Below are positions 1 through 64,000 of a DNA stretch of 64,000 nucleotides, piece by piece. Position numbers and translations under genes: made by a program. The number at the start of each line of letters is the position of its first letter. Positions within the stretch are counted from its first letter, which is position 1. The stretch spans positions 19,848,345 to 19,912,344 of the forward strand of contig CM073326.1 in NCBI GenBank assembly GCA_037043015.1, read 5' to 3'. Origin of the DNA: Bryum argenteum. Lineage: Eukaryota; Streptophyta; Bryopsida; Bryales; Bryaceae. The notes beneath the pieces were generated by a model that ran no database searches, was not told the origin of the DNA, and saw only the letters and a list, made by a program, of their open reading frames with translations.

Positions 1-2341
1 CCTGCATTGTTTGCAGGTAAATAAGATTGGGGATTAAAAACTCCCTGAAGAGGTTGTTGTGAAAAAGCTTGCTGACTGAGAGGGGCTTGCGAGAAAGATC
101 CTCCCCCCTGACGTGGAGAAAACGTGGCCCCTGACGCAAATTCGGACTGCGAGGAATGGAAAGCTCCACCGACCCCGCTTCCTTGTGCGGGTCCTGGTTG
201 CATGAATGACCCAGCTGCTGGTGGTGAAGCTCCTGGAGCTTGCTGATTCTCTACTGGTCCGCTCTGAGGTTGACCTGCTCCATCCTCTAATCGGGTCCGT
301 TTGGGAGCACCTTGACCGGGCGAGCCTTCAGTTAAAGGTGGGTTTGTGAACGTGTCATAAGGATACTGGGTCTGCGAAGGCTGCGGCTGCTGCTGCTGCT
401 GGGATGGCAGGATGGCCGCCTGAGTAAGTCCCAGAATACTGCTAGACACAGGCACACTCACCACGTTGTTGGAAGCAGGAGCTTCAGTTGTTGGAACAGA
501 GGTGAGAAGCGGCTTTGGCTTGATATCAACAACCGCACCAACCTGAGCTGGCGTCGCCTCAGATGGAGTAGGCGGCCCAGTTTCAGTAGCACCCTGACGA
601 GTATTAAGAGCACCGAATCTTTGCTGCTCTTCAATAATCTTCTGTAAGTACTTCCCTTGAGCCTCTATCCGAAGCTGCAGATGTCTTTGCACCTATTGCA
701 AAGAGGTGCAGTCATTAGTAAAATCATAAGTCAAAACCATTCCAAACCTTCGAAAATCAACTGCACATTGTGGTGCACCTGCTGACAGGTCACATACTAC
801 AAAAAGAGGCCAGAAACAAACCTCAAGCTGCTCATGCAAGCGCTTCTGTACTTCCATCTGCATGCGCAACGCTTCAGTAATCTGAATCCCCCTAGACAGC
901 AGGGACATTCGTCAGTTTCGTGACTAAGTATATATCTGATATGTGCTGGTCGTCAAACCTGCAACCAAAAATTAATCCCCAGGAAGAGCAGAAGTGCGGA
1001 CAAGGGCTTACGAGGTGGCATCCAGAGTTGGTAAGCTGTCTGCTGGATTTTTTTTCTTATCCGATTTCCCTCCTGCTTACATCAGCACAGAATCATTGTT
1101 TAAATTATTACAATCAAGTAGTTCCAATTTGCCTCACCACCCGTCCATTAGGCAACGCATTTCTCTAGCAAACATGAAGCACACTCAATTAAACGCTTAG
1201 CAAACGACAAACACGGTGGTTCTGGCGACCTACGAGAAAATCAACTCACCGTCTGACAGTGACTCGGGGATATACTTCGCTAGCCGATATTTCTGCAGAT
1301 ATGATTTACCACAATGTTAGCATTTCTACAACATTGATACTTCCTGCATACTGCCAAACCACAAAGACGTCTACATCCTTCAGTTGTTCACAGCAAACGC
1401 AGCAGACTAATGTCCCGTTTACACATGTCGCTTCGGAAACACATTCACATAAGTTCAGTTTGCATTAACAAAGGGATGAGAACAACACAAAGGAAATCAC
1501 CTGTAAGTGACTCTTCACATGGTATATTGTCAGACCTTGTACACCCATGACCCTTAAAACACCTTTCGGAGTAGCGCCTGTCATGAGATTCACACCATGT
1601 CTTGATCAAATACTTGCGGGAGCATTCTCAACTCGATGCGAAGCACCCCAGAAACTGACATCATTCCAGCAAGGAACGTGATTCTCAAAATAGCATAAGT
1701 CTGTCACCAGACTGATATACTACTGATTGATCCCCACAAAAAGACTAGATCTTTTGTCACTCGATCTACACCGTGTACATATATTCGGTACCGTGTGACT
1801 GTTGTGCTTAACGAGAGGTACTAAATTGAAACACAATTGTTCGCAGCGAGGGCCAGGCCCATAACGTAATTGAGGGTCTCATTTTACTAGGCTCGCAACC
1901 ACGAAATGAAGAATATAGAAGGAGCAGGAGATGTCGTACAAATGTCCAGATGATGACTATAAAAAAGGCAACCCTTTCACGGGGGTAAAATCTGCACTAA
2001 CTGCAAAGAGGAGCAGTCTAGCATAAAACCGACACTCTTCAAGAACTCCATTGACCTTACAACCTGCAGTCCAAATCTAGCCAAGTCATTGTTGAGCAAG
2101 AATGGAGCTTACGCTCAGGGCCGCCCAACTGAGTGACGGCGTCGACAAAGCGGTCATGGAGCTCCGGTGTCCAGCGTAATCGCTGCTTTGCTGCTGAGCC
2201 AGCACCTCCAGAGCCCCCACCCGGGCTGCCAGCGGAATTGGTGGAGGCTCCAGCTGCACTTGACCCTCGAGGCTCTGGTGCCTGACTTGCAGACCTCTGG
2301 GGCATTAAGCTGGTTGTCGAAAACTTCTTGTTCTGATACAT
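1..2341 (-). CDS. MYB-CC (PHR/PHL-type) transcription factor, 3' end beyond window
   Basis: DNA-binding regulator of the GARP/MYB-CC family, which in plants includes the phosphate-starvation regulators PHR1 and PHL. I read six exons: 2341-2113, 1577-1501, 1292-1250, 1072-1012, 891-822 and 692 to the left edge, all with GT-AG borders and matching phases, giving 390 residues so far. The single MYB-like repeat lies at about residues 52-113 (KQRLRWTPELHDRF, then SHLQKYRLAKYIPES). The MYB-CC coiled coil with its LHEQLE signature lies at about 138-184, and a Gln/Pro/Ser-rich tail with a short polyQ run continues off the edge. The start ATG at 2341 follows a good acceptor (tctgtag) three bases upstream, so the leader is probably spliced. 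Nuclear location and phosphate control are family inference only. Confidence 0.9.
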
Positions 2342-2344
2342 CGT

Positions 2345-3450
2345 CTACAGAGAACAGCAACACCATTCTTGAATATGCGCACAAGCAGAAACTCATGGAA
2401 CAGACACAAACCAATTGTAGAATAAATGACACTTCCGAAAAAGCCCAGACTTCCCACAAAACAGACACATGCAACACCTAATTCTGCCACTGAACAATGA
2501 CGAAGCTTGGTCAAACTTTCCACTACAGAAGAAATTTGAAACAGCTTGTGGTAGCAAGCTGACTGTATCTGGGCTGTTAGGTTCGGCGAAAATTTGCGTG
2601 ATAATTCTGTAGAAAGAAGGAAAGTGCTTTGAAGAGCTACAGAACCGACTGTGTAGAGCGAGGGTTGACTTTTAGCCGGGTCGTGTCATAGCTAGAAAGA
2701 AGGCGATGAAATGATACTCAGTCAACCAACAACCGACAATAACTAGAGGAGGTAAACGTGGGCGGCGAACGATCAAAAAGTTAGGCAAAGGCCTAAGAAC
2801 CAACCTTGGCAGATGGTATCCACGAAACACCGGTCAGTCACTAACGCCACAGGAGAATGCGAGATACAACACCTGTAATGGATCAATGCGATTAGGAGAG
2901 GAGAAGAAGCAACGCCCTGAAAAGGTCCTCGAGTACGCGGCCTCAATCCACCTTTGAGAAAACGCCCCTTACTGAAAGAACCACGACCCACTCACTCCAT
3001 CATCAAATCCTTCATACAGGATCCATAGCTTGAAACACACCTCGCCAGGCCAATAACGCCGTGCACTTTTTCCTTGTGACCATCGAGGGTGGGGGAATGC
3101 GGGGAGCTGGAATGCCCCCAGAGCTCAAATCCAACGACGACACTCCATCCAGACCCTGAACGGAAACAGGCCCAAACGCAAAAATCGCGGCCTTCACGAA
3201 CCCCCAGACGGACCCATTCCCGACCCCGACAATCCGAGAAATCGCCAATCCCCAACACCAAGGGCACAATTCCGCGTAATCCCTAGGAATAGATCTGCGC
3301 CCACAAGCCCGCCGAATTCAACAAAACCCACAGGGAATAATCCAACAAGGGAGCAGCCAATGCGTGGTGAAACCCTAGAAAGCCAGAGGGAGGGAAGAGG
3401 GGGAGGGGGGGGGGAGGAGAAGACTGAGTACCTCACTCAGCACAGACCGG
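2345..3450 (-). other. Probable spliced 5' leader and promoter of the MYB-CC gene
   Basis: No credible protein is encoded here. The tract is GC-richer than the distant intergenic DNA, and an acceptor at 2345 means that at least one 5'UTR exon lies upstream. A G-run tract at about 3384-3420 and purine-rich DNA to 3660 may mark the promoter side. The transcription start cannot be placed by eye. Confidence 0.4.
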
Positions 3451-5613
3451 GATTGTCGCCCCAAGGAGAGTGGAAAGAGGTGATGATTGCAGAAAGGCCA
3501 GCAATCCCTTTCACCAGTGGAGTGACACTGGAGAAGCTGACCAAGATGATGGACAACAACAGTCAAGAAGAGGGAGGAAGGGAGGGAGGGAGGCGGGGCA
3601 GGGCAGGGCAGGGCGGAGGGGCGAGCAAGGAGGGAGAGAGGGAGGGGATGAGCATGGACGCTTCGACGCAAAGGACCCCGCTATCGTGTTGGCCACTTGT
3701 TGACTGACTACTCTGCTTTACTATTCTATTCCGCCACTCAAAAGCCACTCACTCACTCACTCGTCTGTTTCCTCCCATCCTCTCTCGTGTCCTAACGTAG
3801 CACAGCCCAGCCCAGCCCAGTCCAGCCCAGCCCCGGCCCACTATGCTCATCCAAGCCTCCAGCTTCGGCCCGAACCAGCCGCTTGCGCCATTCCTCGCCC
3901 TGCTCTGTTCACTGTGTCAGGGGCCCAGTGCCAACGTCACGAATAATGCCTCTCTTAACTCTCGTTTACTCCGATTATTGTTACCGCCTCTCGCCATGAT
4001 GACGAAAATGACGCTTTCAAATTGGGCACATTTAATACCCATTCCCATCAGATTGGTTACATGTTCTGCATTGTGTACTTGCAGCAGCCCCCATTTAACA
4101 GCTTAATGATATTTGCATCGCTTTGCATCCCATTTCACCGCCTGCCGATCTCACACTCTCACTCAGTCAGTCCAATCCAGTTCATTGTTGTTTATGATAA
4201 AACTTAACTCGACCGGTTCCTTCTGTGTACTTGTCAACCTCCCGTTGCGATGCATGAATGACGGAATGAATGAACGAGTGGACGAGCTGAGCAAGCCCAC
4301 TGTCCGATGCCAACCAATGATGGGCCTCCTCTTGCTTGCATTTGCTGCCTCATTATGGCCTCTTCAATTTTGCTTCTCAACTCTTAATGACCTTACACCT
4401 ACACGATGTTGTGCTTGCTTGTCTACCTTGGCTCTCCCTATTTCAACTGATGGTCCTGTCGCGGTACCATATACGATCCAGTTAACCGATAACTGCTTTG
4501 TCATGTCGGCTTCGTCGGCTTCTTCGTCTTCTTAGTCGCAGACGTAGAATGAAGATCTTGTGATCTATCTGAAATTTGCTCCATCAATGATGGCCATCGT
4601 ACACGCCGTGATGGCCACCATATGGTAGAGAAGTCAATGGTATGATCTTTTCACGGTCGAAGGCCGGCCTTCAAACCAGTCGTCTATCCAGGTAGCATAC
4701 CAAAGACCCAGACCATGACATTAGCCCAGGGCCGGACGAAGCGACCCTCTCCTTCCCCCACCTCCTTCTCTGCCTGTAATAAACCTAGCAGACATGTCAC
4801 AGGCATGCATAGTCTGTATTGCAAGTGCATGTTGCAGCCAAATTATATCTCTAGGATATACGTATGCGTGCATGCAGCAATATCCATGTCCACTGTTCAT
4901 TGCAGCCAGATCATGTATAATGAGAACTGGTAGTCATCATATCCAGGGAAGCAAAATGTTCCTAGGTTGACACAATTGAACCCAGGAGGCCCACAAAACT
5001 CTGGAAACTCTGGAAACTCTGGAAAGCAGAGAGAGGATCTCGAGCTCACTATGAGTCCATGGGCAGGTCTGTAGGTGCGTCCTGCAAAACGTGATTCATG
5101 AAACCATTCCAACCAGGAAATTGTACGTCACTTTGCATGACAAATTCCTTAAGCAAGCGAGCGAAATTCATTCAGACTTTGCTTGCTGCGTCTACGATCC
5201 AGCAGGCCTGCAAAGAAAGCATATTCATTGCAGGTGCATCGTTCTCGCAGTCTGATGCATCAAACAATGAATGATTATTGAAGGCTACTTCATTCATGCA
5301 ATCCTGAACCCTGATCCCCAAAGTGCTATAGCAACTTGACCCATGTCACAAGTTTGAGGTAATTATCCTTTATTGATACGTGTATCTAATAACTTTATCA
5401 GAAGTGTTGGTACTGAAGAAGACCTCAATGGTGATGAAGTTTGTGCCATTGCCAGGAACCTCACTGAAAAGGCAAGGGTAATGTTTAGACCTTCACTTAT
5501 GCCATTGCAAGCCAACAAGGACTTGCCGTTGTAGTCATGTTTATGATAAGCACTGTCTCCCAAAATCTCGTGAAGGCCATGGAGTGCGGGCCGCAAAGCG
5601 CGCCTAAAATTGT
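3451..5613. other. Intergenic tract with low-complexity DNA, no gene seen
   Basis: Contains purine-rich DNA (3560-3660), a CACT tandem run near 3750, and a CCCAG tandem run at about 3803-3836. Short open frames on both strands have no recognisable domains. A minus-strand frame at 5363-5596 matches nothing I know. Confidence 0.5.
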
Positions 5614-5713
5614 GGAGGGGTATGGGAGGGGTCTTGGGGCCGGGGGTCTTGGGGCCGGGGGTCTTGGGGGTCTTGGGGGAGGGGAGTCTTAAGACAGCGG
5701 GTCTTGGGGAGAG
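5614..5713 (+). repeat. G-run tandem repeat with G-quadruplex potential
   Basis: The plus strand has more than ten runs of four or five G, spaced by CC, TCTT or A. The unit GGTCTTGGGGCCGG recurs at about 17-bp spacing. Such runs can fold into G-quadruplexes; folding is inferred. It abuts a dispersed repeat that has a second, inverted copy near 29 kb. Confidence 0.7.
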
Positions 5714-5886
5714 ATTTATCCCATATCATTTGCAACTACTTCCTCCCCTGAAAATGTACAAAAGGGTTGGGGGCTCTCCTCAAAAGAAAAAAAAAAAATT
5801 ACAAAATAAAGTGCATATATGAGCCCATACGGCACCCCCTGAAGGGGGTCCATGTGGCAAGAAAGACCATCAGATTAATTAATTAA
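5700..5886 (-). repeat. Dispersed repeat D, copy 1
   Basis: Read on the minus strand it shares, in order, a TTAATTAATTAA block, TCTTGCCACATGGA, a GGGGGTGCC block, a T-rich stretch, AGGGGAGG and TATGGGATAAATC with 28913-29165 on the plus strand. Spacing varies between the copies, so they are diverged members of one family. No protein is encoded. It may be the end of a transposon, but its partner end is not obvious. Confidence 0.6.
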
Positions 5887-5887
5887 C

Positions 5888-5920
5888 GTTGCTGCATAGT
5901 GAAGGTCACTATGCAGCAAC
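5888..5920. repeat. Perfect 14-bp inverted repeat (hairpin)
   Basis: Arms GTTGCTGCATAGTG (5888-5901) and its exact complement (5907-5920) are separated by a 5-base loop. It adjoins the TTAATTAATTAA block of repeat D and may belong to that element. Confidence 0.85.
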
Positions 5921-6915
5921 ATCTCAAACTATTAAGCACTATTAATAAGTGATGGGAACCTTGCAAGTGAAACATCTCTTACAAAAGCAAGGGAAGGAGG
6001 TATTTCCATTCATCATATCAACTCCTTCCTATATCATGATGATGTGCTATGCCAAAAAACGATAAATGGAGCTCTACGGCACTTATAAGTTAGTCCTCAT
6101 CTTCCTTCCTTCACAATTGTTTTGCACATGATCATTTGGCCTCATCATTTTTATTGTAACTACTTTGTCTACTACCATAACATGTATATAATGATCTGGA
6201 CGTGACACAATGTCTTACCTTCTATACCATCACTACACAACCTTCTCTAACTTCATTGGTTTGATTGTCTTATGATTGTCATGTGTGCTTCTAAATGTGA
6301 AGATTGGGGACATCAAAAATCACCCTCATGGTGAGAGCAACAAAGAGATAAGGTTTCGATTGAAATTGATATGGTTCCAGAAGAAGCCTTTTTCACGAAG
6401 AATTATATTCATGTACATTGCACAATGCCTACTGATATCATCTCTAATGGATTTCAAAATGTCCTCTCTCTTTGTTATCTTGTATTGTCACATCGGGTTT
6501 TCATGTCCTTAGACATGTGCCTGCTAACTCAATACACAAGAAAATTCTAGCTTGTGCAAAATTTTATTGATACAATTCTTATGTGTTTATTTACCATTTG
6601 TTTAATACAACAAATGTCAATTTTACAACATATGTCAACTTTGCAACACCTTCATTTATGAGTGAAGATGTCAAGTATGTACACCACATATCACACTCTA
6701 TTCCTATAACGCCAACGAGCGTGTCCAACTAACATTGGTTTTTTTATGTTTCTTTTCTTCAAACACATTATGATTAAATTTAAACACCTTATTTTAGTCT
6801 CCAGTTGTATTCACGTAAACTCAAATGTGACTTCAATTTTTGCTAGAAGTTGCAGAAATATTCAACTCTTGGAAACAAAGATTATGATGTTTAACCTCTC
6901 ACCGCAATTATGATG
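5921..6915. other. AT-rich intergenic tract, nothing recognised
   Basis: A plus-strand frame at 6276-6512 encodes 78 residues without a recognisable motif. No splice-supported gene was found. Confidence 0.4.
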
Positions 6916-7898
6916 TTAAACCCATAGACGCCCCTAGCTATTTTCAGCCAAAAACCACAATTTTGAAAAGAATGTCATGAATGAAAATGAAAGCAAGCTT
7001 TTCACATTTTCAACTGTACGAACGTGTTAAGGATTTATTGTAGACTATGTAGACCAAAATTTGAGTTATAAGACCTTATTGAATGCAAGATCTTAACGTT
7101 TGAGTATGCAAAACAGACCACAAAATTCCATTATTTTCACTTTGAAGTAAAAAGACTACCAACAAACCAATTGCATTCAAAAATTCACCAACTAGAAAGT
7201 TTTTCACATTCATCCTAATTATATCCTTGCACCAAAAGGATTCATTAAAAAATCTCTTGGCTCAAATAATAGTCTTGCAATTGTGAAAACTACCAAAAAT
7301 CTTATAGAGGATAACAGTCCAAAACTACACCCCTTGTACTCAAATTCGTGCCTAACTTGCAAAACACCTTTGATGAAGTCAAAAAATTTACCAAGTAAAC
7401 CACACTCTTTCTGGAATCCATTCTAAAAATTAATGTCAAAATGCAAAGATGAATGAAGGAATTATAGCTACTCAAAAATCATCCATTTTTTCACTTTTTT
7501 CATCGTAGATACATCATTGCAAATCTAATACCAAAAGTATTTGGATTAGAAGAGTTTCATCTAATAAGTTGTTGAATTTCATCTTACAATCATGATCATG
7601 CAAAAAAAAATCATGAAAAAATATTGTTGATTTCACATAATTGGCTTGCATTGGTCTAACATGCTACTCATGTTTGAGAGCCCAAAAATAAAAGTTGCCT
7701 TCAGTAAAATGCATGCCATTAATTCATATTATATTGTATGGGTCTGCACTTTTTACTACACAAATAAGACTTGATCTGGGACCAAACCCAAGTGACCTCA
7801 TCCAAAATGGACTTTGAATAACGAAGCTATGGGGCTTCAAAGTTGTTGTTTGTCATCCATTGTGTCAATTTTCAACGCACAACACGTTTAAGAGTTAA
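6916..7898 (-). mobile_element. TTAA-flanked non-coding element, family A (full length, about 983 bp)
   Basis: Starts TTAAACCCATAGACG and ends CGTTTAAGAGTTAA, a degenerate inverted pair matching the family ends TTAACCCTTAAACG. The interior aligns along its length with 29413-30399, and in reverse orientation with 13031-14000, 22021-22997 and 43094-44073. No coding capacity, so it is a MITE-like passenger of an unseen autonomous transposon. Copies differ at roughly a quarter to a third of positions by eye, so insertion is old. Confidence 0.75.
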
Positions 7899-8880
7899 CT
7901 CCTATAAGTCCAATCAACCATTTCATGGTCAATACCGAATTCTAAGGAGGTGTATTTAGATAAAAAAACATTTTTTTGGAATTTTTTTACTTTCCAAAAG
8001 TTTGGTGAGTTAGAAACGACATCCAATTTATAGAACCTTGTTTGGATTCATAAATTGTTCACAATGAGCCTTTAAACACAAATAGGGCAAGGTTTTTTTA
8101 GTGTAAGAAAACTTACTATTTTGGGAAATTAATGAGGTTCCTCATAGGTTACTGTGACCTCTCTCCATTTTATCATGTAATACATGATTTTAGCCAATCC
8201 TATCAATTTCCAACTACTAATAATAGAACTACATTTTATATTGATTTTGGGAGTTTCAATCTTTTCGTTTCAATATAAAACGAATTTATTCTATTTTAAG
8301 CCATATAGATATAATTAGGGTTTAAGGCCTTTACATGATCTTTGGAACACTACATCATAAAATTTATGGAATCCATATTTAGTGACACATTTAGGTTTTT
8401 TTTCAAACCCCTCCAACCCTTAGGGGTTTAAGTAATCATGTAAGTGAAACCTGAAAAATGGAGGATGTACTACTTTAACCATTTATAATTTCTTGCAAGA
8501 AATATTTTGTTCTTAATGGTCTACGTGTGCACTAGGTTGATAAATTTGTAATGACATATCATATGTGAGAAGAAGCATTATACACAATCAATGACTATTC
8601 CGCATAGAGTACTTGGACATGTACAAAATGTTCCAAACTTGAACGGATCAGATAGGAAATTTTGAATGTGAGTTAAAAACTCTTGTTTAGGCAGCCTACC
8701 GTTTAAGACAGAAAGATCTAAGACTAAGTTAAACAATCAAATTGTGCAAACACGTAAAAGTAGCTCTGAGTAGAGTCCTTGACAATGCCGCAGCCCTCAA
8801 TCACGACAGAAATTAGTCCTTTAACAGGAGAAAAGAGTCTACTCATCAAGACCCAGAACTAAGGGTGTGACAGTAGAATC
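7899..8880. other. AT-rich intergenic tract, nothing recognised
   Basis: No coding frame above background. A short CCCTTAGGGG palindrome occurs near 8418, resembling the core of the TTAA-element ends, but no element could be delimited. Confidence 0.4.
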
Positions 8881-9445
8881 AACCGTTTTAAATGTTCACC
8901 AATCGACTGAAGACATTTCTTGCAACTGACTTGCAGCTTCGCCAATCGAGAAACTGCCGAAGTTTCATCTGCTTCAGATATACTGTAAAAGCGTCCAATT
9001 TACCATCAATGTTTCTTAAAGATCGGGATTCTGTATACATGTAAAAAGAGGGAAGACACAATGCTGGTAACAGATCAAAATGTGGTATCGTCCTCAGAGG
9101 CGAGGTCAAAATACCAAAGACTTTTGTGGGGTAAGTGTGCATAACATGAGAAGCACCACAAAACAGCTAAAAGTATCTCCATCTGGAGGTGCGTAGAGAT
9201 AGAAGCTCCCCTTTTTACTGTTCTAGCCCGTCACAAATGCTGCTTCAAATGAACCGAAGAGTGCAATGAAATACGCAACTTGTTTGATTCCAGTGCTCAC
9301 ACATCTGCGAGCGACAAAGGCATGTTTCAAATGTCAGCAATAGAAACCTTCAATCAAGTCAATCACACAAATAAGATGGCTACCCATGCTTGCAATCGAA
9401 GACTTCATCATACTGCAAGTACAGGGAGAGGGCACGAAAAGAGAA
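8881..9445 (-). other. Probable 3'UTR of SYS1
   Basis: Directly downstream of the SYS1 stop, with base composition closer to genes than to the AT-rich tract beyond. Open frames here carry no domain. The poly(A) site is not assigned. Confidence 0.35.
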
Positions 9446-10307
9446 CTAACCGAGTCGAGTGCTTCGCATAGGAATATCTTTCAACTCCCGTCGCATACAC
9501 AGCCACTCTCCAAGCAGAGCGGTGACCACTACACACACGACATACACAAACCACCACAAGAAGCTGGTGGGGAAGCCCGTGTAAAGACAACACAAGAGAA
9601 GATGAATAATGTACAGCGTCACGGTGAAATCCAGGCACTTTTTGGCCCTCTCAACCAATATAAACACGTAGGCCGCTCTGCCAAAACCACACAATACGAT
9701 CAGAAGGGGGCCTGCAATATTTAATCCGCTGCAGATACTTCACAAAGTGAAACCGTTGAGACTAGAAGATTCAGGGGCAAGACTTGAGCTTGGAGATTCC
9801 ACAGCAATTAGGCTGAAGATCAGAGCAACGAAGGACGCTTGGCTTCCCAAACACGACGAAATTGCTCAGATAAGATTTTGGACCTAATTTCTGGGGCAGC
9901 ACACTCCCGCCAACGCCTAAATCTCGTCCTGCACCCAAGTGACCTAGACCTATTTCGAGAAGTTGGTGATGAGATGCATGCAAGCAAGCAAAGCTGGAGA
10001 AGGAAAGACTCCTTCTTCTTAGTGCAGGAGTGACAACATTGGGTGTTTAGTGCCTGACAGAGAGGAGAAGAGAGGATGCTCACCCGCACAAGGCGTTGAC
10101 AATATAGGCAGCGGTGATGCTCCAGCCAACGACGGAAGCGCCGGTGACGAGCGTGTGGTTGAAGAAATATTTAAGGGTGAGTTCAGGCACTTGCGTGCCC
10201 ACGAAAGCCCACAAGAAGATCCCCAAGCTCATGTAGTAGAGCGACTGGATGCACACAATTTGAGCCAGGATCAGCCAGGGATCCCAGATCATCGCTCCAT
10301 AAAACAT
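9446..10307 (-). CDS. SYS1: SYS1, Golgi-localised integral membrane protein
   Basis: Four-span Golgi membrane protein. In animals and yeast SYS1 recruits the small GTPase ARFRP1/Arl3 to the trans-Golgi. Two exons, 10307-10084 and 9677-9446, give 151 residues, against 156 in human. The start reads MFYGAMIWDPWLILAQIV, like the human YVWDPLLILSQIV. The second exon carries RAKKCLDFTVTLYIIHLL and ends LCMRRELKDIPM, both strongly conserved SYS1 blocks. The acceptor ttttggcag at 9678 was chosen over an upstream tgcag because only it keeps frame and gives the conserved join (NALCG then AAYVF). Hydrophobic segments cover most of the protein. Confidence 0.93.
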
Positions 10308-10850
10308 GGCGCCTCAATGCGCGGGCGGGCGGGCAATCCCGCAGCGTGCGCCCCGAAGGCCAGGCAGGCAAGAAGCGCGGCGAGCGACGAGGGCAATCAA
10401 GAAGAGGAGGCAGGAGCTACACAAGGGAGCGATCGAAGGGTATGAAGCAACGCGGGGGCATGGCGGGACAAACAAAAGGCCAGAGCGACAGACACAAAAG
10501 AGAGGGGGCAGAGCTCGCACTAACTTAAGTGAGAAGAAGCAGACTAGCTAACAACGACGGCAGCAAGAGCAACGACAATGCCCCGCGACAAGTTACTCGA
10601 CAGGGCATTTGATGACTTCAAGGCAACATCAACACAACAAAGGGTCGAGTCGGGGAGCCCTTTGCTTCACTGCTCCTGGCTCGCTGCAATTATTCGAGTC
10701 ACATCCCTACCTTTCCCAAACCTCTGTATGCTTCCAGTCCCAATGTTTGAAGCCATCGTCCTTCCTACCCTAAGAGCCAAATCGAAGAAGAAAAACACCA
10801 GACCTTATTGGTTGGCGTGAATATAGTGTCCGTTTGACCTACCCTTGGTG
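10308..10850 (-). other. 5' leader and promoter region of SYS1
   Basis: GC-rich DNA upstream of the SYS1 ATG, with a GGGC run at 10322-10335. Frames on both strands are low-complexity and look like chance. AT content rises sharply past about 10850. Confidence 0.35.
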
Positions 10851-11461
10851 ATATGCCCAAGAGCCAAATCGACTGTTACCCTTTCTTTGAAAGATAGTTT
10901 CAAGTAAGAATTTTGACTCACCCTAGCAACTCATGAATCAAATTTTGAATTATGGTTTGGGATACTTCACGTTCTCTCCTTAGCCATGTGGTGGGGCCCA
11001 CGGCTCCCATGGGAAACCCAACTTCCTAAACCTCTCATTGCTTCATTTTTATTTGTGAGATCTAAAAACTAAAAGTGGTAATTGACCCCTTCTATACTGA
11101 TCTATCTAGAATTGCGATGATAATCTTAAGATCAAATTTTAATTTCTACAATAAATGCAAGATTAAATTTGTAGCGTATCTTTAATTTTTCATTGGTTGT
11201 GCATAGTTCACCAGATAGAGCGAGCCTAGATAAAAAAACCTCCATTAGCTTCTAAATGTCCTTGTCTGTCTATTTTGTCTACAAGCGTTATTTTATTTAT
11301 TTTTAAATAATTACATATGTAAGTAAATGTAATCTATTTAAATCTAAATTTTACAATTTTGTACTCCCTTTATCCCATAATGTCTAATCAATATAAAAAA
11401 CCTCTTAGAATTAAGCTCAATTTTAATAATTTGTCTCGTTGGATGAATAGTTTCTTCTAAC
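10851..11461. other. AT-rich intergenic tract, nothing recognised
   Basis: No coding or structural signal found. Confidence 0.4.
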
Positions 11462-11870
11462 AGCTTTGTTGTCATATATAAATTGATAACATTTGCTTTG
11501 GTTTTCATAAACTTTTGGTACGCCAAAGTTGGGCAAAATTTGACACATCAAGATTCACCTACCTTGATTCAATTGATGATAGTGCAATGATAGTGAGTAG
11601 AGAGTACTTACCAAGAGTTTTGTAATAATATATGATTTCACAAAATTTGCTTCAATGATTAAAAAGTTTTGGCATGTCAAAGCAAAAAACTTGACCTACC
11701 AGGAACAACACACTTTGAGCTCAATTGATAATAATGAGAGGTGCAATGTTAACCATAAATAGCTCTGACCAAGAGCTTTGTAGCAATATATGATTTGATA
11801 ACATTCTCTCTAGTAACTATAACAACTTCACTTGCCAAAAGACAAAACTCCTTCAACCATGTTTGTGTTA
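11462..11870. repeat. Degenerate tandem repeat, period about 155 bp
   Basis: The motif (GAG/CAG)CTTTGT followed by an AT stretch and GATAACATT-like bases recurs at about 11462, 11614 and 11772. Between them, CCAAA..GGCAAAA..TTGAC segments also recur. Two and a half diverged units. Confidence 0.5.
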
Positions 11871-12079
11871 TATGTTGCATGTTCAAGTTTATTTCCTCCA
11901 ATTTTGAGTTGATAATGCACAATCATACAACAAGTGAAGTAGTATTGTGAGGTGATCAAAGGGCTCAATACATTATCATTTGATGATGAAATGCTCAATT
12001 TTGTACGTGTTTGAAAGCCATAGACATTTTGGAACAAAATCAAAAAGGCGTATTTATCAAAACATTTTGGAACATAGGG

Positions 12080-12800
12080 AGTAGTAGTTATTTAAGATCA
12101 TGTGGATGAAATTTGGAGTTGTGAGGTCTTACAAAAGATCGTAATATGTCATAACAACAATTAATTACAAAAATCCATCATTTTAAATTTTGAATGAAAA
12201 TTCTAGCAACAAACTTCTTGCAGTCAAAAACCTCTTCACCTAAAAAGAGGTTCACCTTCATCTTGAAGACACCTCTTTACCAATAAATTAAAATTTTAAA
12301 TAGATTATTATCAGTATTGATTTGTAAGATTAAACTTTTGAATCAAATGATACCCTTGCAAGGGTTTAAATCACTCAATATTTGGAAAGAAAGAAAGAAA
12401 GAAATAAATAATAATAAAAAACTACTTGCATAAAAATGAATCCCATGTGTTCACAATATCCTAGATTAAGCTAAGATTTATACCATAAGAAATTAATTCA
12501 TGTAGGATTTTGACCTAACCGATAAAGTTGATATCCAACAGTCGATGAAGAGGACACAACTCTCTAAGGAACTTTTTTTTCTTTTTTTGTTTTCTTTTTT
12601 TTTTTTTTTTAAATACTTCCAACTAGGAAGATACTAAACTTCATGATCTTGAAATCATAGTTCCGTATAGATTAATAATGGAATTCATTTTTGATTCAAG
12701 TATTATGCCTTACAAGAGTGCAACATGCCCCATGTTATTAATTCATGACACAAAAGATGCCTTCAAAGAAGGTAATGGTAAAAAATACTTACCATCTTAG
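12080..12800 (-). mobile_element. Diverged partial copy of TTAA element family A
   Basis: Blocks such as ATGTGGATGAAATTTGGAGT, ACTTCTTGCAGTCAAAAA and GAGGTTCACCTTCATCTTGA follow the order of the 29.4 kb and 6.9 kb copies. Both ends are unclear. It contains a poly-T run at about 12570-12610 and a GAAA microsatellite at about 12388. Confidence 0.5.
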
Positions 12801-13030
12801 ATGGATCCACCCTTTTTACAACAAATATTAAATGCTAGCATAGGGAGTCAAGCCACTCATTGCATCTAAGAAGGGAAAATTCCTCTCATAAGGTATTATT
12901 TTAAAAGATTGGTCCAAAGGGCTATACATAAAACAATTGGCAAGACCCTACGAATTTTGTTATTTGGTAAATCTCATCACTTTATCACTATTTGAAGGGT
13001 TTACAAAGGTTTCATTCCTGATTCTCCTTG

Positions 13031-14000
13031 TTAACCCCTAGACATTCATGATGTTGGTTTTCCACATTTTAGATGACGAACTGAAATTTTGAAGAGCCAT
13101 AACTTCTTTATACAAAGCCTCATTTTAACAAAACCGCAGAGGCCTTGGTCCATAATCATGTCTAGTTTGTATGGTATAGATTTCAGACTCATAACAATAG
13201 ATAATGAATAATGGTACGTATTTTAGTGAAGGCAACTTATGATTTTTGGAATTTCAAGCATAAGGTATGTTTTGCCATCGCAAGCCAATTATGTAGAGAT
13301 TAAAAATACTTTTTCATGAATCTTTTACAAAGGTAAAATCTTAAGATGAATCCCATAAACTTCCTACTTGGATGATTCTTACAAAATAGATGAATATTTG
13401 AGTAGCTATATCTCTATCATCCACTGTTAAATTTCAACTTTATATTTAAGGATGATTTGAAATAGAGTCTAGATTTAGTGGTAGAAACCTTCACTAGATT
13501 GAAGATGTTTTGAGGATTAGGTATAGGTTTGAGTGCAAAAAGTTTAGTTTTTGACTACTTTTTCTTTGAACCATTTTTGGCAATCTTCACCATAGCAAGG
13601 CTACTATATCAACTCATATTTTTTTTTGATAATTTATTGTTGTCTAGGGGTGCTACTGAGATGAAGGTGAACAACTTTCTAGTAGGTGATTTTCTAATTG
13701 CCATTCGTTTGTTGGTAGGATTTCTACACTAAAGTGATAATCATGAGATATTGCAATTTGTTTTTAGTATCAATATATTATTATCTTCCAATCAATGAAG
13801 CTTCATAACTAAAGATTCTCATCGACATGACCTATAAAAGTTTCATATAAAGATTGTATGGTTGAGATCAAAATAAGTTTCCTTCATTTTTCGATGACAC
13901 TTTTTTATGAAAATGTGTTTTTTGACTAATAAAATATAGGTTGGGGGGAGGGGTGACTCCAGCTGAGATATGGTATATTACATGCGTTAAAGGAGTATAA
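13031..14000 (+). mobile_element. TTAA element family A
   Basis: Begins TTAACCCCTAGACATTC at 13031. The body (TTTTGAAGAGCCATAACTTC at about 13090 onward) parallels the 22.0 kb and 43.1 kb copies. The right end is eroded; a CGTTAAAGGAGTATAA block at 13984-14000 is the best candidate. Non-coding. Confidence 0.65.
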
Positions 14001-15539
14001 TTGTAAGAGATATTTTGATGACCAAGATGATATATTTGATCCCTATCATTACCTAATTTTTGAATTTATGGTATTTTTTTTCCTTGTACAAATATTTACA
14101 ATCATAAAGAGAGGGCAATATTTAAGTCCCTTACTTTTTTACAGGGAAAAAATTAGGAGTGGGAGAGGCCATGATGATCGACCGTTACATGCAATTTTTC
14201 ATTCATCCAAGTAGGTCCACAATGCAATAATTGACCCTAAAAATATTTTAGGTTGTACCATTTTTTTTAAGAATATCTTGGGGGAAAATAAAATTATGAC
14301 ACATTATTCAACAACGTATCTTACTAATAATTAAATTTCCAATAATTTGTACCTCCTATATTATCCTCAAAGTTTTTTAAATTTTTTGACACCTTAATGA
14401 ACTACTTCCCTACATTATGCCACACATTGTTTGGTAAAAAAATCTAAGTGACCTGTTCCTTGAGAAATAGGTTGGGATATATAGAGGTTAAGATGCATTC
14501 AAACAATATAGATTTTCTCCCAACTAAGTTAATAAAGAAATACAAAATTATCTCAAATATAACATTAGGTTTATTTGGAACCTCAAGGCTCAATAGGCCT
14601 ACACCCCTACACCCTAGATCCTAAACCCTAAACTTTGAACCATAAATTTCTTAAGTTCCCAAGTTCATGTTATTATTTCTAGTAACTTTTATAGGGCTCC
14701 ATATAATGTGATTTTTGTACGGTTCTCCTTGTTTTTGTGTTCCATCTAAAATCAGGTTATTCTTGGTATATTTTTAGAACCATAGATACATTAGAACTCA
14801 ATATCTTCCCATCTACCAGTTTGACCCATACAAAAATTCGACCGCTGACCGCACCTCTACAAAAATACCCACTTCCAAAAACACCTCTTGCACCCCAATC
14901 CGATTGACAGTCTCTGAGATTCAACAATCGCAAAATGAACCAAACAACCAAAGAAACATCTAGCATAAATATAAAGAAGATAGATAGATAAGACAATGTA
15001 TAAAAGACTAAAATATCCTATTTTGTTTTTTTTCTTTCAGATTGCATATCTCCTAATGCATGGTCTGTGATATGTATGATGAATTGATGATAATTCAAGT
15101 AAAAAGAACTTTATAATAGTGAGAGTACGAGAGTATGATTGGATATCTTACACTTATTTATGCTAAACATAAAAATGTAAACAATTATCAAAAATTGTTA
15201 TCTAGCGTTTGCCACAATATTTGATTCATCAATGCCACGACTTATTTGATTTGGTGAAAGAATTTATCAACCATGTATATGATTTGCTAGATAATAGCGG
15301 GAGAGCCCCCATGATTCCCTAAGTAGTCTTAATATTATATTGATATTGAATTAAACTCTGTTGAAATATGTGAAATGTCATTACAAAATGTGAATCTTAT
15401 TTCTGATCAGTGGAAAGCAGGACTCTCTTACGCCACCATCAAGGTATTCAGGTGAGCAAGGACATTAGGTATCCAGTTGCTTGTACGGAAGAAAATTGTC
15501 GGCTACGGATTGCAGTAAACAGTGGTTGAGAAACTAAAT
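14001..15539. other. AT-rich intergenic tract, nothing recognised
   Basis: A CCCTA-rich patch at about 14600-14640 resembles telomere-type sequence but is too short and irregular to count. No gene seen. Confidence 0.4.
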
Positions 15540-16117
15540 TAACGTGCAATCTGAAAGAAAAGCCCAGAACATGGAAGGGAGAACTGTGTGGTTGGTTGGG
15601 AGAAAGATTGCTTAAGAAACTGCAGAAACAGAAAGCGAAACCGAAACTTGGTCATTAGAATTGTGAAGAGGGCGTGCCACGCTGACATGTCCAGATGCAA
15701 AGTGCGGTCTGAAAAGCCCCTTGCCACATGGGCAGGTGCGGCACGAGAGATAGGAAGGCCCGAGAAGAAGGAGACACGAGGTGGTCTCGATGGCGAGTGA
15801 TCGTAAGATCGTTGTTCTGCTGGCGCCGTGCATCCCCGCCGTCGTCAAAGCTGCACAGAAAGAGCACCCCACGGTTGCCTCCCTGTTGCCTGCTGCCACC
15901 GGCTCCAATGCCGACGACGGCCACGTAGCTGCGCTCCACCATCTCCACTCTCGCTGTGCATACGTCTTTCCGTTTTGCTCGACATCACCACTCTCCTCTT
16001 CCAAGACCCCTCCCCCGCTCTTCTTCTCCTGCGCATTTTTGACGTTATTGCCGAAGCCACCTCGCCTCAGCGTAGAATTCTAGTCTTCTACTTTTGACCT
16101 GACGAATTTTTCTTCAA
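15540..16117 (+). other. 5' leader and promoter region of the zinc-finger gene, with a possible uORF
   Basis: GC-rich stretch immediately before the start at 16118. An open frame at 15781-16083 (100 codons) ends 34 bases before the main ATG. It has no recognised domain and may be an upstream ORF or chance. Confidence 0.35.
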
Positions 16118-17210
16118 ATGTATAGCGCGGCTGCAACTCCTCATGTGCTGGATTCTGGTCATTCGCTCTTTTCAGTTGCTCGTGCTGGGCCTCTGCCTCT
16201 CGTTGGTCCTCAATTAGCTGGGATTAGATGGAAGGAGCCTGCCTCGAAGCGGTCGTATCCAACAATCTCTGCCGCTTTGGATCCTGCCTTCCCAAATCAG
16301 CAGCCGGACTTCTCCGATTTTCAGTGGCCGTCTACTTCACGTGTTGGAGGACGGCAAGGTGAAGTCGAGCGAGACGTGAAAGCTGGTGCCAAAGAGAAGT
16401 GGTCCAAAGACAATGAAAGTGCGCTCAGCGGTGACACGCCGTTGCCGCTTCCTCTGGCGTATCCAGGGACTGAGCCTGCCACGCAGAAACAGATGGACGC
16501 CATGCTGAGTTGTGATCCCGAAGTCGAGGTTTGCTCTCTCCCTCTCTCTCTTTCTCTCTGTGCTCAATCTAGGCCAATTCAGCATATGAAGTCTGTAAAC
16601 CCTTCCTTCGGCAACCCAACGGCTTTTTCTTCCTTATTCATACATTTAGGGCTTGAGCTGCCGCAATTTGTCTGCATTCTAATCTATGATGCAATTGCAG
16701 GATTGCAAGGACCCCGTGTATCAGTGGACGGCCAAGTGCTCACGGTGTCAAGGCACAGGGGAGGTGAGCTTTTACCGGAAACGAGGTAAAGAAGTCATCT
16801 GCAAGTGTATCGCTTGTTCAGGCATAGGTACACCGTCTCTCGATTTCTCTCCCTCCCTCTCTCTCTCTCTGGCTTATTCCAGTTACGCTGGTGGTTTCTT
16901 TGGAACTTGCAACATATTTCAACTTTTTGAATAGAAGAGACCAATTATTTCGTAGAATCCATGGAGGATCTTGTGCTTGTCAAAGCCTAAACCCCTCCCT
17001 GCAGCTTATGGGACCTCATTGATAGGCACTTTCCTGTAGGTCTTTCGTGGAGCACCTTGTTTTACAAGAAAATCGTTCTCCCTTTCTTGAATAAGTGAAG
17101 AAGGAAAGAGTGCGCTGTCTGATAACTTTTTTTGCGATGGTTTGGCAGGTTACATACAGAGGATTTCTTTCAGGGGGGACAAAGTTGATGACTCTGACTT
17201 GCTGAAATAA
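16118..17210 (+). CDS. Small plastid-type zinc-finger protein (half DnaJ/BSD2-like CxxCxGxG)
   Basis: Three exons, 16118-16528, 16701-16827 and 17149-17210, with GT-AG borders and matching phases, give 199 residues. The first 55 or so residues are rich in Ser, Ala and Arg and poor in acids, which fits a plastid transit peptide. The C-terminus carries two CxxCxGxG modules, C150-C153 (KCSRCQGTG) and C173-C176 ([10 protein letters not shown]), the zinc-binding pattern of the DnaJ cysteine-rich and BSD2-like proteins that assist folding or assembly in chloroplasts. There is no J domain. Specific client unknown. It is convergent with ZIP4, with about 540 bp between their stops. Confidence 0.82.
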
Positions 17211-17749
17211 TTATTTTCAAGATAGAACTCATTCTTGTTAACAAGATTCTTCATTATTCGAAGCTTCCCTGTATCAAATTGCACAGGTGAGTGGTGAGAC
17301 AACTGAATCAACAGTGTTTATATTTCATGTGAGGATTCAACATGGAAATTATATGACTCCCTGACACTCCAGCTAGAGTCACTGCTGAGATTCGTATTTT
17401 TTAGACTGAGCATACACAAGGACTATGTCTTGCTCAGAAAGAGTGAAAGCTCTTGAAATTTTCAGGATCATTTTGAGGATTTTCTTTTGTAGCGAAGATA
17501 GCAAACCTCACCTTCGTATCTAGCAGACTAAACGAGCTGTTTATGCTGCTCGATGGCATGTACCTCTGCTTTTAGCACTTATTAAAGCACCCATTGGTGC
17601 AACCTTTGTACTTTGGATGTATGATACTGCGTTGCAGCTGTAGTGTAGGCATACGAGGTGCACGGAGGAGTGGCACTTTGTTGTTGTTAAGGATATACTG
17701 TCGTAGATTTGTCAGTTGACCATATTCGAAGGTCTCATCTCATCAAAAC
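17211..17749. other. Shared 3' intergenic spacer
   Basis: Lies between two convergent stop codons and must hold both 3'UTRs. No further gene seen. Confidence 0.5.
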
Positions 17750-20700
17750 CTATCCTGCCTCGTATGCAGAAGCTTTTAGCCGTAGGAGCTCGGTTATATT
17801 TTCCATCATAGAAGGCCGGTGACTCTCCATAGCAGGCACGTGCTTGAGGAGCTCTAGAGCAACTCCCATCCAGAGTTCAGCTTTGTCATGTTGCTGCAAC
17901 TTCAAATAAAGTGCACCTTTGTTCCAGGCAGTTGAAACCAGCCACTGAGCTTCGTCTTGTGGGTACAGCTTGTCACCCAACCCTGAGAAAATCTGCTGTG
18001 CCTGCTTGTAGTGGTCGAGTACCTGGCAAATTCAAGTCACGTCATGAGATACACAACCAGGCAATGCTGGTGAAAACTGAAGCAACATAAGCAAAGAGGA
18101 TTTTTTCGCCGGTTCGGTTCTATTTTGAAGACATGCTCGGATACATATTCGTTCTCGCAGCACGATCATGAAGGGAGTAGAGGACAGAATTAGTGCTCAC
18201 ATCTGAGCCATCTTTGCAGCGGCTGTTTGCCAGGATGATCATTTTTCTGATGACCGCAGCAACTACTCGGTAGTCGGTGCCCGGAGCACCAACTGCAAGG
18301 GATAGGCACATGCGGAATGAGGTTGTCGCAACTTCAATACCAGGTTCCCTACTCTCTGAAGCCGCCAGGCCCATTTTAAAAAAGTGTTCAGCTGAAAAAC
18401 CCGGCATGCTGCCGCATCGCTTCAGAATTTTGAGCTGTTCTACGTGATCATTCGCTCGTCCTTTAATTTCGAATAGTAACATATTCAGGTGGATATTGTA
18501 GCTTTCGTCGACTATGATCGCAGGGTCTGACAAGGCTTCAAGTGCCCGGTGCACCTACAGGAAATGAAAACGTGTGACTGCGCTGTGACTTGAGGATAAG
18601 AAGAGGTGGCCGATGGTGCATGATAGAACATACCTGCTGACATTTATCCAAGTAGGTTGTTGCAATATGTACCACCTCGCTTTCATTCAAATCTTCTGTT
18701 GCCAGCAGGGCTGATACAGAAAGCAGCAATGCTGTTTGCACGAACTGGAGACTCACGGGAGATGGGGGTAGCACAGAGAAGAAGTCCGAAGAAATAGAGT
18801 AGAACTCGAAACATGACTTCCAGTCTTGTTGTCTGCCACATGCTATGGCCTCGTTCCATGCTGCACCTGAATACCATTTTGCTTCTCGTTCTCCGTTTAC
18901 TCCTGCACCAAAGAATTGCTCGCATCCTACGTCTTGCAATCGCTTCTGAGCGAATTTAAAGTGCTTTAGTATGTCGCAGCGTTTGCCTTTTTCTTGGAGA
19001 AGTAGCAGAATGAGATTTCTGAGAACGACTACTTCTCCTGTGACTGGAGTTCGTTCAGAAGAGTATAAGGTGAGCATGCTGCAAAGTGCAGCAATAGCGA
19101 CTGCAGTCATTTTGCAAGCAACAGCCTCGTGGCATGCAAGGTTCAAGAACTCCGGCTCAAAGTCAGGGCACTGTAACATCCTCTGGAGTTGCTTGCAACC
19201 CTCTAATTCATTCCTTGCTTGTAGTAGAATTTTGAACTGTATCGACAGATGTTTAGATCGGCAACTTCATTAGTAGCGAAGCAATGTAGATATCACCTAG
19301 GAGGAAGATGTTCGATATCCAGTATCATGTCCAGTATAAGTTTTTTCAGCGAAGAAAAAGACTAGAATACAATACCTTAAGAAATATGCTCGCAATGCTT
19401 GGATCTACCTGTCAAATACGTCGATGACGTCCGTCAGAATTGTTAGGCCCATCAAAAACTAGATCTTCAAGCATTACTTATGTATACTGGGTGTGAGTGA
19501 CTTAATTTCAAGCTAAATGCGCTTCTCCAGCTCTATTGACATATCGCCATTATCATGTCAAGAATATACGAACTAGATAATATGAGGATCCATAGCAGAC
19601 CTATAATAAGCCACTTGCACTATCATTGACTTCTCTCTACCTTCTCCGCTCTATCAATGACCTCCGCAGCTCGGTCAAACTGAGAGAGAGCCATGTGGCA
19701 GAGACAAAGAACTCGGAGGGACTTGGCCTCGAGCAAGCAACCTTTGTCGTCTCGCTCGAGATACAGCATAGAAGCCTCAAAGAGCCGAATGCTAGTCTTG
19801 TACAACTTTGCTTGAAAATGTTCGGAGCCACTGCCATAGCGTGCATCATTGAAACATTCACTTGTCTTGGTTAGCAGAACTTTTTGACACAAATGACCAA
19901 TCACAGAATCCCACTGCAGCACAAACGAGAGAGTTGAATGCTTGTTAATGCACAGTTCTTTGTCCAATAATTTGGACCTTTACGAGTTGATCTCAAGTGG
20001 CTGCCAAGACATATTCTTATTGCCAAAGTATTGCGATAAGTGTGAAATAACCTGGCCCAGAGAAGCGTGTGAACATTTTGATGTTGATTCTGTGTAATTT
20101 TGTTTCGCCTGTCATCCAAAACAAGAACTTCGTTTCCCGCCATTAGAGCTGTTTGAATATTCTCGTTACAGGCGATTTTTAAAGCCAATTCGACTCGTCT
20201 GATACATTTCGGATCGTCTGTCGGCTCCTGCCGCAGCAACTTCTGCAGCACTTTGGAGGGAAGCTGCTCTGTGTCTGGACCGAAATGCTCTAGGAGAATG
20301 AAAAATGCCTTGTCGACAACATCGATTCTGCCGCATTCTTCAATGACAATCTCAAGTGCTGAGACATAAACATCAAATTGTTCCCCGCTGTGAGAGACAA
20401 GCGTGAGAAGCTCGCGCTCAACCTCATCATGCCGTCCTAATTTCGCTAGAGCTCTTAGTGCAAAGTACGATGTACTTGTCTGATCCGTTGCTAGTCTTAA
20501 AGCATCAACACACCGCAGAGCACCCTCATAATTTTCGTTCTGTAAGTGACCAGCTGCCAGGTTACGCAGGATTCGTTGCTTTAGTCTCTCCAAGTTTGCC
20601 TTATTGTCCTTATTCATCTGAGAAATGCTAAGAGCCTCTGAGCAGATGTCTAAAGCGATCTCCATATATCGAACAGATTCAGTGTGGGAATCAGTGTCAT

Positions 20701-21382
20701 CCTTCATAAGAAGAGTTTTCCCGAAGTGTAAATATTGCTCTGCCAGTTCGGCGTGGCGTTCAGCAGGGACACTAGCAAGCAGGCCTCGACCTCTTCCCAA
20801 CAAACTACATGCAAGTGTTTGGCCACCGAGTTCCCAAGCCGTTCTAGCACGGGCTAAAAACAAGTCAAAGAAAAAATCAATCTGTTCTCTGGTAGCTGAA
20901 GTTTGAGAAGTCCACTCTTCTTGCTTGAAACAGAGCTCAAATGCCTTCTCGAAAGACGCCGATGCTTGCAGAAATTTTCGGAGTTTGTGCCATGCGCAAC
21001 CGGTTTTGAAAAGAATTATGGCAATCCTTATAAACCGGGAGCGGGCGTTACCGATAGCACCAGCTAAAACCAGAAGGTCGCATGCAATTTGACGAAGCTC
21101 TGCATCCGTCTCGGTGAGTTCCTGATCGCCCGCCAAGTTGTTCACAATGTCCACGCTTGTGTTCCATAAACGGTAACTCAGACGCCACGCATTCAGTCGC
21201 TGCTCCTCAGAAAATTCAGATTCTGCAACACTCTCTAGACACATTCGAAGTTGCTGCACACTCTGAGGGCTGAGGGACGGCGGAGATACTCCTTCAATCT
21301 CGTTCACGAGATCCTCGAATCGTTTAAGTGCTTCATTTGTAGGAGTTTCCATATCCTGACTCGGCAGTTCGTGAATTTTCAT
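17750..21382 (-). CDS. ZIP4: ZIP4/SPO22 meiotic TPR protein
   Basis: Meiosis-specific TPR-type scaffold of the ZMM group, required for class I crossovers in Arabidopsis and rice and linking to the synaptonemal complex. Six exons: 21382-20052, 19830-19641, 19408-19376, 19236-18634, 18554-18201 and 18022-17750. All have GT-AG borders and matching phases, giving 927 residues, against 936 in Arabidopsis. The start MKIHELPS matches MRIAEIS of the Arabidopsis protein, so the in-frame upstream extension to 21511, which lacks an ATG, is not used. Conserved blocks include NAWRLSYRLWNTSVDI, RARTAWELGGQ, SLRVLCLCHMALSQFDRA and WLVSTAWNKGALYLKL. Exon 3 is a 33-nt microexon. Confidence 0.93.
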
Positions 21383-22020
21383 CGCGGAAGAACTTACTGT
21401 CGATCGGCGGCTAAGGTCCTCGCGAGTCACCAAAGTGCAAGTGAAAATGTAGTGCGCAGGTGCGGAACGAACTGAACTGAGAATACGATGACCCCGCCAA
21501 CACTCCTCCACTCTGCCAACTGTGACTCAAGCATCCAAAAATCAAGGTGCAGAAACCTGCGAGGACCTTCCCAAGCAAACTCTAAACTCTGGCAAGAGTA
21601 AGGAGCCATCGTGTGACACAAGGTGCCTCGGGCTTCGGCTCCCGCCCCTTCGGAGTTCACCATTTCAAATTTTCAAGAACCGTAACCGAGTGGCGGATGG
21701 CTCCAGCAAATCAATTGGAGACGTAGCTTTCCGCTTGAACCCTTCAATGTCTGGATTTATTTCACTTTTAGGCTATTTAGGAAAGATAGATAGAAACTCC
21801 GGTCCCTTTCAAAGAGGCCGGCTTGAATGAAGTGTCCGTTCATAATGAAGTGTCTGTTCATAATGCTAATATCCCGATGGCCACCGGACAAGGGGAAATT
21901 GGAACAAATACTACTTCCCCCTCTTGAGGGTGGATACACTCTAGATCCAAAGTGCTAATGTGCTCTATTGGTGGCTGTATACTACCATTTTTTCACTACT
22001 GATTATATAATTTCTCAATG
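21383..22020. other. Upstream region of ZIP4
   Basis: GC-rich up to about 21730, consistent with a leader and promoter, then AT-rich. A divergent plus-strand frame at 21522-21830 shows no domain. Confidence 0.35.
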
Positions 22021-22997
22021 TAGTTAGTAATAGTCCTACACGTGTTGAATGACAAAAAACACCATTTTGGATGATAAGTTGAAACTTTGAAGAGCCACAA
22101 CTTCTTTATTTGGAGCCCAATTTGGATAAAGTAACTCGGGTCAGGTCCCATATCCAGTCCAGTTTTTGTGGTGAAAATTGCATAACTATTATAAAAATTA
22201 TGAATGTATAGCATGCATTCTAGTGACGGCAACTCTTGTTTTTGGTTTTTCAAACAGAGGGCATACTTTAGGATTGCAAGCCACCTATGTGAAATTCAAT
22301 TTAGTTTTTAAAGACTTTTTTCGATTTCAAGATGAAATTCAACATCTTTGTAGTTGGAAGGTATTTGATTTTAATAGTTTAGGTATTGGATTTGCGATGA
22401 TGTTTCTATCTTGAAAAAACTGAAAAAAAATTTCATGGTTGTTGAGAAGAAGTTTTTCATTCATTCACCTTTGGATTTCAATTTTGTTTGTTGGAATGAA
22501 TTCCTATTTATATTTATATTTATATATTTATATTTTTTTCTTAATGGAATCCTTAAATTCATTTAAGATGTGAGGAAGTTGGGGCAATCATTTTGAGTAC
22601 AAAGGACATTTTTTTCTTTGTAGACTTCAAGGCGGTATCCACCATAATTACAAAGCCATTATTTGTGCATAAGAATTTTTCTCATAGTTCTTCTTTGTTC
22701 AAGGGTGTTATTAAGATGAAGATAAACGCCTATGTAGTTGGTGATATTTTCACTAGATAAGATTATTGGTGGCATTAGTTCAACATGAAAATGTCGAAAT
22801 TTTGTGATGTATTTTGAGTTCTAATACGATATGATTTTTTCAATCTATGAGGCCTCATAACTCAAAATTTTACCCACATGATGTAGGATATGTCTATTAC
22901 AAGATTGTACAGTTGAAATCGAAATGTTTTGATCTATGACACTAGTTTTGAGAATGCGTTATTTTGCTAGAAATGAGTCATACAATTTAGGGGTTAA
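22021..22997 (+). mobile_element. TTAA element family A
   Basis: The right end reads TTTAGGGGTTAA at 22986-22997. The left end is eroded near 22021. The interior block TTTGAAGAGCCACAACTTC at about 22086 and later blocks follow the 43.1 kb copy. It abuts a family member in the opposite orientation. Confidence 0.65.
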
Positions 22998-23530
22998 AAC
23001 ATCTTTGATTTTTGTCAAAAATTTTACCACTAGAACTAGACTCTTAGTAGAATCCATCCCACACTATAAAGTTGAATTCCACTTGTGGATGAAGGAGATA
23101 CAACTCCATCAAAACCAAGTAATTCTAAAGTTACTTCATTCTTATCATCATTGCATATCCTATATCAAGATTATTTGGACCATAACTCTTTCACCTAGGA
23201 AGTTGTTAGAATTCATCTTTAGGTTATAACCATGTAAAAAGAACTCAAAAAGTACAATTCTTGTTTCACATGATATTCTATCAATGGTAAAAAACACCTA
23301 ATATTTGAAAATTAAAAAATATATAAAAACATAACCTTCAATAAAATTAAAAAATATATAAAAACATAACCTTCAATAAATTTATACTTCATTGTATGGG
23401 TGCGCATTATTAACCTCATAAACTAGACTTGAATTAAGATTTTTCAAGTAATTTTTTCAAAAACATTCTTCATATAAGTTATGACTCTCCAAAGTTTCAT
23501 TGTTTGACATCAAGAACGTCTAGGGGTCAA
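22998..23530 (-). mobile_element. Partial TTAA element family A, tail-to-tail with its neighbour
   Basis: Starts inside the family consensus (ACCACTAGAACTAGACTC, like ACCACTAAAACTAAACTC at 29.9 kb) and ends CGTCTAGGGGTCAA at 23517-23530. Contains a local tandem duplication of 35 bp at 23308-23380 (two nearly identical copies). Non-coding. Confidence 0.6.
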
Positions 23531-23760
23531 ACTCATGTTTGGCTTGCTTTCCTTATGTTTCTTTTGAGGAAAAATTCTTTCTTTTCAACTTTGAGCCTTA
23601 CAATCACACAATGGTAAGAAGTTTGATTCTATAATATTGATGTAGAAGTACATTTACAAGTTAGGTGATAAGTACTACAGTTACATACCTCAAATAGGTC
23701 GTAGAACTGAAAAAATTCACATTCAATTTTGAGGATAAAAATTCAAACCTTATTCATTTC

Positions 23761-24032
23761 TTGACCCCTTAAGGAGAGAGAAGCCCCAATTGAGTTCATT
23801 TGCTTAAAAAAGACATGTTGTTTTTAGAGAAACTGAGACTTTGACTGAATGTATCTCAAGATCCGTGTGGTGAAATTTGAATTAGAGTGGAAGGAAGTCT
23901 AATTAGAGGGATTTAAACAAGATCTACGGTCGGTTGGATTTTCCAGAATCGAATTAAAAAACGTTGATCACGGATTTCAGATTTGGCCGAGGTCACTTGT
24001 TGACCTTGTTGAGCTTCTCGTTTAGGGGTTAA
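23761..24032. mobile_element. Short TTAA-type element upstream of the RRM gene
   Basis: The left end TTGACCCCTTAAGGAGAG and the complement of the right end, TTAACCCCTAAACGAGAA, form a degenerate inverted pair 272 bp apart. Flanks are TTGA and TTAA. It ends 244 bp before the RRM gene start codon, so it lies in the promoter or leader. Confidence 0.55.
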
Positions 24033-24276
24033 AGAAGGGTGTTACAGTATCTATGTGTTCCCACCGGAGCTCTTGGAGTGGTTGGATAAGCCGCAGCTCC
24101 TCTGCACAGAGTCATAGGCGACGTTTGCAGAATTCGGAAGTAGCAATTCCTGCGTCGGCAGATTTAGTCCTGCTTCGATCCTCGCACTCGACGGCGACCT
24201 TTTTCTGTAGTGCAAGAGTCTGTAGCTCCTCTGCTGTTGTTTATTTTCTTGCACTTGCGGGAGCAGGCATTTTCCA

Positions 24277-27200
24277 ATGGCGCTCTCAGCATTCTCCTTC
24301 CTTATCCCTCTCCCGCAACCTGACGCTGTCCACTCTTTTATGCCTTCTAGTTCTCGCCCGTGCTCCATCTCCGCCTCCTCTCCCTCCTTATGGGTTTCGA
24401 GAGCGCAGTATGCGGTGAGAGCTAGCCAAGGCAAGAGTGAGAAAATGGACTTTCTTCTTGACGATGATGATTTGGGAGAGGATACAATTCCGGAGCACAT
24501 TGTGGATATGGAAGAATGGATGCGCAACCGACCTGCAGGATTTGGCGTGGGCAAGGTACGCAATGAACTGCAAGGAATCAGGAGATAAAATTATGCAAGA
24601 ACCGCATCAGTGGGACTCAGGGTTTTGCAAGGGGTTTTGGAATGAAGGCAAGTCTTTAGCGTTGTGTCTGTACAGGAGTATGACCTTGCGTTGGAGGAAA
24701 AGCTGTTGGCCGAAATTGAGGCGGATAAGAAAGCAAGAGAGGCAGCGAAATTAAGGGCCAAGACCGGCAAGGGCAAAATCACTCCGAAGGCAAAACCCAA
24801 AATAACAGGTGTGAAGCACCTCTTTCATGACATACACCCGTACGAAAGCAAGGGGTTCTGCTTTTGACGTTTGCACTTCTGAGTAGGTCTTGTGGGGACT
24901 CGAGCAATATTATGTTCTCTTCGACCAATGTTGTATAAATTGGTGGTGTATGATAGACTCCACTGACTCCTTATTAGTCTCGAAATTTTCATGAGATCTC
25001 GGCCCATTAGTCTTACCTCGTAGTACTTGGACGAGAATAGGGTTTATGAAAAGATTTGTGTGCATGTTGACGTGTGAAAGCAATTATCGAAATGCATCAG
25101 AATTGTCTTTCACTGCAACATGTTTGTACATTGTTCATGAACTCCTGAAATTTTGTCATCAGAGGTTGTGTCATATTAGTATCTGTTAAAACTTGGTGAC
25201 TGAAATCTCATGATAGCTTCAGTAATCAGAAAGGCTTCAGTAATCAGAAAGATATCCAATTTAACGAATCTTTGTGTAGTCTCGTAAATTCTGTCTTGTA
25301 TTCCGACATGGAGTTAGTCCTTATCATATGCTGAGGTCTCATTCTCTACAGAAGCACCTGCTGGTGTCGAGGTCTGGGTGGGGAACTTGCCACGAAAGAG
25401 GAAGGTGGAGCGGGACTTGCGCGCTGTGTTTCGCGATGCCCTAGGCCTGCTTCACATTCGACCCATTGTGGAGCCTGAGAATGAGAAAACGCGTGAACCA
25501 ATGTGCCGAGGTTTTGCCTTCTTGACATTCGCCACCGAAGACGACGCTTATGGGTGCGCCATCCAATCACTTTGGCCATCACATCACCTTTCTGTTTGGA
25601 TTAACAATGTGGTGTTCTGTATTTTTCACCTATGAGGATGACGATGTGTCCACGAAAAAGTAGGTGATGTTTGCGACAGTTTATCATTGTTCGGATAATC
25701 CTTCAACTGAGAGAACAAGGTGCTATATCTGCAGACCGCAAGTGATTCCTAAAGTCCATCGGACAACAGCCAATGTAGAATTAACAAGGCATCTAGACTT
25801 TTCTTGCCTTTCTTTTTGTCCCTTCTCCTTTCTTCTTGTGATTGGGGTAATTACAGTTGATCCTGTGCTGCTTTCTGCCATTGGCCTCATGTGGGCTTTG
25901 AAATACTGCTAGTCTTGACACCCTCTTATGTTGAAGAATGGTTTGAGAATCTCATCATGGAGTACTATCCATTGAGATAAAACAGTTCTTTGTTCACATA
26001 AAATGTCAAACCTTGACCTAATTATAGTTTGTGGCATCTGAAATTGGATTGGAATTTAGTCAGCGATTGTAATCCGTTTGCAGCTTTGTATCGCAATATA
26101 ATGGAGAGAAGGTGAAATTCGGGAAGGTGGACAAGAGGATTGCTTGTGAGGTGGCCAAGTCCGACAGCCCTTGGCACCCAAACCCCAGCGGAGGGAGTCA
26201 TGCCTCAAGTGCCATTTCTGTTCCAAGGTTGCAAGTGAGAGACACTCATAATGCTAAAAGGTCCAATTCAGTTCCGGAAGTGGAGAGAGAATTGGAAAAT
26301 CTATCAAGTACATCGTCAGTTACGAGCAAGTCCTCTGTAGAAGAAAGAGAAGATGCTGAATCAAGTGAAATCGAGTTGCGCGCTCTGGAAGAGGAAATAT
26401 GGGACCAGTTTGAAGATGAAGACGACATGGTGTTGGACTTGGAGCTTGCAGAGGAAGGGAGTGTCGAGGATGAATCAACACATATTCGAGCAGCTGTTAA
26501 CGAAGATGAACCGCCTGCAGAGTCAGTTAAACGTCTGAATGTTGTTGAAGAAGATGGTGATGCAAGGATGAATGTGAGGAGGGAAACACTGGACGTGGAT
26601 GAGGAGGAGTACTCTGTAGAGAAAATCAAGGAATTAGAGGCTAAACTCAAGGAAATGGAGAGGAAGCTCCAGCTTTCATCTCAGAATCAGGAAGAGAGAG
26701 TAGAATTTCTGGAGAAACGGCTTCTGAGCAAGGCAAAAGCAGCAACCGGGGTATCTACTTCGAAGAAGGAGGCTGAGAAGAAGAAGACAGCAGCAAAGAA
26801 GAACTCTCAATCATCGAAAAAGTCTCAAAAACCCAAGGTTGGGAGCCTTGGTTCAGCCAGCAGGTATACTTCTTCACTGTACCCGTGCTTCATGCGTTAT
26901 CGTCTGTGGGCAAGAGGTATCGTTTATCGTTAGGTTGATTCCTCGTTTTTGAAGCAAATAACAGGATTTTCGGTATCAGCAGATTGTTATGAGACAACAT
27001 CTTGAAGAGAATTCTTTTCAATGATTTTTCTGGAGGCCTCTCTATAGGCCTAATAATTACACGGAGGCCTTATTGAGATGCCTTCAGATGAGCACTGGGT
27101 TTCAAAACTCATGAATCATAGCAAAGATCTTTTTGATCATGCGCAAGATGTGATGGGGTTGTTTGAGAACAATGTTGAAACCCTCATTCTAGTCCATTTC

Positions 27201-27424
27201 ATTTCGGCGCGTTAGTCGCAACTAGAAATGACTGATATCAGCATCATAATCGGCGACACGGATTTGCACACGTTTCATCTTTCATGAGTGCTGCGTTGAC
27301 CAGGTGCACTGCTGCTTGGCAATTATGAATTCTGATATCTTAACTTCGGCTACGCAGACTGAAGGCGAAAGAAAGGGCGATACTAACTGGAGTTATGTCG
27401 AAGTACGTATCAAGTTCTCCGTAA
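24277..27424 (+). CDS. Chloroplast RRM RNA-binding protein (RBD1-like)
   Basis: Five exons, 24277-24555, 24676-24808, 25352-25553, 26084-26863 and 27358-27424, give 486 residues with consistent phases. The N-terminus is Ser/Ala/Arg-rich and ends VRAS near residue 49, a typical transit-peptide site. One RRM spans about residues 141-228, with RNP2 VWVGNLP and RNP1 RGFAFLTF. Then follow an acidic region, a coiled coil at about 380-425 (EKIKELEAKLKEMERKL) and a Lys-rich tail. It resembles the Arabidopsis plastid RRM protein RBD1, linked to 23S rRNA processing in the cold; orthology is inferred. Exon 4 uses the acceptor at 26083, because an acceptor upstream would break frame. Confidence 0.85.
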
Positions 27425-27636
27425 CATCTGGCTGCCATAACTGGTTGGATTAAAGCTGGAGATGGCATCGAAGGCTTATCGAGAACAGTTACTAGTCTGG
27501 CTTTCTGATGGCGCTGAAGAGCTGAAGTAAGCAAAGGTTTTCCCTGATGTTATGGTGGTCCTGAAGAGATGTATGTCTCAGTGGCGCTACCATCATCTCT
27601 ATCACTGCACTCCTATGAGAATGTGCGGTTACATTA

Positions 27637-27996
27637 GGCAGCTTAGGAGGCAGCTTAGGAGGCAGCTTAGGAGGCAGCTTAGGAGGCAGCTTAGGAGGCA
27701 GCTTAGGAGGCAGCTTAGGAGGCAGCTTAGGAGGCAGCTTAGGAGGCAGCTTAGGAGGCAGCTTAGGAGGCAGCTTAGGAGGCAGCTTAGGAGGCAGCTT
27801 AGGAGGCAGCTTAGGAGGCAGCTTAGGAGGCAGCTTAGGAGGCAGCTTAGGAGGCAGCTTAGGAGGCAGCTTAGGAGGCAGCTTAGGAGGCAGCTTAGGA
27901 GGCAGCTTAGGAGGCAGCTTAGGAGGCAGCTTAGGAGGCAGCTTAGGAGGCAGCTTAGGAGGCAGCTTAGGAGGCAGCTTAGGAGGCAGCTTAGGA
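27637..27996 (+). repeat. 12-bp minisatellite, 30 perfect copies
   Basis: GGCAGCTTAGGA is repeated head to tail exactly 30 times without a visible mismatch. Because 12 is a multiple of 3, both strands stay open: plus reads a repeating LRRQ tetrapeptide, minus a repeating KLPP. Both are by-products, not credible genes. It lies about 210 bp beyond the stop of the RRM gene, possibly in its 3'UTR. Confidence 0.97.
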
Positions 27997-28912
27997 GGAA
28001 ACGAGGTGGTGCAACGATGCAAAAATGAAATTGCTGTTCATCTTACATTACACAGCATTTGAGAGTTCTCTTGTTTGCGTTCGTGTTGTTAGGTGTTTTC
28101 TACAAGAAGAATCACGGTAGTCCTCTTGAAGGCTTCCATTGCAAAGAGATGATGTTCCGGTGGGTTACAGTCGTGCACACACCTTGCTGGTGATCTCTAG
28201 CTTTGAGTATCAGAACTTGAGCTCTTTCTTTCAGTCGTGATCAAGCTGTTTTGGAGCTGAATTCGAGTCGTCGTCTGCTAATCCTTAGTTTACAATGTAT
28301 AGTACCACCCTTCAAGAAGACAGAACTAGCTTACTATGCTCATTATTATGGCACCATGCAGCTGTACAACATGGTACATCAGCCCTATTTTACAAATTCG
28401 CTGAAACAGAGAATGGAACATTTCGGACTGAGGTGAATAATTAAGAGCTCCAAGGGTCGGAGATGGATCAATGAGAGCTCCAATTTCCTGCTGAGGTTGG
28501 CACAAATTCCTGGCGAGGTTGTCTCAAAATTGTTTGAAATTTCCCTTGATGATATGCCCACATAAGATAATACTACTGACTACCAACCTCCGTGGGGTGA
28601 ACACTATACACACACGAATATACACACACGAATATACACACACGAAGGAACCACTATCAAAGAGCATTATTCTATGTTGGATATAACTTTTTTATTGGTG
28701 ATTTGTAAATTGGTATGAAGGTTATACTTTAGTTTTGTTGGTCATCACACCTTTAACATGATTGCTTTGGTAAGGTCATAGTTGTGATGCACCTCTGGTC
28801 CAAGTTTGATTCCCCATTATTTAAACATTGTATAGTATGTTTATTGTATTGTTTATTGTATAGTATGTACTAGGCACTTAAGGTGTATAGTGTCAGTGGC
28901 TATATTTTTGAA
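27997..28912. other. Intergenic tract with a 14-bp triplication
   Basis: TATACACACACGAA occurs three times in tandem at 28605-28646. No gene recognised. Confidence 0.5.
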
Positions 28913-29165
28913 TTAATTAATTAACAAGATGAAGCTTGTGGGGGCCTATCTTGCCACATGGATCCCTTGAGGGGGTGCCACATGGACTTGGGGTGTATTT
29001 AAAATTACAAAACCCAAGACCCCATTCAGTCCGCATTTCAAATTGTGCACCATTTAATTTGTTGAAGGAAGGGGGGTGAACTTTTTTCCTACTCACCCCT
29101 TGCCCCTCTTTTGTAATTTTTAGGGGAGGTCAGGAGATGCAAACGTTATGGGATAAATCCCCAAT
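28913..29165 (+). repeat. Dispersed repeat D, copy 2 (inverted relative to 5.7 kb)
   Basis: Carries TTAATTAATTAA, TCTTGCCACATGGA, GAGGGGGTGCCACATGG, TTTTGTAATTTTTAGGGGAGG and TATGGGATAAATC in the same order as the minus strand of 5700-5886, plus an extra stretch of about 100 bp. CCACATGG occurs twice. No coding capacity. Confidence 0.6.
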
Positions 29166-29412
29166 GCCATATCATCACCATGCCATACCATCACTATGAT
29201 TGCGTATTGGTATCTTTGGTGAGGTTTCGAATCTGTTTATGACCAAAGTGGACTATATCTCGGTGCGTGATTTCTCAGTTGATACAAACAAGGATTGTGA
29301 TATGTACCTGATACTTGTTGCAATTTAAGAAGCAATTGCATGTTTCCTAAATTATTTTACCATGCATTGTATGCAAGAGAGGTGAACAAAACTTTCACAA
29401 GGATCTCAAATA

Positions 29413-30399
29413 TTAATGCTTAAATGTCTGAATCTATTCTTAGCCCAAAAACACAATTTCAAAAAAATTGTCATAGATTAAAGTGAATGTAAGTGTCTAA
29501 AATCTCAATTGTACAATCTTCAAGTAATCTTATTCCAAGTCATGTGGACCAAAATTTAAGTCATGAAGCCTTATAGATTGCGGGATCATATTGTATTAGT
29601 ACCAAAACTTAAGTGCAGAATTTTATCAATTTCACTTTAGAGTGGATATTCTACCAACGAACCAATTGCAATCAAAAATAAGCAACTAGAAAGATGTTCA
29701 CCTTCATCTCAATAACACCCTTCCACAAAAAATAAGATTATCAAAAGAAAAATTTGACTCAAATAGTAGTCTTGTAGTGGTGAAAATTGCCAAAAGTTTA
29801 CAAAGGATAATTAGTCCAAATGTAGACCGTTTGCACTCGAATCCATGCCTAATCTTCAAAAACATCTCCTATCTTGTCAAGGTTTCTACCACTAAAACTA
29901 AACTCTGACTAAAATCTATCCTAATTAAATAATAATGTTGAGATTCAACCGTGAACGAAGGGTATATAGCTCCTCAAAAATCATCCATTTTACTTTATTG
30001 ATTGTATGAACATCATTGCATATCCAATACCAAAGTTACAATATTGAGATCAAAAGTCATCCAACTAGAAAGTTATTGAAAACCATCTTAAAATTGTACT
30101 CATGAAGAAAAAAATTACAAGAAACTACACATAATTGGCTTGCAATGCTAAAACATGCCTCATGTTTGGAATCCCAAATCAAAAGCTGTCTCCACTAAAA
30201 TGCATGCCATTCATTCATTCTCTATAGTATGGTTCTGCAAATCTTACCACACAAACTAGACTCGATTTGGGAACCAATTCAAGTAATTTTGTCAAAAATG
30301 AAGTTCGGATGAAGAACTTATGACTCTTCAAAGTTTTTGTCTTTCATCCTAAATGGAAAAAAGGACGATGGGGATAAAAATTAAAAAGTTAGGGGTTAA
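29413..30399 (-). mobile_element. TTAA element family A (full length, about 987 bp)
   Basis: The left end TTAATGCTTAAATGTC and right end GTTAGGGGTTAA match the family ends. The interior is collinear with 6916-7898, for example CAACTAGAAAG, ATAATTGGCTTGCA and AAAATGCATGCCATT blocks. Non-coding, with no ORF above 60 codons that fits a transposase. Confidence 0.75.
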
Positions 30400-30681
30400 A
30401 AGTATGATAGGTGTTGATGAGCCTACCCTTTGAAATGTTTGGACTAAAAGAGCATATGCGATTATGGAAGGTAAGACATTGCGGTAAGGTTTAATCTTGG
30501 TGTTAAAATAACTCATGATATTTTGTGCGTTCATTGAGGCGGATGATACAAAAAATTGTATTTAAATATTTCATTTCCTTGAAAAAACGGATACTGTATG
30601 TGAGTGAGGAAATAATTCCAAAATGATTTTCAACCAAAAAATAAAAAATAAAAAAATAAATTAAATTAAATAAATTAAATA

Positions 30682-32081
<1,400 letters not shown>

Positions 32082-35000
32082 TTAGAAGGAAATGGGGGAG
32101 TTTTCATCAGACATGAGGAATTTAGGATGGCTTACAGGGGCCTCTTCTCTTTGTCGGATGAGAAGCTGGAAATTGATTTCCTTCGTAAAGAAGGGATGCT
32201 CTTTGATCTTATCAGCACCAGCTTTATGGTTCCCAAGACGAGTCTCCGGATTGGGATCCAGCAATTTCCGGACTATATCCACGGCATTGGCACTCATATA
32301 CGGAGGAAACTTCATCTTGCCTTCAACAACCTTCTGAAATACAACCTACACCCCACCAAAAGTGTCTCTTACAATGATTCCAATATCAACATTTTCCACC
32401 CTTCATCCAAATCAACACGTCTAAGTTCTACACAGGTAGCTTTTTGATATTAGGTTCACACATCTTGTGAACTATGTCTACGTCTACGTTTACACTACAT
32501 GCTTTTCCTTGAGACTTTGTTAACCCCTAAAAATCCAGGAAAGCCGATTCGGTTTTCTGAGATTTCGGGCAGCTCATTTTAAGCATTTAAACTGATATTT
32601 TTGCCTAAGATTTTTATTGGGTGCTCCACATGCAGTAATGTGTATGTGGTAAAATTTTCAAAGTCAAATTTTAATTTTATAACCTTCATCTAGAAATTTT
32701 AGGTTTCAAGTCCAAATCGGGCAGTTTAAAATAATTTTTTTAATTTTTTTTTAGAAATATGTTCATTACCAAATTACTATTCAAATTCCAATGTGTCCGA
32801 AGTCAAAAAGTTTACCAATTTTACAAGGGCAGCCTCCAAAACTTTCAAAAACAATCTTCACAATTTCTAGTAATTTTACAATTTTTTCTTTCAAAAATTG
32901 CCAAAATTCGAGATTTTGGATTTTTTCCAAGATTTTTTTTTCAAAATTCACATTATCATAAATGCACCTTCTCACCGTCGAGATTTTTCTCAAACTAAAT
33001 ATATCATACGTGGTGCTTGTTTTACTATATGGTTGTTTTTAGACCTTCTTTCATAAAATATTTTACATTAAGGTCAAAAAGTGGAATTGGTCTCTAAAAT
33101 TTTGCATGAGCATAACCAACTTGAATACCTACATGAAAAAAAATGAGGGAAAAATATTTGGAATAACAATCATCAAGTTGCCCTTGGCACCATTTAGACA
33201 ATGCCTCTCACGCAGTGGCAAAAAAAAAGTGTTGGTCAAACTTTGATTGTTATGATCTCACAAATGAAAAACATCCAACGGTTGAAATTTTGACCAGTCC
33301 TTTGTATACAAGTTAGGTACAAGATCTTACGGTTCAAAGTCTAAAACCAGAAAAAAAAGTTTCTCCATTTCCCCATCTCCCAACGAAGGTGAAAAATGGC
33401 AGTTTTTGGTTCTGGAGGTCGAGGAAACCCCTGGATTTTTAGGGGTTAAAAAACATTCACCCGCAAAACTGTGTAGAAGAAGAAGCTGAACTTCGATCAT
33501 TGTAATTTCATCTAGTATTTTAGGCCTCAATCGGCTCTTGTTGAGCTTGGAGATAGGGAGTACCTGAGGTGGGTCGTTTCCATTATTGAAGGGACTAGTG
33601 TTTGTAATCATTTCAAAAATCATACATCCAAGAGCCCAGTAATCTACACCCTTGCCATGCCCTTGCCTTTTGATAATTTCTGGAGCCATATAATCGGGTG
33701 TTCCACACATGGAGTATGTTCGGCGATTATAAAGCCGTTTTGCAAACCCCATATCAATAAGCTTAGGATATCCATTTTCTGCTATCAATGTATTTTCAGG
33801 CTTCAGATCTCGATATGCTATCCCTTTTCCATGCATATACTCTAGCCTGTAGTAAATATAAAATCAGGTGTTCATTATCTCAACATAGAAATCCGACTGT
33901 AGTGTACTTTAGAGGATGGGAAAAATAAAACACAATCAAAAATATTTTATTGGGTATATTTTGTATGTTGAAATTATGAGCATAATTCTCCAAACAATTG
34001 ATCAAACAATTCTTCATGACTGATAATCTTATTCTTCTTTCTTTCTTCTCCAGAGGCTTACGCAAGCAAAACACCTCCAGCATAAAAGGCAGCCTCCCAT
34101 TCTTGTAACCGCCCAACTCGTTGCAAGAACAAGAACAACTCTCTACCAGGAGTCAACTCTTCAAGTAGATAAACCTTGATTCACATTTCATGACTATATT
34201 AGTAGAAAATTCAAAGTGTTTACATAGCTTTTAGTGAGACATTTTGAAGTAATATTATTTTAAAATGTGAATGTCATTTACACTATCATTGTTTGTAACA
34301 AATAAGTTACACATTTAGAATTGGCCATTCTCAAAAAATTCTAAACCTGACAATGTTTTCAAAGAGGTTAGATTTAAATCATAGGAAGTTTTACGAATTC
34401 AAGGAACTTAATATTTACTTCACAAAGCATTCACCAATGATCAAAGTTAAGATGATATTTTTTAGATATAATCAAAATTATACAGAAGTGGGATAAGAAA
34501 AGGTAATCTAAATACTAGTCTACTTATCTATTGAATTCTTACATTAGATTCGTAAACAATATTTGATTTAGATCATTGATGTAACTTAGAACCTTACTCT
34601 CTTGAGAACTATCAAGCAAAGGAATCAATTGAGCATTATCTTTAGATGCTCATCTCAAAAATGAATTGGGTGTTTTAGAGGTATTGGCTTGAGTATATGA
34701 ATACATTAAATTATTATTGATCAGTCTTATTGCAAACAAGGTGTAAAGGTTTGGGGTATAGCAACTATATTGTATTTACTTGTATTTTTAAAAGTCACAA
34801 TATCAATATTTTTACTCAAGAATCAACTTAAAGTAATGTTAGTCTTACATGTGTTTGGTCTTTATAAGTACGTATCAACCTATTAATAAATGGGTGATCT
34901 AGCTCTGCCATATACATTTTTTCGTTCCTTAAATGTTCCTCTTCATTCATACGTACAACCTACAACACACATGTATCGATTTTAGATGCAAATCAAATAA

Positions 35001-38000
35001 TAATGTACAATGTATGTATTGCTTGATTTTATGTCTTTTCCTGTATTGTGTTTATTCATGTAAGTAAAAGATTTGGTAGTTAATAAAGTCACATGAATAA
35101 GAATCTCTTTAGAAAAATCACCTTTGCTTTACTAACACACTTTAGAGCATAGTGTTCTTTTGTTTTTCGGCTGTAAACCAACTTAACCTTACCAAACAAA
35201 CCTGCAAAATGCCACTAGAAGCCTACTCTTTGAATATTTTCAAGGCATTGTTCTTACGAAAAACAAAATCTTAATCTTATTCTTCTACAAAAAGAAACAC
35301 AAAACTCACAATTTTACTCATAGAATAAATAAACCACCAATATTTTTAAAAAAATATACTCAATAGAAGAAGAGCAAGTGATAACCGGTTCCTAAAAGGC
35401 CAATTTCTTGAAGTTCAGCAAAAGTAATACTCTTCACAAGACCCCGCTTCTCAGCTTCACGTCTTCGAATCTCATTTAGTTCTTGAAGGGATCCCAATTG
35501 GGCCTCGACAACCGCCCTGTCTAAATAGAAGAGTTCCGCGCCTGATAAAATATGAAACATGTGTAATTGGAGGGAATACAGCATGCTCTATATGCAATGA
35601 GAATAGTGTAGATCATAGGCATTCCAATCAACAAAGTGTAGTGTTTACACAAGAAACGGGAAATGGGAAAGAGTTGATGTGCCTGATGAGGCAGGGGGTT
35701 CCGCAGGCCCTGCTATAACAGTAACCAATCGAGGCTCGGTGCTCATAAGGGCATCTTCTCCAAAGATGGCACCTTTGCCCATGATAAGTGGTTCTGGACC
35801 TTTCGGATTTTGCGTCACTTCTGTCACCATTCCTCGTTTCACTATATACAGACGATCTCCTGGTTCTCCAGCTTTGTATACTGCCTCTCCAGGTCTCAAG
35901 ATTCGCAATCCCAACGAATATGATAATTTATCAAGCTCTCCGGTTGTAAGGAATTCTAGATATTTCACCTTTCTGTCCATCAGCCACATTCACTCATCTC
36001 TTAAGAGCTTCTCAATGTACATGAAAGAACCTATGCAAGTTATGAATGATTGATAACTTATTATGTATTGTTTTCTTGAAATTCTAATGATTTGTAAGTT
36101 ATGATACAAATAAGGGAGACGCCAGGCTCTTTCCATGGACTTCATTATTTGAAGTTCAAGATGAATATCAAGGCTCACTTGTCATAATAAAGAAAACATA
36201 TGGAACAGAAATTAACACCTCAAATTCTTCAAATTCGAAATTCGTGATAAAACATCTTGAATGGGCCCCAGAACATCTATGACGTCAGCTAACGTAATGG
36301 ATAAAACAATTGCTCCAGGTGATGACTCAGCAATTGTTGTTGCAAAATAGGACGCTTTATGGTGGTCAAGTTTTACTGAATTTTGTAAACACTCGTCTCC
36401 AAATACGCCATATGTTGGGAACACCCACTTCGAATTTGTAGTCATAGGCCTATATCCAACAAGTGTCAGTATTCATCAATAAAATGAGTGTTATATGTTT
36501 CAAGAATATGCATACAAAATATTCTTAGCCATGTTATTATAAGATTTGTAACATAGAACTCACTGCATAACACTCATAGACCGTTGTTCAAGACTTTTCC
36601 GATCTGAAGTTGTTGGAGATGTTGAACCTGATGAACTTGTACTTGCTGTAGGTGGTGGAGAGGATGGAGGACTACTTGAGTTTGAATTAGGCGCTACAGA
36701 TGTTTTATTATTATTAGTAACAGGCACTCCGACAAGAGGGTTTTTTGTGATAAAAGAAGCTGGTCTTTTTTTAGTATCCGGTCGTAATAGGCTTGTATCC
36801 ACAGGTCCTTTGTATAAAGAAACAAGTCCCATTTGAACAACATAGATTCGAGCCTCAGCACCAAGTGTATCCCCATATCTTGTAATCTCGGCATCTGATG
36901 GAAGCTATTTATCAGAGTGTAAAATAGTTCACAACTAAGAGTTATTATGTATTTTGAATGATAGACTTCATCTTTGAGTATAGAAACCATGTAGAATAAT
37001 ATTCAAGTATAGAAGTGATGTAATTGGTGTATTTCTTTAGATGACATTATCATTCTTAAGTACAACATTGTTCGTGTTCATATGTTGAACCTTTGTATTT
37101 CAAACTTTCAAGACTATAGTGTTGTATAAGTCAATACACACAATGGTGGAAGGATCTAACCGTTTGACCAAAATCAACAATATATTTTACCTACACTAGC
37201 CACTTGGACAATTACATCATCTAATTACATACCTAATGAATAGAGTGAACCTACAATTCCAAGTTTTACGTCTATGTTTATCCTCTATTACTTTCAGTTT
37301 TGTCAACAATAAGCTAGCAACAATTCTATTCGTGTACCAAAATTGCAATTATGTTTGAGTTGTAGTATTTCAAGCCTCATATTGTCACACCAACGATTTT
37401 ATTTTTATGTCTATAAAATGGCATATCCTCTAATAGTGCTCAATTTTGTAATATCACTCATTTCTACAATATCATTATTCTTCCATAATATCCCCTCTTG
37501 ATCCTATATTATCACCTTTTTTAAAGATGGTTGTCGTAAATACTTTTGCTTGCGATTTCAACAAAATTGGGGTTGCATGTAACGATCTTCACAAGCTACT
37601 TTTTGACAAAATCAAAAGAGGAAGTTCTTGCGACCAACTACATACCTTTTGTATAATTAGTTTCCGTTAATTTTTGAGCCAGATGTATGATTTGATCACT
37701 ATTGAGTTCTAAAAAAGCAGGAACCCTTTGGAGACCAATTGCAGCAAGTTGTATTTGGAGTCCTTTTCTGATAGAAGTCAACATTTCCTTTGTGATCATT
37801 TGTCGCGGAATACATATGATCTCCGTCTGATGCACCATATCTTGCAACAAATTAATACAAACGGCTAGACACCTAAAATATATGGGTGAGGGCAATATAT
37901 TCTGAATAACATATCTAACCAAAATGAAAGATGTAAGATATAATTTAAACTTATTACTTGATCTGCTGCAGCATTAAAATTCCATGAGCTCGTAAGGTCA

Positions 38001-39886
38001 TCATTCAAAAGAACAGCTTCACCAAGGATCTCCAATCTATCTAGTACTGCCAAGGTTTCACCACCAATAGCCCCCCTTCCAGGCATTGCGTTGCCTACTG
38101 TGGCTCCCCATGTCATCCTTACCTGACCATCTTGTATTACATACACCTACCACCCCGAACCTCAAAACTTGAAATCCCATTTAAACTAACAAAGTACACA
38201 TTAAGGGTTGATGATGTACTAGAAGAGGTAGCACAAATGATATGAACTATTACAAGTCACTACTGTTAAATGTCAATTCCATCCAAAAGTAGGGATTACC
38301 TTATCCATGGTAGCCCCGACCTTGATGATACTCTGGCCTCTTGTGAACTTTAAGACAGCACAATTGCTGCTCATTTTGATGATGTCACGAGTTGGTAACT
38401 TCTTGAATACAGGAGTCTCTCTTAAAACCTATAACAATTAAGTAGGTAGTAAGACCTTTTTAAGGTTTAAACATTTTTCACTTTGATTTCTTTCATTTGA
38501 CATACACACTAACATCTTGGTTTTCTTGTATAGAATTGCACACACGATGTATTCTCAATCGTAAAAGAGATGTTGTTCATGAAATAAAATGTGAAGTGTA
38601 TGTAAATTTCATCATATTTTGAAAACAGAGACAATCAAGTTTTACCTACATTTTAGAGCTTTGTTAGAAAGTGGAGATTAGATCATTATCCTAGCTCTTG
38701 CTAATGGATGACACTTCAAGTTACAAAGGTCTAGCCAACCTGAGCTATGGGAGATCCAGAAAGATGTCTTGTTAGGATAGACTTGAATTCAGCACGATTT
38801 ACTGCCCATAAAAGTGCATTTGTTGTTGCTTTGGCACTGACATTCCGCTTAGTATCATACATAAGAGCCAATTCACCAAGGCTATCTCCAGATGTTTTTG
38901 TACGCAAAAGTATCGCTTGATCATTTCCCTGGATAAAACCTATTCAAAGTTATAAACTGTTCAAGTCAACATAACACATATATGCACACACTTGCTTCCA
39001 GTTGCTATTAATTGGATTGATATGTTACCCTGCTAAGCAGTCACATGAATGTCAAAAACATAATCGACCACTCTAGCTGTCAAAAAAGTATGCAAATAGC
39101 TCAATTGGTACACCTTTTGATCCAAGATATCAAAATCACCCACATCCTGCATTCAAAAGCAACAATCAACAAAAATGATATGCTTAGCATGTCTTCCTGT
39201 AATAAAACCCAAATTTCAAAAGTGATACGGAACATCTAAGTAAACATCTAAGTTTCAAAAAATCTTATTGATTATCAAACATACAAACTTATAGAATTCT
39301 AGTCTGAGTTTATAAAGATGTAATGGCTAAAGGTCCACTGAATAGCTACTCTAAAAGGTTAGAGGTGCAATGAAATCATTCGTGATCAACGATAAAGATT
39401 TTTATGTGTTTAAGTTATCTATGATGGATATGCTTACAATGATATAAAAGTTGTCAGCAACGTCTCCCTGTTTGATAAGCTCTGTGCCCGCTGTAACACG
39501 GACATCTTGAAAGGCATTGATAATCTCTTCTTGAAGTTCGTAATCTAAATCTCCTAGGAGGTAATGCGTACTACACAAGTACCATCTCATCTCATGTTAG
39601 AATCCCCTTATGTTTTTAGTTTCGAACAACATATGATGAGGATATTAGAATTTGAAATATTCATTTTCATAGTATCATATGTTTATAATGTCAAGATATA
39701 TGGTGCTAGCTACCCCGTATAACTAATTTGCAACCCAATTAGCAAGTACCTCAAAATACCTCGGAGGTGCTCTTTGGTGGCGTTTGACTTTGGTACAACT
39801 TGAAGTGGTCCAAGTGATACTTTCTTAACTGCTCGATCCCTACCAATCCCTTGTAACATGTGATCAAGAACTTCAAAGTGTCTTTT
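32082..39886 (-). CDS. cGMP-dependent-type protein kinase with four cyclic-nucleotide domains
   Basis: Exons (minus): 39886-39750, 39570-39438, 39146-39114, 38928-38740, 38428-38300, 38146-37958, 37872-37646, 36894-36564, 36449-36219, 35972-35683, 35541-35386, 35201-35122, 34959-34849, 34174-34062, 33846-33564, 32333-32082, about 960 codons. Four cNMP-binding domains precede an AGC kinase domain. Kinase landmarks: GTGLFGKV loop, YALK lysine, NEKMYMAEL helix C, YRDLKPEN, DMG in place of DFG, MAPEI. All junctions fit GT-AG except one GC-AG (35683/35541) and one that loses frame (37958/37872). Domain 3 is interrupted by a Ser/Thr/Pro-rich insert. No PP2C domain is seen, unlike the flowering-plant PP2C-PKG fusion. 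N-terminal exons are uncertain. Confidence 0.85.
32520..33449. mobile_element. TTAA element family B inside a PKG intron
   Basis: The two ends are identical inverted copies for 20 bases, beginning TTAACCCCTAAAAATCC, and 930 bp apart. TTAA lies at both outer edges and no other flank duplication is visible. It fills most of the intron between kinase exons 33846-33564 and 32333-32082. Non-coding. The perfect ends suggest a younger ins­ertion than the family A copies. Confidence 0.85.
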
Positions 39887-40738
39887 CTGATAATAAACAA
39901 TACACAAGCCCAAAGTACATTGTCGTTCCCCTACTAATTATTGCACTGTCGTTTACTTAGGGTCCTCTACACTATGGATTGTGAAGATTGACCACAACCT
40001 TCTAGAATTTGTGATTGGAGCGTAAAATGCTCTTGATTCCACTCGACTTTAGACTACCTTGAAGAAAGGAGAGTAACCACTAACTTTGAGGTTCCCAAAG
40101 TATGCTAAATTTCCCATAGTGAATAATGTTTTCATGGTCTCCTTCAGCATAGTTGAGTTGCAGATACCGTGAGTCAACTATATTGAAGGAGACCATGAGG
40201 CTTAAAAGTCATTACTTGGCTAGTGTTCAATTATAAAGGAGTAAAGAGGAAAAAGTGGAGGGTAAAAGAGAGAGTAAAGAGGATTTTTATTAGAAAATTG
40301 AGCTCAAACTTGTTCTAGTCTAAATTCACTTTATACAACAAAAGAGTGACAAAGCCACTCAAGAATCCATTTTTGATATATCATGGTTATGGCTCTTGGT
40401 CCATAGTGTAAAGGACCCTTATTATTGCGATTGATTGTCCTCTACTTTTTATCGCAATGGATTGTTTTCTTTTTTATTATGATTCCATTGGATGAAATTG
40501 GAGCAGTTTACAAGATGACACAAAATTCTACTTCTCCATACAAGTGAAGAAATAAAGTCTCCTCTAAGACTAGCATTCTCCTTTTCCAAAAAGATAAGTT
40601 TTTTTATCCAATCATTCTAATGAATAAAATCAAGGCATGCACGGTGAAAGTAAAATACAAAAAATAGCCATGAAGTTTGGAATAACCTTGGAATAATAGC
40701 CTCTCCATAAATATATAATCTTATATAGTATTACAAAA

Positions 40739-41578
40739 TTAACCCCTAAAGGTGAGTGAGGCCCGAATCGGGTCGATCTGACTTTGGGCAGCCTTTGAAA
40801 TACTATTTTTAGATCAAATGAAGTTGGGACCTTTAATAGGTTGTAGAATTTCTCCATATCTTTCAAAAGAGACATCTCATGCTTCATAATTCCTTATACT
40901 TTAAGAGATATATGAAGTCAAAGTTTGAGAACACTATTTAAAATCTGCCCAAACTGCAGTATATGCTCACTTATTCTCAAAATCTGCCTAAAAGTGATGA
41001 AAACGCAGAAACTTCAAGAATTCACCAAAATTTGAGATTCTACTCTTTTCAAGTGTTGTCCTTTGTGTATGTAGAAAAGGTAGTAAGGCATGATCTCACC
41101 ATTTGGATTATGAATTCAATAATTACTTACTTGCCTTTTTAATTGCTGAAAACAAGCTTTCGTATTTGAAGTTTAACATATGTCTATGTGCATAATCAAG
41201 AATTTCTATAGGTTTTATAAGTCGTGTGAGGATAAAAATTACATAGACATGTTCCTAACTCACCTAGAAACAAGAATGTGAAGAGCCACATACCAGATTC
41301 TCTACCAAAAATGGTTATTTTGGCCCCCAAAACATTACTTTTCTATTTTACAACATGGTAAGAACCTTTTTTTTTTCAACTTCGAACACTAAGATTTCAC
41401 AAATGGTTAGGTATTTGAATCTAAGATTCAATATAGAAGTACATGTGCAAGTTAGGTACTAGATCCTAGGGTCACATATTCCAGAACTTGTCAAATTTCA
41501 AAAGCTTCCATCTTGCATAAAAAAGGGGCAATTTGAACGTTTTTGGTTGTTTTGAGAGTGCTCTCCATCAGGGGTTAA
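40739..41578. mobile_element. TTAA element family B
   Basis: The left end TTAACCCCTAAAGGTGAG matches the complement of the right end TTAACCCCTGATGGAGAG at 15 of 18 positions. Length 840 bp. The right third (ACAAGTTAGGTACAAGATC-like block) resembles the 33.3 kb end of the intronic copy. It lies upstream of exon 39886 of the PKG gene, possibly in another intron. Confidence 0.75.
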
Positions 41579-41935
41579 AATAGTTTTTACCAAATCACAA
41601 AGGTCACAACACGAAGTTTAATTTTTTTTGTTAGATACACTAATTGATATGAAATTGTTATAACTCATCAGTTCACTCCGTTGAAGTTTTTTACTAAGTA
41701 TACAGCTATCTAAAGGAGGAACTCTTGTAACATAGCCAATAATTTTTTCATCAAATGTAAAGAAGTATGGCAATGACGTATCCATTGGTGTACCTCATAT
41801 CCACATTCAGATTCTGCGTAGTATGTGTGTCATTTGACTAAACATTCACAAGGATGAAACTCCAAACCAAAATTGTGTAGATAAATGACTACATGTGAGT
41901 GTATAGTTACCTAATTCGTTGTCTCCTTCGTAAAT

Positions 41936-42958
41936 TCAATGCGCTTGAAACAGTTGCCTTCCATGTATTGGACCATTTCCGTGTTTTATTGCCACTGCAA
42001 CCATCCACAAGGCAAGTTGGAAAATAGTACTCTTACGTCTAGTATCTCCAACCGTAAAGGACAATCTTCTATGAAGGTAGGATCTCAATACTTGTGGTAA
42101 CCTGTCTGGACTGGCCATGGGGGCCGCACCAGTTGGTTTAGTTTCTGAAGGTCTGGTAGGCCGCGGACTAGATGATACACTTGGCTGATCTTCAGATAAA
42201 CTGCTGCTTATTACGAGTTCCACGTCTTTGGTCAAATCATCTTGCTCATCATTCAACTGTATTTCATAATTCTACTAAATTAGAATCAAATTATATGTTG
42301 AGAACTCATTTTAGGCTACTGCATGGACCTCTTAACCTTCTCAAACCTCGATGAGGAGGCAACATGAATCAACATTGATAACTATAATCTAACTAACTAG
42401 TTGATACCGAATGTGGATGAGAATGGCTCAACATTCGACCGTGGATATAGATATAAACAACATTCGACCATCTTTCCTAACAACATTACAATGCTATTTA
42501 AGCTGCAGATGATAATATGGATTATATACTCTTTGAAGTTCAGACAGGTCGAAAGAGCCTCCTTCAAGAAATACGTTGACTGCTTGCTTGATTATGGACA
42601 TCTGTTGGGAATTGAAGTGCTCAAGGACTCCATCCACTTCGCTAATCATCATTGAAAACCCTTCCTCTGTTTGATTCTTATCTAGTTTCTATTGAATGAG
42701 AACAAAGAGCATCTGTTACTTCTTTTATGATCCTCATTTAAAGATATAAAGATCATTGTACATCACTAACATGTGCAATAGATAGTTATACTCATCTTTC
42801 ATTGTCTGCAGACCCACACAAAGTGAGACGTCGAATGGGCTCACCATCATTATCAACCTTAAAGCTTTCATGTTGGCAGACATAAGCATTGAGTATGCTC
42901 TCTCCACATATGAAATTAAGTCCTCCTCCGCTGTTTCAAAAGACTTGCATCTTAGCAC
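41936..42958 (-). CDS. Candidate exons of an unresolved gene, possibly the PKG 5' part
   Basis: Three minus-strand stretches look like exons: 42734-42958 (KALRLIMMVSPFDVSLCVGL), about 42510-42680 (MMISEVDGVLEHFNSQQM, acceptor aatag) and 41936-42256 (Ser/Pro-rich, acceptor tacag at 42257, possible donor GTAAGA near 42030). I do not recognise the proteins. The last stretch is the nearest upstream coding-like block to PKG exon 39886, but the phases do not fit directly, so at least one exon is missing or they are unrelated. Confidence 0.3.
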
Positions 42959-43093
42959 AAATTTTTAATTTCAATTACAATATGATAACCCTGATAAGTT
43001 CAACCTATCACCAATAAATGATCGTGGGCGTATATCCTCATTGCCCTCACAATGATGTACCATCACTTCTATCAAGATTTTATCTACTGATTG

Positions 43094-44073
43094 ATAACCC
43101 TTAAACGGCCAAGATGTCGACCTTGGGATAAAAGGCAGAAACTTTGAAGAGCCATACCTTCTTCATTTAGACTCTATTTTGAACAAAATCACTTGGATTG
43201 GGTCCCAAATCAAATCTTATTTGTGTGGTAAAAATTGGAGTTCCATGAAATGAAGTATGAATAAATTGCCTACATTTTAGTGAAGCCAGCTCTCCTTTTT
43301 GTGTTTTCAAACATGGGACATGTTTTACCATTGTGAGGCAATTATGGAACAAAAATAAAAATAAAGTCATGGATTTTTTTTACATAAATATGATCTTGAG
43401 ATGAAAACTAATAACTTTGTAGTTGGAAGTTTTTGATCCAAATACATTTGGTATTGAATTTTCAATGATGTTTCTACAATGAAAAAAAGTGAAAAAGTGA
43501 AAGATTTTTTAGGAGCTATATCTCCTTCCTCTGCCGTTGGATTTCAACCTCATTTTTTGTGATAGGTTCCAAATAGAGTATAGTTTGAGTGTCAAAAAAC
43601 TTAACCCAATCAAAGGTGTTTTGAAAATAAGGCAAGAATTTGAGTGTAAGGGATGTAGATTTGGACCCTTTTCCTTTGTAAATATTTTGGCAATCTTCAC
43701 CCTTGTAAGGCTATTAGATGAGCAAAGATGTTTTTTGATGAATCCTTTCGTACAAGAGTGTTGTTGAGATGAGGATGGAAAAGTTTGTAGTTGATAAATT
43801 TTTCATTGCAATATGTTTGTTGATAGCATTTTCACTTCAAAGTGAGAATGCTGAAATTTTGTAATCTTTTTTGAGAACTAACATGTTATGATCTCGCAAT
43901 CTATGAGGCCTCATGACTCCAAATGTGACCCACATGACCTAGAACAAGAATATTAAAAGATTGTAAAGTTGAGAACTTGAGATCTAGATAGCTTGTATTC
44001 ATTTTCATTTATGACACTTGGCAGAAAATTATGTTTCTAGGCTCTAGACCCCCCTTGAACGTTTAAGGGTTAA
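43094..44073 (+). mobile_element. TTAA element family A (best-preserved ends, 980 bp)
   Basis: Left end AACCCTTAAACG (flank ATA) and right end CGTTTAAGGGTTAA are exact inverted matches over 12 bases. The interior is the reference for the plus orientation of family A. The left flank reads ATAA rather than TTAA, which leaves open whether the duplicated target is TTAA or only TA. Confidence 0.8.
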
Positions 44074-44613
44074 ATATATGTGAAACCTCTTAACATACAT
44101 TCAATTAAACATTTTGAAATATATACAATGAACTTACATTGCTGTATACTGATATCAACAACAACGTCCAATTCAATGTAATTTATCGTGTCTTAAAGAA
44201 TCTCTAACCTTGGGCAGTGGAAGACCCGGCGGCAATATATGACTTCTTTGGGAGGCCTTGGCTCATGGCTGATCTACTAATGTCTAGCAACAATGCATCG
44301 AGAGGAAGTATTTAGAGATGATAGAGCATGCGACAAACCTCTGATCAGATAGATTATTCATGACATTTACAAGAGATCCTACAGATCGATGATTGGCACA
44401 CAGAAAATATCCACAACTTACAAGGCTTCAGTATTATTTGTAATGAATGAACAACCATGTGCTTTCTCAGTGTGGAAGGGACTATTCTTATTCTAGCTTC
44501 TTTCGTCTACTTCTTTCATATTGGCATTTGTGACAGAACCATGTATCATCACTATCATGGCATTCACGTACATTGATCGAGGTTGAGGAGTACGACTGGT
44601 TTGACTTTACAAT

Positions 44614-45067
44614 TCAGCACCGAAAGGTTTCAAACTTTCTTCGGAATTCATTGATAAGAAGTATTTGTCGCTTCTCGGGTGATATTGCATTTCGCTGCAT
44701 TTCTTTCTTGCCAACTCTTTTCTTGTGTCTTAAACGACGAGGAACACTGTGCGGCAATGTTGCTTGTCCTTCAGAAGTTGAGCTGTAAGCACACAAACGA
44801 AGATTAAAGTAACGTTTAAATTCTTGAAGTCGAGGAACAAGAGCATTTTGTTTCTTGCCCGTAAACTGCACGTAACCTTCCAGCGACACACGAAGATGCT
44901 CATCTTACTCCTTGGGACGGAGTCGCTCAAATGCAAACCCTAAGCCTTCCTCGGCAACCCACTAAAAGGACAAATGATGAGGAGTAATGCAGCACAGTCA
45001 TCGGACTAATCCAAACCTGCAGAGGCGATTGAGAATCACGGCGGTCTCCAAAACCTCCACCAGGCAT
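44614..45067 (-). CDS. Unrecognised small basic protein, 90 residues
   Basis: Three exons, 45067-45017, 44961-44909 and 44782-44614, with GT-AG borders and exact phases, starting MPGGGFGDRRDSQSPLQ and ending EFRRKFETFRC. The middle is WVAEEGLGFAFERLRPK and the third exon is rich in Arg and Lys (RRLRHKKRVGKKE), suggesting nucleic-acid binding or nuclear or nucleolar location. I recognise no family. Support is the GC-rich island, three compatible phases and an ATG at the first exon. Confidence 0.5.
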
Positions 45068-46429
45068 GCAGGCTGTCGTCGAATGGCAGACGCCTCAAGA
45101 ACGTACAGTCAGCGTGTGCCGAGCTTCAGGGTTTAACGTAATTGCCATCCTCATAGCACATTCGATCAACGGAGCTTCAGACAGAAACTGAATGAAGTGG
45201 ACGAATCCATCTGCGCAGGAACGTGCGATGCGCAACCTGAGAATGCGTCACGAGGGGATGCTCAAGAGACAGGGGGCGATTGGCAAGAAACGGGCTCAAG
45301 AGTAAGCGCTGCAGGCTGTGCCTGTTGTCAGCTGGTCAACCGAAATCATCCTTATGGGATGATGGTCATTCACTTTGGCATCATTCATTCGTTCACGTGC
45401 TCGCAAGTCAATATTCCACCTCCACTTCACACTGAAACATTATTTTTGTGCATTCTCTTGGTACCACGAAACTGTGCAATATCCCAGCAGCATAAAATGC
45501 AATATTATTTCCTCTAGAAAAAAGAGCATCAACAACCCTCTAAACCTATTTGGCACCGGCATGAAAAAACTGTATGAAATTACTGTTTGTGCTCTACTAT
45601 CTTTCCCACCATACTACTGCCTATTTGGCAACTAAACACCAACATGGTATTTCCTAAACTGACTTTGAGGTACTCATTCAACATGGTCCAAGAACATGGT
45701 GTTTAAAAGTCCTCATGCATGCAAGGAGCTACGGTAAGAAGAGAAGGAAGAAACGAAGTGGAGATCAAAGATCCAGAATGCAAGAGCTTAGTGCTCCAGA
45801 GTGTAAAGGAGGTGCCTGAACCAGTGCCAAAGGTGAGCATTGTGGGGCATAAGAGGCAATAAGATAAAGTTGTATCTCCTTAGTACTTCGCAATTTCATA
45901 GCTACCTATAGCTATTTTTTCAAGACCACATTAAAATTCTGGCTTGCTGTAAGTTTTTATTAGAGTTGATGCCAAATAAAACAACTCGCTTCAAGTGGCT
46001 TGGCAACTGTACAAGGTTTGAAAGCTTGAAAGAATTCAAGATTTTGCATTTTGCATCAAAAGAGGTCAATCTTGATGTTTTTTGGTTGTATTCGGGCTGC
46101 TCACCCTTGGGAGTTAGTAAACTTGTCAATCTTAAGATAAGTTGTCAAGCACCATATAGTTCACCGTTTATAAATGTTACACCTATAAGTGTTAACTCTT
46201 CCCGAATGTTAACTTTCTTCTACTCTCTACAGATTGCAGACTAAAAATGTTAAACATACTAATTGTTAAGAAAATGATATCCTCCACTCTGTAATTTTGA
46301 TTTTATAAATGTTAACAGATGATATAAATCACTACGCATCCACAACATAAATGAATAAACCCTAATATTTGTATAATGTCAAAACCATACCACCATGATT
46401 TAGACTCCCACTTCATGAGTTTGAATTTA
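45068..46429. other. Upstream region of the small gene, then AT-rich DNA
   Basis: GC-rich to about 45340. A plus-strand frame at 45197-45517 has no domain. Nothing else seen. Confidence 0.35.
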
Positions 46430-47030
46430 TAAACCCCTAAAGCTTCTTGGTGTTTTTTGAGAGCTTCAATCCTCAAAATTGCAATTTTATGCTTCTATGC
46501 ACTCCTGTGGGACGGTGGGTGTGGAGTGTGGACCAATTTTTATTCTCTCTTTGCAAAACTTTCAACCGTAAATCTTGTAGCTAAGACTACTTTTGATTAG
46601 TCTTTCAAAAAGTGACCCTTGGATGTTTACTATCCGGGAGACCATATTATTTAAATTTTGTCTCCCAAGTATTTTTGGGCGTTGTGAAGATTACTTTTGA
46701 GATTTTTGGAGGCTGCCCTTGTAGATTTGATAAACTTTTTGACTTGAGTCACTTCAAAGCTTATGTATTGATTTAGTAATGAACATATTTCCAATAATAA
46801 TTTCCTAACAAATCAATTTTTGAAGTTGTCCCATTTTGGCTTGCAACCCAAAGAATGTCCTAGAAGACTCTAAAATTGGACTTTGGCTTTGCAAATTTTA
46901 CCACACACTTTGCAGTATATGGAGCATCCACTAAAATTCTTAGGCAATAATATTAGTTTTTAACCCCTTCATCTAAGTTGCTCAAAATTGCAAAAATCCA
47001 TTGTGGGTCTCTAGGAGGTTTAGGGCTTAA
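46430..47030 (-). mobile_element. TTAA element family B, reversed copy
   Basis: The left end TAAACCCCTAAAGCTTC and complement of the right end TTAAGCCCTAAACCTCC are inverted relatives. The complement of the interior follows 32.5-33.0 kb, for example AAAGTTTATCAAATCTACAA and GGGCAGCCTCCAAAA-like blocks. 601 bp, shorter than the intronic copy. Confidence 0.6.
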
Positions 47031-48847
47031 ACGTATACATTTTATCAATGTAAATTTCTTGAAGTCACCTATTTGAAATTGTTGATAGCTTATGAATGTT
47101 AGAACTTGAATAAAACTTCCATTATGTTTTTGTGATTGTTAACTAATAACAACTTTATAGATGTTAAGAAATACTTACTCTAGAGGATTAATTAACCCAA
47201 GTAGTTTTTTTTTGTTGTGAGTGACATTATGATCTTGTGCATCGCTAATCCGTGCCGACGCATGAGGTATCGTTAGAAGGGGATTTTTACATAGGGGTGT
47301 AGGAAACAATCAGATTGCAAATCAGATCAACGAATCCCAAGGTAGTGAATTTCAAAGTATTGGTGACATAAACATTGGAATTTATTTGTTGAGTGTGGCA
47401 ACGTCGCGTAGGCGTACCAGTTAACATTCATAAAGGGTAGATTGTACCTTAATATGGTACAACGTTTGGAACACCGTATTTGGTAAAGTTGCAACCAAGA
47501 AGTGCAATATCAAGTTGGACAATGTTTTGTCAAAAAGCAACAATTTTTGTAACTAGGTGTACTAAATCATTAATACCATAAGTACTCAGATTTCTGCATT
47601 AAAAGGCATACCAAAATAATGTCAATTGTGACTTGCAAAACCTTTGAAAGATTATTATTGTTACAGACATGATTATTTATCATGATTTCAATTATATTTG
47701 GTTGAACATACATTGTACATCCATTGTAGCCTGAAGATTCTTTCCACTTGCACGCATAGTTGATTGAGTATAAAGACAAATTAGTTATGAGTTTACATGA
47801 AAAATTAGTTTTGTTGAAATAAGAGAGTAGAGCATGAAGATCACTAGGTGAAAAGTATAGAGGCATGAGGATTCGTAATTACTTCATCTCTATCTATTAA
47901 GAATTATTGAGCTTCAAGTTTTTCGTAAATGTGCATGTCGATATTAAAGTTTTCTCAAAATTTACCCAAAATTAACCTCAATTGTCGTGAGAGAATAATC
48001 TTCAAATGAAGTGGATTTTATATTTTCAATGTAATGCGTGTATTCTATGAATGGTCTTTTCTTTGCATACGTTCTTCTTGTACTTTGAAAGTTTATGAAA
48101 TATTTTGGGTATGGTAATTTCTAAGTACAAAAATATTATTTTCATGCATAAATGATTTTAGGCCAAAGTAAGTTGACAGAAATGAAAGCATTAGAATACT
48201 CTGACTCTCTCTCAAAACCATGGTGGAGTCATAACCATGGTTTAACCAAAAACCATGGTTATGACTCCACGTATGTTATAACCAAAAACTCTTTTAAACT
48301 CTTTTCATTCACTATAATAGTTTCAATATTTATCAAGGTCTATTTAGTCCACCTCGTGCAAGCAACCAAAAGAAATGAGGACATCCTCAATTTTTTTATA
48401 TTAAAATAGGATATCACATTTGAGGACGGAATGGTCCACCTAATACCTCTAATTGCGAGTTTTAAAACCATCAATTTGCAAGTGCAAGATTCTACCCCAG
48501 TGCAAAAATTATTAATACTATGTGTTAGAAGACAAACAAGACACTTATTCAGGACTGAGGAATTCTCATTTATTGCCTGCGTATTCACGACTGCAGTTTG
48601 GCTTGTTGCCTCGAGCTTCACAAGTGCCTTTCCGTTCCCTTTCAGTGTTTGGGTTCTTTATTTTTCCGGGTGGCGGATCGGAATACGTCTCTTGAAATTC
48701 TTCTTTGGAGTGAAATTAGAGACGAAGCGATTGTAGGAGTCCTGAGTTGCAAGGTGGGTTCACGACTTTGCATCTATATGAAATCGGCGGGCTTGAAGTG
48801 AGCGAGCTGCTCTGTATCTGTTGATTCATTTGCAAGCCTCCTGTTGC
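47031..48847. other. Intergenic tract and upstream region of PTPA
   Basis: AT-rich to about 48540, then GC-richer as a probable PTPA leader. One strong hairpin is listed separately. No gene recognised. Confidence 0.4.
48223..48270. repeat. 18-bp perfect inverted repeat (hairpin)
   Basis: Arm GTGGAGTCATAACCATGG (48223-48240) and its exact complement (48253-48270) surround a 12-base loop. It lies about 580 bp upstream of the PTPA start codon. It could be a tiny MITE relic or an extruding cruciform. Confidence 0.9.
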
Positions 48848-51123
48848 ATGGCTGAAGATGCAGAGTCTGCGAGTAGAGCCTCCCTTGAGCAATCTAGTGG
48901 GAATTTGGAGCCGCCTCGGCCCTCGAATGACTTGAATGCAGGTTCAGTTTCAGGAGGGGGCGGTGGCAATATGCAGTGGTCATCTCCATCTATAGACCGA
49001 CTGCGAATGCCACCTCCGGTATCATATCCAGACCATTCGACACCGGCTCCGCAAATGACTTTAGCTGCGTTAGCGCCGGTGCCGCAAGCACGAGCGGTGC
49101 CGGTGGTGCACCCGCCGATCGCATTTCAAGTGCCTTCGAAGCGAATCCACAACTTGGCAGATATCGAGCACTTCCATAGGTCGGAAGCTGGGAAAACATT
49201 TTTAGGGTTTATCGTGGGGCTGAGCGATTCAATGATCGGGAAGAAGCTCTCGGACCACTGCCGTGAGTCGCCTCTCATAAAAGCTGTTTGCAATGCTTTG
49301 GAGGATATGAGTTTGTGGATAGATGAGTTGCCACCCAAGCAACAGCCCGCTCGGTATGGAAACCCCACGTATCGAGAGTGGCAGACGAGGCTGGAGGAGC
49401 GGGGTCCCGAGATCATGGCGAAGATTTTGCCTGACAGTATGAAAGAAGGTGCGGCGGAGCTATTTCCATACTTTGCTGACAGCTTCGGAAACGCAACGAG
49501 GATCGATTACGGCACTGGCCATGAGGCCAACTTCGCGGCATGGCTGCTCTGTCTGGCGAGATTAGGGTTAGTGAACGAGGATGATTACCAGGCTCTTGTT
49601 GCACGCGTGTTTGTCAAGTATCTGGATCTGATGCGCAAGCTGCAGACGACGTATTGGCTTGAACCCGCAGGTCAGCCATACCGTCCTTCATTTTTGCTTC
49701 ACATTGCATGAATTTCTCTCGTCTACAATAGCTCATAGCGTCATTGAGCAACATCTTCATGGCGTTATTCGGTAAAGATGCTCAACACATCTGGCTCTTC
49801 CCACCCATCATGTATCAGAGGTGAAGCCATGATTATGTGCAAAATATTTTACTGGTTCGGGTTTCATATTGTAATTGGCTTTGTGCCGATGATCTTCGGA
49901 AAAAACTAAAAGCGATCTCCCATGCTTTTATTGGGAGATTAGTGTGGAGACATAACGAGTCAAATTCGTTGTATTTTCAGGATGCATGATGGTTTCTTGT
50001 GTAATAATTTCAAGTGAGAGGTTGTAGAACCACTACTGAAGGGATAATAGACAACCCCATCCCCATCTGATGATCAGTGCTCATAGGCTGAAGAGTGGAT
50101 ATGCCTGATCCAACCGAAGTGCAGTGGTAGGGAGTAGCTGTTGCCGGGAATAGGGGTTACGGTAGGAGGCTGGATCAGATCTTCTTGGTTTTAGTATCTT
50201 CTACCGCGTCCTCAAGTCGATTGTGTAGAAGGTGATCTTGGGATGGCTTTCCTACAGTGGTTCTCCCCACATTCCAGTTATAAGCTGTCGGGCTCAGATT
50301 TGGTCAAGGTCACGTAGTTTTCTGCCCACAGAAGCACTGATATAAGAATGCTAAACATCATACCACTGTAGCTATCATATCATGACCAATTTTAGATGCT
50401 GACGTTGAAGTCTCCTGGAGATATGATGTTTCGTCTTTTACCGTCGAATTTAGTGAAGCTAGAACTATTTTATGGTGAACATCATCGTGATCATTCGATG
50501 AAGCTTTTATATCATCACTCTGACTATATGAGCTTTCCATGGATCATAAATTGAGTTTTCTGTTCCATTCTAGAAAATGCATTAAAAAACTATACTTTTT
50601 ACTCAAACCTTGCCATCGTCAAGCAAGTTGTAATTATGGTGTCATAACCTGTGTTTTTTTTAAAGGTTGTCAATATGTGCATAGTACTCGTATGGGTAAT
50701 ATTTGACATGACAGTGGCTTCGAGTGCACGATTTCTGACCTTGTTCTAGGAAATGCTGACAGTTTTAAGTTTCATCGTGCAGGATCCCACGGCGTTTGGG
50801 GCTTGGACGACTACCATTTCCTCCCATTCATTTTTGGGGCTGCACAGCTCAAGGATCACAAGTACATGAAACCCAAATCCATTCACAATCAAGATATCCT
50901 CGACAGTTTCTCACATGAGTATTTATATCTTGGATGTGTGCAATTTGTGAAAAAGGTGAAGAAGGGTGTATTGGCGGAACATTCTCCTATGCTAGACGAT
51001 ATCAGTGCAGTGCTAACATGGAATAAGGTCAATAGTGGAATGCTTAAGATGTATAAGGCCGAGGTTCTTGAGAAAGTGCCTATCATGCAGCATTTCTTGT
51101 TTGGATCCCTTATTAAGTGGTAG
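48848..51123 (+). CDS. PTPA: PTPA, serine/threonine phosphatase 2A activator
   Basis: Peptidyl-prolyl isomerase-like activator that loads and reactivates the PP2A catalytic subunit; cytosolic and nuclear in other eukaryotes. Two exons, 48848-49670 and 50783-51123, give 387 residues, the usual plant length. After a Pro/Ser-rich N-terminus of about 90 residues comes the PTPA fold: [15 protein letters not shown], the DYGTGHE loop at residues 220-226, [18 protein letters not shown] and the C-terminal [15 protein letters not shown]. The ATG at 48848 is used because the frame upstream has no ATG. The 1.1-kb intron holds only a short reverse frame (50358-50540). Confidence 0.95.
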
Positions 51124-51859
51124 AATGATGCAGGTACAACATAACTGTTAAGGACAGGCTCATCCAGGCTGATGTTACACTTCTATACATCAAGGATGTC
51201 AGTAATTTCAATTTCAGTTTCTTTCTAGAATTGACATCCTTGCTGATCAGTTTGGGTCCGATGTTGTCGCATCCAGTGCCTTGTAGCATGAATACAAATT
51301 GAAGCGATTACTTTCTATTGACAACACCTATCTAATTCCACATCCTAATACAAATCCGTGTGAGGTAGGAGAACTTGTTACGCAAGAAAGAATAACAGAA
51401 GGTAGTAACTGCTACACTTTTGAAGGCCCAGAAATTGTGAATAGTTTCATTCCTGGGCTACTGGACCATTGAAACAGACATTGTAGATAGTTACGCACAG
51501 ATTGATACCTCAGCAGATAAAAACACTGGTTGACAGATGCAGTACAGTCCTGCAATGAGGGAGTACAGTCCCCTCAAGATGATGTACGAATTCTGCTATG
51601 AGGGTCAGTTTTCCACTCAATTTTGAAAATTGCACTAAAAAATGAACCAATTTAAAAACCGTGAAGTCCATTGTAATCACAATGGAGTATATTGTTAAGA
51701 TCCCTTTTTGGGTGGTACTAAAAACAAGAGAATTCAATACAAAGCCCACGGCGACAAGTTTTCAATAGAACAGAGGGAGATCTCCTAACACTTGCAAAAG
51801 TTGAGCAGAAGAAATTTAGTTGATAGAGATACTCGAGCTGATCTCATAAAAAGCCTTAG
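51124..51859. other. 3' region of PTPA, nothing further recognised
   Basis: Probable 3'UTR for the first few hundred bases. No gene seen. Confidence 0.4.
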
Positions 51860-54114
51860 CTAACTTGGGTCGGATCGAGAAGGTATATCATGAGGCACCC
51901 AAAAATTGGCTTGAGCACGAAAGTCTCTTGCGGATTGTGATTTCGAAGGAAGTTGCTCTTTGTCTTCCTCACTTACTCTTACAAAAACTTTGTTCAATAA
52001 TTGAGCAATAATCTCCTCCGCCAAGCGTTGAGCTTCATCTAAGGCATCATTGTGTGAGGACATAGGAGCTGGCTGCGTCACGAATATCAGAAGGTGTAGG
52101 ATTAGGTGCCGACATTCTTGGAGGAGGGGAAAGTAAAATCTTAGAATCACCTAGAATTGACTCAGAATAAGGTGGAGAAGTAGTGCTATTAGTAACTCCT
52201 CTTTTGGTGTTACAGTCTATCATATAGATGGCAACAATCTCGAATACTCCTTTGAAAGAAAGGATGGCGGTAGGTTCAGGTGCCAAGACGGCTTTTCACT
52301 TCATTAGAGCATAAAAGGTCCTCATAACACCAAATTAATAGAACTCTGCTTTCTAATTCTGCTTGTTTTCTTGCATCTTGTTTCTGTTTGTAACATTGAA
52401 GCTCCCTCTATGCACCCAATCCCACTTCGAACAGTCGTTATTGAAGTGTAGAATAGAGCAATGCCCATATGAAGGATACCTAGTCGTTATTGAAGTGTAG
52501 AATAGAGCAATGCCCAAATAAAGGATACCTGAACCAAGATAATGCTCACAATGTTGGCACATAATGTACCTAAAAAGAGTAGAACAAATCACATGCCAAG
52601 CTGATCCTAAATTTGCCCACGAAGAAGAAGTTGTTTTTTAATGACTTCCATCCACCTGAACTTGGCGGCTAAGGAGCTCCTAGATTCTATAGAAGTCCAA
52701 ATCCCATGAATCTAAGTTAGGAGGTAACTAGGCTACCCCTCTAAGTTGGCAAAGTCTTGTTCATGCTAGGACTACTGCCGGACATTCATACAATGCATGA
52801 TGAGTTGTTTGTAAAGTGTTATTGTAATAGAGGTGAGAATCACGTGGAAATCCAAACCCGCAACACCATTCAGCCACTGGAAGGCCTTCTACTATAGTCA
52901 ACCACACCATACAACTTATTTTTCTAGAAATCCAATGATGCCATAAAGGAGTGAAAAATTGCTTACACTAATACAATGAATAATCAAGCTCTATGGGTTA
53001 GTCTCAAGTTGGAGAGTTTTGTTTTGGTTGCGCAAATTGTTGTCATAACCTCTCCTTGTTGCATAGTAAAGAAGAGTGTTTGCTTTACAGCACCTTTACG
53101 ACGCCAAATCCATTCTCTTGGATCAAAAGTCAAGTCCTTGATCCTCCCAGAACTCAGAGTCTACAGAGTGTTTGAAGCTTGCACAATAATTTTATTGATG
53201 TCAATGACTTTTTCTGGATCTAACATACGAATTACACGTGCCTCAACAAGTCCATCTATAGGAATTTGGAGGAGGGCCGGAGACAAGCAAATGAGCTTAT
53301 CACAACCATGATCATGTCCATAAGCGATGGCAAGCCAGTCTTTCTCTACAGACTTCTCTACAAGGTAAAACGTTTGCAATGATGGCAATGTTTCCGAGGA
53401 AACTAGTCAAGTATTGGGCTGGATTGGAATCGGTATTAATAGATTCAACTCAAAACATGCCTTCCTTACTTGTGTAGTTTGCTCTCCAATGCGGTGAGAA
53501 CACGTGATAGTCTACAACTTTCTATCAGAAAAGAAATCACCATTCTCTTCAACCCATATATCCTTGATCGAAACAAACCCTTTCTTGCCCAATTACAGAA
53601 GCGTGATTTCCTAGGTATTTTGAGTGGTATACCATCCAAAAAGCAAATGAGCAGATTGAAGAATAAATATTGGCATTGACATTCTGCTAAGTAGCGCGGA
53701 GGTAACTTGCAAGTGCCTTACTTGACCGTGCACCATTCATTCCATTTTGCTTTCCACAAAAGTGAACCTTGAGATGCAACCTTTGGAGCCAAACAAAGCC
53801 ATGAGATAGGATCTTCCAATGTCCATCTATATGCAAAGATAGTTTTGAGAGTTGATGAGGAACCAAAATTTTCATGGCTCTTTCTCTAGTACCAAGGCTC
53901 TAGGAATCAACTTTGCAAGCAATATCCTCATTTGAGCCAAGAGATCAAACACCTTCAAGTTGCCAGTGGCGGCCGCTTTGACATGAACGACACGTTTATT
54001 GGCAGTAGTGCATCGAAGGGGGTGAACTAGATGCAAGATGGTGTAGAATCTCATATTCATATCAACACCTAGATGGGCCGCTTTCTCACTAATAACGACA
54101 TCGATGATTGACAT
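51860..54114 (-). pseudogene. Decayed coding tract, possibly from a retroelement
   Basis: Several minus-strand open stretches (51860-52150, 52047-52286, 53161-53388, 53687-53875, 53872-54114) have coding-like composition but form no continuous gene and show no clear host domain. Motif flavour in the 53-54 kb part recalls the C-terminal region of non-LTR reverse transcriptases, but I cannot name a family. It is broken in several places and looks old. Confidence 0.25.
52435..52530. repeat. 49-bp tandem duplication
   Basis: Two copies beginning TCGTTATTGAAGTGTAGAAT at 52435 and 52484 differ at only two positions in about 47 bases. Recent local duplication inside the decayed tract. Confidence 0.9.
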
Positions 54115-54783
54115 GCAACGCCCACTCAGATGTAATGTACCCTATTGACGGGGATGCGAAGAAACCTCAATTGGTGACTTGAAGTTAGCAACACTCCCCT
54201 CTACTATTCAAAAGGACAAAATACAAGTGTTTCGAGTAGCACTTGTCAATTTCAACATTTGAGTGTTAACTTCTCGTTTATACACCCATTTGTTTGTAGT
54301 AATCCAAAATTATGAAAGTGATTCAAATGATTCACAACTTTAGGGTTAACCCTTAATTGACATCCTTGTTTTCCACAAATTGGAGAGAAATGCAACCTCA
54401 TTGTCTTCTGGCCTTATTTCTGTTATGAATGAGGAATATCATATTGGTTTTTTGGTTTTTTCCCCTTGGGCCATTTTTTCTGAAAATTGTCATCATAGAG
54501 CATGGTATAGAGATAAAGATCAAGATTTTTTATTATTTTGAAAAAAAATCGTCAAAAAAATAAAAAGAAAGGCCAAGTCAAAGAGCATTGACCATGGGAT
54601 CACGTGGCCCCTACAATTTCGCGCGGATCACACAAACCTCAAGAAGGCGATCGGGAAGGAGCATTGGATTCGGAAAAACAAAAGAATAGGGGTGCCTTTG
54701 GACAAGATTTGCACCCTACCACTGTGTCGGACCCCAAAAGCAAAAGCAATGACCTCGGAGACCAGTTTGGTCACCGGTGACAA
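54115..54783. other. Intergenic tract, nothing recognised
   Basis: A TTAACCCTTAATTGACATCC block near 54345 resembles one end of a TTAA element, but I could not find a partner end. Confidence 0.4.
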
Positions 54784-55153
54784 TTAACCCTTAAACGCCC
54801 AAGCAAGCCCGAGGGGCATGATTCCAACAGAATCTCCTCTGTAGCTCTCACTGTACTCAACATTTCACTTATATTTTGATGTCAAACTGGTCACCTTCTT
54901 CTAATGCATTCAAAAAGTGAAATTTCACAATTCAAATCACAATTTGTATGAATGATTTTGTGCTTTGAAAGGATTGTGGTAGGTAGGTTGGGGTTATACA
55001 TAACCTTGTAGGAGGTTGCAAGCTCACCATTGATTGGTCAGTTCATGATGCCCAAGTTCAAAAAGTGCACTATTCATGATGCCCAAGTCCAAAAGATGCT
55101 GTGATCCAATTTTGGGCTGCCCGTTTCAGACCCCATGGGCGTTTAAGGGTTAA
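54784..55153. mobile_element. TTAA element, short family C (370 bp)
   Basis: Both ends read inward TTAACCCTTAAACGCCCA, a perfect 18-base inverted pair, flanked by nothing but the terminal TTAA. The interior holds an imperfect internal duplication (TCATGATGCCCAAGT at about 55025 and 55074). Non-coding. Confidence 0.8.
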
Positions 55154-55940
55154 GGATTAACTGCTCAGTTGGTGAATGTAGGGTGAATGGGTGATACTTG
55201 GTGGATGAGTTAATTTAGAGGAGAGTGTGCTGCACGTCGTGATTGAAACTGACTCGAATAATCTATTCCCCCTAGACCAGCAATGCAGGGGCTCGGCGCT
55301 CCTCTCTCGCCTAACATCCCTCATGTGCCCCTATATTTGTCCCTACCACTTTTATTTCGATTCCCTGGCAATGCCTGATTCGAGCCATTTGCCACTCCTC
55401 CAATACTATATCGCTGCTCTCCCCCTTAGCCATTTCCGCATAAGCAATCCGCCACTTCTTCGACCTCACCTAGGTCCACTCGAAGCTTTTCAGCTTCCTT
55501 GCATTTCAACAGTCTTTACAGACCGGTTCAGAGGTTTCGGCTTCTTGATAACAATTTTCATACTCTTCTTACAGCGCCGTGGAGCGGCTTCTGCTGTTTG
55601 ATTTTCTGAGTTCTTTTTATCATTCGGATGGTGCGACTAATGAGCTTTAGCTTCTGAAGTTTTGACGTTTTGTAGAGCTTTAGGTACTGCGACGAAGGTT
55701 TTGTTATTCTGATCTCGTTCAATGAATATACTCTAATCAAATGTGGTTTATACCCGTTTGAGTTGTAGCTGTACATTGCTTCTGTGACTGTGGTCGCAAA
55801 GAATTGGTTCGTGGTCGAGCTTCAGAAACTTTTCGTTTGCGTGAAATCGTAATCTCGGCTAGTTGGCCACCTGTGGACTTTGGAAGTGTGCACACTGGTT
55901 TCTTTCCGGACTTGTGGCGCAGAATTAGCGGGCACACACC
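55154..55940 (+). other. Leader and promoter of the exostosin gene
   Basis: GC-rich from about 55220. A plus-strand frame at 55227-55601 carries no domain and probably lies in the promoter or 5'UTR. Confidence 0.35.
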
Positions 55941-57491
55941 ATGTCAACGATCAAGGAATCGCCAGCGCTGAGGATCAACCCTTACTTGGAGTACCTGTAC
56001 GGCCTCTTCAATTTACTACTACTCGCTTTGATGGTGCTCACATTCTTGAGTATTCAGGAAGGTTTTTCAAAGTCAACAGGCTCAGAGCTAACCGAGAATG
56101 TGACGACTTCTCAGAGGCAGGGTGTGGTAGTTTCGCAGTCCTCGAAGGCCGTGGAGGGTTTAAGCGACACATTCTCGTCGTGCTCTATGGGTGCTTGCTT
56201 CGACTACTCCCGTTGCGACGACATGGAGGAGGTTCGGATGTATTATTACGGAGAGGAACATTCTCTACCATGGCATTTCAAAGATGCGTTGATGAGAAGT
56301 CCCTATTACACATCCGACCCGGCGAAAGCATGCTTGTTTCTTGTTACTGTTGACAGGCGAGTGGAGAATGGTCCTGCTTTGAGGTCGTTGCCGTTCTGGA
56401 ACAACGGTTTGAACCACGTGGTTATCTCCATTGTGGACAGGGCGAGAAACCCGAAAATGGAATCGACCGGAATGGCGGCCACAATGACTTCCAGCACGCA
56501 CCACAGCGCCTACCGTGCAGGATTTGACCTTAGTATTCCCCTCCCGCAGAAAAAATTCTACACCGCACTTCAAGGGCTCAAGGCACATGATAGGAAATAT
56601 TTCTTGACGTTCAAGGGGATGCATTACTCCCAAAGTCATCCCATTCTGCGACAGATTCACAACGGAGAAGATGTTGTCGTCGCTACCACTTGCATGCAGG
56701 TAAATTTATCTCCTTCAGAGGCTGCTGCCAGGCGTTGGATGTGAAGCGAATGGTTGAATCGCATTGCTTTCGAAAATCTGTAATCGCGTCTTCCTTTTCA
56801 GACCCTTAATTGTACTTGATCAATCATGGAGATCTTTCTGGTACCATGCAGAAGTCCCTCGCTATACCTCCTTGCCACCTGCGTTGTTCGGTATGTCATT
56901 TGTATTAGCGACAGTGTACTGTCACGTCACATGGTCCTCTCTCAGATTCTACATTTTCCAGATATCGTGGAATCTCAGCACTTAATTGAATATCTGTTCA
57001 TGCTCACTCCGTCCCCTCTCTTGCAGGTTTCGAAACTCCACATGTGGCCAAGACTGCGAGTCAGCTGCGCGAACGATGAAGCTATCTACAACCGGTACAA
57101 GTACAATGATTTAATGAACTCCACGTTCGGCCTCGCTCCTGCTGGTAGAGGACCAAGCTCGATTCGTCTCTTGGAAGTTCTCTCTGCAGGTTCCATTCCA
57201 GTGGTTGTTTCTGATGACTCCGTCCTTCCATTCGATACAATCATCGAGTGGAGGCGATGCGTGTTGGTGTTCCCTACCTCGCAAATGCACCGCATTGTGC
57301 CCACCCTCCGAAGCCTCAACACGGACGAGGTGAACTTTCGACGTGACTACTGCATCTTCATCTACCGAGAGTTTTTGGAGAATGATGATAAGATTGTGAC
57401 GTCTACAGCCATGGCGCTCAAGTCCAGATTCTTTGGTGTGCTCCCGAAGCTCATCCCCAAGGTTCCCCTTCCTCCTCCATATTTGAGGTAG
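55941..57491 (+). CDS. Exostosin-family (GT47) glycosyltransferase, type II membrane protein
   Basis: Two exons, 55941-56699 and 57027-57491, give 407 residues. A hydrophobic anchor at about residues 20-39 (YGLFNLLLLALMVLTFLSIQ) after a short N-terminus marks a Golgi type II topology. The lumenal part follows EXT1-like exostosins: the CFDYSRC block, PWHFKDALMRSPYYTSDPAKA, FWNNGLNHVV, then RYKYNDLMNSTFGLAPAGRG and AGSIPVVVSDDSVLPFDTII, the nucleotide-sugar-binding core of GT47. It has only the GT47 half, without the GT64 domain of animal EXT. In plants this clade acts in cell-wall or glycoprotein glycosylation; donor and acceptor cannot be told here. Confidence 0.88.
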
Positions 57492-58300
57492 GATCAGCGG
57501 TTGCAGCCTTCATATTATATCTGATTCTTTTTAAAGAGATTCACATGTCTCTGAAACTAGATTCCCCTCGTAAATTAGGTTCCACTCGTCGGCCCACAGA
57601 AAGGAACTTTTAGCTCAAATTCAAACGCAGGTTTAGAGTCGACCTTGCGCTTCTGTATAATGATAGAAATTATTCTGTTGAGGTCATAGATAGAATTTTT
57701 CTGCTAAGTGGAACAGTTTTGTGCGGTCCGTCTTGCAAGACCACCATCTGTTCCATCTGATAACGAAACAAGGACTCTTCTTATCATCAAACTGCCCTCG
57801 CTCCGTGTCTACTCCGTTAGTAGTCATATAGCTGACACTCAAAGCATTTATTTCTGATACCTCTGCAGTTTACACCAGATTTCCTATTTCCGTAATTGAA
57901 CCCTAGGCTTTACCTCAAATTCACCCTCTTTTCAGAGCAAAGTTGAACATTTTGAATGTATGATGTCAGTTTAGAATGAAACTGCAGGATATGGTACTGC
58001 ACCTAACTTGAACAAGTCCATGTGTAACAATTTTTAACATTTCTAAATACCTCAATGTTTGTGAGATCATAATGTACAAAGCTACTTGGTAGTAAGCCAA
58101 CTCTAAATATGTTCAGAAGTGTTGAGGCACTGAGGATCTTTGAATTCTTGTTCCTAAGTGTATACATCATGTTTCCCCTCATAAAATATACTAAATCTTG
58201 AGAGGACAGGGTGATGGTTATTGGCATCTACTATGGATGGAGGTTTTCAAATTATCTTTAGATTAGTTTTGAACCTTGAGAGCAAACAACACCTAAAATA
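57492..58300. other. 3' region of the exostosin gene, nothing further recognised
   Basis: Probable 3'UTR followed by AT-rich spacer. The TA at 58299-58300 is the left target-site duplication of the transposon. Confidence 0.4.
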
Positions 58301-58326
58301 CCGTAGCTTCATAGCAGATTCGGCAC
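58301..58326 (+). repeat. Left terminal inverted repeat of the DDE_1 transposon
   Basis: Reads CCGTAGCTTCATAGCAGA at its outer end, preceded by TA. Three mismatches to the right repeat. Confidence 0.9.
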
Positions 58327-58670
58327 TTAACTGCCTAATAATTAATTAAAGTGGACGAACGTGGTTCGGCACTTCAAAATTCAATAATTTAAAATTCGGC
58401 AATTATTAAAATATATTTACCATGATTTCGGCATTCATTCAAGAATCCGTTACACTTTCATTAATTATTAGGCAGTCTGTTATTTTATCATCTATGGTGG
58501 TGGCTCTCTTCTCTCTCAATGTTTGCCCTAATCTTCTTTGCTTTTCATTGTTTTGAACTTCCTCTCATTTGCTTTGGTTTCACCATCTGTTGGTTTGATT
58601 TGCCTTGTGTTTTGAGTACTTTTTCCTTCTACGTTGAATTTCGCTGAGGCAATAGTTTGCAAGAGCAAAA

Positions 58671-60500
58671 ATGGCGAGACAAAAGACTTTAAGCAACATG
58701 TTCACACCTATTAACAAAGAGGAGTTGCAAGTGTTGGTGGAGCGTGATTTTGATGCATTGAGCACTAAGTTGGAGGAAGAGAAGGCGATGGAGAGTGCAA
58801 TTGAGAAGCGATCAGTTGGGAGACCTAAGAAGGATGTGGAAGTTGTCTTGCTCACGCCAAAAGAAGAGGACATTGGGAAAACTTCTTCAAGGAAAGTGAA
58901 GGTTAGAGGAAGTTATACCAATTGGTTCTTACCTTCTTTATGGGGACCTATTCATGCTGCCATGAAACAACACAAGAATTACACTTCTACTTTGCATTAT
59001 TTGAAGCTTAAACACAAAGAGCCAGGCAAGAGTTCTAGTGTTTATGATTCACTTAGTAGAGGGACACTATGGGATTGGTTTACTCCTACTGGAGAGTTGA
59101 GAGAAGGAGTCAAGAGAAAAATTGATAATGAGACTCCCTTCCTAGAAAGTTATCAACATCGCTATGTTCTTGCAAATCATCCAATTCTTCAAGAAGAAAT
59201 TATAGAGATGTTACAAGCTCATCGCGATGCTGGTCAACCATTGTTTGCATCTACAATTCGAAATAGGATAAGATGTCTTATCCGCAAAAAAGAGCCTACC
59301 TTACTAACAGAAGAGGGTAGAACGGGTTTCAAAGTTAGTTTAACATGGGTGCGTGATTTCGTAAAATGCAATTTGAATTGGAGTTATAGAGTAGCCACAA
59401 GCGCTGCCAGGAAACTTCCAATTGATTGGGAGGAACAAGGTTTAAAAATGGCTCATCGTGTAGCTTACCTTGTCAAAGCCCATTCTCTCCCACCACAACT
59501 TGTTGTGAATACTGACCAAACCGGCATACATCTTGTTCCTACCGGTGGAGCACATACATGGGCTCGAAAGGGGTCAAAACATGTTTTGGTACATGGGATT
59601 GAAGACAAAAGACAAATTACCGTATCCGTTTCCTCCTCAGCCAATGGAGATTTACTCCCCTTCCAACTTGTCTTTACTGGTCTGACGGAAAGGAGTTTAC
59701 CCCCTCGAAATAGCGGAAGAATTTTATGTGAAAATGCCGGTTGGCATCTCACATGTTCTAGCAATCATTGGTCAAACATGTCCACATGCAAAGACTTTGT
59801 GAGTCAAATTCTAGAACCCTATAGAGAAGAGCAAATCAAATTGTTAAACCTTCCAAACGATTCTAAATTGATTTGGCTTATTGATTGTTGGAGTGTTCAT
59901 AAGTCTAAAGAGTTTATTTCATGGGTTAGAATTAACCATCCTCAAATACTTCTCCTTTTCATTCCGGCGAATTGCACTAGCATTTTTCAACCTGCAGATG
60001 TCATAATCCAACGGCCTTTGAAGCATGCATTTAGGCAAGAGTTTGACAACTACAGCTCAGACGACATTGATAAGCAACTTGAGGAGAAAAGCGGAAAAGA
60101 CGTGAAGATAGATATGAAAATGTCTACACTCAAACCATTACTATGTGGATGGTTGTTCAAGGCATGGGAACATGTCAATAAGCCCAATATGATTAGGGTT
60201 GGTTGGTCCCAATGTGGGTTACTTAGAGCCTTCGATTCAAGTTTTCAAGTGGAAGCAATGGATCAGAACATGCAAATTTCACTATTTGCTACGGAAGAAA
60301 GTCTTCAACAAGAAGAAAAGATTGACAAAGATGAGGACATAGATACAGATGATAGCATTGAGAAAGTAATGGAAGATTGTTTGGTAAGAGTGGCAGAAAT
60401 TGCCACTTCAAACAAGATCTTCAGCATGTCAACTCTAAAGAGCAACGCTCGTAAAAGGTTTGTTTCTGCAACACACAGTAAACACACTTTAGAAATGTGA
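58671..60500 (+). CDS. DDE_1 superfamily transposase, uninterrupted
   Basis: 609 residues in one open frame. An AT-hook-like VGRPKK lies at residues 49-54, then a predicted helix-turn-helix region. The catalytic core shows D282 (VVNTDQTGIHLVP), D405 (IWLIDCWSVHKS) and D443 (SIFQPADVIIQRPLK), with 37 residues between the last two, the DDD form of pogo-type enzymes. It would cut and rejoin the element ends at TA targets. A possible extra 3' exon (acceptor gttgcag at 60583) would replace the last residues. No stop or shift is seen, so the element may be active or recently active. Confidence 0.9.
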   Translation: MARQKTLSNMFTPINKEELQVLVERDFDALSTKLEEEKAMESAIEKRSVGRPKKDVEVVLLTPKEEDIGKTSSRKVKVRGSYTNWFLPSLWGPIHAAMKQHKNYTSTLHYLKLKHKEPGKSSSVYDSLSRGTLWDWFTPTGELREGVKRKIDNETPFLESYQHRYVLANHPILQEEIIEMLQAHRDAGQPLFASTIRNRIRCLIRKKEPTLLTEEGRTGFKVSLTWVRDFVKCNLNWSYRVATSAARKLPIDWEEQGLKMAHRVAYLVKAHSLPPQLVVNTDQTGIHLVPTGGAHTWARKGSKHVLVHGIEDKRQITVSVSSSANGDLLPFQLVFTGLTERSLPPRNSGRILCENAGWHLTCSSNHWSNMSTCKDFVSQILEPYREEQIKLLNLPNDSKLIWLIDCWSVHKSKEFISWVRINHPQILLLFIPANCTSIFQPADVIIQRPLKHAFRQEFDNYSSDDIDKQLEEKSGKDVKIDMKMSTLKPLLCGWLFKAWEHVNKPNMIRVGWSQCGLLRAFDSSFQVEAMDQNMQISLFATEESLQQEEKIDKDEDIDTDDSIEKVMEDCLVRVAEIATSNKIFSMSTLKSNARKRFVSATHSKHTLEM

Positions 60501-60854
60501 TTATTTAATTTGCATTAGTGAAGTGGTTGAATGCAAATGACTTCTCAAGTTTTGATATAGTATTTCTTACCTACTGTTGCAGACAAATCCCAAATGTGGA
60601 AGCCAATTCAACAAGGATAAAACTTCACGCACATCAAAAAAGCTAGCATTTTTGCAAGTAGCAGATCTGCAAAACAATGAGGAAAAGGTGAGTACCTATA
60701 TTCCCATAACACTTTCAAAAGCTATTATGCATGGATATTTCTCACGTACAGTACTTTGACCTGAGTATGCAACAGAAACTTGTAAGGTAAGGCTCTTCTC
60801 TTTTAAGTACCATGGGAGCAATTCACGAAGTTAGTTGCTTTGACTGTCTTGATC

Positions 60855-61117
60855 AATATCCTCCTCGCACATGATCTGCTTTCGGAAAGGATCCTCGTCC
60901 CTGATAAGGCTCGGAATTGTCCATGAAACCAACAAGTGGACGGACTTGCTCCCACCTGCCACAAACATTTAAAGAAGTGTTCCATAAGCCGCTTTAGCGA
61001 GAGAGAGACAGAGAAACAGAGAGCAATAAAGGAGGTCGTCGTCGTTACCTTCTTTTACAGCCTGCTCACAGCGTTTCTCATACTGGGATCGAATGTTGGG
61101 TTCCAAGCCTTCAACAA
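60855..61117 (-). pseudogene. Unidentified captured exon-like fragments inside the transposon
   Basis: Two minus-strand blocks with splice borders (61117-61049, donor GTAACG; and from 60955 downward, acceptor tggcag) read EPNIRSQYEKRCEQAVKE and SKSVHLLVSWTIPSLI. Their phases agree. I do not recognise the parent gene. Confidence 0.35.
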
Positions 61118-61404
61118 CTGCTGTTGATACTTGACTTCACTCTTTCCAATAAATTCCGCCTGCACATTAGTTATCTCAGGCATCAAACATCTGCAGAGTC
61201 ATACAACCTACTGATAAAGGCTTAGGGATGCAGAGAGCGAACTATGTGGATATCAGACAATAAACTTTTCACCGATTATCAGAATTGCACACTAGTATGC
61301 CTAGCTAGAGAGTTTGCAAAATAATGAAAGAAGGACCAGATGAGGACAACTGACGATATACTGATAGAGCAGATTCCATTCCAATGTCCACAGAACTCAC
61401 TAAC

Positions 61405-61504
61405 CTTCTTGACGCCTGTAGATATTATCAGCTGAGATCCGGTGAACCAAGAGAGTCTGATTGTCCTCTTCGTCGATAACGACCAAGCCTTCTGCATCAG
61501 AACG
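61405..61504 (-). pseudogene. Captured exon of a SMEK/PP4R3 (protein phosphatase 4 regulatory subunit 3) gene
   Basis: A 100-bp block with acceptor gctacag and donor G|GTTAGT encodes GLVVIDEEDNQTLLVHRIS followed by ADNIYRRQE, the WH1/EVH1 domain signature of SMEK proteins. The next SMEK exon (DTIISWRDPE) is absent nearby, so it is a lone captured exon, not a gene. It lies inside the transposon, antisense to the transposase. Retained splice sites point to capture of genomic DNA rather than cDNA. Confidence 0.75.
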
Positions 61505-61772
61505 CTGTAGCAAGCCAGCGCAAAATTGTTAGAAGTCATGGCTAAACCTTGGAGCTTACAATGGTCCAAAATTGCACTCTCTGTAAGCAATAAGCCTGAT
61601 GATCAACTCAGATCCATACAACTAGTTTTCATTAGCAGAAAAAAGTAGGAAAACTGTCCAGTGCGAGTTGCTGTAACGACTCAAACTAGCTATAAAGAGA
61701 ATTCAAGGTGGAGGACTAATTTTTCTCACGCTGTAATCTTGGGTGGTGTGAAAACGTGTTGGTAGGTGATGC

Positions 61773-62056
61773 TCATGTGAAGAGATCGGTCGCCAGCAAC
61801 TTGGTTTGGTGGAAAGGCGTTTCCATATCGTCAAGCTCCTCTTTCGAAAGGTGGACTTCGAATGAAGTGATGTTGGAATCGAGGTTGGCGATTTTGGTGG
61901 TGCCTGGAATTGGAACTACGTCAGTACCTTGATGTTGTACCCATGCGAGTGCAAGCTGGTTCATTGTACAATTCATTCTCTGTAGATTTGCTTCACCCGC
62001 TCCAGTAGCTTCTTGTTCTGCTTCAAGTTCGCGCCTACCAACCGAGGAGCATTTTT
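61773..62056 (-). pseudogene. Captured fragment of an aldo/keto reductase gene
   Basis: Encodes NAPRLVGANLKQNKKLLERV, then in another frame NQLALAWVQHQGTDVVPIPG followed by TTKIANLDSNI, the C-terminal NADPH-binding part of plant ATB2/PCNT115-type reductases. The frame changes near 61980, so it cannot make a full enzyme, and the N-terminal barrel is missing. It starts after an acceptor-like ctgcag. It lies inside the transposon next to the SMEK exon. Confidence 0.8.
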
Positions 62057-62751
62057 CTGCAGTCCATTACACCCTCACTTGTCAAATTCTAAACAAATAC
62101 ACCTAAACTCTAAGTTTGCATGCAGGGGGTTTGGTTGACGGCGAGATACGCTATCAATCCACACGTAGTGTACTGAAGATCTCCTTACGTTTAGCGGCTA
62201 TGGTGGACAAGTTTCTAGAGGACGACGCTACTGACAGGAAGCGGTGACAGCTTCGGTTCGATGATGGGCTATTGAATGCAGGACAAAGTGTGAGCGATGG
62301 TGATCTCAAGCAGCAGACGCAGTGTACGTGAAGAACAATACCTGCTGCGGGGCTCGCATCTTTGAGCTCCTCCCTGCATCGTCGAGCTCCTCCCTGCGTC
62401 GTCAAGCTCCTCTCTCCGTCGTTGAGCTCCTTGCCACAGACGAAATGGGTACAAGTGAAGATCTCGAAAAACACCTTGGTTCTTATCGGCACTCGTGACT
62501 CCGAGAATTCTCTCCGCCAAGCTCCAAAACTTCCGGTTGCTTCAGCTAATTTCACGCTGCCAGGCAAGGCTCCAAGTTGCCAGCGAGGTGGCAGCTGTTG
62601 CCGTGTTTGACTTCATTTTTTTTTAATTTCGACTCTAGATTTGCAAATATTTGGATAATTCGGCATTCTATAGTTTTTGTTTAATTATATTTCGGCATGC
62701 ATGGCCAATAATTATCAAAAAAAATTAGGCACGTTCTTTTATAAATAATTT

Positions 62752-62777
62752 GTGCCAAATCTGCTATAAAGCCACGG
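62752..62777 (-). repeat. Right terminal inverted repeat of the DDE_1 transposon
   Basis: On the minus strand reads CCGTGGCTTTATAGCAGA, followed on the plus strand by TA. Confidence 0.9.
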
Positions 62778-63474
62778 TATGAGGAATTAGAGGTGAGGAG
62801 TGAACAATCTTGTTACAGTTGTGATTTCTTTAGTACATCAAAGATTTCGCTTTCACAGGGTAAACAAATAAACTAAATATGAACATGACCAAGGGCAAAC
62901 AGATTATGACCCTACTTCGTATTAGAAGTTAATGGAACACTGTTCTCTTCAATTGTTCTGTAACAATAGTTGGAACTTTTCGATGGGCACCCACCCAGAA
63001 CGGATTGTTAAATGTTTGCCCTCTGTAACATATTGGTTCTAAGAGAGTGAAGTTTAAGATATTATAATTGATGGAAAATTGGGTAACATTACCATCATCA
63101 ATAGTCAGGCTATCACCTCAAGAGTACAAGAGATATAAAGTACGTGCACCCTATCAGAGTTTATTATCAGATGAACAAGATGAAGTACAACTCGATGATA
63201 CTTTGGGTAGGATAAAACGAACAGCTATTAAGTATCGCTAACATGTTGAGGTGCCGAAGCACCACAAATCCACAATACACACCAGATAAACGTCAAGGCA
63301 GCTGATTGTTATCGGATTCATTCTCTCCTGAAGTTCGCCAATCAGTGCATATGTGCACGAGCTGCACAAGTAGAAATGCTTTTTTTATAAGACATTCTAC
63401 TTAACCCAAAAATCCGAATATCTTTAGGCTCATCCAAAGATCCCCGTCATATAGGGCAAGATGACTACGTCATA
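62778..63474. other. Spacer between the transposon and VPS25
   Basis: Includes the probable VPS25 3'UTR. No other gene seen. Confidence 0.4.
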
Positions 63475-63808
63475 CTAGTTTGGTGAAAATTTAACACCAT
63501 CGTCATCTGTTGAGGCACCCTTGAACATCGCCGCCCTGCCACGCTGTTCCAAGATCTTAATAGCTCGGATCAACACACCTCGGTCGATACCCGCTAGCTC
63601 TGCAAGCGAACCAGAACAACGAGTCTGAAAATTCCAATGCCCACACACACACAGGGAAGCACATAAGAAATGAAACTAGCACGCATCTGCAATATCTTAA
63701 ATCTAGAAATGCAATGCAGGTACCAGTGAAACTCATACCTGTACCATGTGTATCATCGCCTGAAATAATCTCTTCTAACGTCATCAAATCATTTCCATTT
63801 TCTCGCAC
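63475..63808 (-). CDS. VPS25: VPS25, ESCRT-II subunit (last two exons; 5' part beyond window)
   Basis: ESCRT-II subunit that binds ESCRT-III and sorts ubiquitinated cargo into endosomal vesicles. Exons 63808-63739 and 63599-63475 join in phase and encode the second winged-helix domain: VRENGNDLMTLEEIISGDD, then THGTELAGIDRGVLIRAIKI, LEQRGRAAMFKG and the ending DDDGVKFSPN. This follows the Arabidopsis protein block by block (MTVEEI, GTELQGIDR, KGTSADDEGVKFS). The upstream exons with the first winged helix should lie past 64000; no further exon is evident in 63809-64000. Confidence 0.9.
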
Positions 63809-64000
63809 CTGAAAAACCAACCACATACGAAGCCTTGAATCCTTGCTCGATGGTAGTTGACTACTTTGTAGCCTAGAGAGCCTCGGAGAAGCTACTTAAC
63901 AGATCAAAGGGATGCACAATCGCTAAAAGCCCAGATCTGGGCTCTTTAAAGACCTTCAAAACCAACGAACCCGAAGCAGGGTTCATGTAGCAAATCTAAA

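Follow-up and report, generated by a model that had tools for sequence, protein, structure and literature searches.

Cargoes made of several gene fragments with their introns are carried by Pack-MULEs and Helitrons, whose transposase and ends differ from those of the element considered here; pogo elements, a group to which Tigger belongs, have a TA duplication and a DDE_1 core among their features. Among the closest described systems are the Pack-TYPE elements of rice and maize, which are defined as non-autonomous and include, in the same superfamily as our element, the Pack-Mariner elements reported in rice, with terminal inverted repeats and host fragments inside (PMC8903248). Different from our element, which features a transposase frame, five donors and split donors, Pack-Mariner elements are described there as non-autonomous, with Stowaway-type ends and a fusion model for their origin (PMC8903248). 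Among the animal Pack-TIRs, 115 of 370 are TcMariner elements, an example being Pack-Tigger1 in gibbon, and the proposed gap filling or template switching, with microhomology or short new sequence at the joints, recalls what we observed (PMC8277862). They are mostly single-copy, with few multicopy cases, and 56.9% lie within 15 kb of the parent (PMC8277862), whereas the element described here is multicopy, resides in a plant and has several donors per element, located on several contigs. Transduplication by hAT and Tc1/Mariner elements has been described in the fungus Pyrenophora tritici-repentis, where the elements are likewise multicopy and contain host-type sequence, the hAT one with its own transposase, but are characterized by extra open reading frames rather than by split fragments of five loci (PMC3538342). 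In grapevine, captured fragments occurred in all superfamilies detected, while no Tc1/mariner element was detected there (PMC2528002), and a 2026 review states that DNA transposons may take up unlinked gene fragments via an undiscovered mechanism (PMC13317346).

The first-pass annotation of the DNA considered here, which comes from the moss Bryum argenteum, had proposed a Pack-type gene capture on a pogo-like, autonomous-looking element and had named MULEs, Helitrons and CACTA as the elements best known for capture. The pogo-like element, the capture and the open transposase frame were borne out by the ends, the DDE_1 match and the donors. Capture by Tc1/mariner elements, too, has already been reported (PMC8903248, PMC8277862, PMC3538342). 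The Pack-type label suits the host fragments between terminal inverted repeats, but it is not to be taken literally in the presence of an open frame of 609 aa, because Pack-TYPE elements are defined as non-autonomous (PMC8903248). It follows that a pipeline that files any transposase-matching element as autonomous, as the Pack-TYPE one is described to do, would leave elements of this kind uncounted (PMC8903248). In searches of one open-licence library, in which absence is weak evidence, no paper was noticed that describes pogo-like elements of bryophytes as capturing genes. The novelty is modest in kind, namely, a transposase-coding element with several unlinked and partly nested donors, recurring in related elements, in a moss.

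The pogo-like element, its transposase and its copies

The window (the whole stretch of 64,000 nucleotides that was analysed) contains, at 58301 to 62777, a Tc1/mariner-type, pogo-like transposon of 4477 bp (4.48 kb), the features of which are collected in Table 1. In a repeat search of the window, the inverted repeats at 58298 to 58326 and 62752 to 62780 showed 90% complementarity.

Table 1. Features of the pogo-like element and donors of its captured blocks (positions in the window)
Feature	Positions	Strand	Donor locus
TA target-site duplication, left	58299..58300		
Terminal inverted repeat of the left end, 26 bp (by eye, 3 positions differ from the right repeat)	58301..58326	+	
Transposase open reading frame, 609 aa, DDE_1	58671..60500	+	
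Possible intron close to the transposase 3' end	60458..60582	+	
Captured block A (unnamed host gene, exons together with introns)	60751..61203	-	C5:15607448-15607904
Captured block B (exon of SMEK/PP4R3 including its two splice borders; within A)	61201..61627	-	C5:15793491-15793912
Captured block A' (donor A resumed)	61629..61667	-	C5:15607913-15607951
Captured block C (end of aldo/keto reductase gene, stop codon included)	61697..62094	-	C4:15102478-15102877
Captured block E (unnamed locus; exon start preceded by an apparent 3' splice border)	62102..62177	+	C3:21626327-21626402
Captured block D (coding part of PDDEXK_6/DUF506 gene)	62178..62276	+	C3:18011438-18011536
176-bp stretch, mostly without donor	62277..62452		
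Native right part, in common with the C9 copy (about 91%)	62453..62777	+	
Right terminal inverted repeat (end of native right part)	62752..62777		
TA target-site duplication, right	62778..62779		

The window transposase matched DDE_1 (PF03184) in Pfam with an E value of 3.6e-11, a domain found in all 29 of the aligned transposase proteins, and its triad (D282/D405/D443, with 37 residues separating the last two) is of the DDxD type that is also reported for the pogo family (PMC7325037). As to the N-terminal helix-turn-helix (HTH) and CENP-B-like DNA-binding domain of the pogo group, Pfam gave no hit for either in the window protein. Helices were predicted at residues 88 to 235, and HTH_Tnp_Tc5 appeared in 2 of the 29 aligned proteins, at best with an E value of 0.012 and 16 bits, under the cut-off of 22.2. 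The predicted structure (mean pLDDT 76, pTM 0.61) retrieved 17 PDB matches at E <= 0.001, corresponding to Sleeping Beauty, Metnase/SETMAR and Mos1, with TM-scores, by target, of 0.34 to 0.63 and rmsd values of 6.9 to 18.9; a sequence-profile search of the PDB with the same protein gave no relevant match. On the basis of this model, the transposase core is predicted to resemble the DDE/D RNase-H-like catalytic domains of Sleeping Beauty and Mos1. At least 102 relatives were retrieved by protein search, and, among the matches listed, the closest showed 77% identity and those with an organism name came from two fungi and from a liverwort, Calypogeia fissa (34%). The plant pogo members named in the survey of that family are from Selaginella and dicots only (PMC7325037).

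If the possible intron at the 3' end is removed, the last residues would be swapped to give a protein of 616 aa with a stop near 60646, and 60583 to 60646 may be the last transposase exon. The start of the cargo, which the first-pass annotation had placed at 60600, has to be moved to 60751. The full open frame is confined to the window copy and is missing in the other four of the five copies, where the longest plus-strand frames are of 193 aa (C2), 360 aa (C6), 356 aa (C1) and 391 aa (C9). The replacement-to-silent ratios of the transposase, calculated from few changes, are 0.31 to 0.60 among the four copies with the same cargo and 0.34 to 0.41 against the C9 copy, in line with past constraint. 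With one open frame among five copies as its basis, the element is best called putatively autonomous.

The same cargo is present in four copies, that is, in the window, on C2, at C6:2.5Mb and on C1. The C2 and C6:2.5Mb copies contain the whole of it with the block order and joints of the window, and the C1 copy has the same cargo and order minus 61250 to 62117, as the result of an internal deletion. The flanks of the four copies differ, and TA is present on both sides in three of these four copies with both ends (window, C2 and C6:2.5Mb), the C1 copy having TA/TG. The C9 copy has lost its left end and retains TA on the right side. Since the four copies share both ends and cargo, the cargo belongs to the mobile unit, and the right-end repeat is not that of another element, an eventuality that had been contemplated at first.

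In five of the six pairs of copies, differences amount to 1.2 to 2.1% over the left 2 kb (window 58297 to 60300) versus 5.0 to 6.1% over the rest (60301 to 62779); the sixth pair, window and C1, shows 1.6% on the left and 1.4% on the right. The left non-coding part is 98.4 to 98.9% alike, approximately equal to the first part of the coding region, so that the contrast calls for more than constraint on the gene. Exchange between copies is the simpler reading, and a more similar left part would be expected if the copies serve as repair templates for one another; variation in rate could also account for it.

Donors and joints of the window cargo

As the first-pass annotation had suggested, the region from 60600 to 62600 was searched against the window's own genome (258.8 Mb in 25 contigs), and the 13 matches obtained included element copies as well as donors. 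The donors, five loci distributed over three contigs (C5, C4 and C3), explain 60751 to 62276, except for fillers of 1, 29 and 7 bp, with approximately 91 to 95% identity (A, 93%; B, 94%; C, 94%; E, 91%; D, 95%), the 39-bp A' reaching 97%. The donor of block B matched PP4R3 in Pfam (E value of 1.8e-9) and EVH1_PP4R3 below its cut-off (0.00065), and both splice borders of the SMEK/PP4R3 exon could be read by eye, while both ends of Aldo_ket_red were matched at the donor of block C. The two parent genes that had been anticipated, their borders and the fragment with both splice borders were therefore all recovered. The count of at least two host genes and one unknown was right in kind and too narrow, and the minus strand assigned to the fragments holds for A, B, A' and C, not for D and E. 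The donor of block D matched PDDEXK_6 (PF04720) and had 525 relatives in a protein search, the best two at 86% and the named ones in Ceratodon purpureus (62%) and Physcomitrium patens (49%). No Pfam domain was found at the loci of donors A and E, where intron-exon borders are visible by eye. The retention of introns in the cargo indicates that it was captured as DNA and not as spliced RNA.

As a small control, the two stretches on either side of the element (of 1491 and 1216 bp) had no match elsewhere in the genome above 79% identity; the first gave 13 weak matches at 70 to 79%, including approximately 410 bp at 74%, and the second none. For these two stretches, a general background of duplicated DNA is thereby ruled out.

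Beyond block D, 25 bp (62287 to 62311) correspond again to donor D, 100 bp past block D, with 24 of 25 bp identical; the score of this second piece was reached by none of 300 dinucleotide shuffles, and the piece is also present in the C2, C6:2.5Mb and C1 copies. A genome search with 62277 to 62452 returned element copies only and no donor, which leaves approximately 150 of the 176 bp without one. Exact 14- and 15-bp words of donors E and C in this stretch, which occur in no copy other than those of the window and C1, are suggestive at most. The window also has three tandem units of 20 bp at 62356 to 62415, in which the 15-bp word at 62399 to 62413 is an exact word of donor C. Very similar open frames starting with MKCPF lie beside three donor loci (L045, 5856 to 6380; L047, 6641 to 6919; L052, 1847 to 2167) and are probably a repeat.

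With regard to the joints, donor A is followed up to C5:15607904, where B is inserted in reverse orientation, and is resumed at C5:15607913, with 8 bp of the donor uncovered. The overlap at the A|B joint is of 3 bp; a filler of 1 bp separates B from A', one of 29 bp A' from C and one of 7 bp C from E, and E|D has none. As raw lengths, joint overlaps in the window cargo are of 0 to 3 bp. In the window cargo, 4 internal sites resembling the end repeats were counted versus a mean of 4.2 in shuffles, that is, no remnants above chance.

Different cargoes in related elements

The C9 copy is 92% identical to the window element in the transposase half and has a different cargo at the same place. This comprises 501 bp from the gene of a lectin receptor kinase (donor C3:24571746, 91%), two pieces from C3:26016980/26017372 (88%), a donor at 26.017 Mb for which the frames tried gave no match in Pfam, and two pieces from C10:366225 (80%, and 22 bp at 100%). 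The kinase piece splits the latter two, with a loss of 5 bp. Loci L025 and L028, 98% alike and approximately 65% identical to the window element, carry carbonic anhydrase gene pieces (C7:3503769, 95 and 84%) split by a piece from C7:13235070 (91%), and L025 terminates in a matching right repeat followed by TA. In three cargoes (window, C9 and L025), a captured piece is therefore interrupted by a second one at the cost of little donor sequence, the loss in L025 being of 64 bp, the first 10 of which are readable at the far joint.

The cargo of L029 includes 198 bp of C5:973069 (92%), a donor beside a saposin-type exon. L060, which is 92% identical to L029 over most of the element, is without this piece and has 45 bp where L029 has 287; the two are different insertions, and a filled and an empty allele of one site were not seen. 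The L030 group, consisting of seven similar places, has pieces from C3:2137242 (87%) and C3:2137570 (97%), which are placed within an element only by way of these seven places, the element ends not having been found. In all of these distant groups (L025/L028, L029 and L030) the cargo sits after the transposase. L026 has a short stretch after the transposase, and the insert of L027 contains an 88-bp match to C10:9639512 at 83% (with two more C10 places at 83 to 84%) and a match to C2:18617464 at 86%.

Overall, at least approximately 25 places matched the transposase part, and, in the groups as we sorted them, host-type pieces occur in five of seven (the four window-type copies, C9, L025/L028, L029 and L030), with L060 devoid of the piece of its relative and with L026/L027, the seventh group, assigned to neither kind. 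Judged by sequence, not every donor is a proven gene; donors A and E and those at C3:26.017, C7:13.235 and C3:2.137 Mb have no supporting Pfam match and are to be regarded as candidates.

A non-autonomous family of 915 to 924 bp (L053, L054 and L055) has inverted ends that are nearly of the window type, with 43 matches at approximately 40 places for the 40 of 50 candidates that were scored, and no donor gene was recognised in it. The window-type transposase might move this family. Separately, the window contains a perfect 18-bp inverted repeat (54784 to 54801 and 55136 to 55153, spacing of 334 bp), perhaps a separate small transposon; similar sequence adjoins the C9 copy where its left end is truncated (L031, near 1290 to 1308) and also sits next to the right end of L060.

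Origin of the cargo

The best explanation overall, to which we assign a probability of roughly 0.7, is that a pogo-like element took up host pieces as DNA by templated filling of breaks and then spread. Double-strand breaks would arise inside the transposase-coding element and would be filled by DNA synthesis from unlinked templates, through gap filling or switches of template that require hardly any homology or none, and repeated filling, or a return to an earlier template, would leave pieces inside pieces. The loaded element would then have transposed to at least four places, presumably by means of an active transposase. The position between the transposase and the right end would be a matter of survival, since insertions at any other place would disrupt either the gene or the ends. 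Templated break filling is suggested by the several donor contigs, the split donors, the return to donor D, the short overlaps and fillers and the absence of internal ends, and the fragments are probably passengers.

The model formulated for Pack-CACTA and other Pack-TYPE elements, in which two nearby elements are excised as one with the DNA between them, predicts an internal cargo and conserved ends, as found here (PMC8903248), and donors A and B do lie on the same contig, 186 kb apart; however, the donors are spread over three contigs, the window cargo has no end-repeat remnants above chance, and split donors with little loss are hard to produce in this way, so that we consider such a fusion quite unlikely and templated filling appears to fit better than a fusion of neighbouring insertions. 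The split donors also look like insertion into insertion, which could point to a second capturing element, a Helitron or a Pack-MULE, that inserted into the pogo-like element and then decayed. Multi-gene chimeras are typical of Helitrons, and in the window copy the 8-bp word CATACAAC occurs at both borders of block B, but it is no target duplication, since the right border in the C2 and C6 copies corresponds to donor B sequence. As the block borders are also without terminal repeats, by eye, and no free-standing chimeric cargo occurred among the best candidates of the genome matches, a second element seems unlikely.

It is possible to ask whether the cargo is kept for antisense or small RNAs that target the donor genes or influence the silencing of the element itself, given that A, B and C are antisense to the transposase and that some captured plant fragments are expressed and show signs of selection, according to a review (PMC13317346). 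Such a role is very unlikely in view of the differences of 0 to 12% among the copies, depending on the block, and of the indels by which blocks A and C have lost their frames in the window copy; these indels also led us to reject a coding role. Finally, only the chimeric look of the cargo would favour a mis-assembly or fragments lying outside the transposon, and both are ruled out, for practical purposes, by the copies elsewhere, since C2 and C6:2.5Mb reproduce the order and the joints and C1 does so in part, each within element ends.

Starting from templated break filling, we tentatively advance, with rather less than even confidence, a broader hypothesis, according to which the pogo-like clade repeatedly loads unlinked host pieces, in nested fashion, at one tolerated site. 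If true, loaded and unloaded elements would form a natural series in which to study how cut-and-paste transposons capture unlinked fragments, a process that is still unexplained. One genome offers cargoes of at least five kinds, donors that can be identified, some of them split, and a relative minus one piece, and models of capture can therefore be tested on exact joints. These elements extend a topic that has been studied mainly on non-autonomous elements to a moss and to an element whose transposase frame is retained.
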